The notes under the pieces: model-generated
What the model was told of the DNA's origin: nothing
What the model saw: only the letters and a program-made list of their open reading frames with translations
The model's database searches: none
DNA from: an uncultured Acidobacteriota bacterium
Lineage (GTDB): Bacteria > Acidobacteriota > UBA6911 > CAINFC01
Length of the DNA: 64,000 nt
Assembly: GCA_903847975.1 (NCBI GenBank)
Contig: CAINFC010000252.1
Span: 62,001 to 126,000, forward strand
Direction of reading: 5' to 3'
Shown here: piece by piece, positions 1-64,000 of the stretch
Layout of the letters: each line of letters opens with the position of its first letter
Position numbering within the stretch: the stretch's first letter is position 1
Made by a program: the position numbers and the translations under genes

Positions 1-916
1 CAGACTGGATCCAGCTGCTTCCGCCGTTGGTGCTTTTAAAGATTCGCTGTCGCCAGGTCGCCGCATAAAGAGTCTGGGGAGAAACAGGATCCAGCACCAG
101 TCCGCGCATGTCCCAATGGGATATTCCGTTATTGACGGCTGTCCAGGCAGCTCCTCCATTGGTACTCTTATAAACCCCTGCTCCGTGAGTGGATACATAG
201 AGGATTTGCGAATTGGAAGGATCGATTCCAACGGCATAAATGTCGTTGTTGGCTACGGGAAGTCCGGCATGAGACAGCACCCAGCTTCCCCCTCCATCCG
301 TGGTTTTGAACAATCCCGCCGATGTGCCGGCGTATGTCCCGGCATAAAGCAATTGATGATTGCCGGGGTCCATGGCTATGGTAGTCACATTCGTGAGGGT
401 GAGGCCGGTTTTCGCCGCTGAGAAGGTACTGCCTCCATTGGTGCTTTTATAAATTCCATCCCCGCCCATTCCGATGTAAATCGTCTGCGAATTGGCAGAG
501 TCGATCAGGATGAATTCGATGCCCGAAGTACTGGGAATTCCCGTCGTGCCGGACGGCAGGTCCGACCAGGAAATCCCGCCATTGGTCGACTTCCGGAGGA
601 GACCGCCCCACTGCCCCACATAAAGCACCTGCGGATTGGCCGGATCGATCGCCAAAGAGCGGACGTTGGTGCCGGCAAACAGGTTTTGCCAGCTGCCGCC
701 GCCGTCGGTGCTCCTGAACAGTCCCCCGCCATAGGTGCCGGCGTATAAAGTACCCGGCGTCAGAGGGTCAAGGACAATTGCACTTATTTCCGGTGTTCGC
801 GGTCCATGATTCGTCCAAAAGTTGTTCCCCGCCACAGCCCATGAAAATGTCATCAGCGCCGTGGCCGTCGCGCACACGAATCTGCGCAAGTAATGAATAG
901 CGGAGCCCATTTTCAT
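1..916 (-). CDS. Secreted BNR/sortilin-type beta-propeller repeat protein (3' end outside window)
   Basis: The reading frame stays open from an ATG at 916 to the window edge, so about 305 N-terminal residues are present and the stop lies outside. A signal peptide ends near residue 30 (AVAG). It is followed by repeating units of about 45-55 residues with the pattern LDP...LYAGT...G(L/V)(F/Y)KSTNGG(S/A)xW, typical of BNR/Asp-box repeats in sialidase, sortilin and YCF48-like propellers. I count at least five units. A GGGAG ribosome site lies 5 bases before the start; a second in-frame ATG is at 910. No catalytic residues are visible, so a structural or binding role at the cell surface is inferred. 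Confidence 0.8.
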   Translation of the reverse strand, partial: MKMGSAIHYLRRFVCATATALMTFSWAVAGNNFWTNHGPRTPEISAIVLDPLTPGTLYAGTYGGGLFRSTDGGGSWQNLFAGTNVRSLAIDPANPQVLYVGQWGGLLRKSTNGGISWSDLPSGTTGIPSTSGIEFILIDSANSQTIYIGMGGDGIYKSTNGGSTFSAAKTGLTLTNVTTIAMDPGNHQLLYAGTYAGTSAGLFKTTDGGGSWVLSHAGLPVANNDIYAVGIDPSNSQILYVSTHGAGVYKSTNGGAAWTAVNNGISHWDMRGLVLDPVSPQTLYAATWRQRIFKSTNGGSSWIQS

Positions 917-1146
917 CCGTTCTCCCACAAAAAGATGAAATAAATCAAAAACAAAAAATGCAATGCAAGGGAACAACGGTGCAACGGCGCCACTGCCGAC
1001 TGACACATTGTATGATAGAGAAAAGATTACTCGCGAGAGCCGTTCTTGTCAAATCCTATCTGGAAGGCTTGGCGGCAAAGAGCTGCAGCGGGGAGCGGTG
1101 CCGCGCCAGCACCTGGGCTCCCCTGCCAAGGCGGGAGCGAGAAAGC

Positions 1147-1578
1147 TTAGCCGCTGCGCTTTTTCTGCTGGAGCAGGAGGTCGTAGAACTGCGGATTGAA
1201 CAGGGCCCCGGGCCGTCTTTCCTGCAGGCGGCGCACGGCTTCGGGGCCGTCCCAGCCGAGGTGCAGCAGGATGTACCCGGCCAGCAGGGCCGAGCGGTTG
1301 AGCCCCATCCCGCAGTGGGAAAGAACCCGGCGGCCGGCCTGGATCATCTGCGCTCCCATGGCAGCCAGGGCTTCCAGGGTCAGCGGATCCGGAGGAGGAT
1401 CGTCCAGGATCGGAAAGTAGACGTAAACCACGGACCCCGGGAAGGTGGAAACACCGTGGTCCAGGCCGCCCTCCAGATCGAAGATGACATGAATCTGCAT
1501 TTCTTCGATCAATTCCCAGTCGTTGATCGCCTGGGAAACGAACAGCTGTCGGGCGTCGTCAATGGCGGCTATCTGCAT
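1147..1578 (-). CDS. Dual-specificity/tyrosine phosphatase-family protein
   Basis: This 143-residue cytoplasmic protein carries the cysteine-phosphatase signature HCGMGLNRS (HCxxGxxRS), with the nucleophile at C89 and the phosphate-binding arginine at R95. An ILDDPPP segment near residues 57-63 could supply the general acid. It fits the compact dual-specificity phosphatase domain, which hydrolyses phosphotyrosine, phosphoserine or other phosphate esters. There is no signal peptide and no extra domain. The gene lies 53 bases downstream of serC on the same strand but behind a terminator hairpin, so independent or read-through expression is likely. No clear ribosome site is seen. The substrate is unknown. 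Confidence 0.8.
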   Translation of the reverse strand: MQIAAIDDARQLFVSQAINDWELIEEMQIHVIFDLEGGLDHGVSTFPGSVVYVYFPILDDPPPDPLTLEALAAMGAQMIQAGRRVLSHCGMGLNRSALLAGYILLHLGWDGPEAVRRLQERRPGALFNPQFYDLLLQQKKRSG

Positions 1579-1595
1579 GGCGGGAAAAGCAGAAA

Positions 1596-1624
1596 AGCAG
1601 GGGCGCCGGAGAGGCGCCCCTGCT
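1596..1624 (-). terminator. Rho-independent terminator of serC
   Basis: A perfect 12-base-pair GC-rich stem (AGCAGGGGCGCC with its complement, 5-base loop) is followed on the minus strand by TTTCTGCTTTT. It starts 7 bases past the serC stop and separates serC from the phosphatase gene. Confidence 0.75.
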
Positions 1625-1631
1625 GCGGATC

Positions 1632-2729
1632 CTACCCGTTTTTCCGGGCGAATTCCTTCATGAAAGCGACCAGGTCTTCCACCCCCTGGATCGGGAAGGC
1701 ATTATAAATGGAGGCGCGCATTCCGCCGACAGAGCGGTGCCCCTTCAGGCCGTTAAACCCGGCCGCGGTGGCTTCCTTGGCAAACTGGGCTTCCAACTCT
1801 TCGCTCGGCAGCCGGAAGGTGACGTTCATCTGCGAGCGGCTGTCGGTCGCCGCCGTCCCGCGGTAATAGCCGCCGCTCTGGTCGATGGCCTCATACAGCA
1901 GGTCGGCTTTCTTGCGGTTGTGCTCCTGGATGGCCGGAATCCCGCCCAGTTCGAGCAGCCACTTGCAGACCAGGTTGACGATGTAAATGGCAAAACAGGG
2001 CGGGGTGTTGTGCAGGGAGTTGTCTTTGACTTGTACTCCGTAGTCCAGCATGACCGGCAATCCTTTGGGAATGCGCGGCAGCACCGCATCGCGCAGGATC
2101 ACCAGGGTAACTCCCGCCGGTCCCATATTTTTCTGGGCGCCGGCATAAATCAGATCGTGCTTCTCCACCGCCATCGGCCGGCTGAGGATGTCGGAGGAAG
2201 CATCGCAGACCAGGGGAACCCCGCCGGTTTCCGGCTCCGCCTTCCACTGCGTGCCGAAAATGGTGTTGTTGGACGTGTAGTGCACGAAGGCGGCATTCGG
2301 ATCCAGCGTCAGCTCCTCCGGACGGGGAATACGGGAGAAGTTTTCCGCTTCGGTCGTGCCGGCCACGTTGATTTTGGCTCCGGGCACTTTCCTGGCTTCC
2401 TTGTAGGCTTTCTGGGCCCACGAGCCGGTAAGGATATAGTCTGCGGGCCGCTCCCCGCCGCCCAGCAGGTTCAGGGGAACCGTATAAAACTGCATGGTAG
2501 CCCCACCCTGCTGAAAGAGAATATGATAATGGTCGGGAATGGCGAGAAGCTTTCGCAACCGGGCCTGGGCTTCGGCCAGAATGCCCTCGAAGGGTTTGGA
2601 ACGGTGACTGATTTCCATGATGGACATTCCCACGCCGGGCAGGGCCGGCAGGTCGCGCTGGGCTTCTTCCAGAACGGGCAGCGGCAAAACGCCGGGTCCC
2701 GGATTAAAATTGTAAACTCTTTCGGTCAT
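1632..2729 (-). CDS. serC: Phosphoserine aminotransferase
   Basis: SerC converts 3-phosphohydroxypyruvate and glutamate to O-phosphoserine and 2-oxoglutarate in serine synthesis, and also acts in the pyridoxal phosphate pathway. The 365-residue protein begins with the typical YNFNPGP motif. It has a PLP lysine at about K200 in GAQKNMGPAG and a C-terminal GHRSVGGMRASIYNA segment, all hallmarks of the class V aminotransferase SerC. The start at 2729 is chosen because GGGAG lies 5-6 bases upstream and homologues begin here; the frame also runs 75 bases further upstream. It is divergent from the M28 peptidase gene and ends in a strong terminator. No serA or serB is in the window. Confidence 0.93.
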   Translation of the reverse strand: MTERVYNFNPGPGVLPLPVLEEAQRDLPALPGVGMSIMEISHRSKPFEGILAEAQARLRKLLAIPDHYHILFQQGGATMQFYTVPLNLLGGGERPADYILTGSWAQKAYKEARKVPGAKINVAGTTEAENFSRIPRPEELTLDPNAAFVHYTSNNTIFGTQWKAEPETGGVPLVCDASSDILSRPMAVEKHDLIYAGAQKNMGPAGVTLVILRDAVLPRIPKGLPVMLDYGVQVKDNSLHNTPPCFAIYIVNLVCKWLLELGGIPAIQEHNRKKADLLYEAIDQSGGYYRGTAATDSRSQMNVTFRLPSEELEAQFAKEATAAGFNGLKGHRSVGGMRASIYNAFPIQGVEDLVAFMKEFARKNG

Positions 2730-2850
2730 AATGGCTCCCTGAAATCGGACGAAACAAATATTAAACAAAATTGCAGAGCAAGTATTATATGATAATCCTG
2801 CCAAAACTACAGAAGCAAGGAAAAAGAAGAAGTCGGGGAGGGACTCACCA

Positions 2851-4296
2851 ATGACACATCACAAAAGCCTGCTGGTTCCATGGCTGCTGGTGACGGGATT
2901 GGCGTGCAACGCCTTGCGGGGCCAGGACCCGGTTGCCGCGGTTCGCGGCGAGCTGGCTTACGGCTATTGCCGCACGCTGGCCGGGGAGCGCTTCGAGGGG
3001 CGGCTGACCGGCAGCCCGGGCTACACCGCGGCGGCTCGATGGGCCGCCGGACAGTTCGAAAAATGGGGCCTCAAGCCCCTGTTTGGCGGAAAATCCTTTT
3101 TGCAGGATTATCCCTCGCCTTATTCCGTGATCGAGCAAGCCGAGCTCACCCTGAAGACGCCTGGCAAGGAGGGGGCCGAAGGGAAGCAGCTCTCCCTGGA
3201 TCCGGTCAAGGATTTCCTGCCGCTGCTGTTCTCCGACAGCGGGGAAGCCGAGGCGGAGCTGGTCTTCGCCGGCTGGGGAATCCATGCCCCGGAGCTGGGC
3301 TACGACGATTATGCCGGAGTCGATGCGCGCGGCAAATTTGTAATCTGTTTCCGCGGCGTTCCCGATCCGTCGCGCGACGGCTTCACGGAACATGACCAGC
3401 ACCGCACCCGGATGAAACAGGCGGCCGAAAGAGGTGCCCGCGGACTTTTTTATATTTACAATGAAGTGCAGGCCAACCCCAACGGAGACCGGATCGCCGG
3501 ATTCCTGCCCCTGGAAATCAGCACTTCGGCCGCCGATCTGATTCTTTCCGAAAAAGGATTCACTTCCGCCGACCTGCGGCGGGACCTGCTCCGCTACCAG
3601 CGGCCGCTTTCTTTCGCCCTGAAAACCCGGGCCCTGCTCAAGGTCAAGGCCCGCTACTTTCCGGAAGGCATCGGACATAACATCGGCGCCTTTATCGAAG
3701 GTACGGATCCGCAGCTGCGCCAGGAGTGGATTGTTCTGGGAGCCCACTTTGACCACTGCGGAAAGCATTCCGGCGCGCTATTTCCGGGTGCCGACGACAA
3801 TGCCAGCGGCAGCGCCACGGTCCTGGAGGCGGCCCGCGTCCTGGCGTTACCGGGCCATAGCCCCAGGCGGTCCATTCTTTTTGCCCTTTTCGGCGGAGAA
3901 GAGATGGGATTGCTGGGCTCGCAATGGTTTGTGAAAAACGAGCCCTACCAGGGGAAGAAATTTGCCGGAATGATCAATTTCGACATGACCGGAGAGGGAG
4001 ACAGCCTGGGCTGCGGCTATGGCGGCGAACCGGTGGAACTGAAAAAAATCCTGGACACGGCCGGCGCGCGGTTGCAGATTGCCCTGCAGATGAGAGAAAT
4101 CCGCGCGGTTGGCGTTCGCAGCAGCGACTTCGCTCCCTTTTTCCTGAAGGGGATACCGGTCGTCAGCCTGGCATCCAACGGACCGCATCTCTTCTACCAC
4201 CAGGCCGGAGATACCATTTACCGGATCAACCCGGAGATGCTGGCCGACAGCGCCCGCTTCGGAGTAGCCGTGGCGCTGGAACTGGCCAACCGATAG
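2851..4296 (+). CDS. Secreted M28-family zinc aminopeptidase with PA domain
   Basis: The 481-residue precursor has a signal peptide (cleavage near residue 24, after LRGQ), a protease-associated region around residues 110-250 and a C-terminal M28 domain. Visible metal and catalytic motifs are HFDH at 299-302, DDNASG at about 315, the GGEE pair at about 350-351, NFDMTGE, and a final HLFYHQAGDT histidine. These match the di-zinc aminopeptidase family that releases N-terminal residues from peptides in the periplasm or outside the cell. A GGGGAGGG ribosome site precedes the ATG. The radical SAM gene follows 10 bases downstream and is probably cotranscribed. Confidence 0.88.
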   Translation: MTHHKSLLVPWLLVTGLACNALRGQDPVAAVRGELAYGYCRTLAGERFEGRLTGSPGYTAAARWAAGQFEKWGLKPLFGGKSFLQDYPSPYSVIEQAELTLKTPGKEGAEGKQLSLDPVKDFLPLLFSDSGEAEAELVFAGWGIHAPELGYDDYAGVDARGKFVICFRGVPDPSRDGFTEHDQHRTRMKQAAERGARGLFYIYNEVQANPNGDRIAGFLPLEISTSAADLILSEKGFTSADLRRDLLRYQRPLSFALKTRALLKVKARYFPEGIGHNIGAFIEGTDPQLRQEWIVLGAHFDHCGKHSGALFPGADDNASGSATVLEAARVLALPGHSPRRSILFALFGGEEMGLLGSQWFVKNEPYQGKKFAGMINFDMTGEGDSLGCGYGGEPVELKKILDTAGARLQIALQMREIRAVGVRSSDFAPFFLKGIPVVSLASNGPHLFYHQAGDTIYRINPEMLADSARFGVAVALELANR

Positions 4297-4306
4297 AGGT
4301 GCGACC

Positions 4307-5221
4307 ATGCGTTTCCCCTTTTCGCCGATCGACTACCACGAGCCGGTTTTCCGCCCGCCGAGCGAGGCCTCCTCGTTCATTCTGCAAATCACCCTGGGGT
4401 GCTCCTGGAACCGTTGCGCGTTCTGCGAAATGTACCAGAGCAAGCGATTCCGGGTCCGCTCCCTGGAAGAAATCGAATCGGACCTGAAGCAGGCCGCGCG
4501 CCTATGGCCCGACACCCGCCGGGTGTTCCTGGCCGACGGCGATCCTCTGGTTCTGGCACCGTCCCGCCTTCTGCCGATACTGGAGATGATCCGGAAGTAC
4601 CTCCCGGCCGCCCAGCGGATCTCCGCCTACGCCTCCCCGAGGAACCTGGCAGCCCGGACCGTGGAAGAGCTGGCGGCCATCCGGGGAGCGGGCCTGAACC
4701 TGGTCTATGTGGGAATCGAATCCGGGGACGACTGCCTGCTGGAACGGATTCAAAAAGGAGAGACGGCCGCCACGATCATTTCCGGATTGAACCATGCCGC
4801 TCAGGCCGGAATCCGCCGCTCGGTCATGATCCTGATCGGCCTGGGCGGAGAAACCTTATCCCGGCAGCATGCCGAGCAGTCTGCCCGGGTGGTGAACGAA
4901 ACCCGGCCGGAGCACCTGTCCACGCTGGTGCTCCGCTTTCCGCTCGGCGAAAACCGCTTTCGAAGCCTGTTTGGCGCCGATTACCGTCCCCTGGACTACC
5001 TCGGCCACCTGCGCGAAATGCGCCTCTTTCTCTGTGGACTGAGCCTGGACCGCACCGTCTTCCGGAGCGATCACATCTCCAACGTTCTGGCCCTGCGCGG
5101 TACCCTGTCGCGCGACCGGGACCCGCTGGTCGCGCGGCTGGACCGCTTCCTGCTCGATATCGAAAAGAATCCCGGGCCCTGGGAGCGCGAGTTCCGCGAC
5201 CGGGACCAGCGCTCGCTCTGA
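4307..5221 (+). CDS. Radical SAM protein (CX4CX2C type)
   Basis: The 304-residue protein binds a [4Fe-4S] cluster through GCSWNRCAFCEMY near residues 31-43. The spacing is CX4CX2C rather than the common CX3CX2C and is characteristic of one family of uncharacterised radical SAM proteins. A LADGDPLVL segment and a VYVGIESGDD segment match the SAM-binding and barrel motifs. The reaction is unknown. It follows the M28 peptidase by 10 bases. Its last 18 coding bases, including most of the stop codon, lie in a 44-base sequence that is repeated exactly 800 bases downstream, beyond a vapBC module. Confidence 0.8.
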   Translation: MRFPFSPIDYHEPVFRPPSEASSFILQITLGCSWNRCAFCEMYQSKRFRVRSLEEIESDLKQAARLWPDTRRVFLADGDPLVLAPSRLLPILEMIRKYLPAAQRISAYASPRNLAARTVEELAAIRGAGLNLVYVGIESGDDCLLERIQKGETAATIISGLNHAAQAGIRRSVMILIGLGGETLSRQHAEQSARVVNETRPEHLSTLVLRFPLGENRFRSLFGADYRPLDYLGHLREMRLFLCGLSLDRTVFRSDHISNVLALRGTLSRDRDPLVARLDRFLLDIEKNPGPWEREFRDRDQRSL

Positions 5222-5247
5222 AACCTTACGGCTTTTCGAACATCCGG
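5204..5247 (+). repeat. Left 44-bp direct repeat flanking vapBC
   Basis: Identical to 6004-6047 at 43 of 44 positions (mismatch A5221 / C6021), with a period of exactly 800. It holds the last 18 bases of the radical SAM gene, a 4-base spacer and a 22-base remnant of the 3' end of the M16 peptidase gene, whose intact copy ends at 6026. Identity stops abruptly on both sides (5203 and 5248). Confidence 0.95.
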
Positions 5248-5260
5248 TCTGCGGTCCGGA

Positions 5261-5716
5261 TCACCGGGCAGATACACCGGGTGAGCGAAGAAGCGGAATC
5301 CGGACTCGCAGGCCCGGAAAGCGGGAGTAATCCCGATCGGCAGTCCAGAACTCTTTCACCCTGTGATCCAGGCAGATGGCGGCAACCCGGGCGTCATGCA
5401 CCAGGGGACCAACGGTTTTCCCTGCGATCAGCAAGGACTTGAGCTGCCCCCAATAATCCCGTGCTTCACCGATCCGTTGCAGCGAAGGGCTTTCCATCCA
5501 ATACTCCACCTGAAGGACGGCATCCTCTAGGGTCGTAGGCGGACGATAGATCCTGGGGTGGGTGACGACTGCCAAAAACTCGTGTATGCAGGGCCACGGT
5601 ATGGTCCAGGGAGCGGCTCCCTCCGCCAACCGGCACACACAACGAAGCGCTGTCTTGTGCCAAGGGGAGTCCTCTCTCACGGAATAGACAAGGATATTGG
5701 TATCAACCGCAATCAT
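5261..5716 (-). CDS. vapC: VapC-type PIN-domain ribonuclease toxin
   Basis: The 151-residue protein opens with MIAVDTNILVY, the first PIN acidic motif (D5). It also has CIHEFLAVVTHPR (conserved Glu), VHDARVAAI and TADRDYSRF, giving the full set of acidic residues that bind Mg2+ in VapC endoribonucleases. Toxins of this family cleave tRNA or rRNA when not bound by VapB. The start ATG overlaps the antitoxin stop as ATGA, the usual translational coupling of vapBC. No active-site loss is visible even though the antitoxin is frameshifted. The gene lies inside an 800-base segment bracketed by 44-base direct repeats. Confidence 0.88.
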   Translation of the reverse strand: MIAVDTNILVYSVREDSPWHKTALRCVCRLAEGAAPWTIPWPCIHEFLAVVTHPRIYRPPTTLEDAVLQVEYWMESPSLQRIGEARDYWGQLKSLLIAGKTVGPLVHDARVAAICLDHRVKEFWTADRDYSRFPGLRVRIPLLRSPGVSAR

Positions 5717-5951
5717 CCGCCGTGCCCTTCATAAATCAGCGAGCGAACGGCTGCCCAATCCCCGTCGATCGCCAGGCCCTGCCCCTTGGTAGTGACGGTC
5801 TTCAGGCGGAAACGACGGTGGGCCACCGGCTTATTATGCAGGACATCCACAGGCCGCTCTCCACAACCTCGCGTAGCGGAATGCCCTCCCGGGCTGCGTG
5901 CTCTTTGGCTTGCCGGAACAGGGTATCGGATATTTCTATGGTGGTTTTCAT
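5713..5951 (-). pseudogene. vapB: Frameshifted VapB-type antitoxin
   Basis: The first frame from the ATG at 5951 gives an antitoxin start (MKTTIEISDTLFRQAKEH, then REGIPLREVVESGL) but stops early, after about 49 codons. A second frame supplies the expected C-terminus (RRFRLKTVTTKGQGL ... SLIYEGHGG), which wraps the toxin in this family, and its stop overlaps the vapC start. Joining the frames after ESGL gives VDVLHNKPVAHRRF and a normal antitoxin of about 79 residues, so one base is missing near 5851. It could be a true inactivating mutation, a sequencing error, or recoding. The operator-like inverted repeat just upstream is intact. Confidence 0.8.
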
Positions 5952-5963
5952 CCCGGTATTTTA

Positions 5964-5989
5964 CCATAAATATGGCTATCTATTTATGG
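5964..5989 (-). promoter_or_regulatory. Inverted-repeat operator upstream of vapBC
   Basis: A perfect 9-base inverted repeat (CCATAAATA and TATTTATGG) with an 8-base spacer begins 13 bases before the vapB start. VapB antitoxins of the ribbon-helix-helix type repress their own operon through such palindromes, so an autoregulatory operator is inferred. Confidence 0.6.
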
Positions 5990-6003
5990 GTTTATGCTTT
6001 TTA

Positions 6004-6047
6004 GACCAGCGCTCGCTCTGCAACCTTACGGCTTTTCGAACATCCGG
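6004..6047 (+). repeat. Right 44-bp direct repeat flanking vapBC
   Basis: Partner of 5204-5247. It contains the true 3' end of the M16 peptidase gene plus a 17-base remnant of the radical SAM gene end, whose stop TGA now reads TGC. Removing one repeat copy and the intervening cassette restores two convergent genes whose stops are 4 bases apart. Confidence 0.95.
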
Positions 6048-8221
6048 GGTTCGATGGCCGGATTGAATTCCACCTCCCGGATTTCGGTCCATCCTGCCTC
6101 CTTGCCGTCTTCCGTTGAAGTGTATCGCGCCGGGAGAATAATCCCCTGGAAATTTTTCCAATCGGCATAATCCACCACCCGGTGAACCGGCCCGGAAGCC
6201 CCCAGTCCCTGGTAGCTCGATCGCACGATGCGGAAGGTCTCGGGATCGACAAACCAGCGGGTCTGCGTGCCGCCGGCATCGACATCGATCAGGACGGCCT
6301 CCAAATCGCCGATCTTTTCCCGGCCAGCCAAGGCAAAGGAGAAACGCGGATTCTCCAGATTCTGGCAAATAAAAAGGGTATCGCGGCCCAGCTCTTTAAG
6401 GATGGAGTCCCTGGTGCCGGCGGAAAAATCCCGAACCATCCCACCCATAATCATGAAAGCCTTTTCGCCGGTAGCCACGGTGGTGATTTCGCCGGAAGGC
6501 ATCCTCACCTTCGACACCATCCGGCTCGGGTACTGAATGATAACGTCCGTATCGCCCTGAAAGTCTCCCTGTGGGGTTTTCAGCATTCTGGCCCCCTTGA
6601 TGCGCGTGGCGGCGATTTCCTTCAGGCGCTCCTGTCCGCCGAGCGCATTCACCACGCGGACGGCAATTTCTTTACCTTCCGCAAGGCCGGCGGTAGGAAT
6701 TTCGGGAAGCGAGGATCCCGAAGCCGGGGGCTCGTTCCGGATGGCGATATCGAGCGTACGCACCGTTCCGAAGCCGGACAGCGGACGGTCAAAATCCCTG
6801 GCCCGGCCCACCACCAGAACCGCAAACCCGCTGCGGTTGAGATACTTCCGGGACACCCGGGCCACATCCTCGGCGCTGACTTTTTCCACGCCGGCGCGGA
6901 ACCGGTCGGTGAAATCCAAGGGGTATCCGTGCCACTCCAGGTTCATCTGCTCCAGCAGGATTTTTTCCCGGGAGTCGTAGCGGAAAATAAAAGAGTTCAG
7001 GATGCTCTCTTTGGCCAGCTTCAGCTCTTCCGCGGTGCACGGCGCCTGGGTCATCCGGTCCACTTCTTCATAAAGGGCGTCGATGGCCCGGGCCGTTTTT
7101 TCGCTTTGGGTACCCAGGAAAAGGCGGTAGATTCCCGGCGCATCCCAGCCCATGCCCACTCCTCCGCCAACCTCATACGCAAATCCCTTCTTCGAACGGA
7201 CATGGGAGAAGAGGCGGGACGAAAAGCCGCCTCCAAAAATCTCGTTCATCACGGTCAGGGCGTAATAGTCCGGGTTGTTGCGCAGCGTTCCCAGCTGCAC
7301 CAGGCGAATGGCGCTCTGGTTCACGTCCTCTTTGGGGATGAAAAAAATCCCCGGTCGGGTCGGCGGCCAGGCCAGTTCCGGCTTGCGGTAGGCGGAACCG
7401 CGCGGCCATCCTTCAAAAGCCTCGCGGATCCTGGATTCCATGGCGGCCGCATCGAAGTCTCCGACCAGGCCGAGCAGGATGCGGTCCGGAAACACATGGC
7501 TCTGGTGCCAGGCCACCAGGTCCTCCCGGACAATGGAGGCCAGGGTCCAGAATTCCACCTGCCGCGCCGCCGGATGATCCGCGCCAAAGGCCAGCTTTCC
7601 GGCCTCCCGGTCGGCAATTTCCATGATCTCGTCGTTGCGCCGGGAAATCCCGGCCTTGATGCTTTCCTTGGCAATGTCGATTTTTTCCTGCCGGAATTCG
7701 GGCTCCTGCAGGAGCTCCCGGCAGACAAGGAAAGTGGCCTCAAAATCTTCCTTCAGACAGGAAAATTGAATGGACATCCCGTCGGTGCCGCCATCCGTCT
7801 CCACTTTGGCAGCGCGCATTTCCAGGAAATCGTCCAGCTCGTCGCCGGTGCGCTTGCGGGTTCCTCCGGTCCGCCAGGCCTGGCCGAGAACCGCAACCAG
7901 CCCGGCTTTCCCGGCCGGCTCCTCCAGCGACCCTCCCCGGACGCGCGCAAAGCCGGAGATAAGAGGCAGGCTGCGGTCTTCCTGGAGGAACACCACCATG
8001 CCGTTGGCCAGCTCCAGTCTCTTCGGCTTTTGCGGAGAAAACTCCCGCAACGGAGGCACCGGAATCTTTTTCCAGTCTGTGGCCACCGCCTTGGACGGAG
8101 AGGGCGGCTTGGACTGAGCCAAGGCAGAACCTTCCTTGCCGGCAAGAAGCAGAACGGCGGCGATTGCTGCCGTCAGGGCAATCAGGGACCCATGATTATT
8201 TCGTTGGGATCTCAATCTCAT
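6026..8221 (-). CDS. M16-family peptidase-like subunit with C-terminal LolA/LolB-like domain
   Basis: The 731-residue precursor has a signal peptide and two M16 half-domains (about residues 60-510). The N-terminal half lacks the HxxEH zinc motif. The second half retains the RxxxxYxxG-type region (VRSKKGFAYEVGGG), so this is the non-catalytic partner of the active M16 peptidase encoded 15 bases upstream. A C-terminal domain of about 200 residues (ALGGQERLKEI ... WFVDPETFRIVRSSYQG ... DWKNFQGIILPARY) resembles the LolA/LolB-like fold of envelope proteins. The last 22 bases are duplicated at 5226-5247. A periplasmic location is inferred. Confidence 0.85.
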   Translation of the reverse strand: MRLRSQRNNHGSLIALTAAIAAVLLLAGKEGSALAQSKPPSPSKAVATDWKKIPVPPLREFSPQKPKRLELANGMVVFLQEDRSLPLISGFARVRGGSLEEPAGKAGLVAVLGQAWRTGGTRKRTGDELDDFLEMRAAKVETDGGTDGMSIQFSCLKEDFEATFLVCRELLQEPEFRQEKIDIAKESIKAGISRRNDEIMEIADREAGKLAFGADHPAARQVEFWTLASIVREDLVAWHQSHVFPDRILLGLVGDFDAAAMESRIREAFEGWPRGSAYRKPELAWPPTRPGIFFIPKEDVNQSAIRLVQLGTLRNNPDYYALTVMNEIFGGGFSSRLFSHVRSKKGFAYEVGGGVGMGWDAPGIYRLFLGTQSEKTARAIDALYEEVDRMTQAPCTAEELKLAKESILNSFIFRYDSREKILLEQMNLEWHGYPLDFTDRFRAGVEKVSAEDVARVSRKYLNRSGFAVLVVGRARDFDRPLSGFGTVRTLDIAIRNEPPASGSSLPEIPTAGLAEGKEIAVRVVNALGGQERLKEIAATRIKGARMLKTPQGDFQGDTDVIIQYPSRMVSKVRMPSGEITTVATGEKAFMIMGGMVRDFSAGTRDSILKELGRDTLFICQNLENPRFSFALAGREKIGDLEAVLIDVDAGGTQTRWFVDPETFRIVRSSYQGLGASGPVHRVVDYADWKNFQGIILPARYTSTEDGKEAGWTEIREVEFNPAIEPRMFEKP

Positions 8222-8236
8222 TCCTGGATTCCCTTT

Positions 8237-9751
8237 CTAGGATTTCTTCCCTGGAAGTTCGCTTTCTATCCATGCGGCCGTGCGATTGCGGTCCGTAAAA
8301 ACCTGGCGGGCAATTCTCCGGATGTCTTCCCCGGTCACCTTCTCCATCCGCTCCACCTGGCGGAACATTTCCCGCCAGTCGCCGAACCGGGCCGCGGCCG
8401 TGGCCAGCGACTGGGCCAGGCCGATATGGCTGCTCATGCCGCGGATCAGCGCGGCTTTGGCCCGCGCCTTGACCTGGCGGATTTCGTCCTCCGAGAGCTC
8501 TTCCTGCTTTAGCTTTTCGATCTGCCGGTGAATTGCCTGGCGCACCTCGGCCGAAGTGTGCCCTTCCGCCGGAACCGCGTAGAAGGCAAACAGGTGCGGG
8601 TATTTGATCCCGGGAAAGCCGCTGAAACCGGCCGCTTCCACGGCGATTTTCTGATCGCGCACCAGGGCCCGGTACAGCCGCGAAGTCCGGCCGGCGGATA
8701 GGATATCGGAAAGCGCATCGTAAACCGCGTTATCGGGATCCAGGGAATCGGGACGGTGGTACCCCTCGATATAAAAGGGCTGGGAAGGATCTTTCATGAT
8801 GACCTGGCGCTCGACAAACTGCTCGGGCTCCCGGGTCGCCAGGGGGGCGGGCCGGGGACCAGCCGGCAGCCGTCCGAAATAGCGCTCCAGGAGGGGCAGC
8901 GCTTCGGCTGCGGTGACGTCTCCCACCAGGGCGATGGTCATGTTGGCGGGGACGTAATGCCTTTCGAAAAACAGCCGGGCGTCCGTCGCCGAAAAGCTGT
9001 CCAGATCGGAAGGCCATCCCACAATGGGGCGCCGGTAAGGGTGGGCCACGAAGGCAGCAGCCAGGAACTGCTCGACCAGTCGCCCGATCGGCGAGCTGTC
9101 GGTGCGCATGCGCCGTTCCTCCATCACCACGTCGCGCTCCGTATAAAATTCGCGCATCACCGGCTTGATAAAACGTTCCGACTCCAGATAGGCCCACAGC
9201 TCCAGCCGATTGCTGGGCAGCGAATAAAGATAGGTCGTCTCCTCGTAGGATGTGCCGGCATTCAGATCGGTTCCCCCGTTCCTTTCCACGATTTCCGCGA
9301 ATTCGTTCTTGACGACAAAAGGCTCCCCTTCCTTTATCGCATTGCGCCAGGCTTTTTCCATCTCGGCCACCCGCTTGTCGTCCCGCCCGACCGTTCTGCG
9401 CCGTTCCTCATCGTAGGCCAGGTACGATGCTTCGATTTTTTCCAGAACTTTGCTTTCGGCCGCGGCATCGGTCACCCCGATTTTCTGATTCCCTTTGAAA
9501 GCCATGTGCTCGAACATGTGCGCCAGCCCGGTCTGCCCGTCTTCTTCCTGGACGGCACCCACATCGACCAGGGTGTAGAAGCTGAAGACCGGCGCACTAT
9601 GGCGTTCCAGCAACAGGACCGTCAGTCCGTTGGCCAGCTTGTGTTCCGTGACCGCTTTTTCAAAGGCAGCCAGGTCCTGAGCTTCGCAAACACCAAGCAA
9701 CAGCAGGCACCCGAGGAAACCGGCTCCCGCCTTAAGGCTCCATTTTTTCAT
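8237..9751 (-). CDS. M16-family zinc peptidase, catalytic subunit
   Basis: The 504-residue precursor has a lipoprotein-like or cleavable leader (VCEAQ near residue 21) and the inverted zinc motif HMFEH at 78-82. A downstream Glu-bearing helix (YEETTYLYS) would give the third ligand. Between them is a charged, coiled-coil-like insertion of about 60 residues. The C-terminal half carries the substrate-binding arm (SDILSAGRTSRLYRALV). The start at 9751 is preceded by GGAGGT; an upstream extension to 9805 has no support. It forms an operon with the inactive partner 15 bases downstream and probably degrades peptides in the periplasm. Confidence 0.88.
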   Translation of the reverse strand: MKKWSLKAGAGFLGCLLLLGVCEAQDLAAFEKAVTEHKLANGLTVLLLERHSAPVFSFYTLVDVGAVQEEDGQTGLAHMFEHMAFKGNQKIGVTDAAAESKVLEKIEASYLAYDEERRRTVGRDDKRVAEMEKAWRNAIKEGEPFVVKNEFAEIVERNGGTDLNAGTSYEETTYLYSLPSNRLELWAYLESERFIKPVMREFYTERDVVMEERRMRTDSSPIGRLVEQFLAAAFVAHPYRRPIVGWPSDLDSFSATDARLFFERHYVPANMTIALVGDVTAAEALPLLERYFGRLPAGPRPAPLATREPEQFVERQVIMKDPSQPFYIEGYHRPDSLDPDNAVYDALSDILSAGRTSRLYRALVRDQKIAVEAAGFSGFPGIKYPHLFAFYAVPAEGHTSAEVRQAIHRQIEKLKQEELSEDEIRQVKARAKAALIRGMSSHIGLAQSLATAAARFGDWREMFRQVERMEKVTGEDIRRIARQVFTDRNRTAAWIESELPGKKS

Positions 9752-9874
9752 TCCACCTCCGTGACAGACAGATCCTTTCCTGATCCCGGTAAACAACCAT
9801 GGCAATTATACGATGGGCAAGGTCAATTGTTCCGGAGGACGGGTTCCCGGAAGGCTACGCAAAAGAAGGACCGC

Positions 9875-10035
9875 TCCGGTTCTGTCGTCCCGATGGGACT
9901 TGGGCGTGTGCCGCCCGGGGCGGAACAGCGGATAGCGCAGCGTTGCGCTCTGCCATTGCTTTGCGGAGCCCCGCGTAAACCGGCACAGGACGGCCATTCC
10001 GAGGCAAAAGTCCCGGCCGGGACGGCAGAACCGGA
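9875..10035 (+). repeat. MITE-like interspersed element, copy A
   Basis: About 160 bases bounded by imperfect terminal inverted repeats of about 28 bases. The left end reads TCCGGTTCTGTCGTCCC and the right end is close to its inverse (GGGACGGCAGAACCGGA). The interior (GTGCCGCCCGG, then AACCGGCACAG, then ATTCCGAGGCAAA) recurs in the same order at 43371-43460. No coding capacity, so it would need a transposase in trans. Confidence 0.65.
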
Positions 10036-10092
10036 CTCCAAAAAATCGATTTTTCACGAAACCATCAGGAATGATGAAGCGGTAAAAAGTCT

Positions 10093-10320
10093 GGAACCCC
10101 GAAAGGGGTTCCGGATCACTGCCCGGGGTTGCGCCGCATAGGCGCTACCCCGGGCAGGCGGATTTTTTTGAAAATCAGCCCTGTAAGGGCTGCGCAAACA
10201 CCTGGTGTTGCTGGATTTTGCGCAACCCTTTCCGGGTTGTCGTCTGCGGGTGTCCCTACCCGGGGTAGGCGCGAAGCGCGCCAACCCCGGGCTGTGTTAC
10301 GAAGCCATTTCAGGGCTTTC
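10093..10320. repeat. Cluster of near-perfect palindromes
   Basis: Successive hairpins lie at 10093-10112, 10119-10157 (11 + 5 base-pair stem, one T-T mismatch, 5-base loop), 10176-10192, 10197-10209, 10223-10239 and 10259-10291 (8 + 6 base-pair stem). The hairpins at 10119 and 10259 share the CCCGGGGT and GGCGC stem motifs, so they look like copies of one unit. This resembles REP/BIME-type intergenic repeats. Confidence 0.65.
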
Positions 10321-10454
10321 CCCAACGGAAATTCGAAAATGTGGGACTTTTTGCCCCTTCGTCAGGAAAGAGGACGACTTGAAAAACCCCGGTTTCTCCT
10401 GGATTTCCTGGCGAAAGGCAGAAAAACGCCCGATCTCATAAGGAGGGAGAAAGG

Positions 10455-10488
10455 CCCCGGAGCCCTTGTGCGGCAAGGCGCTCCGGGG
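10455..10488 (-). terminator. Terminator-like hairpin after the lipoprotein gene
   Basis: CCCCGGAGC pairs with GCTCCGGGG, with a nested CCTTG/CAAGG stem, making about 14 pairs with one bulge. It lies 41 bases past the stop of the 10529-11107 gene on the minus strand and is followed by a pyrimidine-rich tract (CCTTTCTCCCTCC) rather than a pure U run. Confidence 0.5.
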
Positions 10489-10528
10489 AGAAGATCCGGT
10501 TCGGAAAAGAAACGGGAAAGGCGGTGCT

Positions 10529-11107
10529 TTACTTTTTGACTCCGGTGGTCACTTCCTTCAGCAGGGCTTCGCCTTCATTGACGATGCCCATGATTTTGTG
10601 GCTCAGATCGGCGGTCTTGTAATAGTGCTGGCCTTCCAGCTCCTTGGCCAGCTCCACCTTGATCTGTTCGATCTTGGCGAAGTTGTCTTCCATTTCCTTT
10701 TTCTGTTCCGGCTTGAAGGAAGCAGCTTTCTCCTGGAAGCGGCTCTTCAGCGCCTCGTAGCGCACGTCAATCGTGGCCTTCCAGCTGTCGGTTTCCTTCC
10801 TCTTGAGCTCGCGCGCGGACTTGGAAATGCGGATGGCAATGTCCGCCTGCCCTTTGGCTTTCAGCAGAAACATTTTGGCATCGCTGTTCTTGCCGGCAGC
10901 CAGAAGCTTCTGGGCCTGGTCCCAGGCGGCCTGGGCTTCCCTGGCCTCCTTGACCGCATACTGGTCGCCATCGAGGTTCTGCATTTCCTTCATGGAAAAC
11001 GAGGCCGCTTCAATCTGCATATCCGGAGTGGAAGAGCAGGCCGAAAACAGCCATCCGGCAAGCATCGCCGCGGACAAAAACAAACAGAAATTTTTTAATT
11101 TATTCAT
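10529..11107 (-). CDS. Helical lipoprotein of unknown function
   Basis: The 192-residue protein has a lipoprotein signal with a lipobox at LFSAC near residues 20-24. The rest is almost wholly alpha-helical and charged, with Ala/Lys/Glu-rich heptads, similar in style to DUF4398-type lipoproteins. It lies 52 bases downstream of the TPR gene on the same strand and ends near a terminator-like hairpin, so a two-gene envelope operon is likely. No enzymatic motif is visible; an envelope scaffold or adaptor role is a guess. Confidence 0.7.
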   Translation of the reverse strand: MNKLKNFCLFLSAAMLAGWLFSACSSTPDMQIEAASFSMKEMQNLDGDQYAVKEAREAQAAWDQAQKLLAAGKNSDAKMFLLKAKGQADIAIRISKSARELKRKETDSWKATIDVRYEALKSRFQEKAASFKPEQKKEMEDNFAKIEQIKVELAKELEGQHYYKTADLSHKIMGIVNEGEALLKEVTTGVKK

Positions 11108-11159
11108 AGCGTTGTCCTCTTTTTCCCAAGTGATATTTCATGCGTTTGGAGGAAAAAAT

Positions 11160-12137
11160 TTACTTGACCGCTTCCCGGGCCTGCTGGATGAGGGCAGGAA
11201 CGGCGCGGGTATTGCCTTTGGTCGTCTGGTACAAGGTATAAAGCTGGTTCTTGGCATCCGGAGCGACGCGTCCGTCCAGGACGAACGCCTTGGCAAACGA
11301 CATGCAGGCTTCGTCCACCCGGCCGGCTTTCCAGTAAAGGAATCCCAGGCGGTAATAGGCAAAGTCGTACTTCTTGTTGTACTTGACCGCCTGCTCCAGG
11401 TTCTTCAGGGCGGTGGGAACATCGTTCTTGGAGTAGGCCGCCTCGCCCACGGCGCCGTGAGCAAAAGCGCGCAGCTGGCTGATCTTCAGATCCCACTGGC
11501 CCTGATCGACGCCGTCCGGCTTCTTGGCGGTCTGTATGACCGTCAGAAGACGCTGGCCGTAGGTAGAGGCCTGAACCAGGTCGTTCATCTGCAGGTACAT
11601 GTTGACGACCTCATAAAGCATTTCGATGTTATTCGGATCGTGCTTGAGAGTGCGCTCCGACCACTTCAGAAAATTGGGCCCGTCCTTCAGCGTCTGATAC
11701 GCTTTGGCTACAAAGTAGGCCGTGCTGGTGTTCGGGGCGGCATTGTAAAGCTGGGTTCCGAAGGCCACCAGCTTCTGGGGGTTGCCGAGCTTCTGATATG
11801 CCTCGCTGGCGGCGGTGATGGAAGGCTGATCGCCCGGCCGGGACTTCAGGAACTTTTCGGCGGCGTCGGCCATCGGCTGCCAGCTTCCCTTGGCGCGGTA
11901 ATCGGCGTAGATTTTGGCATATTCGTAGGAAATGTTGGGATCCAAAGTTGTTTTCGGACCTTTGGCAATGGCATCCAGAAGCAGCTTTTGCTTGACCGCC
12001 AGATCCTTTTCCTGAGAGGCTTTCTGGAACAGATCATATTCTTCCTGGGATGGCTCGGGAGTCTGGCATCGGAGATCGGCTCCGAAGCATATTATTAAGG
12101 CAATCAGCAATAACACTACCATTTTCATTTTTTTCAT
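11160..12137 (-). CDS. Secreted TPR-repeat protein
   Basis: About 325 residues with a signal peptide (MKKMKMVVLLLIALIICFGA) followed by several TPR-like helical pairs. The clearest reads ALKNLEQAVKYNKKYDFAYYRLGFLYWKAGRVDEA. Such repeats mediate protein-protein contacts in periplasmic assemblies. AGGAGG lies 5 bases before the ATG at 12137; another ATG directly adjoins at 12140 but is only 2 bases from the Shine-Dalgarno sequence. A consensus sigma-70 promoter lies 62 bases upstream. It is followed by the helical lipoprotein gene. Confidence 0.75.
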   Translation of the reverse strand: MKKMKMVVLLLIALIICFGADLRCQTPEPSQEEYDLFQKASQEKDLAVKQKLLLDAIAKGPKTTLDPNISYEYAKIYADYRAKGSWQPMADAAEKFLKSRPGDQPSITAASEAYQKLGNPQKLVAFGTQLYNAAPNTSTAYFVAKAYQTLKDGPNFLKWSERTLKHDPNNIEMLYEVVNMYLQMNDLVQASTYGQRLLTVIQTAKKPDGVDQGQWDLKISQLRAFAHGAVGEAAYSKNDVPTALKNLEQAVKYNKKYDFAYYRLGFLYWKAGRVDEACMSFAKAFVLDGRVAPDAKNQLYTLYQTTKGNTRAVPALIQQAREAVK

Positions 12138-12198
12138 CATGACCTCCTGTGTGTATGAATGGTTGTATGATCCATAGGTGATTGCTTTGGATATTACG

Positions 12199-12227
12199 AT
12201 TATAGAGAGCGAAGGGTGTTCCGTCAA
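12199..12227 (-). promoter_or_regulatory. Sigma-70 promoter for the TPR/lipoprotein operon
   Basis: On the minus strand TTGACG and TATAAT are separated by exactly 17 bases, about 60 bases before the TPR gene start. The -35 box overlaps a short inverted repeat (TCCGT/ACGGA). Confidence 0.7.
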
Positions 12228-12288
12228 GAACGGAGCTGTAAATAAATCACAAAGAATCAGGTATTATTGTGCCATGGAGAAAAAAGAG

Positions 12289-13113
12289 ATGAAAAAGGTA
12301 GTTATTATCTGTCTGGCCCTTATGGGATTCGCCACGACGGCGCATTTTGCCCAGTCCAAAATTTCCCTGCCCACCCGCTCGATGACCGCCATCAACTGGA
12401 TGGAATTCAGGGAATGCGTCCCTTCAAAAGTAAATACCGTTCTTCTGCCGACGGGGACCTATGAGGCCCACGGGGTAATCCCCAACGGAACGGATATCCT
12501 GGCCCCGGTGGCCATCGCGGAAAAAATCGCCGAAGAGGTCAACGCCCTGGTTGCTCCGGTCATACCCTATGGCATAACGGGTAGCCTGGACGCCTACCCG
12601 GGGTCCTTTTCCATGAGCGAAGAGGCCTACCGCGGATATGCCCGGGAGGTATTAACGGGCATGGCCCGCATCGGCTTCAAAAATATTGTGGTCGTCAACG
12701 GTCACGGAGGAGCCCAGACCAACGTGTTGAACCAGGTCGCCCTGGAAGTGGGACAGAAGATGAAAGTGCGTACCCTGGTCATCAACTGGTGGAGTTATAC
12801 CTCTGACGTTACCTTATCCGTATTCGGCGAGGATGGCGGCCATGCCGGCTGGAACGAGAACGCCTTTATTCAGGCTATCGATCCCAAACTTGTTCATCCG
12901 GAACGCTACACCGACAAACTGGCGGCGCCGCTTCCGGAACCGGGAACCTATTCGGCCTATCCCTCCCCGGTTTCCATCATGCTGTACAAAGCGGGTCAGG
13001 GCTACGTGCGGTTCGATCAGGCCAAAGCCAATGAGTATTTTGCCAAGGTGAACAGGAAAATTGCCTCCCTGATCATTGAAACCAGGAATCTCTGGGATGC
13101 AGCGGGCCTTTAG
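12289..13113 (+). CDS. Secreted creatininase-family amidohydrolase
   Basis: About 274 residues with a signal peptide (MKKVVIICLALMGFA ...). It carries the creatininase-family metal motifs: EAHG with NGTD (PTGTYEAHGVIPNGTD), NGHGG near the middle, and a later Glu in GGHAGWNENA. The family includes creatinine amidohydrolase and FAPy deformylase-like enzymes that open amide or lactam bonds with Zn or Mn. A secreted member is somewhat unusual. The start at 12289 is favoured because GGAG lies 9 bases upstream and gives a clean signal peptide; an in-frame ATG lies at 12274. The substrate is unknown. Confidence 0.8.
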   Translation: MKKVVIICLALMGFATTAHFAQSKISLPTRSMTAINWMEFRECVPSKVNTVLLPTGTYEAHGVIPNGTDILAPVAIAEKIAEEVNALVAPVIPYGITGSLDAYPGSFSMSEEAYRGYAREVLTGMARIGFKNIVVVNGHGGAQTNVLNQVALEVGQKMKVRTLVINWWSYTSDVTLSVFGEDGGHAGWNENAFIQAIDPKLVHPERYTDKLAAPLPEPGTYSAYPSPVSIMLYKAGQGYVRFDQAKANEYFAKVNRKIASLIIETRNLWDAAGL

Positions 13114-13148
13114 GCTTGGCAGAACCCGTATCGCCCGAATTATCTTCA

Positions 13149-13871
13149 ATGGAAGCCAGGGAATTAAAGGTACCGTGGGACCCGAAGGGAATCGTATTCG
13201 ACCTGGACGGGCTCATTCTGGACTCCGAACGCTTTTACTGCCGTGCCTGGCAGGAAGCAGCCCGGGAGCTGGGCTACGAAATCACGGAGGAAATCTATGC
13301 GCAGTTCGTAGGAATTCCCAATGCGGAAGCGGAGCGCCTCCTGGCCGGCAAATGGGGCCCGGAGTTTCCCGTACACGAGTTTTCCGCCCGCTGGCACCGT
13401 TGCTGGGAAAACCTGCTGCAGCGGGAACGCATCCCCTCCAAGCCGGGCTTTGAGGAATGGATCGCCCTGCTGCGCGCCTCCGCCATCCCCTGCGCGGTAG
13501 CCACCTCCAGCGACCGACCGGATGTTCTCCGGGCTCTCGGAGAGCGAGCCGCCTCTTTTTCGGCCATCGTCTCACGGGATCAGGTCCGGCACGGAAAGCC
13601 GGCCCCCGACCTTTTTCTGGAGGCCGCCTGCCGCCTGGGCCTGGAACCGTCTACCTGCCTGGCTCTGGAAGATTCCGAGGCCGGACTGGAGAGCGCCTTT
13701 GCCGCAGGAATGCCCGTCATCCTCGTACCGGATATGAAGCCGCCTTCGGCGGCGGCGTCACAGAAGGCTTTTCTTGTGGCCTCCTCCCTCCACGAAGTAA
13801 GGCAGTGGTGGGAGTTGAATCGGCTACATGCGGAAGGAGATTCCGAAGCGAATGGTGCGCGGCTGCCTTAA
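13149..13871 (+). CDS. HAD-superfamily phosphatase/phosphoglucomutase-like protein
   Basis: The 240-residue protein has HAD motif I (VFDLDGLILDSE), motif II (CAVATSSDRP), the motif III lysine (HGKPAPDLF) and motif IV (LALEDSEAGLESA). The helical cap follows motif I. This is the beta-phosphoglucomutase/phosphoglycolate phosphatase subfamily, acting on small phosphorylated metabolites. A TTG start at 13116 would add 11 residues; neither start has a good ribosome site. The last 48 bases overlap the 3' end of the convergent beta-barrel gene. Confidence 0.8.
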   Translation: MEARELKVPWDPKGIVFDLDGLILDSERFYCRAWQEAARELGYEITEEIYAQFVGIPNAEAERLLAGKWGPEFPVHEFSARWHRCWENLLQRERIPSKPGFEEWIALLRASAIPCAVATSSDRPDVLRALGERAASFSAIVSRDQVRHGKPAPDLFLEAACRLGLEPSTCLALEDSEAGLESAFAAGMPVILVPDMKPPSAAASQKAFLVASSLHEVRQWWELNRLHAEGDSEANGARLP

Positions 13872-15635
13872 AATAAACAGCTTCCCCTGGGGTAGCTGCA
13901 GGCTGGGGTCTTCGGATTTCAGCAGGTTGCGCATATCCACCAGAACCTCCCACTTTCCCGAAACACCCAGAAGATTGGGCATAGGAATCACCTGGCGAAT
14001 CGAGAAGTGAAAGTTGCTGTTTCCCAGGTTCTCGTAATCGTTAAAGGGATCCAGCGGAACCAGGGGAGTCCCGAAAACCCATCGGAAGGAAGTGGAAACC
14101 CTTGTGCTGGTCTGGGTCAGATCGGCGTCAAACCGGGTGGTGACCGATTGCGAGGCAGCCTTGGCGACTCCCTGCTGAGGAATAGCTTCTCCGGTGATCA
14201 GCACGTCAAAGCCCTTCAGCGACGGGCTGGTTCCATACACGTAGGCAATGGAAGCCCGGAGAAACTCAAGAAACTGCCGATTTACGACAACCCGCATTCC
14301 CTCGGAATTGCTGTTTTCCCTGGCCATGTAAAACGGAAAGGCTTCGCCGGCATCGGTGCTTTCTTTCCAGGAAGCCAGAAGCGGAAGGGGATCTCCGGAA
14401 AATCGGTCCTTGAAGGCCCCCAGTTCCAGGTTGGTCTGCATGGGCAGCTTGCGCGCCAGGGACACATCGAAATGCATCGATTTTCCCACCGAAACGCTGT
14501 CAAAAACTCTTGACAGACGGAACGGCTGGGCCAGCGAAACGGATTCGCTCTCGGCAAGAACCACGGAGTCGTTTTCCGTCAGCTGCTTTCCGGAGATCAC
14601 CGCCCGCAAGGCGGTTTTGTCCGTCGGCTGAATGATGACTTCCAGGTTGGGAACCACGAATGCGCGGGTGGCCTGCCCTCCCCCTTTCATCAGAGCCATA
14701 TCCGCTCCGTAAACCAGGGTCACCGGTTCCCAGAATTTCCAGGAATTACCTACTCCCAGAGTCAGGGACTGGAAGGAGCTCTGGTTGTTCACGAAATCGG
14801 AATCCTTGTTGAGCGAATGCTTCGGGTCCAGCAGGGTGCCGATTCGGGGCGCCGTGTATCCCAGGCGGGAGAAGTCAATGGCCATGGTGAGCACCTGGGA
14901 TTCGCTCACTTTGAGGTCCACCTGGTTCTTGATCTTCCACCAGGAATCGTAGCCCGAATTGATCTGACCGGCAAAAATGTACCGGGAATCCGTCCCGATC
15001 GGTTCCGAAAAACCGATGTTGGATTTCATGCCGCTCAAGGCGGAGGAAGGAAAGGTAAAGTTGTCTCCCGCTTCGGAAGAGCTCGAGGAAGACAACTCTA
15101 CGCTGGCAGCTCGCTGATAAGACTGCTGGGCACGGTCCACCTGCCCGAAAAGCCCGCTGGGACTGGTGGGCGGGAGCCTCAGCGGTTCGGAGGGCGAGGA
15201 TTTCTCCTTTTCGCGAAAAACCATCCGCCGGCCCTGGGCGCTGCGCAGGACGGTTTTGAAGTCCCAGTTGGCGGGGTCATCCGGGTTCCCGGGATGGATC
15301 AGGTTTTGCAGACTCAGGCTCAGCCGGGTGATTTTCCCGGGCTGAACGGTTACCGGCGCCTTTATGGTCGGCTGGTAGCCCTGTTGCGTGGCCCGCAAAA
15401 AATATTGCCCCGGCAACACCCCTGCCAGGGAAAACTCGCCGAGCTTGTTGGTGGTGGCCGCCAGGAGCGTACTGCTGAAATCGAGGCTGTAGGAAACCAG
15501 CACCTGAACCCCGGCCAGCGGAGATCCCTGGTCGGTGGTGACCTGGCCCTGCACCGCCCCGGGCCGCAAAGGCGCATCCTCCGCGAAAAGCCGGGTGAAA
15601 ACTGCCAGAAACAAAACTGCTGCTGCCCTTCTCAT
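13824..15635 (-). CDS. Outer-membrane beta-barrel protein with carboxypeptidase-regulatory-like domain
   Basis: About 603 residues with a signal peptide, then a carboxypeptidase-regulatory-like Ig fold at about residues 25-110 (VQGQVTTDQGSPLAGVQVLV ... TNKLGEFSLAGVLPGQYFLRA). The remaining 450 residues alternate polar and aromatic as in an outer-membrane barrel and end in a short aromatic strand (GISFRM). The architecture matches the TonB-dependent-receptor-like proteins common in Acidobacteriota, but I see no plug domain or TonB box. A TTG at 15647 could extend it by four residues. It overlaps the convergent HAD gene by 48 bases. An inverted repeat sits 58 bases upstream of the start. Confidence 0.75.
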   Translation of the reverse strand: MRRAAAVLFLAVFTRLFAEDAPLRPGAVQGQVTTDQGSPLAGVQVLVSYSLDFSSTLLAATTNKLGEFSLAGVLPGQYFLRATQQGYQPTIKAPVTVQPGKITRLSLSLQNLIHPGNPDDPANWDFKTVLRSAQGRRMVFREKEKSSPSEPLRLPPTSPSGLFGQVDRAQQSYQRAASVELSSSSSSEAGDNFTFPSSALSGMKSNIGFSEPIGTDSRYIFAGQINSGYDSWWKIKNQVDLKVSESQVLTMAIDFSRLGYTAPRIGTLLDPKHSLNKDSDFVNNQSSFQSLTLGVGNSWKFWEPVTLVYGADMALMKGGGQATRAFVVPNLEVIIQPTDKTALRAVISGKQLTENDSVVLAESESVSLAQPFRLSRVFDSVSVGKSMHFDVSLARKLPMQTNLELGAFKDRFSGDPLPLLASWKESTDAGEAFPFYMARENSNSEGMRVVVNRQFLEFLRASIAYVYGTSPSLKGFDVLITGEAIPQQGVAKAASQSVTTRFDADLTQTSTRVSTSFRWVFGTPLVPLDPFNDYENLGNSNFHFSIRQVIPMPNLLGVSGKWEVLVDMRNLLKSEDPSLQLPQGKLFILRQPRTIRFGISFRM

Positions 15636-15692
15636 AATAGTCTGCAAGACAGAAATAGCTTAATGGTACCGCCCTTCTTTGATTTTTTAACC

Positions 15693-15718
15693 TTGGTATT
15701 GCTTTCTGCCAATACCAA
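15693..15718. promoter_or_regulatory. Perfect inverted repeat in the tilS / beta-barrel divergent promoter
   Basis: TTGGTATTG and CAATACCAA form a perfect 9-base inverted repeat with an 8-base spacer. It overlaps a possible plus-strand promoter (TTGCTT at 15699, 16 bases, TATATG at 15721). An operator for either divergent gene is inferred. Confidence 0.45.
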
Positions 15719-15821
15719 ATTATATGACCGCTCACGCGAACGTGTCAACCGGGATGAAGTCTGGTCGGAAAAATCGTCCGGGTGTACACTTAGAGGCTTG
15801 ATCGCATCGTGTGTGGGACCA

Positions 15822-17273
15822 ATGATTCTGCTTTCCAAAGTGGAGCGCTTTATACGGCGGCACCGACTCCTGCAAAAAGGAGACCGGGTCCTGGTGGCGG
15901 TATCCGGAGGCGCCGATTCGGTGGCGCTGCTTCACCTTCTTGCCGCCCTTCGCCATTCGTGGCAGCTCCACATCGGAGTCGCCCACCTGGACCACGGACT
16001 GCGCGGGAAGGATTCGGAACAGGACGCCGAATTCGTGGAGAAGCTGGCCCGGTCACTGGACGCCGCGTGCCGGATCGAACGCCTCGACGTTTGCTCCCTG
16101 GCCCGGCAAAAAAAGCTGGGACTGGAAGAAGCAGGACGATGGGCGCGGCAACAGTTTCTTTCCCGGATGGCCCGTGAGCATGAAATGGACCGCATCGCCC
16201 TGGGACATCAGCAGCAGGACCAGGCGGAAACCGTCCTGCACCACCTGATGCGCGGCTCCGGACTGCGTGGCCTGGGCGGAATGCCGCCCGGCCGGGACGG
16301 CCTATGGATCCGCCCGTTGCTGGAAGTGACCCGGGACGAGATCCTGGCCTTTCTGCAAGAAAAGGGTTACTCGTTCCGCACCGATGCTTCCAACCGGGAT
16401 CTCCGTTTCACCCGCAACCGGATCCGGCATGAGCTGATTCCCATGCTCCAGAAAGAATTCAATCCTCGCATTGTACGGGCCCTGGCGCAAATGGCCCTCC
16501 TGGCGCGGGAGGACGAAGCCTTCTTGCAGCACCATTCCCGTAAAGCCGCAGAAAAGATAGGCTCCCGGTCTCCGGACGGCTTTTCTTGCCGCGCGGATGA
16601 ACTTGCCGGCCTTCCCCCTGCTTTGCAGCGCCGCATGGTCCTGGCCGCCCTGGAGGAACAGGAGGAAGGCTCCAGCGGGATGACTCTGGCCCACGTGATG
16701 CAGGTGCTGGACCTGGCAGAAAGGGGGAAAAGCGGAAGGCGAGCCCTTTTACCGGGAGGCCTGGAAGCCCGCCGCCGGTTTGACCGGCTGATCCTTTCCA
16801 GCCGCTCCGAGCCGGCGAAACCACCCTGGGTTCTGGAATTGAATATACCCGGCCTCGCCGTGTCGCCCGAGGGCAGCTGGTCCATGGAAGCGGAAACCTC
16901 CACCGGACGGATCAGGAACGCAGGCAGCCGCCCGGAAACGATTTCGGTGGCCGTGCCGGCGCCCCCGGGGCCCCTGATCCTTCGATCCTGGCGGCCGGGT
17001 GACTCCTATGGCGTGCGGCGGCACCGAACCGTGAAGAGACTATGGAACGACGCCCGGGTTCCCCTGGAGCTGCGCGGGATCGTGCCCATGGTGCAGAGCG
17101 GCACTCAATTGATATGGATACCGGGTTTCCCCCCCGCATCCCTGGCGGAAAACGGAATCGCCGAAACGGAAGGTACTTTTTTACATCTTATTTTCAGGCC
17201 CCGCCCCGGCTCCCCCCTGGCCCGCTGGATATTCCGCGACAGAAAGCTTGATTCCGGAAGAACTTCACTGTAA
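15822..17273 (+). CDS. tilS: tRNA(Ile)-lysidine synthetase
   Basis: TilS attaches lysine to C34 of the tRNA-Ile CAU anticodon so that it reads AUA and is charged with isoleucine. The 483-residue protein has the PP-loop ATPase motif SGGADS at residues 28-33. It also has the family signatures HLDHGLRG, LGHQQQDQAETVLHHLMRGSG and NRIRHELIPML, plus a C-terminal TilS domain with LRSWRPGD and RRHRTVKRLWND. The frame is open about 1 kb upstream, but that part is antisense to the beta-barrel gene; the ATG at 15822 matches the usual N-terminus. An essential cytoplasmic enzyme. Confidence 0.92.
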   Translation: MILLSKVERFIRRHRLLQKGDRVLVAVSGGADSVALLHLLAALRHSWQLHIGVAHLDHGLRGKDSEQDAEFVEKLARSLDAACRIERLDVCSLARQKKLGLEEAGRWARQQFLSRMAREHEMDRIALGHQQQDQAETVLHHLMRGSGLRGLGGMPPGRDGLWIRPLLEVTRDEILAFLQEKGYSFRTDASNRDLRFTRNRIRHELIPMLQKEFNPRIVRALAQMALLAREDEAFLQHHSRKAAEKIGSRSPDGFSCRADELAGLPPALQRRMVLAALEEQEEGSSGMTLAHVMQVLDLAERGKSGRRALLPGGLEARRRFDRLILSSRSEPAKPPWVLELNIPGLAVSPEGSWSMEAETSTGRIRNAGSRPETISVAVPAPPGPLILRSWRPGDSYGVRRHRTVKRLWNDARVPLELRGIVPMVQSGTQLIWIPGFPPASLAENGIAETEGTFLHLIFRPRPGSPLARWIFRDRKLDSGRTSL

Positions 17274-17335
17274 AACTTTCGCTTTGGTTTGGAAGGGCAG
17301 ACTTAAAAGAGGTCTTTTTCCTTTAGGAGGAATCA

Positions 17336-18364
17336 ATGGCTGCAATGCAAACATGGTATATGGTCATCGGGGGGCACCAGGCCGGCCCGGTATCCCGGGA
17401 AGAAATCCTGGCTAATTTGCGCAACGGGACCATCAACGAAGATACCCTGCTCTTCACTGCGGGCATGGGAAACTGGACTCCTTTGAAAGAGGTTCCGGAT
17501 TTCGGCACTTTTCTTCCTGCGGACCCGACCCGGGCCCCGCTCCCTCCGGTCGTGCCGGGCCGGCAGGCCCATGAAATCGACTTCCGCATTTTCGGAACGG
17601 AGATGCAGTTTGTGGAAATCGAGCTGGACCCCGGTGAGAGTGCCGTTGCGGAAGCAGGAGCCATGATGTACATGACACCCGGAATTCAGCTGGAAACCAT
17701 TTTCGGCGACGGAAGCCGCCCATCCGGATCCGGCTTCATGAGCACCCTGCTGGGAGCAGGAAAACGCCTGCTCACCGGAGAGAGCCTTTTCATGACGGTG
17801 TTCACCAATCAAGGCTCCGGCAAGCAGAGGGTGGCCTTCGGGGCCCCCTATCCCGGAACCATCCTGCCGATGGACCTGGCGGCCTTGGGAGGACATCTGA
17901 TCTGCCAGAAGGATTCCTTCCTCTGTGCGGCGCGCGGCGTCTCCATCGGGATCGCCTTTCAGCGAAAAATCGGAGTGGGTCTTTTCGGCGGGGAAGGCTT
18001 TATCATGCAGCGCCTGGAGGGAGACGGGCTTTGCTTCGCCCATGCCGGGGGAACGGTTCAGCCGCTGGATCTGGCGGCCGGGGAAACCCTGCGGGTGGAC
18101 ACCGGATGCCTGGTGGCCCTGCAGCCCTCGGTGCAGTACGATATCCAGTTTGTGGGCGGGATCAAGACCGCCCTGTTCGGAGGAGAAGGCCTTTTTTACG
18201 CCGCTCTGACCGGCCCCGGGAAAGTATGGTTGCAGTCGCTGCCCTTCAGCCGCCTGGCGGATCGCATTTACAAAGCGATCCCCTCCATGGGCCGGGGAAG
18301 CAGCGAAGAAGGTTCCATTCTGAACCGCGCCTTCGGTCTCGGGCGGGTTATCGACGGAGACTAG
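17336..18364 (+). CDS. GYF_2-AIM24 (TIGR00266-type) fusion protein
   Basis: The 342-residue protein opens with a GYF_2-like domain (about residues 6-55: WYMVIGGHQAGPVSREEI ... GMGNWTPLKEV). It continues with a full AIM24/TIGR00266 beta-sandwich of roughly 230 residues with the family's repeated turns (FVEIELDPGESAVAEAGAMMYM ... GEGLFYAALTGPGKVWLQ). AIM24-type proteins are widespread, of unknown biochemical role, and linked to mitochondrial cristae in yeast. No signal peptide. A strong AGGAGG lies upstream. The bacterial GYF_2 domain may bind proline-rich partners or membranes. Confidence 0.82.
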   Translation: MAAMQTWYMVIGGHQAGPVSREEILANLRNGTINEDTLLFTAGMGNWTPLKEVPDFGTFLPADPTRAPLPPVVPGRQAHEIDFRIFGTEMQFVEIELDPGESAVAEAGAMMYMTPGIQLETIFGDGSRPSGSGFMSTLLGAGKRLLTGESLFMTVFTNQGSGKQRVAFGAPYPGTILPMDLAALGGHLICQKDSFLCAARGVSIGIAFQRKIGVGLFGGEGFIMQRLEGDGLCFAHAGGTVQPLDLAAGETLRVDTGCLVALQPSVQYDIQFVGGIKTALFGGEGLFYAALTGPGKVWLQSLPFSRLADRIYKAIPSMGRGSSEEGSILNRAFGLGRVIDGD

Positions 18365-18421
18365 TCATTCCGATCCCCCGGGCCGTCCGGAACGACGGAC
18401 CCTGGGTTTTGGCTCTTTGTC

Positions 18422-19276
18422 ATGAAGCCAATCAAGTGGGTCATTTTCACGGATCTGGACGGCACCTTTCTGGATCCCGTGGATTACAGCTACGAACCCG
18501 CGCGCCCCTTCGTGGAAAAATTCCGCCAGGCCCATATTCCGATCGTTTTCTGCTCCAGCAAAACCCGCGCGGAGATCGACGCATTGCGCCGGGAGCTCGG
18601 GCTGCGCGATCCGTTTATTGCCGAAAACGGCGCGATCATCTGCATGGAAAAAAACTATTTTCCATTCGAGATCGAGCATCAGGGAGAGCGCGGCGGACAG
18701 TGGACCATCGAACTGGGAGAGCCGCACGGCCTGCTGGTCACCGCCCTGCACCAGGCCCGCCTCTATTCCGGCTGCGAAATCGGTGAGTTCAGCAAGCTTT
18801 CCGTAGAGGAAATGAAGAAAGTCACCGGACTTTCCGACGACAAGGTCGAACTGGCACGGCGGCGCGAATTCGATGAACCCTTCTGGTTTCTCACCCCGGA
18901 CCAGGCCCTGAGAAAGAAGTTCATCAAGGAAATCCGCAAGCAGGGCCTCCGGGTCACCAAGGGGAACCGCTTTTACCATATCAAAGGGCGCGCCGACAAA
19001 GGACGGGCGGTGTCCATCGTGATGTCCCTGTTCCTGCGCTGGATGTCGGGAATCCGCTTCATCGGGCTGGGAGACAGCCTCAACGACCTGCCGATGCTGC
19101 GGGTGGTCGACTTCCCGATCCTGCTGCGCGGATCCGACGGGGAATGGAACCGCGAGATCATGAGCGCCATTCCCCACGTGCTGCCGGCCCCCGCGTCCGC
19201 TCCCAAGGGCTGGGCGGTGTGCATCCTGCCGCTGGTCTCCGGAGATTTGAACGGGAGAAGCCTGGCGGAGGACTGA
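18422..19276 (+). CDS. Mannosyl-3-phosphoglycerate phosphatase-like HAD-IIB protein
   Basis: The 284-residue protein has HAD motif I (FTDLDGTFLDP, D11/D13), motif II (FCSSKTRAEID), the MPGP-typical FIAENGAIIC and motif IV (GLGDSLNDLPML). This is the YedP/MPGP branch that dephosphorylates mannosyl- or glucosyl-3-phosphoglycerate to the compatible solute. The matching synthase is not in the window, so the substrate is inferred. The gene lies between the AIM24-type gene and a secreted DUF1080 gene, with no clear ribosome site. Confidence 0.8.
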   Translation: MKPIKWVIFTDLDGTFLDPVDYSYEPARPFVEKFRQAHIPIVFCSSKTRAEIDALRRELGLRDPFIAENGAIICMEKNYFPFEIEHQGERGGQWTIELGEPHGLLVTALHQARLYSGCEIGEFSKLSVEEMKKVTGLSDDKVELARRREFDEPFWFLTPDQALRKKFIKEIRKQGLRVTKGNRFYHIKGRADKGRAVSIVMSLFLRWMSGIRFIGLGDSLNDLPMLRVVDFPILLRGSDGEWNREIMSAIPHVLPAPASAPKGWAVCILPLVSGDLNGRSLAED

Positions 19277-19315
19277 AAGTCTGGTAAACTAATATTTATT
19301 TTCCAGGAGGCCCTA

Positions 19316-19975
19316 ATGAAGAGACATCGAGAACGGTTGGTCGGTTTTGCCCTGGTTATTGTTTTTTCCCTGACCTGGGTTTCGGTCCTGTCCGCCGCGG
19401 ACGGCAAGGGGTGGAAAGACATCACCCCCAAAAAGAATCTGAAGGACTGGTCGGTTCACCCCATCCCGCCGACGGCGGCTCTCAGCCCGGAGCGGCAGTG
19501 GTCCATCGACCAGAAAAGCGGGTACCTGGTCTGCTCGGGCAAGGGAGGCCACGACTGGCTGCGCTACAACAAGGCGATGTACGCCGATTTTATCCTGCAC
19601 GTGGAGTGGCGCTACGTAAAGCTGCCGGCGCCGGCCAAGTACAACAGCGGCATCTTTGTGCGCAATAACGCCGACGCCACCATCTGGCATCAGGCCCAGA
19701 TCGGAGACGCTTCCGGAGGATACCTGTTCGGAGTCACCCCCACCGGGGGAAAAAACGAACGGTTCAACACCCGCGACCAGGCCAAAAACCTGGTAAAGCC
19801 GGCCGGAGAGTGGAATACCGTGGAAATTCAGTGCCAGGGAAAAGTTATGACCCTCACGGTAAACGGCGAAGTGTCGATCGTCTGGGACAAGTGCGGCTAC
19901 CCGTCCGGCTACATCGGACTGGAAGCGGAAGGCTACGCCATCGAGTTTCGGGCCATCCGCATCAAAAAGCACTAG
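19316..19975 (+). CDS. Secreted DUF1080 (3-keto-disaccharide hydrolase-like) protein
   Basis: 219 residues with a signal peptide (cleaved near AADGK) and a concanavalin-like DUF1080 domain. Recognisable segments are DLILHVEWR-like DFILHVEWRYVK, NSGIFVRNNADATIWHQAQIGD, AGEWNTVEIQCQGKVMTLTVNGE and GYIGLEAEGYAIEFRAIRI. DUF1080 proteins act on keto-sugars or bind polysaccharides in Bacteroidota, Planctomycetes and Acidobacteria. AGGAGG precedes the ATG. The URO-D-family gene follows 58 bases downstream. Confidence 0.85.
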   Translation: MKRHRERLVGFALVIVFSLTWVSVLSAADGKGWKDITPKKNLKDWSVHPIPPTAALSPERQWSIDQKSGYLVCSGKGGHDWLRYNKAMYADFILHVEWRYVKLPAPAKYNSGIFVRNNADATIWHQAQIGDASGGYLFGVTPTGGKNERFNTRDQAKNLVKPAGEWNTVEIQCQGKVMTLTVNGEVSIVWDKCGYPSGYIGLEAEGYAIEFRAIRIKKH

Positions 19976-20033
19976 GCTGCGAAAAATTTTCCGCTGCGAC
20001 CCGAATGCAAGCCAAAGGAACAGGAGAGCCCGA

Positions 20034-21455
20034 ATGGAAAAAGAGCTGCTTTACCAGGAGCGTTTGAAGCGATACACCACCGCCTTGCGGAATGGCAAAC
20101 CCGACCGGGTGCCGATTCGCCCGTTTGCCGCAGAGTTCGCCGCCCGATACGCGGGATTCACCTGCCAGGAAGTGACCCACGACTTTGAAAAAGCCTTCGA
20201 GGCGGTCCGGGTATGCGCCCGCGATTTTGACTGGGATGCGGTGGTGGCCAACATGGTCTACGTCTGGACCGGGCTCACGGACGCCATCGGCTTGAGATAC
20301 TACGGCGTTCCCGGGCTGCACGTCCCCGCCGATACCGGCTTCCAGTATCGCGAGCCTCCCGAGGGCCAGGAGTTCATGAAGGCCGACGAGTACGACCGGC
20401 TGATCGACGACCCCACGGCTTTTCTTTACGACGTATGGCTGCCCCGCGTGGCAGAAAGCATTCGCCCCTCCGGCGAGCCGGCCGGCTACCGCCACAACCT
20501 GGCTCTGGTCAAGGGCGGCATGGCGATGATGAAATACTTCTATGCTTTCGGCCCCCAGGTGGCCCGGCTGCGGAGCGAAAGCGGCACGGTTTCCGCCATC
20601 GCCGGCATCCTCAAGGCTCCGTTTGACATCATCGCCGACAAGCTGCGCGGTTACATCGGGCTGACCATGGATATGATCCAGCAGCCGCAGAAGGTGCGGG
20701 CCGCCTGCGAGGCCCTGATCCCGCACCTCTTCCACGTCGCCTGGACCACCGCCGATCCGGAGAAGAACGTGCCCATCGGCTACTGGATGCACCGCGGCTG
20801 TGTGCCCTTCATCCGCAAGGAGTGGTTTGACACCCATTACTGGCCTACCATCAAGCCGATTATCCAGGCTCTCTGGGCGCGGGGACACCAGACCATGTTT
20901 TATGCCGAAGGAAACTGGAATGCCCATCTCGACCGCTTTGCCGAGCTCCCCGACGGCTGCATCCTTTATCACGTCGACCAGGCCGACCTTTTCGAAGTGC
21001 ACCGCCGGATCGGCCACAAATTCTGCCTGAGCGGCGGAATTCCCAACTACCTGCTGAGCTACCGGTCCCCGCAGGAAGTCCGTGATTTCTGCCGCAAGGT
21101 GGTCGACGAGGTCGCCGCCGACGGGGGATACATCGCCGACGCCAGCGCCATCATGCAGAACGACACCAGCGTGGAGAACATCGCTGCCATGACCGATTTT
21201 CTTCGGGACTACGGCACCTACTCATCCTCCCCCGATCCGGCTCCCGGCCGGCCCGCCGCGCCTCCCGCGCTGGAAATCCGGGAAGCCGGAATCCCGGCGC
21301 CGAAAGGAGTGCCTCCGGGCGTGTGCGTCCCCTGGGAGCAGAGAAAAAAAGAGCTCCCCCCGATCCAGGGAGAGGAAGCTCTTTTCCGACGCATCTGGGA
21401 AGAAAACGAATCCTTGGCCCATACGTTCATCTGGCAGTGCCTGCTCTCTTTCTAG
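20034..21455 (+). CDS. Uroporphyrinogen decarboxylase-family (MtaA/CmuA-like) protein
   Basis: The 473-residue protein has the URO-D-family TIM-barrel layout: an N-terminal RYTTALRNGKPDRVPIRPF segment, a central IIADKLRGYIGLTMDM, and C-terminal CILYHVDQADLFEVHRRIG and CLSGGIPNYLL segments. It lacks the RQAGRYLPE-type N-terminus of true HemE. Relatives of this sort are corrinoid-dependent methyltransferases or proteins of unknown substrate. The region beyond residue 400 is Pro-rich with a helical tail. A good AGGAG precedes the start. No corrinoid protein gene is adjacent. Confidence 0.75.
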   Translation: MEKELLYQERLKRYTTALRNGKPDRVPIRPFAAEFAARYAGFTCQEVTHDFEKAFEAVRVCARDFDWDAVVANMVYVWTGLTDAIGLRYYGVPGLHVPADTGFQYREPPEGQEFMKADEYDRLIDDPTAFLYDVWLPRVAESIRPSGEPAGYRHNLALVKGGMAMMKYFYAFGPQVARLRSESGTVSAIAGILKAPFDIIADKLRGYIGLTMDMIQQPQKVRAACEALIPHLFHVAWTTADPEKNVPIGYWMHRGCVPFIRKEWFDTHYWPTIKPIIQALWARGHQTMFYAEGNWNAHLDRFAELPDGCILYHVDQADLFEVHRRIGHKFCLSGGIPNYLLSYRSPQEVRDFCRKVVDEVAADGGYIADASAIMQNDTSVENIAAMTDFLRDYGTYSSSPDPAPGRPAAPPALEIREAGIPAPKGVPPGVCVPWEQRKKELPPIQGEEALFRRIWEENESLAHTFIWQCLLSF

Positions 21456-21542
21456 CTCCCAAGCCGGAAAAGATTTTTTCCAGTATAATTCGTTTACATT
21501 ACTACAAACATACTTATTTTTAGAAAAAAGGGAGAAAAAGCC

Positions 21543-22040
21543 ATGTCTAAAACCGTTGAGAATCTGCAAGCCGCCTTCGCCGGGGAATCCCAGGCAAACC
21601 GCAAATATCTGGCTTTTGCGAAAAAAGCAGAAGAAGAGGGGTATACCCAGGTCGCCCGGCTGTTCCGGGCGGTTGCCGAGGCCGAAACGATTCACGCCCA
21701 CAGCCACTTCCGGGTGCTGGGAGGAGTCCAGAGCACGGCCGAAAACCTGAAAGCGGCCATTGCCGGAGAGCATTATGAGGTCAACACTATGTATCCGGAA
21801 TTCCTGGGCGAAGCCCGGAACGCAGATGATAAGAAAGCCGCCCGCTCTTTCGAAATGGCTCTGGAGGCCGAAAAGGGGCACGAAAAGCTTTATCAGGAGG
21901 CCCTGGCGACCCTGGGAAAAGAAACGGAAGCCTACGACTATTACATTTGCAGCGTTTGCGGGTATACTCATGCAGGATCCGCTCCGGACAAATGTCCTAT
22001 CTGCGGTGCGGCTAAAGACCGCTTCCTGCAAGGAAAATAG
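21543..22040 (+). CDS. Rubrerythrin
   Basis: This 165-residue non-heme iron protein has a four-helix di-iron domain (ESQANRKYLAFAKKAEEEG, then AEAETIHAHSHF, then EAEKGHEKLYQEAL). It ends in a rubredoxin-like [Fe(SCys)4] site, C136xxC139 and C151xxC154. It reduces hydrogen peroxide in the cytoplasm and suggests an anaerobic or microaerophilic life with oxygen stress. A GGGAG site precedes the ATG, and a TATAAT box lies at 21484-21489 without a good -35. Confidence 0.93.
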   Translation: MSKTVENLQAAFAGESQANRKYLAFAKKAEEEGYTQVARLFRAVAEAETIHAHSHFRVLGGVQSTAENLKAAIAGEHYEVNTMYPEFLGEARNADDKKAARSFEMALEAEKGHEKLYQEALATLGKETEAYDYYICSVCGYTHAGSAPDKCPICGAAKDRFLQGK

Positions 22041-22187
22041 CGTCGCTGCCTTGGCCGTAAGGGTGACGCTGCCTCAGGGTGCGCTCTTTCTCGGCCGTGC
22101 GGCAAGGGGCTACACCCGGAGAAAGTGTGGAGAAGCGCATCCCGTAACCTTCTGTGGGAGTCCAGGCCCGATTCGGGCAATGATCGT

Positions 22188-23306
22188 ATGAGCTGGTGGA
22201 AAAAACTCTGGTGTAAAAAAGAGCACCCTGTCGAAAAAGGACCCATCCCGAGACCGGCGGAAACCGGGCCCCCTGCCGCACCGCTTTCATCCGGCCGGCC
22301 GCTAGCTCCCACGGAAGGGGCAGTTACGGTTGCCCCGCCCTGCAAAACAGAGTCCCCCATCGCTTCTTTTCCTCGGGAGGACCGATGGGTGGACTTCGAC
22401 ACCCTGGCCAAAATAAAAGACCAGGCAGACGAAGAGTCCATCCTCCGTCGTATCGGCAGTATTTTTCCGGGAGCAAGCGCCGATGAAGTGCTGTTCCGCT
22501 ACTATCTTTCCCGGGCCATTTATTTCAAGGAGTACTCTCTGCCGACCCTCCCGGCGAGCGCCCACCGGATCCTGGCTTTATCCCACAACATCAACTCTTC
22601 GCTGGTGGATTACCTGGAGGTGATTGAAGTCGACCCCGGGCTGGCCAAAGCCGTATTCCGGCTGGCCAATTCCCCGGCCTATGCGGCGGCTTCGGAATGT
22701 ACCACTCTGGCGCAGGCGGTGGCCCACATCGGGCTACAGGAGGTCGAGAGGATTTCCATGTCTCAAGCCATGGGAAACCGCGTATTCCACATCCGGCACT
22801 ACGAATCCCTGGTGAAGTCGCTGACGAAGCATTTGATCGCTGCCGCCGTCGGCTCCCAGGAGATTGCCAGCCACCAGAACGGACCTGCTTCGGAAGCCTT
22901 CCTGGCCGGCCTTTTTCACGATACGGGCAAGCTGGTCATTCTCAACCTGATCGCCGATGTGCAGAGGAAAAGGAAGCATGCTGTTCCGGCCGGCCTGATC
23001 GAATCCGCCTTTGATGCCTTTCATGTTGCCGTAGGCGAAAACGCCTGTAGGACATGGGGGCTGCCGGACAATCTGATTGCCGCCGTGTCCCAACACCATG
23101 TTTTTCCCATCCCCGATGACCCGCTGACCCGCAGCGTCGTGCTGGGAAACCGTATCGCCCACCTGATCGAATCGGAAAAGCCTTCGCCGGAACCGGAAAA
23201 AGACGATCCCTTCCAGGCCCTTCTGAATTTCGGACCGGAAGAGGTGGCCCGGCTGGTTTCCAAAACCAAAGGGATTCTGGAAGAATTTTCCACGGCGGTT
23301 TCCTAG
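22188..23306 (+). CDS. HDOD-domain signalling protein
   Basis: The 372-residue protein starts with a basic Trp/Lys-rich N-terminus and a Pro/Ala-rich linker to about residue 75. A HDOD domain follows (LPTLPASAHRILALSHNINS ... DPGLAKAVFRLANSPAYA ... VAHIGLQEVERISMSQAM) with an HD pair in LAGLFHDTGKLVI. HDOD proteins act as non-enzymatic hubs in motility, c-di-GMP and stress signalling. The start is 147 bases past rubrerythrin, behind a leader that can fold (TGCGCT/AGCGCA, CTTTCTC/GAGAAAG). An upstream extension to 22125 is unsupported. Confidence 0.8.
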   Translation: MSWWKKLWCKKEHPVEKGPIPRPAETGPPAAPLSSGRPLAPTEGAVTVAPPCKTESPIASFPREDRWVDFDTLAKIKDQADEESILRRIGSIFPGASADEVLFRYYLSRAIYFKEYSLPTLPASAHRILALSHNINSSLVDYLEVIEVDPGLAKAVFRLANSPAYAAASECTTLAQAVAHIGLQEVERISMSQAMGNRVFHIRHYESLVKSLTKHLIAAAVGSQEIASHQNGPASEAFLAGLFHDTGKLVILNLIADVQRKRKHAVPAGLIESAFDAFHVAVGENACRTWGLPDNLIAAVSQHHVFPIPDDPLTRSVVLGNRIAHLIESEKPSPEPEKDDPFQALLNFGPEEVARLVSKTKGILEEFSTAVS

Positions 23307-23375
23307 CGCGAGAAATCGGTGAGCCCAACCCCTTTCTCCTTCCGGTTTTCCCTTTTTCCTTAGAGGTGGTTTCCT

Positions 23376-23957
23376 GTGAAACGACGCAATTTTCTGACGA
23401 TTGCGGCCCTGACGGCCGCCTCCTCCTGTTCCCGAACCTCCCCTGCTCCCGGCCTTCGGGTGCTCTCGGGAAAAGAAGCCCGCACCCTGGAAGCCTGGGT
23501 GGAGCGCCTGATTCCCACAGACCAGGATGCCGGCGCCAGGGAAGCCGGTGTGGTCCACTTTATCGACCGCCTGCTGGCCGGATGGCTGAAGCGAAAGCGG
23601 CAGCCCTGGAAATCGGCCCTGGAGGGGATCGACCGGGGTGCCTTTCTGGCCTACGCCAAACCGTTCTATGAGCTGGAGCCCAAAAGGCAGATCGCGCTCC
23701 TGGAACAGATGGAAGCCGGGAAAGCTTCCCGGGAGGCTTTCCCGGATGACGGCGGAAAGGCGGCTTTCGAGCTGGTCCTTTCCTATACCATGATGGGTTT
23801 TTACGGAAATCCCAGGCATGGCGGAAACCGGGACTACGTTTCATGGCAGATGCTGGGCGTCCCGGCGGTTCCCGTACGCGGCCGCCGACATCGCGATGAG
23901 GCCGCCCTGGTGGAAAACGAAAAACCGAATTCCTCTTCCGGAAAAGAAACCCTATGA
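23376..23957 (+). CDS. Gluconate 2-dehydrogenase subunit 3-family protein (Tat-type leader)
   Basis: 193 residues. The N-terminus MKRRNFLTIAALTAASSC carries a twin-arginine-like RRNFL motif and a possible lipobox cysteine. The body matches the subunit 3 (gamma) family: LSGKEARTLEAWVERLIPTDQDAGAREAGV, then FIDRLLAGW, then MMGFYGNPRHGGNRDYVSWQMLGVP. This subunit partners the FAD-binding GMC subunit and guides it through the Tat system. Its stop overlaps the GMC start by 4 bases (ATGA). The final 20 residues are low-complexity. Confidence 0.85.
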   Translation: MKRRNFLTIAALTAASSCSRTSPAPGLRVLSGKEARTLEAWVERLIPTDQDAGAREAGVVHFIDRLLAGWLKRKRQPWKSALEGIDRGAFLAYAKPFYELEPKRQIALLEQMEAGKASREAFPDDGGKAAFELVLSYTMMGFYGNPRHGGNRDYVSWQMLGVPAVPVRGRRHRDEAALVENEKPNSSSGKETL

Positions 23958-25600
23958 GCCTGAGCAAAGTCGATGCGGTCATCATTGGAGCCGGGGCGGC
24001 CGGTCCGATCGTTGCCAAGGAACTGGCGGTCGCCGGCTTCACGGTGGTTCTCCTCGAGCGGGGAAAATACTACGCTCCCTATGATTGTCTGAAGGACGAT
24101 CTCCGCAACCAGAGAACCAGCCTGCTGGGGAACGCGTTCGGCCCGGAAGACGAGGGGCATCCCCGGGTTCTTGTGGACCTCGCCGGTCAGGCGCGCGTTC
24201 TCCAGCCCTACGAGGGTGGCTACAACAACAATGCCGCCTGCGTTGGCGGCGGGACACTGTCTTACGGGGCCATGGCCTGGAGATTTCACCCGCTCGACTT
24301 CCGCATGAAATCGCAATACGGAGCCGTTGCCGGGTCCACCCTGGAAGACTGGCCGATCCGCTACGACGACCTCGAGCCCTATTACGAAAAAGCGGAGTGG
24401 GAAATCGGGGTTTCCGGCGACCTTTCCGGCAATCCCTTTCAGGGACCCCGCCGAAAGCCCCTGCCGATGCCGCCCCTGCCGCCCACCCGGGAGCACCTCC
24501 TGCTGGAAAAAGCGGCCCGGGCTAAGGGCTGGCATCCTTTTTCTATTCCCATGCTGCGCAATTCCGTCCCCTACAACGGCCGTACGGCCTGCATGCGGTG
24601 CCGCTGGTGCGTCGGATTCGCCTGCGAGCTGGACGCCAAGTGCGGCACGCAGAACACCGTGCTGCCGACGGCCCTGGCCACCGGCCACTGCACGCTGCGA
24701 ACGGAATGCACGGCCTGCGAGATTCCGACCGACCGCAAAGGAAACGCCACGGGAGTCCGCTATATCGATGCCGCCGGAAAAATGCAGGAACAGCCGGCCC
24801 GGGTGGTGGTGGTCTCCGCGGCAGCGGTCGAATCGGCGCGGCTGCTGCTGCTGTCCCGGTCCGCGCCCCACGAAAAGGGGCTCGGCAACCGCTACGACTG
24901 GGTAGGGCGCAACTTGCAGGGCCACACCTATACCGGCTGCCTGGGACTCATGGCCGAGGAAACCTACGACGACCTCGGCCCGGGAGCCTCCATCGCCATC
25001 TGCGATTTCAATCACGGCAATCCCGGCCTTACCGGAGGAGCCATGCTGGCCAATGAGTTCATCCGCCTGCCGATCCAGGCCGTCGGGCAGAGACCGGCGG
25101 AAATTCCCCGATGGGGCCCCGGACACAAAGAGTTCATGCGCTCTGCGTACCGGCGGCTGGTCGCCGTGCAGGGCCCGACCCAGGAGATGCCTGTTTTCGA
25201 CGCCCGCATCCAGCTGGATCCGGAAGTCAAAGACAGGTTCGGCATTCCCGTGGCTCGCATGTCCGGCTTCCGGCATGCCCACACCATCGAAATCAGCGAT
25301 GCCATGTCGAAGCGCGCCGAGGAGTGGCTGCTGGCCGCCGGTGCCGTTAAAACCTGGCGGCGGACCTCCGGCCGGGGCTTGTCGGGAGGGCAGCACCAGG
25401 CCGGCACCTGCCGCATGGGACCGGATCCCAAAACCTCGGTGGTGGACCCGAACTGCCGGATTCACGATTGCGACAACGTGTACGTGGTGGACGGCAGCGT
25501 TCACGTAACCAACGGAGGCTTCAACCCGGTGCTCACCATCATGGCCTTGGCATACCGGGCCGGCGAGCATATCCGCACCCAGCTGGGGAGAAACATATGA
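23954..25600 (+). CDS. GMC-family FAD oxidoreductase (gluconate dehydrogenase alpha-like)
   Basis: The 548-residue protein has an N-terminal Rossmann motif (VIIGAGAAGPIVAKELA, G12/G14/G17, then VVLLERG). A GGGTLSYGAMAWRF segment places the flavin, and the C-terminal GMC signature is HQAGTCRMG ... VVDGSVHVTNGGFNPVLTIMALAYR, with the expected catalytic His/Asn region. A CMRCRWCVGFACELDAKC cluster is present, as in other membrane-bound sugar and alcohol dehydrogenases of this group. It probably oxidises a sugar or sugar acid in the periplasm and passes electrons to the co-encoded cytochrome. It overlaps both neighbours by 4 bases. Confidence 0.88.
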   Translation: MSLSKVDAVIIGAGAAGPIVAKELAVAGFTVVLLERGKYYAPYDCLKDDLRNQRTSLLGNAFGPEDEGHPRVLVDLAGQARVLQPYEGGYNNNAACVGGGTLSYGAMAWRFHPLDFRMKSQYGAVAGSTLEDWPIRYDDLEPYYEKAEWEIGVSGDLSGNPFQGPRRKPLPMPPLPPTREHLLLEKAARAKGWHPFSIPMLRNSVPYNGRTACMRCRWCVGFACELDAKCGTQNTVLPTALATGHCTLRTECTACEIPTDRKGNATGVRYIDAAGKMQEQPARVVVVSAAAVESARLLLLSRSAPHEKGLGNRYDWVGRNLQGHTYTGCLGLMAEETYDDLGPGASIAICDFNHGNPGLTGGAMLANEFIRLPIQAVGQRPAEIPRWGPGHKEFMRSAYRRLVAVQGPTQEMPVFDARIQLDPEVKDRFGIPVARMSGFRHAHTIEISDAMSKRAEEWLLAAGAVKTWRRTSGRGLSGGQHQAGTCRMGPDPKTSVVDPNCRIHDCDNVYVVDGSVHVTNGGFNPVLTIMALAYRAGEHIRTQLGRNI

Positions 25601-26652
25601 AGATCCTTTCCCTGCTGATTCTCCTGGTCCTGGCCGGCTGCCTGGCGGTTCCGGCGATCAGCTTTTTCTATGAGTCCGGGGGCGGGGCGGCCTGCTCCCG
25701 CTGCCACGAAATGGGACACCAGTACGAGCAGTGGCTCTCCTCCTCCCACCGGAACATACCCTGCACCTCGTGTCACGGCGAGGCTCTTTCGGGAAGCTTC
25801 CGCTTTCATCTCACCAATGTTCTGCGCGTCCGCGACCATCTGCTGGGAAACGTACCCGAGCCGCTCCGCCTGCGCACCGCGGATTTCCTGGAGATGCAGG
25901 CTCGCTGCGCCGGGTGCCATCGCCAGGAATTCGCCCAGTGGTCCGCCGGGCCCCATTCGGTTTCCTATGAACGGCTTTTCCTGAACGCCGAGCACAACCG
26001 GAAAGAGCCGCCGGTGGACGACTGCCTGCGGTGCCACGGCATGCACTTCGAAGGGGGCATTCGCGATCTGCTGGAGCCCGCCTCCGCCCGCGGTCCCTGG
26101 CGCCTGCGCCAGGAAGAGCTGGCCGGCCAGCCGGCCATTCCCTGCACCACCTGCCACTCCATGCATCGCCCCGGACGACTCCTGGCCCGGTGGCAGACCG
26201 GCTCCCCGCCCGCGGCCCGCTTCCAGGAGCCGGTGCGTCCTTCGGTCGGGTTATTCGACCGCCGCTCGCGGCAGGCGGTTCCGGTATCCCTGCTGCCTCT
26301 TCCCCGGATGCAGGATCGGAATCGGCCCGTGGCCATCAGCCCCGATCCGCGCCAGGCGCTCTGCTATCAGTGCCATGCGCCGCTTTCCGCGGGACAGGTG
26401 CGCTCCGGCGACGACCGCACTCCGACCGGGGTACATGAGGGGCTGAGCTGCTTTTCCTGCCACGACAAGCATCGCCAGACCACCCGGGCATCCTGCGCCA
26501 CCTGTCACCCCAGGCTTTCCAATTGCAACCGTCCGGTGGAAACCATGGACACTACTTTTGCCGATCCCGGTTCGCGGAACAACATCCATTTCGTGAAGTG
26601 CCAGGACTGCCACCCCCAAGGGGTTCCGACGCCGAAGAAAAAAGAGTCCTGA
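25597..26652 (+). CDS. Nine-heme c-type cytochrome (NapC/NrfH-like N-terminus)
   Basis: The 351-residue protein has an N-terminal membrane anchor or lipoprotein signal (LVLAGC, C15) and nine CXXCH heme sites: CSRCH, CTSCH, CAGCH, CLRCH, CTTCH, CYQCH, CFSCH, CATCH and CQDCH. The first part (CSRCHEMGHQYEQWLSSSH ... CTSCHG) resembles quinol-oxidising NapC/NrfH proteins. The start overlaps the GMC stop (ATGA), so the two are translationally coupled. A heme-poor stretch (about residues 190-250) separates five N-terminal from four C-terminal sites. It is the likely electron exit of the dehydrogenase, replacing the usual triheme subunit. Confidence 0.88.
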   Translation: MKILSLLILLVLAGCLAVPAISFFYESGGGAACSRCHEMGHQYEQWLSSSHRNIPCTSCHGEALSGSFRFHLTNVLRVRDHLLGNVPEPLRLRTADFLEMQARCAGCHRQEFAQWSAGPHSVSYERLFLNAEHNRKEPPVDDCLRCHGMHFEGGIRDLLEPASARGPWRLRQEELAGQPAIPCTTCHSMHRPGRLLARWQTGSPPAARFQEPVRPSVGLFDRRSRQAVPVSLLPLPRMQDRNRPVAISPDPRQALCYQCHAPLSAGQVRSGDDRTPTGVHEGLSCFSCHDKHRQTTRASCATCHPRLSNCNRPVETMDTTFADPGSRNNIHFVKCQDCHPQGVPTPKKKES

Positions 26653-26661
26653 TCCCCGGGC

Positions 26662-27675
26662 TCAGCTGTACCGCCCGGGAATGCTTTCTCCGCAGGGGCA
26701 GCGGTTGCCCCGCAGGCTGTTTTCGGTGACGCAGTGCCAGGAGCGGCGTACCAGCAGCTTCTGGCAGCGGGGGCAGCAGGTATGCGCTCCTTCCCCCTCG
26801 ACGTTGCCCTCGTAAACGAAGCGCAGCCCGCTGTTTCGCGCCGTATCCACCGCCTTGCGCAGAATGGCCGGGGCGGTGGGCGGGCGGTCCAGCAGCCGGT
26901 AGTTCGGATGGAACGCGGAAAAATGCAGGGGGGTGTCCGGACCGAGATGGTCATGGACCCAGCCGGATAGCAGCCGGATCATTTCCGGGTCGTCATTCAG
27001 GCCGGGAATGACCAGGCAGGTCACCTCCAGCCAGACTCCGGTCTTGTTCCGCAGCCAGACCAGAGTGTCCAGAACGGGCTGCAGGCGGGCATCGGCCTGC
27101 CGGCGGTAAAAGTCCTCGGAGAAAGCCTTCAGGTCCACGTTGGCCGCATCGACTTCGGCGTAAATTTCCTCCCGCGCCTCCGGGGAAGTATAGCCGTTGG
27201 TCACCATGACGGTCTTCAGTCCGGCTTTCCTGGCCGGCCGGGATATGTCGAGAACGTACTCTCCCCAGACTGTCGGCTCGTTGTAGGTGAAAGCCAGGCT
27301 GGAGCAGCCGGATCGCAGGGCCGCCTGCACCACGTCCTGCGGAGGAACCTTGAGGGTATTCCCCCAGTTCGGGGCTACGTGCGACAGGGACCAGTTCTGG
27401 CAGAACATGCAGCCCAGGTTGCATCCGAAGGTACCCAGCGAATAGGTATAGGATCCCGGATAAAAATGATACAGCGGCTTTTTCTCGATGGGATCGGCAT
27501 GCACCGCAACCGGGCGCCCGTAAGCCAGGGCAAAAAGAGAGCCGCTCCTGTTCTGGCGCACCCGGCAATAACCGGAAGCTCCCTCCTCGATCCGGCAGTT
27601 CCGGGGGCAAAGGTGGCATTCCAGCCAATCGCCCTCCAGCGAACTCCACCACAAGGCTTCTTTGTCCGGAATCAT
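26662..27675 (-). CDS. amrS: AmmeMemoRadiSam-system radical SAM enzyme
   Basis: The 337-residue protein has an N-terminal Cys cluster (LECHLCPRNC, then GYCRVR) and the radical SAM motif C85-NLG-C89-MF-C92. A SLAFTYNEPTVWGEYVLD segment and a C-terminal zinc-ribbon-like tail (CPRCQ ... CPCGE) complete the pattern. This matches the PflA-like AmrS of the AmmeMemoRadiSam gene set, whose substrate is unknown. The usual AMMECR1 and Memo partners are not in the window. The gene is convergent with the nine-heme cytochrome gene, with 9 bases between the stops. Confidence 0.85.
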   Translation of the reverse strand: MIPDKEALWWSSLEGDWLECHLCPRNCRIEEGASGYCRVRQNRSGSLFALAYGRPVAVHADPIEKKPLYHFYPGSYTYSLGTFGCNLGCMFCQNWSLSHVAPNWGNTLKVPPQDVVQAALRSGCSSLAFTYNEPTVWGEYVLDISRPARKAGLKTVMVTNGYTSPEAREEIYAEVDAANVDLKAFSEDFYRRQADARLQPVLDTLVWLRNKTGVWLEVTCLVIPGLNDDPEMIRLLSGWVHDHLGPDTPLHFSAFHPNYRLLDRPPTAPAILRKAVDTARNSGLRFVYEGNVEGEGAHTCCPRCQKLLVRRSWHCVTENSLRGNRCPCGESIPGRYS

Positions 27676-27736
27676 TTCGCCTCCGCCGTCAATCTTGATT
27701 CCCCCGGCCTACCTCGCCCGGATTGGCTTTCCGGGC

Positions 27737-28453
27737 TTATTCCAGGCGAACCACCTCCGCGTTGGTTTGCGGGACCAGGATCTTGTACAGGCGGCCGTCG
27801 GCATCGGCCCAAAGGGTCAACTGGATCTGGCCGGAGTCCAGCTCATAGCGCTGGACCGGCACGCGGTTTCTGCCGGTTTTCAGAATTTCCCTGGTCACGG
27901 TCTTGACCTTCAGATCTCCGGCCACCGACTCCTGGGGGATGAGCACCTGGATACGGGAAAGCTGGGGATCCTTCGCCAGGCGCATGGCCAGCAGGGCATA
28001 ATGATGGAAGACGTTGGTGTCGAGCAGCTGAAAGTCGGGCTCCACCTTGACCGGATCGGTTTCCGAGGTATAGCTCCCCTTTTCCTCGCAGATGGCGATG
28101 CCGTTTTCCAGAAAGACCCGGATTTTCATCTTGGGCCCGTCGCCCACCCTCTGGGCTTCGTAGCTTACGAACTTATAGTTTTCATCCAGATTGGTCTCGG
28201 CATGCAGCTGAACCGGAGGCTGCCCTTTGGGCTCCAGGGAAATATCGGCAGTGCTTTTCCACTGCCCCTGAACGGACTGAATCTGGTAAGCCTCCTTACC
28301 AATTTCTTTTCCAGACTGCATGATTTTCAGGGAGGCTTTATCGGAAAATCCGCTTTTGGGCGGCTCGGCCGCCGCCTGGCTGCGGGCGGCAGGGATCCCC
28401 CCGAACAGGGCCAGGACAAAACAGGTCTGCGAAAAAATGGTCTTGATAGTCAT
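27737..28453 (-). CDS. Secreted protein of unknown function
   Basis: About 238 residues with a signal peptide (MTIKTIFSQTCFVLALFGGIPAARS). The mature part is beta-rich and reads like a lipid- or ligand-binding beta structure (LKIMQSGKEIGKEAYQI ... WADADGRLYKILVP), similar in style to secreted proteins of unknown function in Acidobacteriota. The start at 28453 is chosen for the GGAAG site; an upstream ATG at 28486 would disturb the signal peptide. It is divergent from the VIT/vWA gene across a short promoter region with a tandem repeat. Confidence 0.6.
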   Translation of the reverse strand: MTIKTIFSQTCFVLALFGGIPAARSQAAAEPPKSGFSDKASLKIMQSGKEIGKEAYQIQSVQGQWKSTADISLEPKGQPPVQLHAETNLDENYKFVSYEAQRVGDGPKMKIRVFLENGIAICEEKGSYTSETDPVKVEPDFQLLDTNVFHHYALLAMRLAKDPQLSRIQVLIPQESVAGDLKVKTVTREILKTGRNRVPVQRYELDSGQIQLTLWADADGRLYKILVPQTNAEVVRLE

Positions 28454-28498
28454 GCGCTTCCTTTTGGTTGTAGCTCGCTTCCGCACCTTTCGCAGTAA

Positions 28499-28554
28499 AT
28501 TATACGTGATTTCGCCGTCCGAAGTGGAACCCGCGTCTAATTCCCGCGTCTAAT
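28499..28554. promoter_or_regulatory. Divergent promoter region with tandem 13-base repeat
   Basis: A minus-strand TATAAT (28499-28504) serves the secreted-protein gene, with only a weak -35. The 12-base sequence CCCGCGTCTAAT occurs at 28530-28541 and again at 28543-28554, in direct tandem, just upstream of both promoters. A regulator site is inferred. Confidence 0.4.
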
Positions 28555-28613
28555 CTGGCAGGAACGACAGAGATATACTCTTCCGGGTCGATCCAAGGAA
28601 AGGGAGGTGGAAA

Positions 28614-30887
28614 ATGGGACGGAATCGAATTTTGCAATCCGTGCGAATCGTAGTGTTTTTCTCGATGGCCGCTGCCGCCTGGCCCCAGGGTGTACTGATT
28701 GTCCGACCGCCGCGGGAACCTGTCGTCCCCCTGCCGCGACCGATCCCGCCGCCGCCGCCCTTCCGCACGCATGCCCTGGAAACGCGCCGCATCCAGTTCG
28801 ACGCCGTCTTTCGCGACCAGGCGGCACGAACCCGGGTCACCCAGGTTTTTTATAATCCCAATCCGATGGTGCTGGAAGGCACGTTCCTCTTTCCTCTGGC
28901 GGAAGAGGCCTCGGTCAGCGACCTGGTGGTCTACGAAGGGGAAAAAAAGCTGCGCGGCACCATCCTGGACCAGGATCAGGCGCGGCGCATCTATGACTCG
29001 ATCCTGCGCGAGATGCGGGATCCGGGCCTGATTCAATATGCGGGCCGCAACCTGGTGGAAGCCCGCATTTTCCCCATTCCGCCGCACGGGGAAAAGAAAA
29101 TCGAATTGGAATATACCCAGCTGCTGCGCGCGGACGCCGGTCTGGTGCGCTTCTCCTATCCGCTGGGAGCCGGGGTTCGGCAGGGATCCCCGTCGGCCGG
29201 AGAGATCTCCGGCCGGATCTCCATTCAGTCGGCGATTCCCATCCGGAATATCTACTCCCCGACACACGCCATTTCCGTGCAGCGTCACGGAGAAAACCAG
29301 GCCGTGGCCGGCCTGGAGAGCAGGGAAGCGCGGCCGGAGCAGGATTTCCTGCTGTACTACCAGCTCTCCGAAAAGGAGTTCGGGGTGTCCCTGCTGACCT
29401 ACCGGGGCACAGAGGACCGGGGTTATTTCCTGCTTCTGCTGTCCCCTAAAAGTTCCATTTCCGCCGGGGAGATCAGCCCCAAGGATATTGTTTTTGTGCC
29501 GGACATCTCCGGCTCGATGAACGAAAAAGGGAAGATGGAAAAGGTCCGCGAAGCGCTGCAGTACGGCGTGCGCACCCTACCCCCTGGCGACCGGTTCAAC
29601 CTGGTCCCCTTCTCCACCGAGGAATCCGTCTTTGCGCCGGAACTGCTGGAAGCCAGCCCGGCCAACAAGGATAAGGCGATCCGGTTTATCGGAGAAATGC
29701 GGGCGGCCGGAGGAACCAATATTTTCGACGCTCTCACCTCCGCCCTGCGGCTCTACCGTCCGCCCGAATCCCGTCCGCGCTACCTGGTTTTCCTGACCGA
29801 CGGACGGCCCACCGTGGGAGAGACGGCCGTGGAGCGCATCCTGGAGAGAGTGCGGTCCGAGAACCAGGGCGCCGTGCGCCTTTTTACCTTCGGAGTCGGC
29901 TACGACGTGAACACCTTTCTGCTCGACCAGCTGGCCGGCGCCAACCACGGGGCGCCGGACTATGTGGCCCCCGAAGAGGACCTGGAGGTGAAAGTCTCCT
30001 CCTTCTTCGACAAAATCAATTACCCGGTGCTGTCCGAAATCCAGCTGACGTTTTCGGGGATTTCCGTATCGGAGTCCTATCCGCGCCAGCTGCCCGATCT
30101 GTTCAAGGGGAGCCAGCTGAGCCTTCTGGGGCGCACCTCGGGCGAAGGACGGCTCGCCATTAGCCTGGAGGGCCAGTACCAGGGGAAAAAAAGGACTTTC
30201 CGCCATGAGTTTTCTCCGGGTGGAAAAGAAGGCGGGGAGGCCGACTTTCTGCCGCGGTTGTGGGCTTCCCGCAAAGTCGGCTACCTGCTGGATCAGATCC
30301 GGCTGAACGGCGAGACGGCCGAACTCCGGGAGGAAGTCGTGCGCCTGGCCAGAAAGTACGGTTTCGTTACCCCCTACACTTCCTACCTGGCCGCCGAAGA
30401 CCGGGATTACGGTCGCGGCGACCGGAGGCCGGTATTCCCCGCCGGACGATCGGCCGGATCTCCCGCCGACAGCCTCGGCCGGGGCGTCTCGGACAGGGCC
30501 ATGCGTCCCGCCGAGGCGAGAAAAGAGCTGGCTCTGGCGGCGCCGCAGATTGCGGCGCAGAGCGGAGAAGGCGCGGTATGGGCCAGCCAGGCGCTGCAGG
30601 GGATGAAGGATAGCGAGAAAATATCCTCTCCGGGCAAAACCAGGGTGGTGGGAGACAGGACGTTTTTCTGGAAAGAGGAAGCCTGGGTGGATTCCGAAGT
30701 GGAAAAAGGCGCTTCTCTGCCCCGGATCCGGCTGGACTTCGGCAGCGAGGAATTCTTCCAGGCTCTGAAAGTCACCCCCGCCCTGGCCCGCTTTTTTTCT
30801 CTCGGAGAAAATGTTATCGTAGTTTATGCCGGAAAGGTTTATGAGGTGAAGGGAACACGGGAAGGGGCAGGACCGACGCAGCCGTAG
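28614..30887 (+). CDS. VIT and von Willebrand factor A domain protein
   Basis: 757 residues with a signal peptide, a Pro-rich linker (PPPPPFR) and a VIT domain (about residues 50-180; AARTRVTQVFYNPNPMVLEGTFLFPL ... LRGTILDQDQARRIYD). A vWA domain follows, with the MIDAS motif DISGS at 297-301 and FLTDGRPTVGE. The C-terminal third is variable. Secreted VIT/vWA proteins bind other surface proteins through the metal site, as in inter-alpha-trypsin inhibitor heavy chains. GGGAGG precedes the start. No protease or chaperone partner is adjacent. Confidence 0.88.
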   Translation: MGRNRILQSVRIVVFFSMAAAAWPQGVLIVRPPREPVVPLPRPIPPPPPFRTHALETRRIQFDAVFRDQAARTRVTQVFYNPNPMVLEGTFLFPLAEEASVSDLVVYEGEKKLRGTILDQDQARRIYDSILREMRDPGLIQYAGRNLVEARIFPIPPHGEKKIELEYTQLLRADAGLVRFSYPLGAGVRQGSPSAGEISGRISIQSAIPIRNIYSPTHAISVQRHGENQAVAGLESREARPEQDFLLYYQLSEKEFGVSLLTYRGTEDRGYFLLLLSPKSSISAGEISPKDIVFVPDISGSMNEKGKMEKVREALQYGVRTLPPGDRFNLVPFSTEESVFAPELLEASPANKDKAIRFIGEMRAAGGTNIFDALTSALRLYRPPESRPRYLVFLTDGRPTVGETAVERILERVRSENQGAVRLFTFGVGYDVNTFLLDQLAGANHGAPDYVAPEEDLEVKVSSFFDKINYPVLSEIQLTFSGISVSESYPRQLPDLFKGSQLSLLGRTSGEGRLAISLEGQYQGKKRTFRHEFSPGGKEGGEADFLPRLWASRKVGYLLDQIRLNGETAELREEVVRLARKYGFVTPYTSYLAAEDRDYGRGDRRPVFPAGRSAGSPADSLGRGVSDRAMRPAEARKELALAAPQIAAQSGEGAVWASQALQGMKDSEKISSPGKTRVVGDRTFFWKEEAWVDSEVEKGASLPRIRLDFGSEEFFQALKVTPALARFFSLGENVIVVYAGKVYEVKGTREGAGPTQP

Positions 30888-30934
30888 GTTGGGTCTCGAA
30901 AAACAATATGAATTCGAAAATCCCGACGGATTGA

Positions 30935-32671
30935 ATGCACCCTCTGTCCCCCACCTTCCGCCAATGGCGATCCCTGGAAAAAAGGCCGATGCTCCGCGCT
31001 CCCGCCGGCTCGTTCCGCATGGCGCTGGCCTCGCTCAGCCCTTACGAAATCGGCATGTCGAACCTTGGGTTTCATGCCGTTTACCGTCTGGCCAACCGGC
31101 AGGAGGACCTGGCCTGCGAGCGCGCCTTTCTGCCCTCCGGCAGCGACCTGGAAAAGCTGAAAAAAAGCCGGCGGCAGCTGATCACCCTGGAATCGGAAAC
31201 CCCGGTCCAGGATTTTCCGGTTGTGGCGCTTTCCGTTTCCTTCGAGGCCGATTATCTTTCCCTGCCGCAGTTCCTGGAAGTTTGCGGCATCCCCTGGCGC
31301 TCGGAAGAGCGCGGTGAAAGCGACCCGGTGGTACTGGCCGGGGGGGCCGCCGTTTTCCTGAACCCGGAGCCGATCGCCGACTTCATTGACCTTTTTGCCC
31401 TCGGGGAGGGAGAGTGCCTGATTCCCGTCCTGGCGGACTGCATGAGAAAATCCCGCTCGCGTGAAGAGCTGTTGGGGTCCCTTTCCCGGCAGCCTGGCTA
31501 TTACCGGCCGCTGGACTGGGTTCCCGAATACCACCCGGACGGCCGGCTGGCCGGATATCGGCGCCGGCAGCCGGACAGCGCGCCGGCGCCGGTACGGGTG
31601 CGCTCCGGCGCCCATCCGGCGGATCGTCCCCCTCCCCACTCGGTCATTCTGACTCCGGAGGCCGAGCTGGGAGAAAAGCTGCTGGTGGAGATTTCCCGCG
31701 GCTGCGCCTGCGGGTGCCGCTTCTGCTGGGCAGGCTACAACTATCTTCCGCCGCGAGCCTGCGGGGCAGACGACATCCTGTCCCTGGCTCGCGCCTATCG
31801 CCCGCACACCGATAAAATCGGGCTGGTTTCCGCGGCCGTCTGCGACCACCCGGAGCTGGACACACTTCTCCAGGGCCTGAAGGAGCTGGAATACCAGGTT
31901 TCCTTTTCCTCGCTGCGCCTGGATCACCTCGACTCCGGACGGGTCGCCGATCTCCTGGCCGGCGGAGAAAAAACCCTGACCATCGCTCCGGAGGCAGGAA
32001 CGGACCGGCTGCGCAGGGTGATCAACAAAAGCATCACCAACCGGCAGATCCTGGATACCTGCGACCGGCTTTTCCGGCAGGGAGTTCTGAACCTGAAATG
32101 CTATTTCATGGTGGGACTGCCGACGGAACGCCAGGAAGACCTGGAGGGAATCGTTGGGCTGGTCCGCGCCATCCAGGAATGTATGCGGGAAAGGCGCAGA
32201 GCCGTCAAGTCGATCGGCCGGATCTCGCTGGACCTTCACCCTTTTGTACCCAAGCCCAACACCCCCTTTCAGTGGTGCTCGGTGGAGGAAGAGCGGCCGC
32301 TCAAGCAGAAGCTCCGGTTTCTTCAGCAGCAGCTGAGCCGCATCGACAATCTCACGGTGAAAGCGGAATCCCCCAGGATGTCCGTTCTGCAGGCCCTGCT
32401 GTCCCTGGGTGACCGGCGGCTGGGCGCCTGGATTGCCCGGATGAACGGCAGGACCGCGGAATGGAGCCGGGCTGCCGCGGAAACCCGCGTGGATCCAAAC
32501 TTCTACCTGCGACGGGAAAAAGCCAGAGACGAATTTTTTCCCTGGAACGTCTTCGACACCGGACTGGATTCGCAGTTCCTGTGGGCGGAGCGCCAGAGAG
32601 CTCTGGACGAAAGCGCCTCTCCGCCGTGCCCCGGCATCCCGGGCTGCCGGCGCTGCGGCATCTGCGACTAG
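30935..32671 (+). CDS. Radical SAM protein, TIGR03960-like
   Basis: The 578-residue protein has an N-terminal B12-binding-like region (FRMALASLSPYEIGMSNLGFHAVY), then a radical SAM core with C257/C261/C264 (RGCACGCRFCWAGY). It ends in a CPGIPGCRRCGICD Cys cluster. This layout is shared by TIGR03960-type proteins often found near rplU and RNase E/G, although that neighbourhood is absent here. The reaction is unknown; an RNA- or cofactor-related role has been suggested for relatives. The start is 47 bases past the VIT/vWA stop. Confidence 0.8.
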   Translation: MHPLSPTFRQWRSLEKRPMLRAPAGSFRMALASLSPYEIGMSNLGFHAVYRLANRQEDLACERAFLPSGSDLEKLKKSRRQLITLESETPVQDFPVVALSVSFEADYLSLPQFLEVCGIPWRSEERGESDPVVLAGGAAVFLNPEPIADFIDLFALGEGECLIPVLADCMRKSRSREELLGSLSRQPGYYRPLDWVPEYHPDGRLAGYRRRQPDSAPAPVRVRSGAHPADRPPPHSVILTPEAELGEKLLVEISRGCACGCRFCWAGYNYLPPRACGADDILSLARAYRPHTDKIGLVSAAVCDHPELDTLLQGLKELEYQVSFSSLRLDHLDSGRVADLLAGGEKTLTIAPEAGTDRLRRVINKSITNRQILDTCDRLFRQGVLNLKCYFMVGLPTERQEDLEGIVGLVRAIQECMRERRRAVKSIGRISLDLHPFVPKPNTPFQWCSVEEERPLKQKLRFLQQQLSRIDNLTVKAESPRMSVLQALLSLGDRRLGAWIARMNGRTAEWSRAAAETRVDPNFYLRREKARDEFFPWNVFDTGLDSQFLWAERQRALDESASPPCPGIPGCRRCGICD

Positions 32672-33027
32672 CCGGACCCGGACAGCGTCCCATCCGGCGG
32701 CGCGCACCCCTCACCCAATAGCCTTACCAGCCGATCCCTCCGATGGAGGAACCCGCCTGTTAATGGTGCCGTTGTTTAAGACGGGATTGCGGCCTTCCGG
32801 AAAGAAAAGCGAAAGAGTCTCTCGCCGGGGGAATTCGGCCGTTGGCGGGCCCCTACGAATTATCTTCCGGTCATTTTACGTCTCCGCGGGAAAGCGCTAT
32901 AATATGGAAGGGAATTTTTGTGCCCAAAACAAATTAGGTTTTCTTCTTGGCCGGCAGGCTGACTTTGCGCTTTTTCACGCCTTTCCGTCGCAAGGGGATC
33001 TTTCTCTCCCTGAAAGGAGAGACAAGG
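32672..33027 (+). other. Non-coding leader with promoter (356 bp)
   Basis: No gene is seen. A good sigma-70 promoter lies at 32875-32903 (TTTACG, 17 bases, TATAAT), leaving a 5' leader of about 115 bases. Near its end TCTCTCC pairs with GGAGAGA (33003-33022), placing the likely Shine-Dalgarno sequence in a hairpin. No known riboswitch core was recognised. Confidence 0.55.
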
Positions 33028-34284
33028 ATGAACAGCCAGGTTATGGCTGAATTATTTTTTTGGCTGGGGGTCATTATGGCGGCATCTCGAGATAGCAAAA
33101 AAGATTCAATCCGGGCGTCTTATCCTACCAGGTGTTTGGTCCTTCCCTTTCTGTTTTGGATGGCAATGGCCTGCTCCGCGTCTGCGGCCGATGCCGCTCA
33201 GCAGATGCAGCGGCAAACGGGACCCAATCTGGCATTCCTGCCCTCGGTCAGCGATTGCGGACCCTACATCGAAATGCCGGTGGTTTTTTCCCAGCCGGAA
33301 TCCTCCGACATCAGCTCCGCATCCCTGGAAATCGCCTTTGACACCCGTATCTTCCAGGAAGCCTTTTACGGTCCGAACCAGGAGATGAATCGGCCCGGAG
33401 TTTTCCCCGGCTTCTCCCTGCAGAGCGAGTGGGGCAGGCATTTTCACATTTTTGCCTCTCAGGCGGTGTCCCAGGGAGTCCCGGTTTCCGGGCGATGGAA
33501 AATCGAAATATTCCCGGACGGCGCCATCGGCGGGATGAAGCTGCCCAACGGCGAGCTGATGCGTATCCGCTTCTTCCCTCATTCCTGGTCGTTGCCGGGG
33601 GCCTATGAAATCGCCGTAGTGCCAAACAGCATGCAGTTCTTTACCGTTTCCGGCTATCCGGCGGGCAATCTGGCCATCCAGAACGGCTTTATTTCCCTGG
33701 TGCCATGCGCCATTCCCAGCACGGTGACCACCACGACCACCACCACGACCACCGCCCCGGTAACCACCACCACGCTCGGGCCGGCGCACCCGGTGGTTTA
33801 CGCCGACACCGTTCTGAGCAGCTGCGCCCCCTATGTGGAAATGCCTGTCTTTTTTGCCCAGCCTCTGACCTCCGTGGTCAGCTCCGTGGCCATCGAGGTA
33901 AGCTATCCGGCGGACTATTTCCACGAGCAGTACCTCGCGCCCAATGACCCCGGCAACATGCCCCTGGTCATTCCCGGATCGGCACTGGATCTGATTCCCG
34001 GCTATCCCTTCCTGACCATTTCCCAGAAGTCGATGCGCTCCACCACCCCGGTCGCCGGCAACTGGACGGTCTCCATCACCCCGATACAGAGCGGCCATAA
34101 GGCCGGCATACCGGATGGCGAACTGTTCCGCATCCGCCTGTTCCCCAAACCGGGAATGGTTCCCGGCGATTATTTCGTCAGCATTTCTCCCTACTCCGCA
34201 TTTTACAACCGCACCGGACAGCCCATTCACGGACTGCCGGTGCTGGGCGGACAGGTGACCCGGCTGAGCTGCTCCGCAAACTGA
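33028..34284 (+). CDS. Secreted protein with two cohesin-like modules and a Thr-rich linker
   Basis: About 418 residues with a signal peptide (LVLPFLFWMAMACSASAA). Two homologous modules of about 150 residues (about 70-230 and 265-415) share CGPYIEMPVVF / CAPYVEMPVFF openings, a GxxPNxExMRIRFFP-like / GIPDGELFRIRLFP core and a closing Cys. A linker rich in TTT and APVTTTT joins them. The pattern (paired beta-sandwich modules with dG.l..i.F) resembles cohesin-like domains. A start at 33076 would give a shorter leader. The gene lies next to flaG but shows no flagellar motif. Surface binding or scaffolding is inferred. Confidence 0.65.
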   Translation: MNSQVMAELFFWLGVIMAASRDSKKDSIRASYPTRCLVLPFLFWMAMACSASAADAAQQMQRQTGPNLAFLPSVSDCGPYIEMPVVFSQPESSDISSASLEIAFDTRIFQEAFYGPNQEMNRPGVFPGFSLQSEWGRHFHIFASQAVSQGVPVSGRWKIEIFPDGAIGGMKLPNGELMRIRFFPHSWSLPGAYEIAVVPNSMQFFTVSGYPAGNLAIQNGFISLVPCAIPSTVTTTTTTTTTAPVTTTTLGPAHPVVYADTVLSSCAPYVEMPVFFAQPLTSVVSSVAIEVSYPADYFHEQYLAPNDPGNMPLVIPGSALDLIPGYPFLTISQKSMRSTTPVAGNWTVSITPIQSGHKAGIPDGELFRIRLFPKPGMVPGDYFVSISPYSAFYNRTGQPIHGLPVLGGQVTRLSCSAN

Positions 34285-34305
34285 GGCAGGGAAAGGGAAA
34301 AAAAA

Positions 34306-34335
34306 TGCCCGGCCGGGTGAAAACCCGGCCGGGCA
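34306..34335 (-). terminator. Rho-independent terminator of flaG
   Basis: A perfect 13-base-pair stem (TGCCCGGCCGGGT and complement) with a 4-base loop is followed on the minus strand by eight T residues. It lies 48 bases past the flaG stop. On the plus strand the same hairpin ends the cohesin-like gene but has no T run. Confidence 0.85.
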
Positions 34336-34383
34336 CACGGAAAGGAGGCCCGTCTTTACGCACTCGGAGGATTTTGCGTTCGA

Positions 34384-34767
34384 CTAGGCCTTGCGGTTGA
34401 AAAGCATCCCGGATACCCTCCTCAGCTCGGAAAGGATTTTAGCCAGCTTTTCCGGAGGGATTTCGTTGACGACTTCCTGCGTTTTCGTGTCGATAATTTT
34501 CACGAAAGTCTGGCCTTCCTTGGAAACCGATATCTTCAATTCGGTATCCTGGAACAAGGTGTCCATTATATCGCTGCTGCCCTGATCTTCAGCACTGTTC
34601 TTTTGATCCTTTTCATCGCTCTGCTTGGTAACCTCCCCCTTTTCTGTCGGCTTCACCAGGGGGATCATAGATTGCATTTCCACCGTCGGGACCGATACCG
34701 GCTTCAAATGCTCTACCGTGGGATTGACGGCCGGAACCAAGTTCGTGTTTATGGGTTGTATACTCAT
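34384..34767 (-). CDS. flaG: FlaG-family flagellar protein
   Basis: The 127-residue protein has an unstructured N-terminal half and the FlaG C-terminal domain: LKISVSKEGQTFVKIIDTKTQEVVNEIPPEKLAKIL, then RRVSGM. FlaG affects filament length and flagellar function. GGAGG lies 8 bases before the ATG at 34767; the frame also has an ATG at 34785 without a ribosome site. A sigma-28-type promoter lies 56 bases upstream and a strong terminator downstream, so it is a single-gene late flagellar unit. No other flagellar gene is in the window. Confidence 0.82.
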   Translation of the reverse strand: MSIQPINTNLVPAVNPTVEHLKPVSVPTVEMQSMIPLVKPTEKGEVTKQSDEKDQKNSAEDQGSSDIMDTLFQDTELKISVSKEGQTFVKIIDTKTQEVVNEIPPEKLAKILSELRRVSGMLFNRKA

Positions 34768-34822
34768 ATTTTCAGCCTCCTGCATGGAGCTAAATCACCA
34801 TTTCTTCCTTTTCCGATGTACC

Positions 34823-34849
34823 TTATCGTATGGAACGAAAGAAACTTGA
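34823..34849 (-). promoter_or_regulatory. Sigma-28 (FliA)-type promoter for flaG
   Basis: TCAAGTTT and TACGATAA are separated by 11 bases on the minus strand, against the consensus TAAAGTTT-N11-GCCGATAA (13 of 16 positions). It lies about 56 bases before the flaG start. Confidence 0.6.
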
Positions 34850-35040
34850 GCTTTTCATCACAGAATATTGCTAAAATGCTTTTGCCGCAGCCTTTTCTCC
34901 CCCACAGCAGCCGAAGCGGGACGGTTGTTTCTCTGCGGGAATGCTGAAATGAAACCGGTTTTTATGGTAGCATATAGCGGTTTTCAAATACACGACAAGG
35001 AACAAAGCATTTCCTTTCATCGATTTGGGGATGGAGACCT

Positions 35041-35499
35041 ATGAAAATACTGGTTGCCAGTGACCATCGGGGCCTGGCGCTCAAGGAAGCTGCCAAGAGA
35101 TGGTTGCAGCAGCAAAAGATCCTATTTGAGGACTATGGAACGGACGCCCGCACTTCCGTCGACTATCCGGACTTTGCCGCAAGGGTCGCTACGGAAGTAG
35201 CCCGGCACCCGGAAGAGGTGCTGGGAGTGCTGTTCTGCGGGACCGGCTTCGGCATGGCCATTGCCGCCAACAAGGTTCCCGGGGTTCGGGCGGTCGCCTG
35301 CGACCAGGAAGGGCAGGCGGTGCTCAGCCGCCAGCACAACAACACCAATGTGATCGCCATGGGGGAGCTGTATGTTGCCCCGGATAAGGTTGCCGGCATC
35401 CTCCAGGCCTGGCTCCAGGCTTCCTTTCAGGGCGGTCGCCATAAAAAAAGGGTCGATAAGATCGCCGCCCTGGAACAGCAGGCGGACACGAACCAATGA
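35041..35499 (+). CDS. rpiB: Ribose 5-phosphate isomerase B
   Basis: The 152-residue protein interconverts ribose 5-phosphate and ribulose 5-phosphate in the pentose phosphate pathway. It has the RpiB/LacAB signatures VASDHRGLALKEAAK and CGTGFGMAIAANKVPGVRA (catalytic Cys) and the conserved HNNTNVIAMGE. GGAG precedes the ATG. It lies 25 bases upstream of glyA and is likely cotranscribed with it, linking sugar-phosphate and one-carbon metabolism. Confidence 0.93.
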   Translation: MKILVASDHRGLALKEAAKRWLQQQKILFEDYGTDARTSVDYPDFAARVATEVARHPEEVLGVLFCGTGFGMAIAANKVPGVRAVACDQEGQAVLSRQHNNTNVIAMGELYVAPDKVAGILQAWLQASFQGGRHKKRVDKIAALEQQADTNQ

Positions 35500-35524
35500 C
35501 TTTCTTCGTCGAAAGGAATGAACC

Positions 35525-36802
35525 ATGACTTCCCGTTGGACAGCTCTGGCCCAGACCGATCCTGAGGTGGCTAAAGCGATACGAGCCGAGGCATCCCGCC
35601 AGCACGAGTGCCTGGAGCTGATTGCCTCGGAAAATTTCGTCAGCGAAGCGGTTCTGGAAGCCGCCGGCTCGGTTTTTACCAACAAATACGCCGAGGGATA
35701 CCCGGGGCGCCGCTATTACGGAGGCTGTGAAAACTGCGACACGGTGGAAAGCCTGGCCATAGAGAGGGCCAGGCGGTTGTTCGGCGCCGACCACGCCAAT
35801 GTGCAGCCTCACTCCGGAACCCAGGCCAATATTGCCGTCTACATGACCGCCTGCAAGCCGGGAGACACCGTGCTCGGCATGCGCCTGGCCCATGGCGGCC
35901 ACCTTTCCCATGGCCACCCCCTGAATTTTTCCGGACGCATGTACCGCATCGTGGATTACGGAGTGCGCCGGGAGGATGAGCTCCTGGATTATGAGGAACT
36001 GGCCGCGCTGGCCGAAAAGGAAAAACCGCGCCTCATCGTCTGCGGAGCCAGCGCCTACCCCAGAAAGATCGATTTTGAACGAATTGCCGGAATTGCCGCC
36101 CAGGTCGGAGCCCTCTGCCTGGCCGATATCGCCCATATCGCCGGCCTGGTGGCCACCGGATTGCACCCCAGCCCGGTACCCCATATGGACTTCGTTTCCA
36201 CCACCACCCACAAGACCCTGCGCGGCCCCCGCGGGGGAATGATCCTCTGCCGCCAGGAGCAGGCCAAGGAGCTGGACAAGCTGCTGTTCCCCGGCAACCA
36301 GGGCGGGCCTCTGGTTCATATCATTGCCGCCAAGGCAGTATGCCTGCAGGAAGCCCTGCAGCCGGCCTTTGCCGAATACCAGCGCCAGGTAGTGGCCAAC
36401 GCCGCCGCCCTGGCCGACACCCTGGTGCAGGAGGGTATGCGCCTGGTTTCCGGCGGTACCGACAACCACCTGATGCTGGTGGATGTCTCCCCCCTGGGCC
36501 TGACCGGAAAGTCCGCCCAGAGCCTGCTGGAGGAGGCGCACATCACCGCCAACAAGAACACGATTCCCTTTGACCCCAATCCTCCCATGGTGGGAAGCGG
36601 CATTCGCCTGGGATCCCCGGCTCTGACCACGCGCGGGATGAAAGAAGCGGAGATGCGCTGTGTGGGCCGCCTGATCAGCAAGGTATTGCACTCGGCGGAG
36701 AACGCCGCCGTCCTGGAGGAAGTCAGGAAAAAGGTCCGGGAGCTGACCGAAGCCTTTCCCCTCTATGCGGAGCGCAGAAGCCTGGACCTTCCCGTTGCCT
36801 AG
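35525..36802 (+). CDS. glyA: Serine hydroxymethyltransferase
   Basis: The 425-residue PLP enzyme interconverts serine and glycine with tetrahydrofolate, the main source of one-carbon units. Visible motifs are [28 protein letters not shown], the PLP lysine K230 in [13 protein letters not shown] and the [10 protein letters not shown] segment. Length and order match the bacterial family. AGGAA lies upstream and rpiB precedes it by 25 bases. Confidence 0.95.
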
Positions 36803-36880
36803 ACTTCCGGCACTTCGGCAGGAAGAGCTGCGGTTTCCCGGGAAGCGGGAAGGCGCTTAAGAAAAGGAAAGGAAGGAGGC

Positions 36881-38845
36881 ATGGCTTCCTCTCTCCCCAG
36901 CCTGGACCAGGTTTTCCGTCCGGGCGGGCAACTCCATCGGTTCCTGGGAATTTACGAGTTTCGCCCCTCGCAGCTTTGCATGGCGGAAGCCGTGGAGAGG
37001 GCACTGCAGACCGGCCGCCACCTCTGCGTGGAAGCGGGCCCCGGCACGGGAAAAACCCTGGCCTATCTCATCCCGGTCATTCTTTCCGGGCAGGAGGCGA
37101 TCGTATCCACCGCCACCAAGGCCCTTCAATCCCAGCTGGTGGTAAAGGACCTGCCCCTGCTGAAGAAAATCCTCCCTGCCTCCTTTTCCTATCTGCTGGC
37201 CAAAGGGCGCAGCAACTATTTATGCCTGAAGAAATGGAACGACCTGCAGCTGTCCCCTTCCCTTTTTCATGCCTCCCGCATGCGGAGGCTGCGGTCCTGG
37301 GTGCAGACGACGGAAAGCGGCGACCTTTCCGAGGCCGGAGGCTATTTCCGCGGGTCCCCGGAATGGCCCGACCTCGATGCCCGCAAGGAAACATGCCTCG
37401 GCAAGCAGTGCCCCTTCTACGCCGACTGCTTCGTCACCCTGTTGCGCCAGAAGGCAGGATGGACGGATGTCCTGGTGGTCAACCACCATCTTTTTTTTGC
37501 CGACCTGGCCCTGAAACAGGAGGGGGCGGAGGGTGTTTTGCCGGAGCACAGGGTGGTGATCTTCGATGAAGCCCATCGGGTGGAGGAAACAGCCACCCAG
37601 TTTTTCAGCGTCACGGTGGGACTTCCTGCCTTCGAGGAATGGTGGCGGGATGCACAAATGGCCGCCGGAGACTTCGGTGCGGACTGGCGGGAATTGCGCC
37701 TGCGCACGGAGGTCTTTCTTCAAAAAGCGAAATCCTTTTTCCAATCGCACCGCATCCCCCCCTCCCGGCCCGGCCTGCACCGCTTTTACCCCGCTCACCC
37801 TTCGGAGCACTCCCTCCCCTACGACCGGGAGGCGGCCTTCGAGCTGGAAAGGGAGGCCGGGGATACCGGCCGCAATCCGCTTTTTCAGGGCAAAGCCGAC
37901 CGGGTGGCCGAATTGGCCCAGCGGTGGCGGAAGCTGCACCAGAATCTATCCGGCATCCTGGCCGGGGAGGACGAGACCTGTATCTATTGCTGCGAAGCCG
38001 ACTCTCACGGCCTTTCCCTGCAGGCCCTCCCCCTGGAAATGGCTCCCATCCTCTCCCGATGCCTTTTTGACCAGGACCGGACCGTGGTGCTGGCTTCGGC
38101 GACGCTGGCGGCCTCCGAGGATTTTTCCTTTGTCCGCCGCCGACTGGGCCTGCGGGAGGCCGAGGAAATGATTCTTCCCTCGGAGTTCGCCATGGAGAAG
38201 CAGGCCATTTTCTACATCCCGGACGACCAGGCCCTTCCCGGCGAAAAAGGATTCGCTGAAGGGATGGCGGAGAGGGCCATTGAGCTTTTATCCATTACCC
38301 AAGGGCGCGCCTTTCTTCTTTTTACCAGCCTGGTACAGATGCGCGCCGTCCACTCTTTGCTGCTGGGCCGGATTCCGTACCCTCTCCTTCTGCAGGGGGA
38401 AAAGCCGGCGGATCTTCTCCTGGCGGAATTCCGCCGCACGCCTCATGCCGTCCTTCTCGGAGTGCAGAGCTTCTGGCAGGGCATCGATGTCCAGGGGGAT
38501 GCCCTGAGCTGCGTGCTGGTGGAAAAGCTGCCGTTCTCCGTACCGACCGATCCCTTGCTGGAAGCCCGTTTGGAACAGATCCGCCGGGAGGGCGGCAATC
38601 CTTTTCTGGAGTACCAGGTTCCGGAAGCCATCCTGCAGCTCAAGCAGGGCCTGGGCCGTCTGATCCGCAGCCGATCCGACCATGGCGTGCTGGCTCTGTT
38701 CGACCGCCGTATCCTGACCCGCCCCTACGGCAGGCACTTCCGCGAAAACCTCCCGCCCTGCCGCATCACCCAGGATTTGGAAGAAGTCCGCCGGTTCTTT
38801 CTGCGTACGGAGAACAAAGAGCCCGGCGCCGGCAATAGCGGTTGA
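36881..38845 (+). CDS. DinG-family ATP-dependent DNA helicase
   Basis: The 654-residue superfamily 2 helicase has Walker A (EAGPGTGKTLAYLIP), a DEAH box (FDEAHRVEE), Fe-S-type cysteines between them (CLGKQCPFYADC and an upstream YLCL), and C-terminal motifs (FWQGIDVQGD ... LGRLIRSRSDHGVLALFDRR). XPD/DinG helicases unwind DNA 5' to 3' in repair and R-loop removal. The protein is somewhat shorter than E. coli DinG. A GGAGG site lies very close to the ATG. Confidence 0.85.
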   Translation: MASSLPSLDQVFRPGGQLHRFLGIYEFRPSQLCMAEAVERALQTGRHLCVEAGPGTGKTLAYLIPVILSGQEAIVSTATKALQSQLVVKDLPLLKKILPASFSYLLAKGRSNYLCLKKWNDLQLSPSLFHASRMRRLRSWVQTTESGDLSEAGGYFRGSPEWPDLDARKETCLGKQCPFYADCFVTLLRQKAGWTDVLVVNHHLFFADLALKQEGAEGVLPEHRVVIFDEAHRVEETATQFFSVTVGLPAFEEWWRDAQMAAGDFGADWRELRLRTEVFLQKAKSFFQSHRIPPSRPGLHRFYPAHPSEHSLPYDREAAFELEREAGDTGRNPLFQGKADRVAELAQRWRKLHQNLSGILAGEDETCIYCCEADSHGLSLQALPLEMAPILSRCLFDQDRTVVLASATLAASEDFSFVRRRLGLREAEEMILPSEFAMEKQAIFYIPDDQALPGEKGFAEGMAERAIELLSITQGRAFLLFTSLVQMRAVHSLLLGRIPYPLLLQGEKPADLLLAEFRRTPHAVLLGVQSFWQGIDVQGDALSCVLVEKLPFSVPTDPLLEARLEQIRREGGNPFLEYQVPEAILQLKQGLGRLIRSRSDHGVLALFDRRILTRPYGRHFRENLPPCRITQDLEEVRRFFLRTENKEPGAGNSG

Positions 38846-39033
38846 AATCGCCCTAAAGGTGTGAGAAAATTGTGCCTTGGCGAAATTACCTTCGTCCTTT
38901 TCGAAAAAACGAAACATCGTATTTGATTTTTAGTATTAAGGACATTGAGTATTTATCATTCCCGTCCCGAAGTCCGCGGTTCCCTGAACCCGGAAGGAGG
39001 GACACTTATCTTCTTAAAGGAGGATCGAATTTC

Positions 39034-40065
39034 ATGACGCTTGCAAGTAAAACCAAATCCGGCCGGATCCTGGCCGCACTCCTGCTTACCGCGATCGTCC
39101 TGCTTTGGGGAAGCGGTCCGCTCTGGGCCCAGATCCGCACGATCCGCGGGGAAGTAAAGGATGCCTCCGGTGCCGTCCTGAAAGATGCCGCGGTGGAAAT
39201 CCAGAGAACCGACGTCCCACGTGTCTACAAAACCAAGACCGACAAAGGCGGCAAATATGTTTATACCGGCCTGCCCTTCGGTACTTTCCGGATCGTGGTC
39301 CGCAAGGAAGGATTTTTCCCGGATTATATCGACCGAATCCAGCCCCGGCTGGGAGACGATACCAGCTTTGACTTTGTTCTCAAGCCGGGCGATATGAGCG
39401 CCAAGCTCCCCTTCGAAATGACCAAGGAAGAGCTTGCCAAGGCCAAGGAACAGAGCGGCAAGGCCGAGGAAATAAAGAAGCAGAGCGAGGAAGTGAAGGC
39501 CTTTTTCACCCAGGGATTGGACCTGGCGGGCCAGAACAAGTTTCCGGAAGCGATCGACGCCTTTCAGAAGGCCCTGGAAAAAGACCCGGAGCAGCCCAAC
39601 ATCTGGGCCAACCTGGCCGACGCGCAGCTGAAGAACAACCAGGCGGATAAGGCGATCGAATCCTACCAGAAGGCGATCGCCATCAAGCCGGACGATGCCG
39701 GGTTGCACCAGAACCTGGGCGTAATCTACGGAAAGGTCGGCAAGGTAAAAGAAGCCCAGGAATCCTTTCAGAAGGCTGCCGGCCTGAACCCGGGGCAGTC
39801 CGCGGTCAACTTCTACAACCTGGGAGCCACCCTGATCAACTCCGGGAAGACGGCGGAAGCAGCCGAGGCGTTCCAGAAGGCCATCGAATCGGATGCCACT
39901 TACGCCGAAGCCTACTACCAGCTGGCCATCGTCAACATCGGGCTGAACAAGCAGGCCGAGAGTCTGGAAATGATGAAGAAATACCTGGCCATCGGCAAGA
40001 ACCCGGAAAATCTGGCCACCGCCAAGGCGCTGATCGAGGAACTGGGCAAGACCGTCAAGAAGTAA
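39034..40065 (+). CDS. Secreted carboxypeptidase-regulatory-like and TPR protein
   Basis: The 343-residue protein has a signal peptide (LLLTAIVLLWGSGPLWAQ). A carboxypeptidase-regulatory-like domain follows (IRGEVKDASGAVLKDAAVEIQ ... GKYVYTGLPFGTFRIVVRKEGF), then a Lys/Glu-rich helix and at least four TPR units (AIDAFQKALEKDPEQPNIWANLADAQLKNNQ and similar). It is probably an envelope interaction scaffold. AGGAGG lies 11 bases before the ATG at 39034; upstream extension is unsupported. It ends in a strong terminator. Confidence 0.8.
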   Translation: MTLASKTKSGRILAALLLTAIVLLWGSGPLWAQIRTIRGEVKDASGAVLKDAAVEIQRTDVPRVYKTKTDKGGKYVYTGLPFGTFRIVVRKEGFFPDYIDRIQPRLGDDTSFDFVLKPGDMSAKLPFEMTKEELAKAKEQSGKAEEIKKQSEEVKAFFTQGLDLAGQNKFPEAIDAFQKALEKDPEQPNIWANLADAQLKNNQADKAIESYQKAIAIKPDDAGLHQNLGVIYGKVGKVKEAQESFQKAAGLNPGQSAVNFYNLGATLINSGKTAEAAEAFQKAIESDATYAEAYYQLAIVNIGLNKQAESLEMMKKYLAIGKNPENLATAKALIEELGKTVKK

Positions 40066-40095
40066 TACGCCGGGACAATCCCGGAAACTTCTCGC

Positions 40096-40124
40096 AAGGC
40101 GCCCTCCCGGAGGGCGCCTTTTTT
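40096..40124 (+). terminator. Rho-independent terminator of the TPR gene
   Basis: AAGGCGCCCTCC pairs with GGAGGGCGCCTT and is followed by a T run, 31 bases past the TPR-gene stop. Confidence 0.9.
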
Positions 40125-40209
40125 ATGGAGCGGAATCGGGATTGCCCCTTGCGCCGGACCCCGGATTTGCATTATATTCTGAAAAGGAAGCTCTGGTTGT
40201 GAATAATCA

Positions 40210-40284
40210 GGCGGCGTACCCAAGTGGTAAGGGAGAGGTCTGCAAAACCTTTATGCAGCGGTTCGAATCCGCTCGCCGCCTCCA
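40210..40284 (+). tRNA. tRNA-Cys (GCA)
   Basis: Acceptor arms GGCGGCG and CGCCGCC pair perfectly, the anticodon loop reads CTGCAAA (GCA), the T arm has GGTTCGAATCC, and CCA is encoded at 40282-40284. It is short and has no variable-arm insertion. Confidence 0.95.
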
Positions 40285-40333
40285 CTTTATGTAGGAAGCC
40301 GAATGGCGTGGGAGGCTCTTACATCCCCTAAGC

Positions 40334-40419
40334 GCCGGGGTGGTGGAATTGGCAGACACAAGGGACTTAAAATCCCTCGGGTGGTAACACTCGTGCCGGT
40401 TCGAGTCCGGCCCTCGGCA
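40334..40419 (+). tRNA. tRNA-Leu (TAA)
   Basis: Acceptor GCCGGGG pairs with CCTCGGC (one G-T), the anticodon loop is CTTAAAA (TAA), and the long variable arm (CGGGTGGTAACACTCG) marks a class II tRNA. The T arm is GGTTCGAGTCC. The discriminator is A and CCA is not encoded. Confidence 0.95.
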
Positions 40420-40556
40420 TACGTACGATGCAGCCTGAAAAAGAGGAGCCTATTCCCCATTTCTCACAAATAGTTCAAAATAGGTGAGTAAGGTCATAAA
40501 CATCCGTTCAGGTTTTTTTTAAACTAGCCGAAGAGGAATTTTGAGGTCTGGTACGT

Positions 40557-41027
40557 ATGTCCGCTGATTTCAACAAAAGGCACAAGCGCTGTTCCGGGTT
40601 TTCCGCCCTGGAGATGCTGATTGTTGTAGCCATTTTCCTCATCCTGGGTGCTGTGGCCCTGCCTCGTCTTACTACCTGGCGCAGCGACTCCAATTTAATG
40701 GGTGCGATTCGCCAGGTGCAGTCGGACTTGAACTGGGCGCGCATGGAGGCGGTTCAACGCAGCGCTCCGGTCACCGTAACCTTCACCAGCGGACAGGCCG
40801 CCTACACCATCTGGACCGACCGGAACCGCAACGGCGCCAGCGACACCGGGGAAACCGTTTCCCATTCAGTGCAGGATTCTTTCCAAAATGTATCCGTGGC
40901 CAGCAATGCTACCATGGTCTTTCAGCCGCGGGGCACGGCCACCACGACCGGAACCGTTTCCATCACCAATTCTCAAAAAACCCGGTCGCTGTCGGTCAAT
41001 GCCGCCGGCAAGGTCATGATTCAGTAG
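40557..41027 (+). CDS. Type IV minor pseudopilin, FimT/GspH-like
   Basis: The 156-residue prepilin has a short leader and cleavage site G|FSALEMLIVVAIFLILGAVA with the conserved Glu5, then a FimT/GspH-type globular domain. It is the first of four closely spaced minor pilin genes (40557-43330) that would prime type IV pilus or pseudopilus assembly. GAGG lies upstream. It follows the two tRNA genes after 137 bases that hold only AT-rich sequence and weak inverted repeats. No major pilin or assembly ATPase is in the window. Confidence 0.82.
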   Translation: MSADFNKRHKRCSGFSALEMLIVVAIFLILGAVALPRLTTWRSDSNLMGAIRQVQSDLNWARMEAVQRSAPVTVTFTSGQAAYTIWTDRNRNGASDTGETVSHSVQDSFQNVSVASNATMVFQPRGTATTTGTVSITNSQKTRSLSVNAAGKVMIQ

Positions 41028-41045
41028 CCAGGGAGGAGAGGTCTC

Positions 41046-41489
41046 ATGCAAAACCCCACTTCGAATAAAAAGGAGTCCGGCTTCGGCCTGATCGAAGTAA
41101 TGGTTTCGATCGTGATCCTGACCTTCGGGCTGCTGGCCCTGGGCCCTCTGGCCACCCTGGTGGTTACCAACAACGTTCTGAGCAGCCGGATCACCTTGGC
41201 CACAACCTTCGGCCAAAGCCAGATGGAAAGCTACCGGCGAATGCCTTTCAACCAGATTCCGGCCATCGGCACCACCTTGCGGACCTGGATCGATCCGGCT
41301 ACCATGACCGAATACACCAGTACCACCTCAACGCCGCCCAGCGGCTGCCCCACCAGCGCCCTCCGGCGGGTCACCTCCATCCTGGGCGTGGGGAGCCCGG
41401 CAGCCGCCAACATGCGGCTGATCCAGGTGGTGGTCTGGTGGGACAACAACCGCCACAACGTCATCCTGCAAACCATCATCAGCCAGTAG
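41046..41489 (+). CDS. Type IV minor pilin, PilV-like
   Basis: The 147-residue prepilin has the cleavage site SG|FGLIEVMVSIVILTFGLLALG and a short C-terminal domain with VWWDNNRHNVIL, typical of PilV/GspI-like minor pilins. A GGGAGGAG site precedes the ATG and the gene follows the FimT/GspH-like gene by 18 bases. Confidence 0.82.
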   Translation: MQNPTSNKKESGFGLIEVMVSIVILTFGLLALGPLATLVVTNNVLSSRITLATTFGQSQMESYRRMPFNQIPAIGTTLRTWIDPATMTEYTSTTSTPPSGCPTSALRRVTSILGVGSPAAANMRLIQVVVWWDNNRHNVILQTIISQ

Positions 41490-41508
41490 GATGGGGAGAG
41501 GGGAAACC

Positions 41509-42102
41509 ATGCAAGGCAGCCGCCAGGCCGGATTATCCGCGATTGAATGCATGATCACCATCGGCATTTCCGCCATCGTTCTGGCGGCTCTTGCCGCCTC
41601 TTTTCAGATCCAGCAGAAGACCTATTCGGTGCAGGCCAGCCTGACCGACCTTACGGAAAACTCCCGGGCGGGGATGGATGTCATTGCCCGGGAGATACGG
41701 ACCGCCGGATACAACCCGACCCGGGCCACGACATTTAACGGCATACCTTACAATTCGAGCAATGCGACCCTCAATCTTTACCAGGATCTGAACGGAGACG
41801 GCGATGCCGCCGACACCAACGAGCACATCACCTATACTTTCAACTCCAGCACCCGGGTGCTGTCGCGCAGCGTCAACGATAACGCCGGTTTCCTGCCGTT
41901 CCTGACCTCGGTGACCGTTTTTACCGTGAACTACCTGGACCAGGATGGAAATGCAACCACAACCACTGCCAACATCCGCGCCGTGCGCATCACTTTGACC
42001 TGCCGCACGGCAACGGCCGATCCCTCCTGGTCGCAGAACGGGGGATATCGAACCACCACACTGAACGAAGTCGTCGCCGCCAAAAACCTTTCCTATTACT
42101 GA
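41509..42102 (+). CDS. Type IV minor pilin, PilW-like
   Basis: The 197-residue prepilin has the leader MQGSRQAG|LSAIECMITIGISAIVL; position +1 is Leu instead of the usual Phe/Met, while Glu5 is conserved. The later NSRAGMDVIAREIRTAGYNP segment is typical of PilW/GspJ proteins. An in-frame ATG at 41491 exists, but the GAGGGG site favours 41509. It lies 19 bases past the PilV-like gene. Confidence 0.8.
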   Translation: MQGSRQAGLSAIECMITIGISAIVLAALAASFQIQQKTYSVQASLTDLTENSRAGMDVIAREIRTAGYNPTRATTFNGIPYNSSNATLNLYQDLNGDGDAADTNEHITYTFNSSTRVLSRSVNDNAGFLPFLTSVTVFTVNYLDQDGNATTTTANIRAVRITLTCRTATADPSWSQNGGYRTTTLNEVVAAKNLSYY

Positions 42103-42118
42103 TTGAGGTAAAGCCGCA

Positions 42119-43330
42119 ATGGGCACGATAGAGAGTCAACCGAGGAAAGAAGAGGGCTTCGTCCTGCCCCTATCCCTGATCCTGCTGTGCATCCTGGTTC
42201 TGCTGGGAGCCTCCGGGGCCCTTTTCACCAATACCGACACCCGTATTTCCGCCAATTACCGCAGTACGACCGTGGCCTTTGCCGCCGCGGAAGCCGGCCT
42301 GGAGGAAGCCCGCGAGCGCCTGCGGGCCAATGCGCCGACCCCGATCGCTATTCCCTCCACGCCTAATACCACCTGGAATGCCTATATCGGTACGGCAACC
42401 CGGGCCGCCTCCCTGGGCTATTCCACCGCCAACACCTCCCATGTCCTGACCCCGAGCCTGCAGACCGCCATGAACTACACGGCCTCGGTCCGCTTTCAGA
42501 CCAATTCCGCCAACCAGCTGCTCCTCTGGGGGGATGCCAACGGGGACGGGGTGTCCGAACGGAACACCACCGTGGGGATGAACATCCTGCTGATCACCAG
42601 CAACGGCGTTTCCCAGAACGCCCAGAAAACCCTGCAGATCGAGGTCACCCCCGTGATGCCGGCTGCCCCTGTCTCGGCGCTCTATGTCAAGGCACCGACG
42701 ACCATCCAGGGGACCAGCACCTTCATCAACGGGGTTGACAGTTGCGGGGGGGCCGCCATTCCTGGAGTTATGACCACCCTCCCCAACTCCGGAAACAACA
42801 TCCGGGAAAACGGAAGCCCGGATATTGACGGCAACCCGCCCATCTCGTATAACGGGCAGAATCTGAACATGCAGGAAATGATCAATGCCATGAAAGGTTC
42901 TGCCAACTTCAGCTATAACCAGAGCGGCACGATCTCCGGCCCCTCCATCTCCGACAACTGGGGAGACCCGGTGGATGGGGCCACCCAGCAGTCCCCCATG
43001 ACCTGCAGCAGCTATAACCTTGTCTACTACAACACCAACAACTCTTCCGTTCGGTTTTCCGGAGGCGTGGACGGCTGCGGGATCCTGATGATTGACGGAG
43101 ACCTGGAAATCAGCGGCGGTTTCCGTTGGTATGGAATGGTGCTCACCTCCGGAACCCTGTTTTTTACCGGCAGCGGGGAGAAGAACGTAACTGGAGCGGT
43201 CATGGCCGGCGGCTCGGTGGTCGGCGACACCAACGTTGTCGGCGGCGGCATCAACATCCTGAACTGCATCAGCGCCTACCAGGCCACTAACATTCCTCTG
43301 CGGGTCCTTACCTGGCTGGAAGGAATTTAG
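42119..43330 (+). CDS. PilX-type pilus assembly protein
   Basis: The 403-residue protein begins with a PilX-type N-terminus (EEGFVLPLSLILLCILVLLGASGALFTNTD, then AFAAAEAGLEEARERL). A long beta-helix-like C-terminal domain (GVDGCGILMIDGDLEISGGFRWYGMVLTSG ... NVTGAVMAGGSVVGD) is shared by many large PilX proteins. GAGGT lies 9 bases upstream and the gene closes the minor-pilin operon. No pilY1 follows, so any adhesin partner lies elsewhere. Confidence 0.8.
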   Translation: MGTIESQPRKEEGFVLPLSLILLCILVLLGASGALFTNTDTRISANYRSTTVAFAAAEAGLEEARERLRANAPTPIAIPSTPNTTWNAYIGTATRAASLGYSTANTSHVLTPSLQTAMNYTASVRFQTNSANQLLLWGDANGDGVSERNTTVGMNILLITSNGVSQNAQKTLQIEVTPVMPAAPVSALYVKAPTTIQGTSTFINGVDSCGGAAIPGVMTTLPNSGNNIRENGSPDIDGNPPISYNGQNLNMQEMINAMKGSANFSYNQSGTISGPSISDNWGDPVDGATQQSPMTCSSYNLVYYNTNNSSVRFSGGVDGCGILMIDGDLEISGGFRWYGMVLTSGTLFFTGSGEKNVTGAVMAGGSVVGDTNVVGGGINILNCISAYQATNIPLRVLTWLEGI

Positions 43331-43337
43331 GGCCGGC

Positions 43338-43542
43338 CCGGCTCTGCCGTCTTGTGCGGGACCTGCGCGGGTGCCGCCCGGAACGGAAAAGCGGATTTCG
43401 TTACGGAATACTTGCCCCGCATTAACCGGCACAGAACTGTTATTCCGAGGCAAAGTCCCGTTAGGGATGGCAGGATTTTGGCCCGGCAATTCATTGCCGG
43501 GTTGGCTCCGGCACGGGGCAAGTCCCATCGGGACGACAGAAC
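43338..43542 (+). repeat. MITE-like interspersed element, copy B
   Basis: Shares with copy A (9875-10035), in the same order and orientation, GTGCCGCCCGG, AACCGGCACAG, ATTCCGAGGCAAA, then a GTCCCG..GGGA hairpin with GGCAG. It extends further and ends in CAAGTCCCATCGGGACGACA, an inverted copy of the left end of A. The left end is degenerate. No coding capacity; the gap between the PilX and coiled-coil genes is made of it. Confidence 0.65.
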
Positions 43543-43570
43543 ATAATAAGGCAGACTTCCTGCCGCTTCG

Positions 43571-44164
43571 TCAGTTCTGCGGAGGGCTCTTCTTTTCCGG
43601 CTTCCACCAGGCGGGCAGAGTTCCCTTGTTCCGGGTTTTCAACTCCTCTTCCATATCGTAAACCTGCTTGGAAAGTCCGTTCACCTCGTCCAGGATTCTC
43701 TGCTTTCCTTCCTTGTCCCCGGCGGCCGAAGCCTGATGGAATCTTTCCAGGGCGCCGTCGATCTTCGACTGGAGCACATCCCTTTTGCCCAGGTAGGCAG
43801 CCTGCAGGGCCTTGGGATCATCGCCTGTTGTGGAGGTGGAGGCGGAGGCGTCCGCGGAGGTACCGGGTTCCGCGACTGTTTTCTCCGTTGCGGGCGCAGA
43901 GGCCGGCGCAGCAGCGGTGTCGCCTGACGCCTTGTCATCGGAGCTTTCCCCCGGCGAGCTGATTTTCTCGATGCTCAGAACCGACTCCTTTTTGAAGCCG
44001 ACCACCATGTCCCCCTTCTGACACTTGATCTGGCCTTTTTCCTCCCAGTAGCGGTTGGTGATCACCTTGCCGCCGCTTTTGAGCCGCAGAACATAGCGGT
44101 CCTCACCAAATGCCGCAACAGCGGCCCAGCCGAGCAGAAAAAGAAAAATAAGAGTCCGTTTCAT
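43571..44164 (-). CDS. Secreted coiled-coil protein of unknown function
   Basis: The 197-residue protein has a signal peptide (LIFLFLLGWAAVAAFGEDRY) and a short beta module (YVLRLKSGGKVITNRYW ... DMVVGFKKESVLSIEKI) resembling small secreted sensor-like domains. An Ala/Ser/Thr-rich linker leads to a C-terminal coiled coil (GKRDVLQSKIDGALERF ... EVNGLSKQVYDMEEELKTR). GGAGGT precedes the ATG. It is downstream of the subtilase gene on the same strand, 67 bases away. No function can be assigned. Confidence 0.65.
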   Translation of the reverse strand: MKRTLIFLFLLGWAAVAAFGEDRYVLRLKSGGKVITNRYWEEKGQIKCQKGDMVVGFKKESVLSIEKISSPGESSDDKASGDTAAAPASAPATEKTVAEPGTSADASASTSTTGDDPKALQAAYLGKRDVLQSKIDGALERFHQASAAGDKEGKQRILDEVNGLSKQVYDMEEELKTRNKGTLPAWWKPEKKSPPQN

Positions 44165-44231
44165 TGTGCACCTCCGAGTTGCCTGAGCCTATACACCTGC
44201 CTATATTGTACGACATAAAGGAAGGCTTGTG

Positions 44232-45470
44232 TCAGAGGCGGCGACGCGAAGATGCAACCAGGATTTCCTCGAACTGAACCAGGCCGAATCCCTGCTCGTC
44301 GGCGCTCAGCCCGAGGGAGCGGCAGTATTTCTTGAACTCCTTTTTCAGAGCCTCCGGGCCCTTCAGCTCCGGATTTCTTTGGAGCAGCAGGGCCGCCAGC
44401 CCGGCGACATGGGGCGTGGCCATGGAGGTGCCGGACATGCGCGTATAAATTTTGGCCAGGTCGCAGGGTACCGGACTCATCGAAGAGCTCTTGGCGGACG
44501 TAATCCCCGTGGAAAACATACATTTCGGCCGGCCTTCGGTCACCACTCCGCCGCCGGGCGCCAGCAGGTCCGGCTTGTGAACCTTCTTTCTTCCCGCCCG
44601 CACCGGCCCTCTTGAGGAGTAAAAGGTCAGCTGCCCGTTCTTGTCCACCGCCCCGACGGTAATTGCCGAAAGGGCGCATCCGGGAGAACCGATCGTCTCC
44701 GGCGCCGGACCCTCATTGCCGGCGGCGACCACCAGAATGACTCCTTCTTTGGCAAGAGCATCGCATTCCCGGGACATCAGGTCTCCCGGATGGCCGGGGC
44801 CGCCCAGGCTCATGCTGATGATCCGGGCGCCCTGAGAAACCGCCCAGCTCATCCCGGCGATAACGTCGTCGCTTTCCCCCCCCTGCGCGTCGATCACTTT
44901 GCCGCAGAGCAGCTCCACCCCGGGAGCCACTCCCCGGTATTTGCTTCCCCCGCCGCATAGAATGCCGGCACAATGGGTCCCGTGCCCCACGGAATCTTCT
45001 GTCCCGAAGCGCGTGAAATTGCGGAACCCCACGATGCGATCCTTCAGATCCGGGTGGCGGCGGTCCACCCCGGTATCCAGGACCGCCACGCGAACCCCTT
45101 TTCCCGTAAACCCGGCCTTCCAGAAAAAGGGTGCACCGATCATGGGAACGCTTTCCTTAAGCAGAGGATACACGCGGGTGACCGGCTCGTACGCCAGCCC
45201 GGCCGAATCGAGAGAGGCCCGGAACTCCTCCGCCCGGTTCGCCGGGATCTCCAGAACCACCGCATTCAGCCGCCGGTGGGTATGACGTACCTTCAGCGGA
45301 TAGTTGCGGAACAGCTCCTTGGGCATGCCGGCCAGCATCGCCTCCTCCCCCACTGCGGTCCGGTAGATGCGCCCGTTGATCGACTGGGAAACGTTTCGCG
45401 GTGGAGTGACCGCCAGCCTTATCCGGGCCCCTGACTGTTTGCCGGTTTCATCAAAGCGTTTGCCGTACAT
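44232..45470 (-). CDS. Subtilisin-family (S8) serine peptidase
   Basis: The 412-residue protein has the full triad motifs: AVLDTGVD (Asp), GHGTHCAG (His) and GTSMATPHVAG (Ser), plus the oxyanion AAGNEGP. The N-terminal 100 residues look like an inhibitor-I9-type propeptide (VLEIPANRAEEFRASL). No signal peptide is seen, so it may be intracellular or exported otherwise. AGGAG lies 9 bases before the ATG. It follows phosphoglucomutase on the same strand, 38 bases away, and precedes the coiled-coil gene. Confidence 0.85.
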   Translation of the reverse strand: MYGKRFDETGKQSGARIRLAVTPPRNVSQSINGRIYRTAVGEEAMLAGMPKELFRNYPLKVRHTHRRLNAVVLEIPANRAEEFRASLDSAGLAYEPVTRVYPLLKESVPMIGAPFFWKAGFTGKGVRVAVLDTGVDRRHPDLKDRIVGFRNFTRFGTEDSVGHGTHCAGILCGGGSKYRGVAPGVELLCGKVIDAQGGESDDVIAGMSWAVSQGARIISMSLGGPGHPGDLMSRECDALAKEGVILVVAAGNEGPAPETIGSPGCALSAITVGAVDKNGQLTFYSSRGPVRAGRKKVHKPDLLAPGGGVVTEGRPKCMFSTGITSAKSSSMSPVPCDLAKIYTRMSGTSMATPHVAGLAALLLQRNPELKGPEALKKEFKKYCRSLGLSADEQGFGLVQFEEILVASSRRRL

Positions 45471-45508
45471 AAGGATCTCCTGGAAATGAAGTTGTCGCGG
45501 CGTCCTGA

Positions 45509-47152
45509 TCAGGAAGCGAAGAACTCATCGAGAATCGAGCGCGCTTCCGACTGGATCCGCTGCAGGTGGTCCCGGTCCCGGAAGCTTTCGGCATAAAGTT
45601 TATAGACGTTTTCCGTACCCGAGGGACGGGCGGCAAACCAGCCGCTGGCGGTGGTGATTTTCAATCCGCCCATGGAAGCCCCGTTCCCCGGGGCATGAGT
45701 CAGCTTGGCCTCGATCTTCTCTCCGGCCAGGAGCTCGGTCCTGATTTTGTCCGCGGTCAAAGACTTGAACCTGGCTTTCTGCTCCGGCTGGGCGGGGGCA
45801 TCGATCCGCTCGTAAACCGCGCGGCCGAATCGCTCTTCCCACCGTCGATAGTGCCAGCTGGGGTCGTGGCCGGTTCGGGCGGTGATTTCCGCGGCCAGCA
45901 AATCCGGGATGAAGCCGTCTTTATCCGTGGTCCAGACAGTCCCGTCACGCCGCAGAAAGGAGGCCCCGGCGCTTTCTTCTCCTCCGAAGCCCAGGCTGCC
46001 GTCGAGCAGGCCGTCCACGAACCACTTGAAGCCTACCGGCACCTCCAGCAGCCGGCGGCCGACGAACTCCGCAACCCGGTCGATCATCGAGCTGGACACC
46101 AGTGTTTTGCCGACGGCGGCGCCGGCCGACCAGCCGGGCCGGTTCTGGAACAGGTAGCCGACAGCCACCGCCAGATAGTGGTTGGGATTCATGAGCCCGG
46201 CCTCCGGGGTGACAATTCCGTGCCGGTCGTAATCGGTGTCATTGCCGAAAGCGATATCGAAACGGTCCCGAAGCCCCACCAGGCTCGCCATGGCATAGGG
46301 CGAGGAGCAGTCCATGCGGATTTTGCCGTCCCAGTCCAGGGTCATAAAGCCGAAGGCCGGATCCAGGTAGGGATTGACCACTTCCAGGTTCAGCCGATAG
46401 GCCTCGGCAATCGGCTCCCAGAATGCCACCCCCGAGCCGCCCATGGGATCGATGCCGATATGCAGGCCGGACTCGCGCACCGCCTCCAGGTCCACGACCT
46501 GGGACAGTTCTCCGATGTAGGCCGGCAGGTAGTCGTGGCTGTGGGTGGTCGGCTGCCGCAGGGCGCGCGCGTACGGGATGCGCCGCACCTCGCCGAGCCC
46601 GCCGGCCATCAGCTCGTTGGCCCGGTCCTGAATGGTTTTAGTGGTTTCCGTGTCGGCCGGCCCCCCTTCGGGCGGGTTGTATTTGTAGCCCCCGTCTTCG
46701 GGAGGATTGTGCGAAGGGGTGATGACCACCCCGTCCGCCAGCCCTTCGCGGCGCCCCCGGTTGTAGGACAGAATGGCGTGCGAAATCACCGGTGTCGGCG
46801 TGTAGCCGCCTCCCGATTGGATCATGAGCTCCACGCCGTTGGCCGCGAAAACTTCCACTGCGGTGGCGAAAGCCGGTTCCGAAAGGGCATGGGTGTCTTT
46901 ACCCAGAAACAGCGGACCGACGACATTGCGCCGCCGGCGCACTTCGCAAACAGCCTGGGTAACCGCCAGGATGTGATGCTCATTGAAACTGTCGGTAAGG
47001 GAGGTACCCCGGTGTCCCGAGGTTCCGAACGACACCTGCTGCGCAGCGACAGCCGGGTCCGGCTTTCCGGTATAGTAGGCGGAAATCAGCCGGGGAACAT
47101 GGATCCAGCCATCGCGGGGAGCGGGTTTTCCAGCAAGAGGGTGTAAGGCCAC
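45509..47152 (-). CDS. pgm: Phosphoglucomutase (alpha-D-glucose phosphate-specific)
   Basis: The 547-residue enzyme interconverts glucose 1-phosphate and glucose 6-phosphate. Visible motifs are [22 protein letters not shown] near the N-terminus, the phosphoserine loop [15 protein letters not shown], the Mg2+ loop [10 protein letters not shown] and the sugar loop GGEESAG. The start is GTG at 47152 with AGGAGA 7 bases upstream. A promoter-like TTGAGC-16-TATTAT lies about 60 bases upstream. It probably links storage glucans, trehalose or nucleotide sugars to glycolysis. Confidence 0.92.
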
Positions 47153-47211
47153 GAATCTCTCCTTTGGTTCGTCTTCCTGTTTATGCGTACCCTAAGTCCA
47201 TTATCCTGCAA

Positions 47212-47239
47212 TAATACTCAAGGCGCGCCCGAAGCTCAA
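47212..47239 (-). promoter_or_regulatory. Promoter candidate for pgm
   Basis: TTGAGC and TATTAT on the minus strand with a 16-base spacer, about 60 bases before the GTG start. Confidence 0.4.
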
Positions 47240-47295
47240 TGATCCTTACAAAGCAAATGTGAAATTCCCATGGTCCGGAGGGAAAGCCGGGCATC

Positions 47296-47325
47296 TTGAC
47301 TTGGCGTCGGCGTTCAATTTACGAT
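47296..47325 (+). promoter_or_regulatory. Promoter candidate for the fucosidase gene
   Basis: TTGACT and TACGAT with an 18-base spacer, 68 bases before the fucosidase start. Confidence 0.45.
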
Positions 47326-47392
47326 CCTGCAGGAACCGACCGGCAGGAGGAAAATTCCTTATGCGGGGAGGTCCGGACGGGAGAAAGAGAAT

Positions 47393-48880
47393 ATGATTTG
47401 CATTCGAAAAGCCTGTTTTCTGATGGGAGCCTTCCTGCTGCTGGCGGAGATCGCCGGCGCAGCCGGTCCTGCGGTTGCCCCGCCAGCGCCTTTTGGGCCG
47501 ATTCCCAGCGAACGCCAGCAGAAGTGGCACGAAATGGAGTTTTACGGCTTCCTCCACTTTACGGTCAATACCTTTACCGACAAGGAGTGGGGATACGGTG
47601 ACGAGTCCCCCTCCGTATTCCACCCTTCCCGGCTGGATGCCGGTCAGTGGGCTCGCACCGCCCGGGAGGCTGGCATGAAAGGCCTGATCCTGACCGCCAA
47701 GCACCACGACGGATTCTGCCTCTGGCCCTCCCGCTTCACCGAGCACTCGGTCAAGAACAGCGCGTGGCTGGACGGCCGCGGGGACGTGGTTCGCGCTTTG
47801 GCCGAGGCCTGCGCCCGGGAGGGGCTGAAGATGGGTCTCTACCTTTCGCCCTGGGACCGCAATCACCGGGACTACGGGCGGCCGGAATACATCCGGTATT
47901 ACCGCAGCCAGCTGCAGGAGCTGCTCGAGCAATACGGGCCGCTCTTCGAGGTCTGGTTTGACGGCGCCAACGGCGGAGACGGCTACTACGGGGGGGCACG
48001 CGAAAAGCGCATCATCGACCGCCGCACCTACTATGACTGGAACACCACCTGGGACCTCGTGCGGCGCCTTCAGCCGCTGGCCTGCCTGTTCAGCGACGGC
48101 GGCCCCGACGTGCGCTGGGTGGGGAACGAGCGGGGCATAGCCGGCGATCCCTGCTGGGCGACGCTGAACCGCGCGGAATTCTTCCCGGGCGAGGTGGCGG
48201 ACACCAAGGTGCTGACCCGCGGGCAGCGGCCGGGAACGGACTGGCTGCCCGCGGAATGCGACGTCTCCATACGGCCCGGCTGGTTTTACCATGCGTCGGA
48301 AGATGCCAGGGTAAAAACTCCGCAGCAGCTGGTGGACCTATACTATCAGAGCGTCGGGCGGGGTGCCTCCTTCCTTCTCAACCTTCCCCCGGACCGCCGC
48401 GGCCTGCTGCACGAAAATGATGTCCGCTCGCTGCAGGGTTTCCAGAAAATCATCTCCGCAACCTTTACCAGAAACCTGGCGAGCCAAGCCCGGGTCAAAG
48501 CCAGCGGGGTGCGCGGCCGGGACCGGCGGTTTGCCGCCGCAAACCTGGTCGATGATCGCCGCGATACCTACTGGAGCACGGACGACCGGACCACCCGGCC
48601 GGAAGTCGTTCTGGAGTTCAAGCACCCGGTGGAATTCAACGTGGTCCGCCTGCGCGAATACCTGCCCCTGGGGCAGCGGGTCGAGGAATTTGCGCTGGAC
48701 GCCTGGCAGGAAGGGTCCTGGCACGAATTCGCCCGGGGCACAGGAATCGGCAACTGCCGGTTATGGAAGGGATCCAAGGTGGTCGCCAGGCGCATACGGC
48801 TGCGAATCACCCGGGCCCCGGTCTGCCCGGCCATTTCGGAATTTTCCCTTTTTACCGAACCGGCGGATTCCCCCCGGTGA
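47393..48880 (+). CDS. Secreted alpha-L-fucosidase (GH29)
   Basis: The 495-residue precursor has a signal peptide (GAFLLLAEIAGAAG). The GH29 catalytic domain shows FYGFLHFTVNTFTDKEWG, LILTAKHHDGFCLWPS, SPWDRNHRDYG and the nucleophile region EVWFDGANG. A C-terminal F5/8 type C-like module (ANLVDDRRDTYWSTDD ... VRLREYLPLGQRVEEFALDAW) probably binds glycan. It releases terminal alpha-L-fucose from polysaccharides or glycoproteins. Its own promoter candidate lies upstream. Confidence 0.88.
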   Translation: MICIRKACFLMGAFLLLAEIAGAAGPAVAPPAPFGPIPSERQQKWHEMEFYGFLHFTVNTFTDKEWGYGDESPSVFHPSRLDAGQWARTAREAGMKGLILTAKHHDGFCLWPSRFTEHSVKNSAWLDGRGDVVRALAEACAREGLKMGLYLSPWDRNHRDYGRPEYIRYYRSQLQELLEQYGPLFEVWFDGANGGDGYYGGAREKRIIDRRTYYDWNTTWDLVRRLQPLACLFSDGGPDVRWVGNERGIAGDPCWATLNRAEFFPGEVADTKVLTRGQRPGTDWLPAECDVSIRPGWFYHASEDARVKTPQQLVDLYYQSVGRGASFLLNLPPDRRGLLHENDVRSLQGFQKIISATFTRNLASQARVKASGVRGRDRRFAAANLVDDRRDTYWSTDDRTTRPEVVLEFKHPVEFNVVRLREYLPLGQRVEEFALDAWQEGSWHEFARGTGIGNCRLWKGSKVVARRIRLRITRAPVCPAISEFSLFTEPADSPR

Positions 48881-48936
48881 GACTCCCGGATGGCCGGCAG
48901 CAGAGGCATTGAGCGGCCCGGCTGAAAGCAAAGCGC

Positions 48937-50427
48937 ATGGATCCGCAACGACACATTCCCGCCTCCGCCGGATGGGAGGCGTGGATTCCCCGGCTGGTGC
49001 GGGCTCTGGTTTTTATTACCCTCGGCCTGATTCCCCTGGGCATCCTCCGCCTCGGATTTCTGCCGCCGGACGAAGCCCTGAGCCACGCCGCCAAGGCGAT
49101 CTCCGGAAAGAGCTGGCAGGAAATCCTGGTCATGCCGAAAGAGCTGACCATCGACCACCAGCGAGGCTGGCATGCCCTCCTGGAAGCGGTTTTCCGAACG
49201 TTCCATCCGACGGCCGATACCCTGGTGGCTGCCGGCGCTGTCGCGATGTTCCTGCTTTTCTCCTTCTCTTTCTTCGCCTGCCGCAGCCGGCCGGAGGCGG
49301 TAGCGCTGATGATGGTCCTCAGTGCGGTGACCATCCCGGGTTTCGTTTCCCGCCTGATGCTCGGACGCCCCAGCCTGGCCGCTGCCGCATCGCTGGTGCT
49401 GCTGCTCTCTCTTTGGGCTCCGGCGAACCGCATCGGCCGTCTCCGCCCTGCTTTTACTGTTTTTCTTTTCGCCAGCGCGGTATGGATCCAGGGGGATTAC
49501 CTCCTTTATCTCCTGCCGGTGGCTGCCTTCTTCACGGCAGGCAGGATTCGCCAGGGCCTTGCCCTGACCGGCTGCTGGGTGGCAGGATGTGCCCTTGCCG
49601 CCTGGCTGTCCGGCGAACCCCTGGCTTTCTGGGGCCAGCAGGCCCGGCAGATCGCCCTTTCCTACAACAGCTCCTTACCCATTCGCCTCCTGGCCAGGGA
49701 TGCCCGGCCTTCCGGCGGCGATGTCTCCTTTCTTCTGACACTGGCCATCCTGCTGCTTTTTCAAAAGCAGCTGACCGGCCGATGGGAAAAGTCCCGATTT
49801 CTCGATCCCTGCTTCCTGCTGGGAGTTTTCGGCTGGATTCTCGGATTCCGGGCCGCCCGGTTCTGGCTGGACTGGGGGCTCCCGGCCATGATGATCTGGA
49901 TGGCTGCCCGGATCCACACCGGTCTGGTCTGGAAATCGGGATACGCATCGTGGGGAAGGCTGGCCTTCGCCGGCCTGCTCTGCCTGGCTCTGTTTCTTTG
50001 CTTCACCGGCGACCTGGAGGAGCGTTGGACGGGAAACATCGCCGAACCGCTACTCGGCAGAGAGGACAAATCCCTGGCCGAGTGGCTGCCCGGAAGCGGC
50101 GGTATCATTTACTCCATCGAGCCCGGCGTCTTCTACCGGACCTTCTACAAAAACCCTGATGCGCCGTGGCGGTATGTCCTGGGCTTTGAGGCCGGATTCA
50201 TGCTCCCCGAAGACCGGAGCGTTCTTTTCGACATCCAGATGCGCACCCTGTACGATTCGTTCGACGTCTGGGCCAGGAAAATGCGCGCGGAAGACCGCCT
50301 GATGATCCGCGGCTCCTCCAGTGCCAAGCCCAAAATCCCACTGCTGGAATGGCACTTCGCCCCGGATTACCGGATCTGGATCGGCCGCGTGCGCCGCACC
50401 AGGCTGCCTTCCCTTCCGGCTCCTTGA
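48937..50427 (+). CDS. Polytopic membrane protein of unknown function
   Basis: The 496-residue protein has about ten hydrophobic segments and a C-terminal soluble domain of about 130 residues (EPLLGREDKSLAEWLP ... EWHFAPDYRIWIGRVRR). A first periplasmic loop with PPDEALSHAAKAI resembles GT-C-type glycosyltransferases, which often have an acidic pair there, but no clear DxD is conserved. A GT-C-like or sugar-transfer function is a low-confidence guess. It follows the fucosidase by 56 bases. The ribosome site is weak. Confidence 0.6.
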   Translation: MDPQRHIPASAGWEAWIPRLVRALVFITLGLIPLGILRLGFLPPDEALSHAAKAISGKSWQEILVMPKELTIDHQRGWHALLEAVFRTFHPTADTLVAAGAVAMFLLFSFSFFACRSRPEAVALMMVLSAVTIPGFVSRLMLGRPSLAAAASLVLLLSLWAPANRIGRLRPAFTVFLFASAVWIQGDYLLYLLPVAAFFTAGRIRQGLALTGCWVAGCALAAWLSGEPLAFWGQQARQIALSYNSSLPIRLLARDARPSGGDVSFLLTLAILLLFQKQLTGRWEKSRFLDPCFLLGVFGWILGFRAARFWLDWGLPAMMIWMAARIHTGLVWKSGYASWGRLAFAGLLCLALFLCFTGDLEERWTGNIAEPLLGREDKSLAEWLPGSGGIIYSIEPGVFYRTFYKNPDAPWRYVLGFEAGFMLPEDRSVLFDIQMRTLYDSFDVWARKMRAEDRLMIRGSSSAKPKIPLLEWHFAPDYRIWIGRVRRTRLPSLPAP

Positions 50428-50477
50428 AAGCCGCCGAAGGCCCTCTCCCCAGCCGAAATGTGGGGATTGCTTCTTTC

Positions 50478-50497
50478 TTCCTTCCTTCCTTCCTTCC
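50478..50497 (+). repeat. Short TTCC tetranucleotide repeat
   Basis: Five perfect TTCC units lie between the membrane-protein stop and the convergent Ig-like gene stop, outside any coding frame. Confidence 0.85.
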
Positions 50498-50509
50498 TGA
50501 TCTTCCCCT

Positions 50510-51148
50510 CTATTTGTATTGAGCAGGGCGGTCATAATCCCAGAAATTGGTTTTATACCGACGGGAGGTGTTGCCCGAACTGGCCGGATCCGGCATCGAT
50601 TCATAGCTCAGCTGGAAGCCCGCGCTGTTTGTGGAGTTGACCCGCTTGCCGTTCACCACCAGCTGGGAATTCAGGGTGTTAAACGGGGGCAGAAGCGTAA
50701 ACACGGAATAGTCGGCCTTGACGGTTTGGCCCTGCTGGTAAGTGGCTCCGATGTCCGGCGTGGTTACCGTGACCTTGGGAGGCACGGCATCCCTTTTCAG
50801 AACCACCGACTGGCTGGAGGTGCCGCCGCTGCTGGTTGCCGAACAGGTGTACCTGGTGCCGGCCGTGTCCGTAGTGAGAGAAACGGAGTCGCACCCCGAC
50901 TTATTGGTGATGCGCAATTCAGGATCGGAGACGCTATAGGACAGGCTAACGTTGCCGGTATACCAGCCGTTGGCTCCCGGAGTGCCGCTTACCGAAGGCT
51001 GAAGGACCGGAGGAGAAGTATCACGCCCCAAGGTCTTTTCCGAAAAAAACAGCACCGCGTAACCCAGGCCGGCGCACAGCGCCAGAATGCCCGCCTTGAG
51101 AGGCCTCCCGACACGATGACCCCTTCGAAACGAGGAGCTGGTCCGCAT
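50510..51148 (-). CDS. Membrane-anchored Ig-like domain protein
   Basis: The 212-residue protein has a basic N-terminus and one hydrophobic anchor (ILALCAGLGYAVLFFS). It is followed by a beta-sandwich of the type DTSPPVLQPSVSGTPGANGW ... CSATSSGGTSSQSVVLKRDAVPP, common in surface proteins, and a second short domain (KVTVTTPDIGATYQQGQTVKADYSV). It starts 55 bases after ileS on the same strand. A longer reading frame into ileS is a shadow. No enzymatic motif is visible. Confidence 0.65.
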   Translation of the reverse strand: MRTSSSFRRGHRVGRPLKAGILALCAGLGYAVLFFSEKTLGRDTSPPVLQPSVSGTPGANGWYTGNVSLSYSVSDPELRITNKSGCDSVSLTTDTAGTRYTCSATSSGGTSSQSVVLKRDAVPPKVTVTTPDIGATYQQGQTVKADYSVFTLLPPFNTLNSQLVVNGKRVNSTNSAGFQLSYESMPDPASSGNTSRRYKTNFWDYDRPAQYK

Positions 51149-51203
51149 GTTCGTGCCCCGGCGGCCGCCCGGCCGCCCGGCAACAGAGCCATGAAGAGCG
51201 CTG

Positions 51204-54200
51204 CTAGCCGGCTTTGGTAATGGCCAGAGAGATGGTTTCCTCTCCCAGGGTGATGGCGTGAGCCTCGGCTGAGGCGGCGGGCCTACGCTGAATCTCGACC
51301 GCCAGGGTTTCCTCCGCCAGGTAGTTGCCGTGGCTTTCCACGGCGGCAGCCAGCAGGTCTCCGGCCGTGTACTCCAGGACGATCCGGTCGGCGACATCCA
51401 GCCCGATCTTCTTGCGCAGGTTCTGTACATGCCGGACCAGGTCGCGCACCGCTCCCTCGCGCTGCAGCTCCTCGGTCAGCTCCGTGGAAATGGCCGCCAG
51501 CATGTTGTGGTCCTCGGCGATTTCCCAGCCGGGCAGCGCTTTCTTGTCCACCAGGATCTCTTCGGCAGCCACACCATAGGCCTGCCCTTCCGCATCCAGT
51601 TGCAGCTCGCCACCTTTTTGGACCGTCTCGGCAACCAGGGCCGGATCCATCCTTTCGAGAGCCTGCTCCAGGGCACGGAACTGGCGGCCGTATTTGGGCT
51701 TGCCGGTCTTGGCATCCAGGCGCACCGCGAGGGTGTAGGGCTCCGGTTCGGAATTGGTCAGCTCGATGGCCTTGACGTTCAGCTCTTCCCGCACCAGGTC
51801 GAGGTAGGGTCGCATGCGGTCCGCCTTTTTTGCGTCCCGAACCCAGAGGCGCAGCAGGGCCAGGGGCTGGCGAACCTTGAGCTGCGCCTTGTTGCGGGCC
51901 GCATGGCCCAACTCTACCAGCTCCAGCACGGCGTCCATCCCCTCCAGCAGCACATCGTCCACCGGGAAGCTCCCTCGGCAGGGGAAATCGGCGTGATGAA
52001 TGCTGAGCGGTTCGCCGGGGCGTCCGGGCCGCACCATCTGCTGGTGGATATGTTCCGTGGCAAAGGGGATGATGGGGGCCAGCAGCCGGGCGACCGTGGA
52101 CAGGCACTGCCAAAGGGTCTGATACGCAGCCAGCTTGTCGTCATCGTTGCGGCTTTTCCAGAACCTCCGCCGGCTGCGGCGCAAATACCAGCGGGAGAGA
52201 GCGTCGATAAACGAAAGAGTATCCCGCATGAAAAGGTGGACGCTGTAGGCTTCGTAATGTTCGTGGGCGCTCCGGACCAGCTGCTCCAGGTGGCTGAGGA
52301 TCCAGCGGTCCAGCTCGGAGCGCTTTTCCACCGGTAGAAACGGCTCGCGGGGCTCGAAGCGGTCGATCTGCGCATAGGTCTGGTAAAACTCGAAAACGTT
52401 CCAGAGGACCAGGAACTGCCGCCGGGCTTCGTGGACCTTGTGCAGCCCGAACCACAGATCGTGCTCGGGATAGTGAGAGGCAAACAGCCAGCGCATGGCG
52501 TCGGCCCCCTCCTGCTCCGCCGCCTGGTTGAACTCCACGGCGTTTCCCTTGCTCTTGTGCATTTCCTGCCCTTTTTCGTCCTTCATCAGCCGGTATCCGA
52601 ACATCAGGCGGAAAGGAGGCTGGTTTTCCATCACCGTGCTCATGGCCAGGATGGCATAGAACCAGTTGCGGAACTGACCGGGGAAGCTTTCGGAGATCCA
52701 GTCGGCCGGAAACCAGCGCTGCCAGTAGGCGCGGTCGGTGTTGTAATGCATGGTGGAATAGGGCACGATGCCGGCATCCAGCCAGGGGTTGCCCACGTCG
52801 GGAACCCGGGCGGTGGGCTGTCCGCAATGCGGGCAATCGATATGCACCGCGTCCACCCAGGGGCGGTGCGGCGAATGGCCGTCAAACTGCTCCCAGCCCC
52901 GCACCGCCCGCTGCTGCAGCTCTTCCCGCCCGCCGACCACGTCGAACCGGTTGCAGGAATGACACCAGAAAATGGGCAGGGCCAAACCCCAGTAGCGCTT
53001 CTTGGATATCATCCAGTCGTGCATGTTGGTCAGCCACTCCAGCTCCAGCTGCAGCCCGACTTCCGGGATCCAGCGCGTCTTCCGCGTGGCTTCCATGATC
53101 TGGTAGCGCAGCTCGTCCATGCGGATGTACCACTCGTCGACGAAGCGAAACAGCAGCTGCGTTTTGCATCGCCAGCAGATCGGATAGGCGTGGCGGTATT
53201 CCTCACTGCGGTAGAGAATTTCCTTTTCGCGCAGCGAGCGCAGGATCGCCTTGGGAACATCATGGGCGAACTGTCCGGTGTAGGGTCCGAATCCATCCAG
53301 GAAAATGCCGGCTTCATCGATCGGGGCAATGGCCGGCAGCTGGTGCTCCTTGCCCAGCTCGTAGTCTTCCTTTCCGCACCCCGGAGCGATGTGCACGATG
53401 CCGGTTCCCTCCTGGGAACTGACTTCCGTCCAGGGTATGACGCGGTGAATGACCCCCGATTGCGCCGCAAGCTCATCGAAGGGCCCGGCATATTTCCACC
53501 CCACCATCTTCTCTCCGGGAAATTCCTCCAGCACCTCCATCGGTCCCCTGGCACTCATCACCGCCTCCAGCCGCTCGCGGATCAGGTAATAAACGGAATC
53601 CTCCTGGCGTACTTTGACGTAGCTCCTTTCCGGGTGCACCGCGCAGGCCACGTTGGAAGTCAGGGTCCAGGGAGTGGTGGTCCAGACCAGCAGGTACTCT
53701 CGCTCCCGCCCCAAAAGGGGAAAGCGAACCGTGGGAGAGGTGTGAACCACTTCGGGCCGCTCCTCGTTGGAAATCTCGTGCTGGGAAATTCCGGTGCCGC
53801 ACCGCGGGCACCAGGGCATGGCATCGAAGCCGTGGTAAACGTAGCCGCGCTGGTGGCAGCGCTTGAGAAACTGCCAGATGGTGTAGTTGTTTTCATCGGA
53901 CATGGTGTAATAGGAGTGATCCCAGTCCATCCAGTAGCCCAGGCGGATCGACTGATCCGTCTGGGTGGCGGCGTACTTTCGCACCCGATCCTTGCACTTC
54001 TCGACAAAAGCGTCAATCCCATAGGATTCGATATCGCGCTTGGACTTGAAGCCGAGCTCCTTTTCCACTTCCACTTCCACCCAGAGCCCCTGGCAATCGA
54101 ACCCGTTCTGGTAGCGCAGCTCATGGCCCAGCATGGCGTGGTATCTCTGGAAAATATCCTTGTAGGTCCGGCCCCAGGCATGGTGCACCCCCATCGGGTT

Positions 54201-54338
54201 GTTGGCCGTAATCGGTCCATCCAGAAAAGACCATTTCGGCTTGCCCCGGTTCTTTTCCACCAGTTTCTGAAAACAGTTTTCCCGCTTCCAGAAACCCAGG
54301 ACATCCCTCTCCATCTGAACAAAATTCATCTTGCTCAC
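51204..54338 (-). CDS. ileS: Isoleucyl-tRNA synthetase with GXHH signature
   Basis: The 1044-residue class I synthetase charges tRNA-Ile. The start is GTG at 54338 with GGAG 8 bases upstream. The catalytic core shows PMGVHHAWGRTYKD, in which the usual HXGH reads G50-V51-H52-H53, and a KMSKS-like MHKSKGN. Zinc cysteines (WCPRCGTGISQHE; CHSCN; CPHCGQP), the WVEVEVEKELGFKSKRDIE segment and the large C-terminal domain resemble the type 2 bacterial/eukaryotic-like group. The GXHH swap is known in a subset of type 2 enzymes with strong mupirocin resistance. The gene follows the histidine kinase on the same strand. Confidence 0.9.
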   Translation of the reverse strand: MSKMNFVQMERDVLGFWKRENCFQKLVEKNRGKPKWSFLDGPITANNPMGVHHAWGRTYKDIFQRYHAMLGHELRYQNGFDCQGLWVEVEVEKELGFKSKRDIESYGIDAFVEKCKDRVRKYAATQTDQSIRLGYWMDWDHSYYTMSDENNYTIWQFLKRCHQRGYVYHGFDAMPWCPRCGTGISQHEISNEERPEVVHTSPTVRFPLLGREREYLLVWTTTPWTLTSNVACAVHPERSYVKVRQEDSVYYLIRERLEAVMSARGPMEVLEEFPGEKMVGWKYAGPFDELAAQSGVIHRVIPWTEVSSQEGTGIVHIAPGCGKEDYELGKEHQLPAIAPIDEAGIFLDGFGPYTGQFAHDVPKAILRSLREKEILYRSEEYRHAYPICWRCKTQLLFRFVDEWYIRMDELRYQIMEATRKTRWIPEVGLQLELEWLTNMHDWMISKKRYWGLALPIFWCHSCNRFDVVGGREELQQRAVRGWEQFDGHSPHRPWVDAVHIDCPHCGQPTARVPDVGNPWLDAGIVPYSTMHYNTDRAYWQRWFPADWISESFPGQFRNWFYAILAMSTVMENQPPFRLMFGYRLMKDEKGQEMHKSKGNAVEFNQAAEQEGADAMRWLFASHYPEHDLWFGLHKVHEARRQFLVLWNVFEFYQTYAQIDRFEPREPFLPVEKRSELDRWILSHLEQLVRSAHEHYEAYSVHLFMRDTLSFIDALSRWYLRRSRRRFWKSRNDDDKLAAYQTLWQCLSTVARLLAPIIPFATEHIHQQMVRPGRPGEPLSIHHADFPCRGSFPVDDVLLEGMDAVLELVELGHAARNKAQLKVRQPLALLRLWVRDAKKADRMRPYLDLVREELNVKAIELTNSEPEPYTLAVRLDAKTGKPKYGRQFRALEQALERMDPALVAETVQKGGELQLDAEGQAYGVAAEEILVDKKALPGWEIAEDHNMLAAISTELTEELQREGAVRDLVRHVQNLRKKIGLDVADRIVLEYTAGDLLAAAVESHGNYLAEETLAVEIQRRPAASAEAHAITLGEETISLAITKAG

Positions 54339-54473
54339 GTCGCCGGCTCCTATGATCGATGATTGCTGATAAAAGCCTATAGTTTACCACGACGGAGCCG
54401 AGGGAGGCAGGAAAACGGCCGGGCGGCAAGGATCGTTCGCCGGCTCACAAACGGCGGGAAAGGAAGGAACAAG

Positions 54474-55205
54474 TCAGAAGGATTCGCGGCATTCGGGGAG
54501 GCGGATGGTAACCCTGGTCCCCCGGCCTTTTTCGCTTCCGATCCGCAGGGAGCCCTTCGCCCTGCGAACCAGCCCGTAGGCGGTAAAAAGGCCAAAGCCC
54601 TTATGCCCTTCCCGGGTGGTGAAAAAAGGCTCGAACAAATGCTCTCGGGCTGCATCTTCCAGGCCGTGTCCGGAGTCGGTGACCGTTAAAAGAATCCCCG
54701 AATCCGGCGGTTCCGGCCTGACAGCGCAGATGCGCAACTGTCCCCCGGCAGCCATAGCCTCACAGGCATTCGCCGCCAGAATCCTTAAAATCTCATGCAG
54801 AACGTCGCCTTCCACCGCCACCCGGCAGGAATCCTCAGGAAGGTCCAGGATCAATTCGATCCCTTCGGGGAGGGAAGTTCTGAAATCGGATTCCCACTGC
54901 AGAAGGAACCGGCGCAGGCTGATCTGCTCATCGTGGGGCAGAGCGCGTCGGCTGAAGACCTGAAATTTTCCGGTCATGTCGGCAATCTGTCCCGCCGAAC
55001 GAAGAATCTGCTCGACATTGCCGCTCGGCTGGTCCAGGCTTTGGAGCTGCAGCAGGACAAGCTCCGAAAAGCCGTTTATGACGGTCAGGTGGTTATTCAA
55101 ATCATGGGAAATTTTACTGACCACGGCACCCAGGGCCCGCATCTTCCGCTCATGATATTTTTCCTGCTCTGCATCGCAGGGAAAGTCTTCAGGGGATGGT
55201 GGCAT
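54474..55205 (-). CDS. Sensor histidine kinase
   Basis: About 243 residues from the ATG at 55205. The H box is ISHDLNNHLTVINGFSEL with the phospho-acceptor at H34. The ATPase part has N box EILRILAANACEAM, G1 VTDSGHGLED, F box FEPFFTTREGHKG and G2 GSEKGRGTRV. There is no membrane segment or input domain, so signals must come through protein contacts or the upstream cytochrome gene. A TTG at 55286 would add 27 residues; neither start has a ribosome site. It is 97 bases past the tetraheme cytochrome. No response regulator is adjacent. Confidence 0.75.
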   Translation of the reverse strand: MPPSPEDFPCDAEQEKYHERKMRALGAVVSKISHDLNNHLTVINGFSELVLLQLQSLDQPSGNVEQILRSAGQIADMTGKFQVFSRRALPHDEQISLRRFLLQWESDFRTSLPEGIELILDLPEDSCRVAVEGDVLHEILRILAANACEAMAAGGQLRICAVRPEPPDSGILLTVTDSGHGLEDAAREHLFEPFFTTREGHKGFGLFTAYGLVRRAKGSLRIGSEKGRGTRVTIRLPECRESF

Positions 55206-55301
55206 AACTATAAAAAGCGTTCCGGTGCCGGGCGGAAGAGAGAAAAAAGGCCGGATCTTCTCCGCAAGCGGCAAGAACCGGCCCAAAGAAAAACCGTTCG
55301 G

Positions 55302-55781
55302 CTAGGCCTTCGGCTTGTGTTCGTGGATCCCCTTCTTGACGGCTTCTTCGTAGTTGAAGCTCTTGAAGTTGGCATTGGGATTGCCGGTCGGGCTCTTGGC
55401 GGCATGGCACTTGACGCAGACTTCCTTGCCGGGCTTGGCATTCAATCCGGCCGCTTTGGCGGCGGCGGGATCCTTCATGACCTTCATAGGCATATAGTCT
55501 TTGCCGGCATCATGGCAGGCTTCGCACTGCACGCTCGGGTGGTCGGCGACATTTCCGGTCGCATGGCACTCGATGCATTTCGGGTTCTTCTGTTCCTCCG
55601 GCTTAAGAAGATCAAAAGCCTTGGCATGCTTCGTGGCTGCCCAGGAGGTGGATTGAACTTTATGGCACATCTTGCACTTGGCTGCGCCCACATACTCGTG
55701 ACCCGCCGCGGATACCGTCAATCCGATACCTAATCCAAGGCACAAAATGGCGGCAATGGCGAGCAGAATCTTCTTGTTCAC
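55302..55781 (-). CDS. Tetraheme c-type cytochrome
   Basis: The 159-residue protein has a signal peptide (LLAIAAILCLGLGIGLTVSAA) and four CXXCH sites: CKMCH, CIECH, CEACH and CVKCH. Helical spacers like SWAATKHAKAFDLL and additional histidines fit cytochrome c554/c552-type electron carriers. The start is GTG with GGAGT 7 bases upstream. It is followed by the histidine kinase gene, a pairing that suggests respiratory or redox sensing. No matching reductase is adjacent. Confidence 0.85.
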   Translation of the reverse strand: MNKKILLAIAAILCLGLGIGLTVSAAGHEYVGAAKCKMCHKVQSTSWAATKHAKAFDLLKPEEQKNPKCIECHATGNVADHPSVQCEACHDAGKDYMPMKVMKDPAAAKAAGLNAKPGKEVCVKCHAAKSPTGNPNANFKSFNYEEAVKKGIHEHKPKA

Positions 55782-55919
55782 AATGTACTCCTTCCGTTAG
55801 AAAAAAAAGAATAATATTGTATCGACCATCCCTCGATACTCTGACACTATACTGCAATTAGATAACAATAACCGTGAATATTTTCAACTGAATCCTGCAA
55901 AAACTTGTGCGCCCGCCCT

Positions 55920-56600
55920 TTAGCCGTTGTCCGGCAGATAGCGCTGCGTGTCCTGGATGTGGGTGTAATAGCGGCGAACCCGCAGGGCTGCCCCAATCGC
56001 TGCGGCAATCCTGCCGCACTCCTCCAGGTCCACCCGGGGGTGCTCGACCACAGTAAGAGCCACGTCCGGTATCGATCCGACGCATTTCCGTGCGAAGTCC
56101 AGTACCGCCTGGAACGTATCCGGGCCGAAAGAGGGCCGGCACAGCTCCTCATAGAGAACCGCGTTGTGCGCATTCAGGCTGATGGAGACCGCGGATAAAA
56201 AGCCGGCCAGATCCGGTACGATATTTCGTCCGTGAATCAGGTTTCCATGCCCGTTGGTATTGAGGCGAACCGACCGGGCTTTTCCCTTCAGCTCCCGGCC
56301 GATCTCGCTCAACAGCGCCAGGCGGAGCGTCGGCTCGCCGAAACCGCAGAACACAATCTGCCGGTACCGGCCGGCATTCCCCAGAACGGCACGGAATTCC
56401 TCGGCGGTGGGATCGCGGACCAGGGCCAAATCATAGGGGCCGATGCGGGGAGATTCCTCCCGGTAGCAGAAACGGCAGCGTGCCGTGCAGGAGCGGGTGA
56501 CATTCAGGTACAGGGACCCTTCCAGCTCGTAGGCCACCGTCCCGGGTGACGGGGCCTGACCTGCCGGAGACTCCTTGGAAGTTGCTTCAATGGTACTCAT
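55920..56600 (-). CDS. Radical SAM protein, TatD-associated type
   Basis: About 226 residues. The radical SAM cysteines read SCTARCRFCYREES (CX3CX2C), and FCGFGEPTLR and NTNGHGNLIHGRNI complete the pattern of the TIGR04038-like TatD-associated group. The chosen ATG at 56600 lacks a ribosome site; a TTG at 56660 could add 20 residues. No TatD gene is seen here. The gene lies between the tetraheme cytochrome and the PPC-domain gene. The substrate is unknown. Confidence 0.75.
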   Translation of the reverse strand: MSTIEATSKESPAGQAPSPGTVAYELEGSLYLNVTRSCTARCRFCYREESPRIGPYDLALVRDPTAEEFRAVLGNAGRYRQIVFCGFGEPTLRLALLSEIGRELKGKARSVRLNTNGHGNLIHGRNIVPDLAGFLSAVSISLNAHNAVLYEELCRPSFGPDTFQAVLDFARKCVGSIPDVALTVVEHPRVDLEECGRIAAAIGAALRVRRYYTHIQDTQRYLPDNG

Positions 56601-56726
56601 GGCAGCGGAGATTATGCCCTGTATGCCCACCTCCAGGCAAATTATGCCCGGCACTGGCAATGGGCCCGGTTATATGGTATGGAAGTAGAAGAACACGAAC
56701 TTAGGAACGTATAAGGAGTATCTTTT

Positions 56727-57950
56727 ATGCGACGCATTACCCTGGTCTTTTCGCTGGCTCTGGCGCTGTTTTTCCTTCTCGGCAACTTCCCGGCATTTGC
56801 CCAAAGCCGTGACGGGCAGGGATCGGACTACTTTTTCCCGCAAGTGGCCGACGGCTCCTACTCCGGCGGAGCCTATTCCACCTCCTTTACTTTCAGCAAC
56901 ATCTTTTCCGGCACCGACAACCTGATCACCCTGTCTTTTTTCAAGCAGAGCGGCGCCGCCTGGAGCGTGAAGCTGGCCAGCCAGGACCGCACGGATCTGG
57001 GGGGGACGTTTTCCAAAAAGACGTTTACCCTGAAAAGAGGCGAAAGCCTGGAAATCTATACCCAGGGCTCCGACCCGCTGGCGGTCGGCTGGGCGATGGT
57101 CACCGCTGATTTCCCGGTGGTGGTTTCCGCCGTTTTCCAGGTATTTGAAGGGGGCCGGGTCACCTCGGAAGGAGGCGTGCTGGCGGCCCCCCTGGCCACG
57201 GAATTTTCCTTTTACTCGACCGTCACCCGGGATGAGCCCACCATCGGAACGAATATCGACACCGGATTTGCGGTCATCAACCCGAGCCTGCAATCCTCTT
57301 CGCGTATCACCGCAACCCTCTTCTCACAGAACGGAGCTCAGGCCGCCCAGAATTTTATCGACCTCAACCCCATGAGCCAGAAGGCGATCTTCGTGTCGCA
57401 GGTCTTCAGCGGCTTTTCCTTCGGATCCCAGTTCCATGGCCGGATCCGGCTTTCGAGCAACGTCAATATCGCCGCCGTCGCCATCCGCCAGACATCGGGA
57501 AAGAGCAATACCATTTCCACCGTTGCCGTCCAGCCGGAATCGAATCTGGGATACGGGATCATGTACGACCGGGAGCCCAACGGCGATTACAATACCTCAC
57601 AGCCGATTTTGTCCCTTCCCATGGAGATTATCGGCACCATGGCCAATCCCCTCGACCCGCAGTTCACCGGGGATATTGATATGTATTCGATCCGCCTCGA
57701 AGCGGGACAGACTCTGTATGTGATGATGATTCACGAGTACCTGAATTGCTCTCTGGGGGCAGACATCATTCTCAGGAACAGCCAGGGCACCCAGGTGGCC
57801 AATGCCGGCGGCAATAATCTGCGCAGCCCCCTTATATATGCCGCCCAGACCTCCGGAGCCTATTACATCGACCTGGGGTGTCTGAAAAATAACGGCGTAA
57901 CGACCTGCGGCCGTGGAGCATTCTACCGCATGCACGTCATGGTGAAGTAG
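56727..57950 (+). CDS. Secreted protein with PPC (pre-peptidase C-terminal) domain
   Basis: The 407-residue protein has a signal peptide (FSLALALFFLLGNFPAFAQS) and a beta-rich N-terminal region of about 270 residues. A C-terminal PPC-like domain follows: EPNGDYNTSQPILSLPMEI, then TGDIDMYSIRLEAGQTLYVMM. PPC domains are often cleaved from secreted proteases or bind carbohydrate or collagen. No peptidase domain is present. A GGAG-type site is weak; the start is chosen for the signal peptide. Confidence 0.7.
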   Translation: MRRITLVFSLALALFFLLGNFPAFAQSRDGQGSDYFFPQVADGSYSGGAYSTSFTFSNIFSGTDNLITLSFFKQSGAAWSVKLASQDRTDLGGTFSKKTFTLKRGESLEIYTQGSDPLAVGWAMVTADFPVVVSAVFQVFEGGRVTSEGGVLAAPLATEFSFYSTVTRDEPTIGTNIDTGFAVINPSLQSSSRITATLFSQNGAQAAQNFIDLNPMSQKAIFVSQVFSGFSFGSQFHGRIRLSSNVNIAAVAIRQTSGKSNTISTVAVQPESNLGYGIMYDREPNGDYNTSQPILSLPMEIIGTMANPLDPQFTGDIDMYSIRLEAGQTLYVMMIHEYLNCSLGADIILRNSQGTQVANAGGNNLRSPLIYAAQTSGAYYIDLGCLKNNGVTTCGRGAFYRMHVMVK

Positions 57951-57979
57951 CTATCTTCTGTCGCAAGAGGTAGCCGGGC

Positions 57980-58210
57980 ATGAAAAACCAGACCGGAGCC
58001 GGCGGGCCGGGCGCAAAAAACATATGCCTGTCCTGCCGGCATTATTACCTTACCTACGAGGTGAGACAGCCGTACGGCTGCCGCGCCATGGGGTTCCGAT
58101 CCCTGAAAATTCCGAGCCAGGTCGCCTTCGAAAACTCCGGAATGTGCTGCCAGTTGATGGAGCCGAAAACGCCCCGGGAAACGGCTCCGGTCAGGAAGCC
58201 CGGGCCATGA
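57980..58210 (+). CDS. Small Cys-rich conserved protein
   Basis: The 76-residue protein has the pattern CLSCRHYYLTYEVRQPYGC, then GFRSLKIPSQVAFENSGMCC. It holds five cysteines, with CxxC and CC pairs, in a compact order found in small proteins of unknown function in other environmental bacteria. Zinc binding is likely. A GAGGT-type ribosome site supports translation, and the stop overlaps the convergent methyltransferase gene by 20 bases. It follows the PPC gene by 29 bases. Confidence 0.65.
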   Translation: MKNQTGAGGPGAKNICLSCRHYYLTYEVRQPYGCRAMGFRSLKIPSQVAFENSGMCCQLMEPKTPRETAPVRKPGP

Positions 58211-58967
58211 AAATCATTTCGCCGCTGTGATAATCGTACGGGCGCCGGTCAAAGCCCCCGTAAACTTCTTCCACCTGGAATCCGGCCGCTTTCAGCAGCA
58301 GCTCCATCTCGAAGCGGAACACATAGCGCAGGGTCATGGCGGTTACACGCTCTTCCGTTTCCCCTTGCGTAGAAACCAGGCGCATGCGCCTTTCGACGTG
58401 AATGTACTGGCGGGCATGATCAAATTGCAGGGTATCGGAGCAGCGCAGGATCCGCCCGTCACCCCAGGCAACCTCGGGCAAATCAAAGGAACCCGGCCCG
58501 TCGGAGGACAGGATTTTATAGCTCGGAGCGAACACATCCAGGACCAGCCTCCCCTCGGGAGCCAGGTGGCGGCGGAGATTCCTTAATGCCTGCAGCTGGG
58601 ATTCCTGGTCGGGCAGATGCAGAAGACCCCGGAAGGGCATCAGGATTTGCCGGAACGGGGTGTCGAGATGAAAGGTGCGGAAGTCACCGCAATGGAGGTG
58701 GACGCCCAGGTCGGGTCGGGCCCGCAGCTTTCTTTCCAGCACCGCAAGCATGGCAGGAGACAGGTCCATTGCGTGGCAGCCGGGGTGCAGCTCGGCCAGC
58801 GGCAGGGTGATCCGTCCGGTGCCGCAGCCGGCTTCCAGAATCGGGCCTTGTCCGGCACGGGATTCCTCCAGGTAGAAAACCACATCCTCCAGGCGCCAGG
58901 CATACAGGCTGTCGTAACACTCCGCCAGAAGGGCGTATTCGTCATTCCCGGCCATAACTTTATTCAT
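58191..58967 (-). CDS. SAM-dependent methyltransferase
   Basis: The 258-residue class I methyltransferase has motif I (ILEAGCGTGRITLPLAE), an acidic motif II (HAMDLSPAMLAV) and LHLHCGDFR. The N-terminus (YALLAECYDSLYAWRLEDVVFY) is typical of small-molecule methyltransferases of the UbiE/COQ5-like group. It starts 7 bases after the MltD stop, so the two are cotranscribed. The substrate is unknown. Confidence 0.8.
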   Translation of the reverse strand: MNKVMAGNDEYALLAECYDSLYAWRLEDVVFYLEESRAGQGPILEAGCGTGRITLPLAELHPGCHAMDLSPAMLAVLERKLRARPDLGVHLHCGDFRTFHLDTPFRQILMPFRGLLHLPDQESQLQALRNLRRHLAPEGRLVLDVFAPSYKILSSDGPGSFDLPEVAWGDGRILRCSDTLQFDHARQYIHVERRMRLVSTQGETEERVTAMTLRYVFRFEMELLLKAAGFQVEEVYGGFDRRPYDYHSGEMIFMARAS

Positions 58968-58974
58968 CCGGCGG

Positions 58975-60837
58975 CTAGGGGAGGTAAATCAAAAGCGTGT
59001 CGCCGGGATGGAGGGAATCGGTATTAAGATTGTTCCACTCCCGGACCGATTGGATCGTGGTCTTGTAGCGGCGGGCGATAATATAAAGGCTGTCGCCCCG
59101 GCGGACCTGGTGAACCAGGGTTTTGGTGCCATTGGACGCAGCGGAAGAGGGAGTCGCAGAAGAAGAAGGGGCCGTTGCGGCGGCTTTTGCCGGCTCCTTG
59201 CTTTTTTCGGTTTTAGCCGCCATCCGAGCCGGGGCTGCCTTTTCCGGCCGCCCGGGGATGGTCAGCTGCTGCCCTATTTTCAGTCGGTTGGAGGTCAGGT
59301 GGTTGGCCTCCTTCAGGGCATCCACGCTGACGCCGTGGTGCCGGGCAATGGTCCACAGCGAATCTCCCGGCTGGACCTTATGGTGGCCCTGGGTTTCCAG
59401 CACCATAAGGGTTTTCTTGGCCAGGGGAAGCGAAGCCAGCTTTTCGGCCTGCTCGGCGGTAATTTCCAGGTGAACGTTCAGCTGATAGGTCTTCTGGTTG
59501 GGCGGAGTCACCTTGCGCCGCAGCTCCGGATTGAGTTCCTGGATGCGCTGCAGGGGCATTCCCAGGGAAACGGCCACGGCAGAAAGGTCGACCGGAGAGG
59601 GTACGGTCACTTTCTGAGTCTGGATCGGCTCCAGGGGCTCGATGGAAAAATCATACTTTTCCGGGTGCTTGCCGATGATCATGAAAGCCAGAATGGAGGG
59701 AACATAGGTCGCCGTCTGCTGCCGAAGCAGCTTCCGGTCAGCCAGGTCCCAGAAATTGGTAAGCCCCGTTTTCTCGATGATTCTTTGGATTCTGCCTTCT
59801 CCGGCATTATAAGCCGCCATGGTCAGGTACCAGTCCCCGAACATCTGGTAAAGCTTCTGGATATGCCTGGCGGCGGCCCGGGTGGATTTTTCCGGGTCCA
59901 GCTTTTCGTCCACCCAGATGTCCTGCCGCAGACCATAAAGCTTTCCCGTACCGGCAATAAACTGCCACATGCCGCGGGCCCGGGAGCGGCTGAGAGCCAG
60001 GGGTTTGAACATGCTCTCCTGCTGCGCCAGATAAATCAGATCTTTGGGAAGCCCGGCTTCCGCCAGAACGGAATGAATCATGTCGCGGTAAAGCCCGATA
60101 CGTCTCAGTCCCAGCTCCACGATTCGACGGCCCTTGGTTTTGAAGTATTCCAGCCACCGCAACACCTCTTCATTGACCACCACGGGGATATCGTAGTGAG
60201 TGTTGGCTATGTCCTCCACGACCCGGGCGCGCAGATCGGGTTCGATGGTGATCGGGAAAAGGTTCAATTCTTCCAGCTCATCGATAGCCGCCGGTTCCAG
60301 CGCCTGCTCTCCATTCACTTCCTGGTCGGTCTCCTCCTTGCCCTCATTGCCGACCGCCTGTCCCTTTTCGGCGATCTGGGCTTCCGCCGTACCGTTTTCC
60401 GCCGGCATTTGCGCTTCCAGCTGGTAAAGGAAATTGAAGACCTCATCAAAATTCTTTTTCAGTTGTCGGTGATTGCGCAAATCGATCCCCGAACTCAGGA
60501 TCAGATCCAGGGCGGTTTCAAAATCGACCTTGGCCTGGGGAAGCTGTTCGTTTTTCAGCTTGTTTTGCGCCTGGGCACTCAAGGCTTCCACCCGCTTGAG
60601 CAGCTGGTCCGCTTTGCGCTGCACTTCCTCCTCCGACAAAACCGCAGGTGTTTTTGCGGTCGGCTCCGCCGCAGGAAGGGAAGGAGCCGGCGCCTGGCTG
60701 GCGGTCCCGGAGGAAGCGGCGGCCACCGCGGGCGGGGGGGCGGGAAGAGGAGCGACAACTTCGCGCGAAGAGCCGCAGGAAGCAAGTCCCAACAAAAAGA
60801 AAAAAATGGTTCTATGCGCTATTTTGCCGGCCCGCAT
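58975..60837 (-). CDS. mltD: Membrane-bound lytic murein transglycosylase D-like lipoprotein with LysM repeats
   Basis: The 620-residue precursor has a lipobox (LGLASC), a helical coil region, then the SLT/MltD catalytic domain with the Glu in LIYLAQQESMFKPLALS and the AAYNAGEGRIQRII segment. A degenerate LysM and two good LysM modules (HKVQPGDSLWTIARHHGVSVDALKEAN; VHQVRRGDSLYIIARRYKTT) bind peptidoglycan. It cleaves glycan strands to form 1,6-anhydro ends. It lies between the S41 protease and methyltransferase genes in one likely operon (gaps of 41 and 7 bases). Confidence 0.88.
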   Translation of the reverse strand: MRAGKIAHRTIFFFLLGLASCGSSREVVAPLPAPPPAVAAASSGTASQAPAPSLPAAEPTAKTPAVLSEEEVQRKADQLLKRVEALSAQAQNKLKNEQLPQAKVDFETALDLILSSGIDLRNHRQLKKNFDEVFNFLYQLEAQMPAENGTAEAQIAEKGQAVGNEGKEETDQEVNGEQALEPAAIDELEELNLFPITIEPDLRARVVEDIANTHYDIPVVVNEEVLRWLEYFKTKGRRIVELGLRRIGLYRDMIHSVLAEAGLPKDLIYLAQQESMFKPLALSRSRARGMWQFIAGTGKLYGLRQDIWVDEKLDPEKSTRAAARHIQKLYQMFGDWYLTMAAYNAGEGRIQRIIEKTGLTNFWDLADRKLLRQQTATYVPSILAFMIIGKHPEKYDFSIEPLEPIQTQKVTVPSPVDLSAVAVSLGMPLQRIQELNPELRRKVTPPNQKTYQLNVHLEITAEQAEKLASLPLAKKTLMVLETQGHHKVQPGDSLWTIARHHGVSVDALKEANHLTSNRLKIGQQLTIPGRPEKAAPARMAAKTEKSKEPAKAAATAPSSSATPSSAASNGTKTLVHQVRRGDSLYIIARRYKTTIQSVREWNNLNTDSLHPGDTLLIYLP

Positions 60838-60878
60838 AAGCAGTCGTCTGGGTCGGTAAGAACTCCGGTGCGGGGTTC

Positions 60879-62546
60879 TCAGTGAGCCTTTTGTTGATAG
60901 TTAGCGGAAAGCAGCATCTGTTCGGCCTCCGGCAACAGGCTCAGGGCTTTAAGAACCTGGAGATCGCCTTCAATGCCAACCTTGAATCCGTCTTCCAGAC
61001 CGAAGCAGGAGATAAAAAGCTCCTGCTTCACCCGACGCTTGATAAAATCCAGGCCTTCCGCAAACTCCCCTTCTGTGAAATCGATCCGCTTGCTCTGCAG
61101 AAATTTTTTAAAGTCTTCCACCAGCGCCGGGGTGAATTCGAAACTCTTTTTGATGGCTTCCTTGTGACTTTCATCGATTTTCAGAGGCTCATCGGACACC
61201 TGTTTGGGTATCTGGATATGCTGCGCCGCCGGTATCTCTCCGTTTTTAATGTGTCGGGCGTATTCGAAGAACACATCCTTGGTGGTCAGGATGAGCTCGA
61301 ACCGGGTGAGCTCGCGCGCTTCCACGGTGATATCCGGATTGATCCCCCCGCCGCCGTAAACCTTGCGGCCGATATCCGTAAAGGCCACCTCACGCTTGCT
61401 GTTGTCGCCGTTTTCTTTCTTGTTGGTTCTGGCCGAATAGTAATATTCGAAGACGGTATCCCCGGTATACCCCCGCTGGATAAGGCGGCCGCTCGGCGTG
61501 TAGTATTTTGCCGTTGTCAGGGCCAGCCCGGCCCCGTTTTCCAGCGGATATACCGACTGAACCAGGCCTTTCCCGAAACTGGTCTCTCCCACCACCAGAC
61601 CCCGGTCGTGATCCTGGATGGCACCGGCCACGATTTCCGAAGCACTGGCACTGGACCGGTTGATCAGCACCACCAGCGGGCAGTTGATCTGCATGGCACC
61701 AGGAGCCACAATATTTTTCTTGGTGCTGTCGTCCCGGCCCTTGGTGCTGACCACGACCTTGTTTTTGGAAAGAAAAGGATCCGCCACCTCAATGGCCTGC
61801 TGTAAAAGTCCGCCGGGATTGTCGCGAAGGTCCAGAATCAATCCCTTCAGGTTTTTCGTTCCCAGGTCGCTCAGCTTTTCACTCAATTCATCGGAGGTGG
61901 TTTCCGAAAAACGGTCTATTTTGACATAGCCGATTGCCGGTCGAATGAAAAAACCGTAGGGCACGGTGAACAGCTTGATTTCCTCCCGGGTAATTTCCAC
62001 GTCCAGCGGCTGGTCCATGCTCGGCCGGTCAATGGAAATACGGACCTTGGTGCCCTTGGGACCGCGCAGGTGACTGATTACTTCGTCCGTGGTCCAGTCG
62101 TCGATGCTCTCCCCTTCCACCTTGGAAATGACGTCGCCGGCACGAAGCCCCTTGCGATAGGCAGGCGTGCCCGGGTCGGGCGGCTCATAAATGACCACCC
62201 GGCCGGAACCGGGAACCAGGGCCCGAATCCGAATACCCAGACCAGAGTACTTGCTGTGCTGCTCCTCCCGCATGTTGGAAAACTCGCGAGGATCAAAAAA
62301 ATTGCTGTGAGGATCCAGGGTCTGCAGCATGCGGCGGACGGAACCGTAGACCATGCGGTCCACGGGAACCGGCTGGGCGTAATTTTTCTGGATGAGCTGA
62401 ATCGCCTCGGTATAGTTTTCCAGAAACTGTGCCGTCTGCGATTTTTGCGGGGCCGATCCGGCCGAAACTTTCCGATCCAGGGCTCCGCCCGCAAAAGCGG
62501 CTGCCAAAACCACGACAGCAATGATTATTTCGATATTCCTTTTCAT
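60879..62546 (-). CDS. Carboxyl-terminal processing (S41) protease
   Basis: The 555-residue protein has one N-terminal membrane segment or signal (IEIIIAVVVLAAAFAGGAL), a PDZ domain (residues about 80-160, GLGIRIRAL ... KVEGESIDDW) and the S41 domain. Catalytic residues are visible: Ser in INRSSASASEIVAGA and Lys in SFGKGLVQS. Such Prc/CtpA proteases trim periplasmic proteins and can activate peptidoglycan enzymes, fitting the adjacent mltD. The start at 62546 has AAGGA close by; a TTG at 62561 is less likely. Confidence 0.9.
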   Translation of the reverse strand: MKRNIEIIIAVVVLAAAFAGGALDRKVSAGSAPQKSQTAQFLENYTEAIQLIQKNYAQPVPVDRMVYGSVRRMLQTLDPHSNFFDPREFSNMREEQHSKYSGLGIRIRALVPGSGRVVIYEPPDPGTPAYRKGLRAGDVISKVEGESIDDWTTDEVISHLRGPKGTKVRISIDRPSMDQPLDVEITREEIKLFTVPYGFFIRPAIGYVKIDRFSETTSDELSEKLSDLGTKNLKGLILDLRDNPGGLLQQAIEVADPFLSKNKVVVSTKGRDDSTKKNIVAPGAMQINCPLVVLINRSSASASEIVAGAIQDHDRGLVVGETSFGKGLVQSVYPLENGAGLALTTAKYYTPSGRLIQRGYTGDTVFEYYYSARTNKKENGDNSKREVAFTDIGRKVYGGGGINPDITVEARELTRFELILTTKDVFFEYARHIKNGEIPAAQHIQIPKQVSDEPLKIDESHKEAIKKSFEFTPALVEDFKKFLQSKRIDFTEGEFAEGLDFIKRRVKQELFISCFGLEDGFKVGIEGDLQVLKALSLLPEAEQMLLSANYQQKAH

Positions 62547-62688
62547 TCCTTGCCTACCCAAATCTTATGACTAAAACCAATTATACCTATTTACCGCCGC
62601 GATTCCAAACCCTGTATTTTGCTATTGAAAAAACGGCATGATAAAGTAGTAGGGCCATGTGCCGGACGGATCCTGTTGGAGTTTAAAA

Positions 62689-64000
62689 ATGGAAAAAGCC
62701 CTAAAACCCCTGACAATCAAAGGGGATAGCCTCACCCTGCCGGCCATCCGCGCCGTTGCCGAGGATTTTCAGACAGTCTGCCTGGCCGCCTCCTCCCGGC
62801 GGGCCATGCGGGAATCCCGCAAAGCCGTCCTAAGCCATATCAGGAACCAGGACCTGGTTTACGGAGTTACCACCGGAATAGGAAAGCTGAGCGATCACTT
62901 CATCGGCGCGGAACACAGCAGCCGGCTTCAGCTTAACATTATCCGCAGCCATGCCTGCGGCGTGGGACCGGCACTGAGTGAACCCCAGGTTCGTGCCGCC
63001 CTTCTGGTTCGAGCCAATACTCTGGCGAAGGGTTTGTCCGGAGTCCGGCCGGAGGTGGTGGACTGCATGCTCGGGCTCCTGAACCACCGCATATGCCCCC
63101 TTGTGCCCCGGCAGGGCTCTGTCGGAGCCAGCGGAGACCTGGTCCCGTCCGCCCACATGGCCCTGGTACTCATCGGGGAAGGCCTCGCCACCCGGGAAGG
63201 GGCGGAAATGGAGGGCGGTGCCGCCCTGCACCGGGCAGGACTTACCCCTCTGGTTCTGGAAGCCAAGGAAGGGATTTCCATCATAAACGGAACCCATTTC
63301 ATGAGCGGCATCGGGGCCCTCTGCCTGGAGCGTGCCGGATGCTGCCTGCAGGCTGCCGACCTGGCAGGCGCCATCAGCCTGGAAGCGCTGATGGGAACCC
63401 CGACCGCATTCGATTCGCGGCTGATGGCCGCGCGCCCCCATCCGGGCCAGCAGGCAAGTGCCGATCACATGCGCAGCCTCCTGCAGGAAAGCGGCATCGC
63501 CGAGTCGCACCATTCCTGCCGGCGGATCCAGGACGCCTATTCTCTCCGCTGTATCCCCCAGGTTCACGGTGCCGCGCGGGATGCGCTCGGCTATGCCAGG
63601 CAGGTCCTGCAGACCGAGGTAAACAGCGCCGTGGACAATCCCCTGATTTTTCCGGAGGAGAACCTGGTCCTGTCCGGCGGCAACTTCCACGGAGCTCCCG
63701 TAGCCCTGGCCCTGGACTTCATGGCGATCGCCCTTACCCAGGCGGCCACACTGTCGGAACGGCGCCTGGAGCGGCTCATCAACCCGGACCTGAGCGGGTT
63801 GCCCGCCTTTCTGAGCCGCGGCGCCGGTTTGGAATCCGGGCTGATGATGGCCCAGGTCACAGCCGCCGCACTGGCTTCCGAATGCAAAGTGCTTTCCCAC
63901 CCGGCCTGTGCGGATACCATATCCACCTCGGGGGCCAAAGAAGACCACGTTAGCATGGGCATGCACGCGGCATTAAAGCTGTCGGATATTCTGGACAACT
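62689..64000 (+). CDS. hutH: Histidine ammonia-lyase (3' end outside window)
   Basis: 437 codons are present with no stop. The MIO-forming triad A147-S148-G149 lies in SVGASGDLVPSAHMAL. YGVTTGIGKLSDHF, the SINGTHFMSGIGALC segment and TSGAKEDHVSMG match histidine ammonia-lyase, which converts histidine to urocanate and ammonia. GGAG lies 8 bases before the ATG. The KEDH in place of QEDH at the C-terminal signature is the only oddity, so other MIO ammonia-lyases remain possible. Further hut genes would lie beyond the window. Confidence 0.85.
   Translation, partial: MEKALKPLTIKGDSLTLPAIRAVAEDFQTVCLAASSRRAMRESRKAVLSHIRNQDLVYGVTTGIGKLSDHFIGAEHSSRLQLNIIRSHACGVGPALSEPQVRAALLVRANTLAKGLSGVRPEVVDCMLGLLNHRICPLVPRQGSVGASGDLVPSAHMALVLIGEGLATREGAEMEGGAALHRAGLTPLVLEAKEGISIINGTHFMSGIGALCLERAGCCLQAADLAGAISLEALMGTPTAFDSRLMAARPHPGQQASADHMRSLLQESGIAESHHSCRRIQDAYSLRCIPQVHGAARDALGYARQVLQTEVNSAVDNPLIFPEENLVLSGGNFHGAPVALALDFMAIALTQAATLSERRLERLINPDLSGLPAFLSRGAGLESGLMMAQVTAAALASECKVLSHPACADTISTSGAKEDHVSMGMHAALKLSDILDN

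Follow-up and report, generated by a model that had tools for sequence, protein, structure and literature searches.

A toxin-antitoxin (TA) gene pair of the vapBC type lies here between two copies of a 44-bp sequence composed of the ends of two convergent genes, and insertion of the pair with duplication of its 44-bp target is by far the simplest reading of the locus, and a well supported one. Probably a foreign vapBC was inserted recently at the convergent junction and the 44 bp were duplicated through an illegitimate, repair-type capture. The window, that is the whole stretch of 64,000 nucleotides that was analysed, corresponds to bases 62001-126000 of contig C252 (CAINFC010000252.1), and the features on which the argument depends are the following.

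4307..5221, + strand: radical SAM gene, left neighbour (open reading frame; PF04055)
5204..5247, + strand: direct repeat copy 1, 44 bp, supplying the radical SAM gene end with TGA
5248..6003, - strand: cassette read as inserted, 756 bp, the interval between the repeat copies
5261..5716, - strand: vapC, PIN ribonuclease toxin, 151 aa (PF01850, TIGR00028)
5713..5952, - strand: vapB antitoxin gene, disrupted as read (three-frame translation, comparison with homologous VapBs)
5955..5990, - strand: operator/promoter-like palindrome (CATAAATA...CCATATTTATGG; comparison with L004 and L005)
6004..6047, + strand: direct repeat copy 2, 44 bp, containing the M16 gene end, with TGC in place of TGA
6026..8221, - strand: M16 peptidase gene, right neighbour (open reading frame; PF05193, PF00675)

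The repeat and the cassette at the convergent junction

The two repeat copies are identical at 43 of 44 positions, lie 800 bp apart from start to start, and share not a single further base beyond either edge. Each unit consists of the terminal 18 bases of the radical SAM gene, the four bases AACC and the end of the convergent M16 gene, and thus within a single unit the stops of the two genes are separated by four bases. The sole mismatch, A in copy 1 and C in copy 2, falls on the last position of the radical SAM stop codon, which reads TGA in the first copy and TGC in the second, so that the radical SAM gene can end there in copy 1 only; its stop is completed at 5221, and the M16 gene ends at 6026-6028 (TTA on the + strand) within copy 2. 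Both convergent genes are therefore intact, each with an end of its own. These observations bear out the original prediction of a sharp-edged repeat with one mismatch that spans both gene ends and leaves each host gene complete. A pattern search allowing at most three mismatches found the 44-bp sequence just twice in the whole 8.13-Mb genome, at these two places.

The genome assembly is fragmented into 326 contigs, and a mixture of strains with and without vapBC could have been collapsed during assembly such that one repeat copy is false; the one-base frameshift in vapB described below could likewise be a base-level error. Against such an artefact, the two copies differ by one base and pass into separate flanking sequences, neither host gene is damaged, and the genome has a completeness of 99.1% and a contamination of 1.8%; we consider this explanation very improbable.

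The cassette comprises the operator, vapB and vapC, flanked at either end by approximately 13 bp of additional sequence. VapC passes the profile cut-offs of PF01850 (24.4 bits; cut-off 23.6) and TIGR00028 (86.8 bits; cut-off 73.6), and by inspection it possesses the acidic residues expected of a PIN domain. The operator-like palindrome also precedes vapB in the homologous loci compared (L004 and L005). There are no terminal inverted repeats at the cassette ends TCTGCGGTCC and ATGCTTTTTA, and among the open reading frames of the 756 bp, which are those of vapBC only, there is no transposase or integrase, nor would one fit; the original prediction had already stated the lack of all three elements. 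An insertion sequence or composite transposon was accordingly rejected, as transposase, terminal inverted repeats and a short fixed target duplication are all missing. This vapBC family is dispersed over the phylum. No mobile carrier of VapC relatives was found in the viral contigs or phages searched, and a plasmid search returned one match (46%).

The gene pair had been taken as intact, which holds for vapC; vapB carries a one-base deletion relative to its homologues. The ATG at 5952 opens a short frame and the C-terminal half resumes in another one, since a base is missing after codon 34, in GGCCTGTGGA-TGTCCTG, and the first 34 codons and the remainder are thereby set in different frames. 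Homologous VapBs run in a single frame (MKTTIEIS...LREV(V/I)E.GL...RFRLKTVTTKGEGL...IYEGHGG). The frameshift may reflect a decaying antitoxin or module, or a one-base assembly error; as an intact toxin beside a broken antitoxin should be hard to tolerate, a base error or a weak toxin is plausible.

Within the source genome the bracket is an isolated case. A scan of 1.68 Mb, in 101 stretches, was set to report direct repeats that are isolated and not dispersed, have a length of 25 bp or more and an identity of 92% or more, and lie within 8 kb; among the six pairs obtained the 44-bp vapBC pair is the only isolated clean one. Pairs that were rejected comprise an ABC duplication (L062), a UspA motif (L110), coding repeats of the tandem type (L158), a contig end (L155) and a dispersed intergenic repeat (L182), and a look-alike at L073 consists of decayed paralogous gene pieces. 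The source genome carries ten other PIN genes, and none of the nine loci tested has a comparable bracket.

Intergenic repeats with AAAGTGGGTGTCCTTATT motifs recur in the source genome (L063 11980-14349; L182 3604-4623), and at L063 some of them sit around a PIN gene. Two segments of the window 33 kb apart, 9879-10008 and 43414-43542, match each other perfectly over 24 bp in inverted orientation and at 85% over 41 bp in direct orientation, and they are probably linked as copies of a dispersed intergenic repeat.

Empty sites and bracketed PIN loci in other genomes

The joined radical SAM-M16 junction was sought by a DNA search of 100 genomes and by a protein search of 38 genomes of the same class together with genome contigs, and no sufficiently close ortholog was found. 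The source genome is the sole member of its family among the genomes compared, the best radical SAM homologue among them has 37% identity, and in none of the loci retrieved from other genomes do the two neighbour genes occur together. As no compared genome is close enough to display the empty site, we infer the direction of insertion at the window locus: a 44-bp unit built of two gene ends would most simply have arisen at the joined junction. The repair mechanism is an inference as well.

We also examined PIN loci of other genomes for long repeats bracketing the toxin gene. The clearest example is locus L219 in genome G008, of the same class, where an 87-bp repeat (95% identity) of the 3' end of a TPR gene, present nowhere else in G008, encloses approximately 1.6 kb with a PIN gene and two overlapping candidate antitoxin frames (L219 916-2795). 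Its congeners G034, G010 and G036 provide three empty sites, in each of which the downstream sequence is contiguous with a single copy of the TPR gene end. In G008 the downstream-side copy has drifted and the gene-side copy has acquired a new stop. Next to the downstream copy lies a palindromic element, dispersed in dozens of copies through the genus, that blurs a few junction bases. The comparison with these empty sites demonstrates an independent, G008-specific insertion of a PIN-toxin cassette with an 87-bp target duplication. It gives independent support to the proposal that TA cassettes of this group can insert with long duplications, and the unique gene-junction repeat around vapBC supports well the claim that the window cassette duplicated its target.

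A search for further vapBC copies flanked by long direct repeats had also been suggested. At locus L106 in genome G292, of the same phylum, 51 bp from the 3' end of clpA bracket a vapBC. A long flanking repeat is absent at 28 of the 29 loci of the window's VapC family. At L106 a 295-bp copy (97%) of the 5' end of a nearby kinase gene is spliced in at a CGCCC microhomology, and beside clpA a Phd-like antitoxin and vapBC lie in alternate segments of a mosaic (L106 30-1967); in G408, a congener of G292, clpA is followed directly by another gene. L106 looks like a third, more complex case, with a mosaic resembling template switching. G036 carries a phd-vapC pair flanked by copies of a dispersed intergenic repeat (L257 15276-16065), and this pair is absent at the corresponding place in G010 and G034; the same pair (88% identical) is found at another locus of G010 without repeats (L289 1500-2240). 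L248 and L257 were dropped as clean cases since their brackets involve dispersed repeats.

The surroundings of L106, which are pieced together from duplicated segments and include two different TA genes, and the G036 pair between dispersed repeat copies would suit another origin of such brackets, namely that a short duplication already present served for homologous recombination, or that the junction was first duplicated in tandem and its interior later replaced by vapBC. The window locus, by contrast, has one unique 44-bp unit, with neither a larger duplication nor a dispersed repeat, and this route needs two steps where one suffices; at this locus we regard it as quite improbable.

With the window finding excluded, strong bracketing repeats occur in 3 of 51 sequence windows around PIN genes against 4 of 953 control tiles (p = 0.004), an enrichment that is suggestive only, because the control tiles come mostly from one genome. 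Dispersed intergenic repeats are involved in two of these three PIN windows, and L219 was left out of the 51 because its flank was too short.

Probable capture by repair, and the case for and against a recombinase

Under the favoured reading, replication or repair synthesis would have run through the 44 bp, switched from the chromosome to the incoming vapBC DNA as its template, and then returned to the chromosome 44 bp upstream of its point of departure, which would yield two 44-bp copies; an equivalent route would be a 44-base staggered break filled in around an inserted fragment. No dedicated recombinase would be needed, and selection would retain those events that supply an addiction module while leaving both genes unharmed. 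The insertion would have survived because no gene was damaged and because TA modules resist loss. No common motif was found among the 44-, 51- and 87-bp duplications, and this variation in length and sequence fits repair and not a recombinase. One feature of the cassette stands against random capture, in that it is almost exactly the minimal functional unit, which such capture would not require.

A different account invokes a tyrosine or similar recombinase, supplied in trans, that integrates site-specifically; the 44 bp would then be attL and attR, and a vapBC circle would have carried a copy of the junction. Integrases often target gene 3' ends and restore them, a 44-bp block of identity is within the usual att range, and the duplicated stretch is a gene 3' end at the window, G008 and G292 loci alike. 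Nevertheless, the cassette has no recombinase gene, the other loci offer no constant att core, and gene 3' ends are also simply the least harmful places for insertion. The differing lengths, the missing motif and the scarcity of brackets in the same VapC family argue against a fixed-site recombinase as well as against a mechanism encoded by the cassette, and integration in trans appears unlikely. Two suggestions of the original prediction, site specificity and a small mobile unit with an insertion mode of its own, find no support, since the duplications vary from locus to locus in both sequence and length and few members of the VapC family are bracketed. We likewise attach little credence to a dedicated, still unknown trans-acting machinery that would insert TA cassettes at gene 3' ends in this class with duplications of 44-90 bp; if it were true, TA pairs would be genuine minimal mobile elements.

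Relation to known systems

The means by which chromosomal TA pairs spread in the absence of transposases remain an open question. The insertion read here illustrates a way of landing between convergent genes that harms neither. Together with the G008 PIN case and its three empty sites, the window locus extends to type II toxin-antitoxins an insertion mode known from restriction-modification (RM) systems, and a survey of TA loci for long bracketing repeats would put the question to the test. In the literature searched, whose coverage was incomplete, we found no paper describing a vapBC insertion with a long target duplication.

Two described TA loci come near to this one. In Microcystis aeruginosa PCC 7806, a ParE/ParD-like TA module is fenced by 152-bp direct repeats (PMC7935541), so that there too a type II TA pair on the chromosome is enclosed by direct repeats; a 16-bp inverted repeat occurs within each of them, and the paper does not present them as gene ends, whereas the window repeat is a unique gene junction. 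In Sulfolobus islandicus, vapBC loci are flanked by degenerate IS copies, and the IS are thought to move vapBC (PMC3718332); these are horizontally moving vapBC cassettes as well, but the window locus has no IS. With respect to the VapC family TIGR00028 (Mtu_PIN_fam), the window toxin passes the curated cut-off, and its antitoxin frame is broken as read.

The closest parallel is provided by the RM systems, for which insertion with a long and variable target duplication has been reported (Nobusato et al. 2000 Gene 259:99; Furuta et al. 2010 NAR 38:2428; via PMC3874152, PMC3031569, PMC1643837), the duplications measuring roughly 100 bp and differing in length from one locus to another. The mode of insertion was therefore wrongly called undescribed in the original prediction (PMC3874152, PMC3031569). 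The likeness lies in an addiction-type gene pair without a transposase that is flanked by long direct target duplications, and the differences lie in the cargo, a type II TA pair in the window, and in the length, 44 bp being at the short end of the range; an empty site is seen at the G008 locus and not at the window locus. Since the cargo is vapBC, the window locus is described as an event of the type already known from RM systems but carrying another cargo, and not as an RM insertion.

Follow-up and report, generated by a model that had tools for sequence, protein, structure and literature searches.

The complexes closest to the locus reported here are two described dehydrogenases. In BcGDH, the FAD glucose dehydrogenase of Burkholderia cepacia, the membrane subunit holds three hemes c, as described in PMC6719666, and the hemes of fructose dehydrogenase are placed at 143, 259 and 545 mV (pH 5.5) by PMC6472588; the same two papers describe related complexes that serve direct electron transfer at electrodes. 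Two cytochromes also matter for comparison: NrfH, whose quinol site consists, in the account of PMC8840924, of a CXXCHXM first heme and a distal aspartate, and OcwA, described in PMC6703420 as a nonaheme cell-surface terminal reductase. For Acidobacteriota, a survey of wastewater MAGs (PMC8100337) reports proteins with at least 8 CXXCH motifs in all its MAGs, and gives the substrates of most multiheme cytochromes in them as unknown.

The analyzed window, a stretch of 64,000 nucleotides from an uncultured Acidobacteriota bacterium, carries the genes of a probable dehydrogenase of a known kind, whose usual triheme cytochrome is replaced by a nonaheme protein. Among the literature matches listed, from open-licence PMC text, none describes a GMC dehydrogenase partnered by a nine-heme protein. 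Through this operon, one widespread family of nine-heme proteins is linked to a specific flavoenzyme, so that an electron donor for the family becomes testable; given the electrode use of related complexes, a naturally nine-heme version may also interest sensor work.

The three genes lie on the + strand. The first (23376..23957, GTG start, 193 aa) encodes a small subunit of the Gluconate_2-dh3 family (PF13618; 98.8 bits, cut-off 23.4), the second (23954..25600, ATG start, 548 aa) the catalytic GMC flavoprotein (GMC_oxred_C 83.3 bits, cut-off 24.6; GMC_oxred_N 51.3 bits, cut-off 23), and the third (25597..26652, ATG start, 351 aa) the c-type cytochrome. The first two identities, proposed in the initial annotation, hold, both proteins being over the Pfam cut-offs. 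ATGA overlaps at 23954-23957 and 25597-25600 join the genes exactly as had been noticed. A scan found no promoter-like sites, and terminator-like sites were 4, against 3.6 in shuffles.

The gene set is present in dozens of bacteria, mostly from soil; the named loci that carry it are mostly from Acidobacteriota, with three from Opitutia. Searches of the phylum scored the best 5 or best 3 candidates per genome, and the counts are therefore lower bounds. When other genomes were searched for the gene order, it was recovered in all of the 72 named loci with a small-subunit match and enough upstream DNA, and again in G192 and G344; in the remaining 8 of the 80 named loci no small-subunit match is found, the locus starting inside the GMC gene or too near the cytochrome. 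The cytochrome is linked to a GMC gene in 78 of the 80, and the other two end at contig ends. Spacing is tight: with script-chosen starts, 63 of 79 GMC-cytochrome pairs have a gap of 20 bp or less, 40 of them one of exactly -4, and the same limit holds for 62 of 69 pairs of small subunit and GMC genes, with 21 at exactly -4. On the evidence of gene order and spacing, the set is a conserved operon.

The small subunit of the window features a Tat-type signal, KRRNFL, and a cysteine at position 18. Both traits are general in an alignment of the window and 62 of its 68 relatives, from which 6 sequences with doubtful starts were excluded: RRx[FLVIM] and a Cys within residues 11-50 are each found in 62 of the 63 rows, window included. 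Judged from this motif, the protein is a putative Tat-type small (hitchhiker) subunit. It is the single PF13618 match of the window genome. A sequence search of PDB, with the protein alone and as a profile, gave no credible match, and for its AlphaFold2 model (pLDDT 85.1) Foldseek listed nothing with E<1 and VIA no row with Z>3.0; in these sequence and fold searches the gamma chain of BcGDH was not matched to it.

In the GMC subunit a signal peptide is not evident by eye. Its sequence was aligned with 41 of the 68 relatives, those usable, giving 42 rows with the window. The segment CMRCRWCVGFAC (24590..24625, + strand) contains, by alignment with BcGDH, the Fe-S cluster cysteines C213, C216, C219 and C224: three of them, C213, C219 and C224, align with the 3Fe-4S ligands Cys212, Cys218 and Cys222 of BcGDH and are Cys in all 42 rows, and C216 is Cys in 41. 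H481 (25394..25396) and N524 (25523..25525), aligned with the catalytic His476 and Asn519 of BcGDH, are likewise present in 42 of 42 rows. The His/Asn pair and the Fe-S cysteines place the subunit, at the level of sequence, with the FAD-dependent GMC dehydrogenase complexes of the glucose, fructose and gluconate type. The closest PDB entries are FAD glucose and fructose dehydrogenases (E 1e-54 and 1.6e-40), and for this reason gluconate, the substrate implied by the earlier naming of the operon, is not upheld. Flanking genes give no fixed clue to the substrate, as they are mixed: in a Pfam scan of 142 first neighbours (heuristic gene calls) the commonest families, PQQ, PQQ_2 and DUF2911, reach at most 6 of 142, and blastp clusters span no more than 12 loci. 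A GH3 cluster occurs in the flanks of 6 loci (one member checked), a hint at most.

The cytochrome starts with a single predicted membrane helix, residues 2-27 in the AlphaFold2 model (25600..25677), and a hydrophobic stretch of 19 residues is found at the N-terminus in 74 of 80 rows of the family alignment. These rows are the window and 79 relatives; ORFs outside 325-385 aa or open-ended, and L006, on the opposite strand, were excluded. The nine CXXCH sites reported by the initial annotation are all confirmed: CSRCH at residue 33 (25693..25707, followed by EM), CTSCH at 56 (25762..25776), CAGCH at 104 (25906..25920), CLRCH at 143 (26023..26037), CTTCH at 183 (26143..26157), CYQCH at 256 (26362..26376), CFSCH at 285 (26449..26463), CATCH at 300 (26494..26508) and CQDCH at 335 (26599..26613), all on the + strand. 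Nine motifs are present in 82 of the 84 cytochrome ORFs, counting that of the window; the two exceptions, with seven, are clipped by a contig start (L066) or have an apparently broken frame (L070). Seven histidines outside the motifs are invariant in all 80 rows, which points to mostly bis-His hemes. Hemes of this type tend to low potential. His328 is nearly invariant (78 of 80 rows), the window having Asn there.

The NrfH-like start, also noticed earlier, is borne out by the family profile, which over its positions 14-111 matches NrfH 2j7a among the PDB sequences with E 3.7e-7; the matched part corresponds to residues ~14-111 of the window protein (25636..25929) and to its first three heme motifs. 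TIGR03153 matches as well (E 2.6e-13), yet its 50.2 bits are below the family cut-off of 134.2. In Foldseek searches NrfH alone matches the cytochrome model with high probability (0.99), but with E values of 0.018-0.030.

Other structural alignments might suggest that the cytochrome is a separate reductase, of the octaheme nitrite reductase or OcwA type, with which the GMC genes are merely co-transcribed, or which passes electrons from menaquinol to a substrate of its own or to the GMC subunit. VIA aligns it to octaheme nitrite reductases with Z 8.0-8.2 (rmsd 4.5-4.7, 224-240 aligned residues), a lone Cys310 and Met317, both kept in all 80 rows, might point to an unusual heme, and one orphan copy of the cytochrome is found in G022. 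VIA scores near 8, however, are common without true kinship, all nine aligned motifs are CXXCH throughout the 80 rows, and the linkage to GMC genes described above is broken only at contig ends. Such a reading is accordingly regarded as very unlikely.

The nine-heme protein does take the place of the triheme subunit of known three-subunit dehydrogenases, as proposed: a three-CXXCH gene is absent both from the 31 regions scanned by ORF and from the 872 genes called by a heuristic in the 80 named loci. Enzyme and cytochrome are not always found together. G019 and G025 have close GMC relatives, and plasmids of Paenibacillus, Deinococcus and Microvirga have GMC proteins, with no such cytochrome alongside; the cytochrome is thus separable, and the enzyme can exist without it. 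A search of the plasmid collection with the cytochrome gave no match. The orphan of G022 is a second copy, on a 4.7-kb contig without GMC or small subunit genes, in an assembly of 950 contigs with no PF13618 match anywhere. These cases are what a chance neighbourhood, with no functional link between the genes, would have in its favour; with order, spacing and overlaps kept across many species, that possibility is negligible.

A first GMC tree gathered the nonaheme-linked GMCs in one group. A fuller tree, including the cytochrome-less relatives of G019 and G025, needs 3 gains or losses (bootstrap 2-4), 0% of 200 trees having a single one, and it sets the plasmid GMCs among nonaheme rows in a fork that it does not resolve. 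In both the cytochrome and GMC trees the window is found in matching clades of Bryobacterales-type loci, a pattern as for a unit inherited together. In a mirror-tree comparison over 36 loci, cytochrome and GMC identities correlate at 0.73, no higher than the 0.78 of small subunit and GMC. The RpoB tree, from which 2 of 20 genomes were excluded for a split or partial RpoB, gives poor resolution near the window, which is in none of the starred sets; its unstarred group of 8 rows (89/99) also includes L063 and an Opitutia row. In the same tree the rows of G037 and G344, on very long branches, are probably in a wrong frame.

Taken together, the three genes probably build a sugar-type dehydrogenase outside the inner membrane, with a membrane-anchored nine-heme cytochrome. 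The small subunit would carry the folded GMC subunit through Tat; the GMC subunit may then oxidise a sugar or glycoside at one of its hydroxyls, and electrons would run from FAD to the Fe-S cluster and along the nine-heme chain, possibly leaving at the NrfH-like, membrane-near end for menaquinone and, from there, oxidases. We lean, by a little, towards this reading as a whole: a three-subunit periplasmic FAD dehydrogenase, nonaheme replacing triheme, wired through FAD, Fe-S and nine hemes to menaquinone. A nine-heme, probably low-potential subunit, replacing a high-potential triheme one, would suit the menaquinone pool. Quinone markers were searched in 12 genomes: MqnC is over the cut-off in 9, and just under it in the window genome (422 bits, cut-off 428.1); of the other two, G401 has MenD over the cut-off and G400 no more than MenD pieces below it. 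UbiG, the single ubiquinone marker used, is over the cut-off in none of the 12, while COX1 is present in 11. These markers favour menaquinone, which we infer to be the likelier outlet.

The known quinone site of NrfH is not conserved in the cytochrome: in one profile alignment, the Asp capping the quinol heme aligns with Arg of the family profile, and the Met of CXXCHXM is found in 35 of 80 rows, window included, Ile and Leu taking its place in 42 and 3. The lack of this site would fit a complex of the same composition in which the nonaheme hands electrons to a carrier in the periplasm, or to a complex that oxidises cytochromes, bypassing the quinone pool. Some copies adjoin PQQ-type dehydrogenases (6 of 142 first neighbours), Cytochrome_CBB3 (5) or Cytochrom_C (4), and the window genome encodes a further multiheme protein that starts similarly. 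The predicted membrane anchor, however, adjoins the NrfH-like end, and the flanks do not feature a fixed fourth gene encoding a carrier, so that an exit of this kind appears rather unlikely.

The initial annotation had suggested a long wire, perhaps to extracellular acceptors; a conduit to metal, electrode or humics might then begin with the nonaheme. It is a multiheme cytochrome, OcwA is among the best 40 chains of Foldseek (VIA Z 7.8, rmsd 4.7, 212 aligned), and reduction of Fe(III) by Paludibaculum, of Bryobacterales, is described in PMC8407742. Of the 142 first neighbours, 3 encode an outer-membrane beta-barrel domain, PF25183, and 10 loci have a related cluster at most 4 genes away. Against this stand the membrane-type N-terminal helix and the result for MtrB/PioB, the one conduit type covered by the search: over the cut-off in 0 of 12 genomes, although the 14 control genomes have none either, with no match in the window genome and one sub-cut-off match in G022. 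Moreover, besides the nonahemes, only two of the 872 genes, one in L028 and one in L064, exceed two CXXCH, with six apiece, so that no second multiheme protein recurs beside the nonaheme, and the COX1 found in 11 genomes also argues against a conduit. The suggested wire is thus not sustained, and an extracellular route is judged quite improbable. By eye, the PF25183-type barrels resemble the TonB-receptor type rather than MtrB.

A broader proposal would have soil Acidobacteriota oxidise sugars or glycosides outside the cytoplasm, with the dehydrogenase hard-wired to the nonaheme as a new outlet past the quinone pool; the acceptors would be periplasmic or extracellular, and an unusual heme associated with Cys310/Met317 might take part. 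We consider it distinctly unlikely; if true, sugars could be respired without import.

The plasmid proteins of Paenibacillus, Deinococcus and Microvirga have GMC parts 45-51% identical to that of the window, with no multiheme cytochrome in the regions read; in Paenibacillus and Deinococcus small subunit and GMC domains are in one frame. OcwA and the octaheme nitrite reductases align with the cytochrome in VIA (Z 7.8-8.2 over 212-240 residues), but are larger (483-520 residues in structures, against 351 aa), and neither phmmer nor the profile search lists them among the matches in the PDB set. NrfH and NapC-NirT resemble the cytochrome in their first part and in the N-terminal membrane helix, but have four hemes instead of nine; the window protein is below the TIGR03153 cut-off and the quinol-heme Asp is not aligned. 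Gluconate 2-dehydrogenase has in common with the operon a GMC subunit and a small subunit of PF13618, a family named after its subunit 3, while its cytochrome subunit is a different protein. Parts are also alike in BcGDH (PDB 6a2u, 8grj) and fructose dehydrogenase (7w2j), which share the GMC subunit, the His/Asn pair and three Fe-S cysteines, and likewise combine a small subunit bearing a Tat-type signal with a cytochrome partner. At single positions BcGDH differs: its FAD-linking His105 aligns with Ser103 of the window, and its Cys213, engaged in a disulfide, with Met214, the window having the extra Cys216. The heme count differs as well, three in BcGDH and nine in the operon of the window.

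Three genes on the forward strand form a genuine conserved operon: a PF13618 small subunit (23376-23957), a GMC flavoprotein (23954-25600) and a cytochrome with nine CXXCH motifs, the nonaheme (25597-26652); the positions assigned to them in the initial annotation are exact. The small subunit, 193 aa long, starts at a GTG preceded by a GAGGTGG stretch and features KRRNFL as well as Cys18; no other PF13618 match is present in the 8.1-Mb genome of the window. Both junctions are ATGA overlaps: at the first, the small subunit gene ends and that of the GMC protein (548 aa) begins; at the second, the GMC gene ends and that of the cytochrome (351 aa) begins. An HDOD-domain gene on the same strand ends at 23306, 69 bases upstream of the operon; the next gene after the cytochrome, a radical SAM gene (26662-27675), lies on the opposite strand, so that the same-strand run stops at the cytochrome.

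Named genomes were scanned with a four-sequence cytochrome alignment, and the best 80 of 187 relatives were kept. Among these 80 loci the small subunit lies upstream in 72 and the GMC gene in 78, with constant order and strand; where either is missing the contig starts too near. Their record titles are mostly Acidobacteriota (Bryobacterales, Solibacter, Acidobacteriaceae, others), and three are Opitutia (L067, L069, L076). The operon also occurs, with 60% identity, on a contig titled Arcobacter (L071); this title is probably mistaken, since the RpoB sequence from that genome falls among Bryobacterales rows. Two sampled genomes of the window's phylum, G192 and G344, have the full trio; their operons and neighbouring genes correspond to loci titled Acidobacteriaceae and Terracidiphilus, which would place the window in Acidobacteriota.

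Nine CXXCH are counted in 82 of 84 cytochrome ORFs (the window's own, three from further genomes and the 80 named); the exceptions are L066, where the contig start cuts the ORF, and L070, where the frame looks broken. Apart from the nonahemes, the 872 genes heuristically called in the 80 loci include none with three CXXCH; two motifs occur in six of them, and six motifs in two genes near nonaheme operons (L028:4131-5480 and L064:15227-16618). The operon had been annotated as gluconate-dehydrogenase-like: this label is rejected, as its triheme feature fails, and no substrate is assigned to the operon.

The solved structures closest to the GMC protein are the FAD glucose dehydrogenase of Burkholderia cepacia (6a2u, E 1e-54) and fructose dehydrogenase (7w2j, E 1.6e-40). 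C213, C219 and C224 align with Cys212, Cys218 and Cys222 of the Burkholderia enzyme, given as ligands of its 3Fe-4S cluster in PMC6719666, and H481 and N524 with the His476/Asn519 pair reported in the same source. These residues are identical in 42 of 42 aligned GMC rows, and C216 is a cysteine in 41 of them: the resulting four-cysteine pattern, CX2CX2CX4C, makes a 4Fe-4S cluster possible. His105 of the Burkholderia enzyme, taken as the covalent FAD attachment, is replaced by Ser103 in the window.

The cytochrome is found in at least four of the 396 sampled genomes of the phylum and in two of the 38 of the class, the window genome being counted in both. Searching the 396 genomes with a GMC profile (E <= 1e-120) led to at least 16 places in 13 genomes: the 12 regions outside the window genome, G022, G192 and G344 all lack the nonaheme. 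Three of these places exceed 800 bits and represent close relatives from the window's class (L173, L175, L176), one in G019, whose genome is a single contig, and two in G025. The nonaheme is therefore a frequent, yet separable, partner of the GMC subunit. The gene directly after GMC in L176 resembles, by eye, an alpha-L-fucosidase.

Further PF13618 matches, from five genomes, gave twelve more regions; none of these has the nonaheme, and ten show the small subunit-GMC pair, at times fragmentary. A second, different and independent multiheme pairing is found in a Solibacteraceae relative (G399), where a small five-CXXCH protein comes after the pair (L144:2976-5029). An orphan nonaheme, 39% identical to that of the window, lies on a 4.7-kb contig with neither partner (L186, G022:C660). 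Plasmids of Paenibacillus and Deinococcus (L087, L089) encode small subunit and GMC proteins in a single frame; the Deinococcus gene adjoins GH3, sugar phosphate isomerase and Gfo/Idh/MocA genes.

Within the GMC tree, the window belongs to an 11-row clade (100/99) and stands away from G022 of the same class; this clade otherwise consists of named Acidobacteriota loci, chiefly Bryobacterales. The cytochrome tree places it in a matching 14-row clade (98). By identity, the nearest RpoB is that of G027, of the same class (75%), while operon-carrying Acidobacteriota genomes outside the class reach 67-71%; the RpoB tree does not resolve the window's place. Identity of the GMC protein to a Bryobacteraceae counterpart reaches 74%, equalling the level of RpoB, an unusual value for a metabolic enzyme. 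These sequence comparisons would most simply be read as a transfer of the complete operon from one lineage to another.

The AlphaFold2 model of the cytochrome (pLDDT 84.7, pTM 0.80) features, along with the nine motifs, one N-terminal helix (residues 2-27). A profile built from 80 rows picks out NrfH (E 3.7e-7, positions 14-111), also the top Foldseek match of the model (probability 0.99, E 0.018); NrfH as the identity of the cytochrome is rejected. Upon realignment among Foldseek's 40 top chains, octaheme nitrite reductases and OcwA score Z 7.8-8.2, a model-based likeness that is suggestive only. Seven non-motif histidines (H51, H81, H120, H190, H280, H292, H331) do not vary across the 80 rows, and most of the nine hemes are therefore probably bis-His. 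The lone cysteine C310 (26524-26526) and M317 (26545-26547) are equally invariant, and may be unusual heme ligands. Position 328 is Asn in the window and His in 78 of the 80 rows. Other multiheme proteins of the window genome include a small four-CXXCH, cytochrome c554-like protein (55302-55781, reverse strand; PF13435 over cut-off) and a 499-aa open frame with hydrophobic segments and five CXXCH (L156, G000:C135:29261), weakly similar to the start of the nonaheme.

Most likely, the folded GMC subunit would be exported via Tat together with the small subunit and would oxidise a hydroxyl of a sugar-like compound; electrons would pass from FAD to the Fe-S cluster and the nine-heme chain, leaving at the membrane end of the cytochrome. 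That the chain leads instead to extracellular acceptors, as the initial annotation had suggested, is improbable: MtrB/PioB, the sole conduit marker examined, is over cut-off in none of 12 genomes, although G022 has a match below it. For the exit at the membrane end, quinone markers in the 12 genomes favour menaquinone: MqnC is over cut-off in nine (the window genome scores 422 bits vs a cut-off of 428.1), MenD is over cut-off in G401 and found only as pieces, below cut-off, in G400, UbiG is over cut-off in none and COX1 in 11.

Quinone reduction via a NapC/NrfH-type protein has a precedent in cytochrome cM552 of ammonia oxidisers. Heme potentials of 143 to 545 mV fit ubiquinone better than menaquinone. 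This is the range given for the hemes of fructose dehydrogenase (PMC6472588). A low-potential nine-heme substitute would suit an organism that relies on menaquinone. The quinol-heme features described for NrfH, a CXXCHXM motif and an Asp (PMC8840924), are weak in the nonaheme: CXXCHXM is found in 35 of 80 rows, and an Arg occupies the Asp column. With an ordinary flavoprotein and an unusual cytochrome, the operon is assigned to the GMC dehydrogenase complexes, as a variant new to that group.
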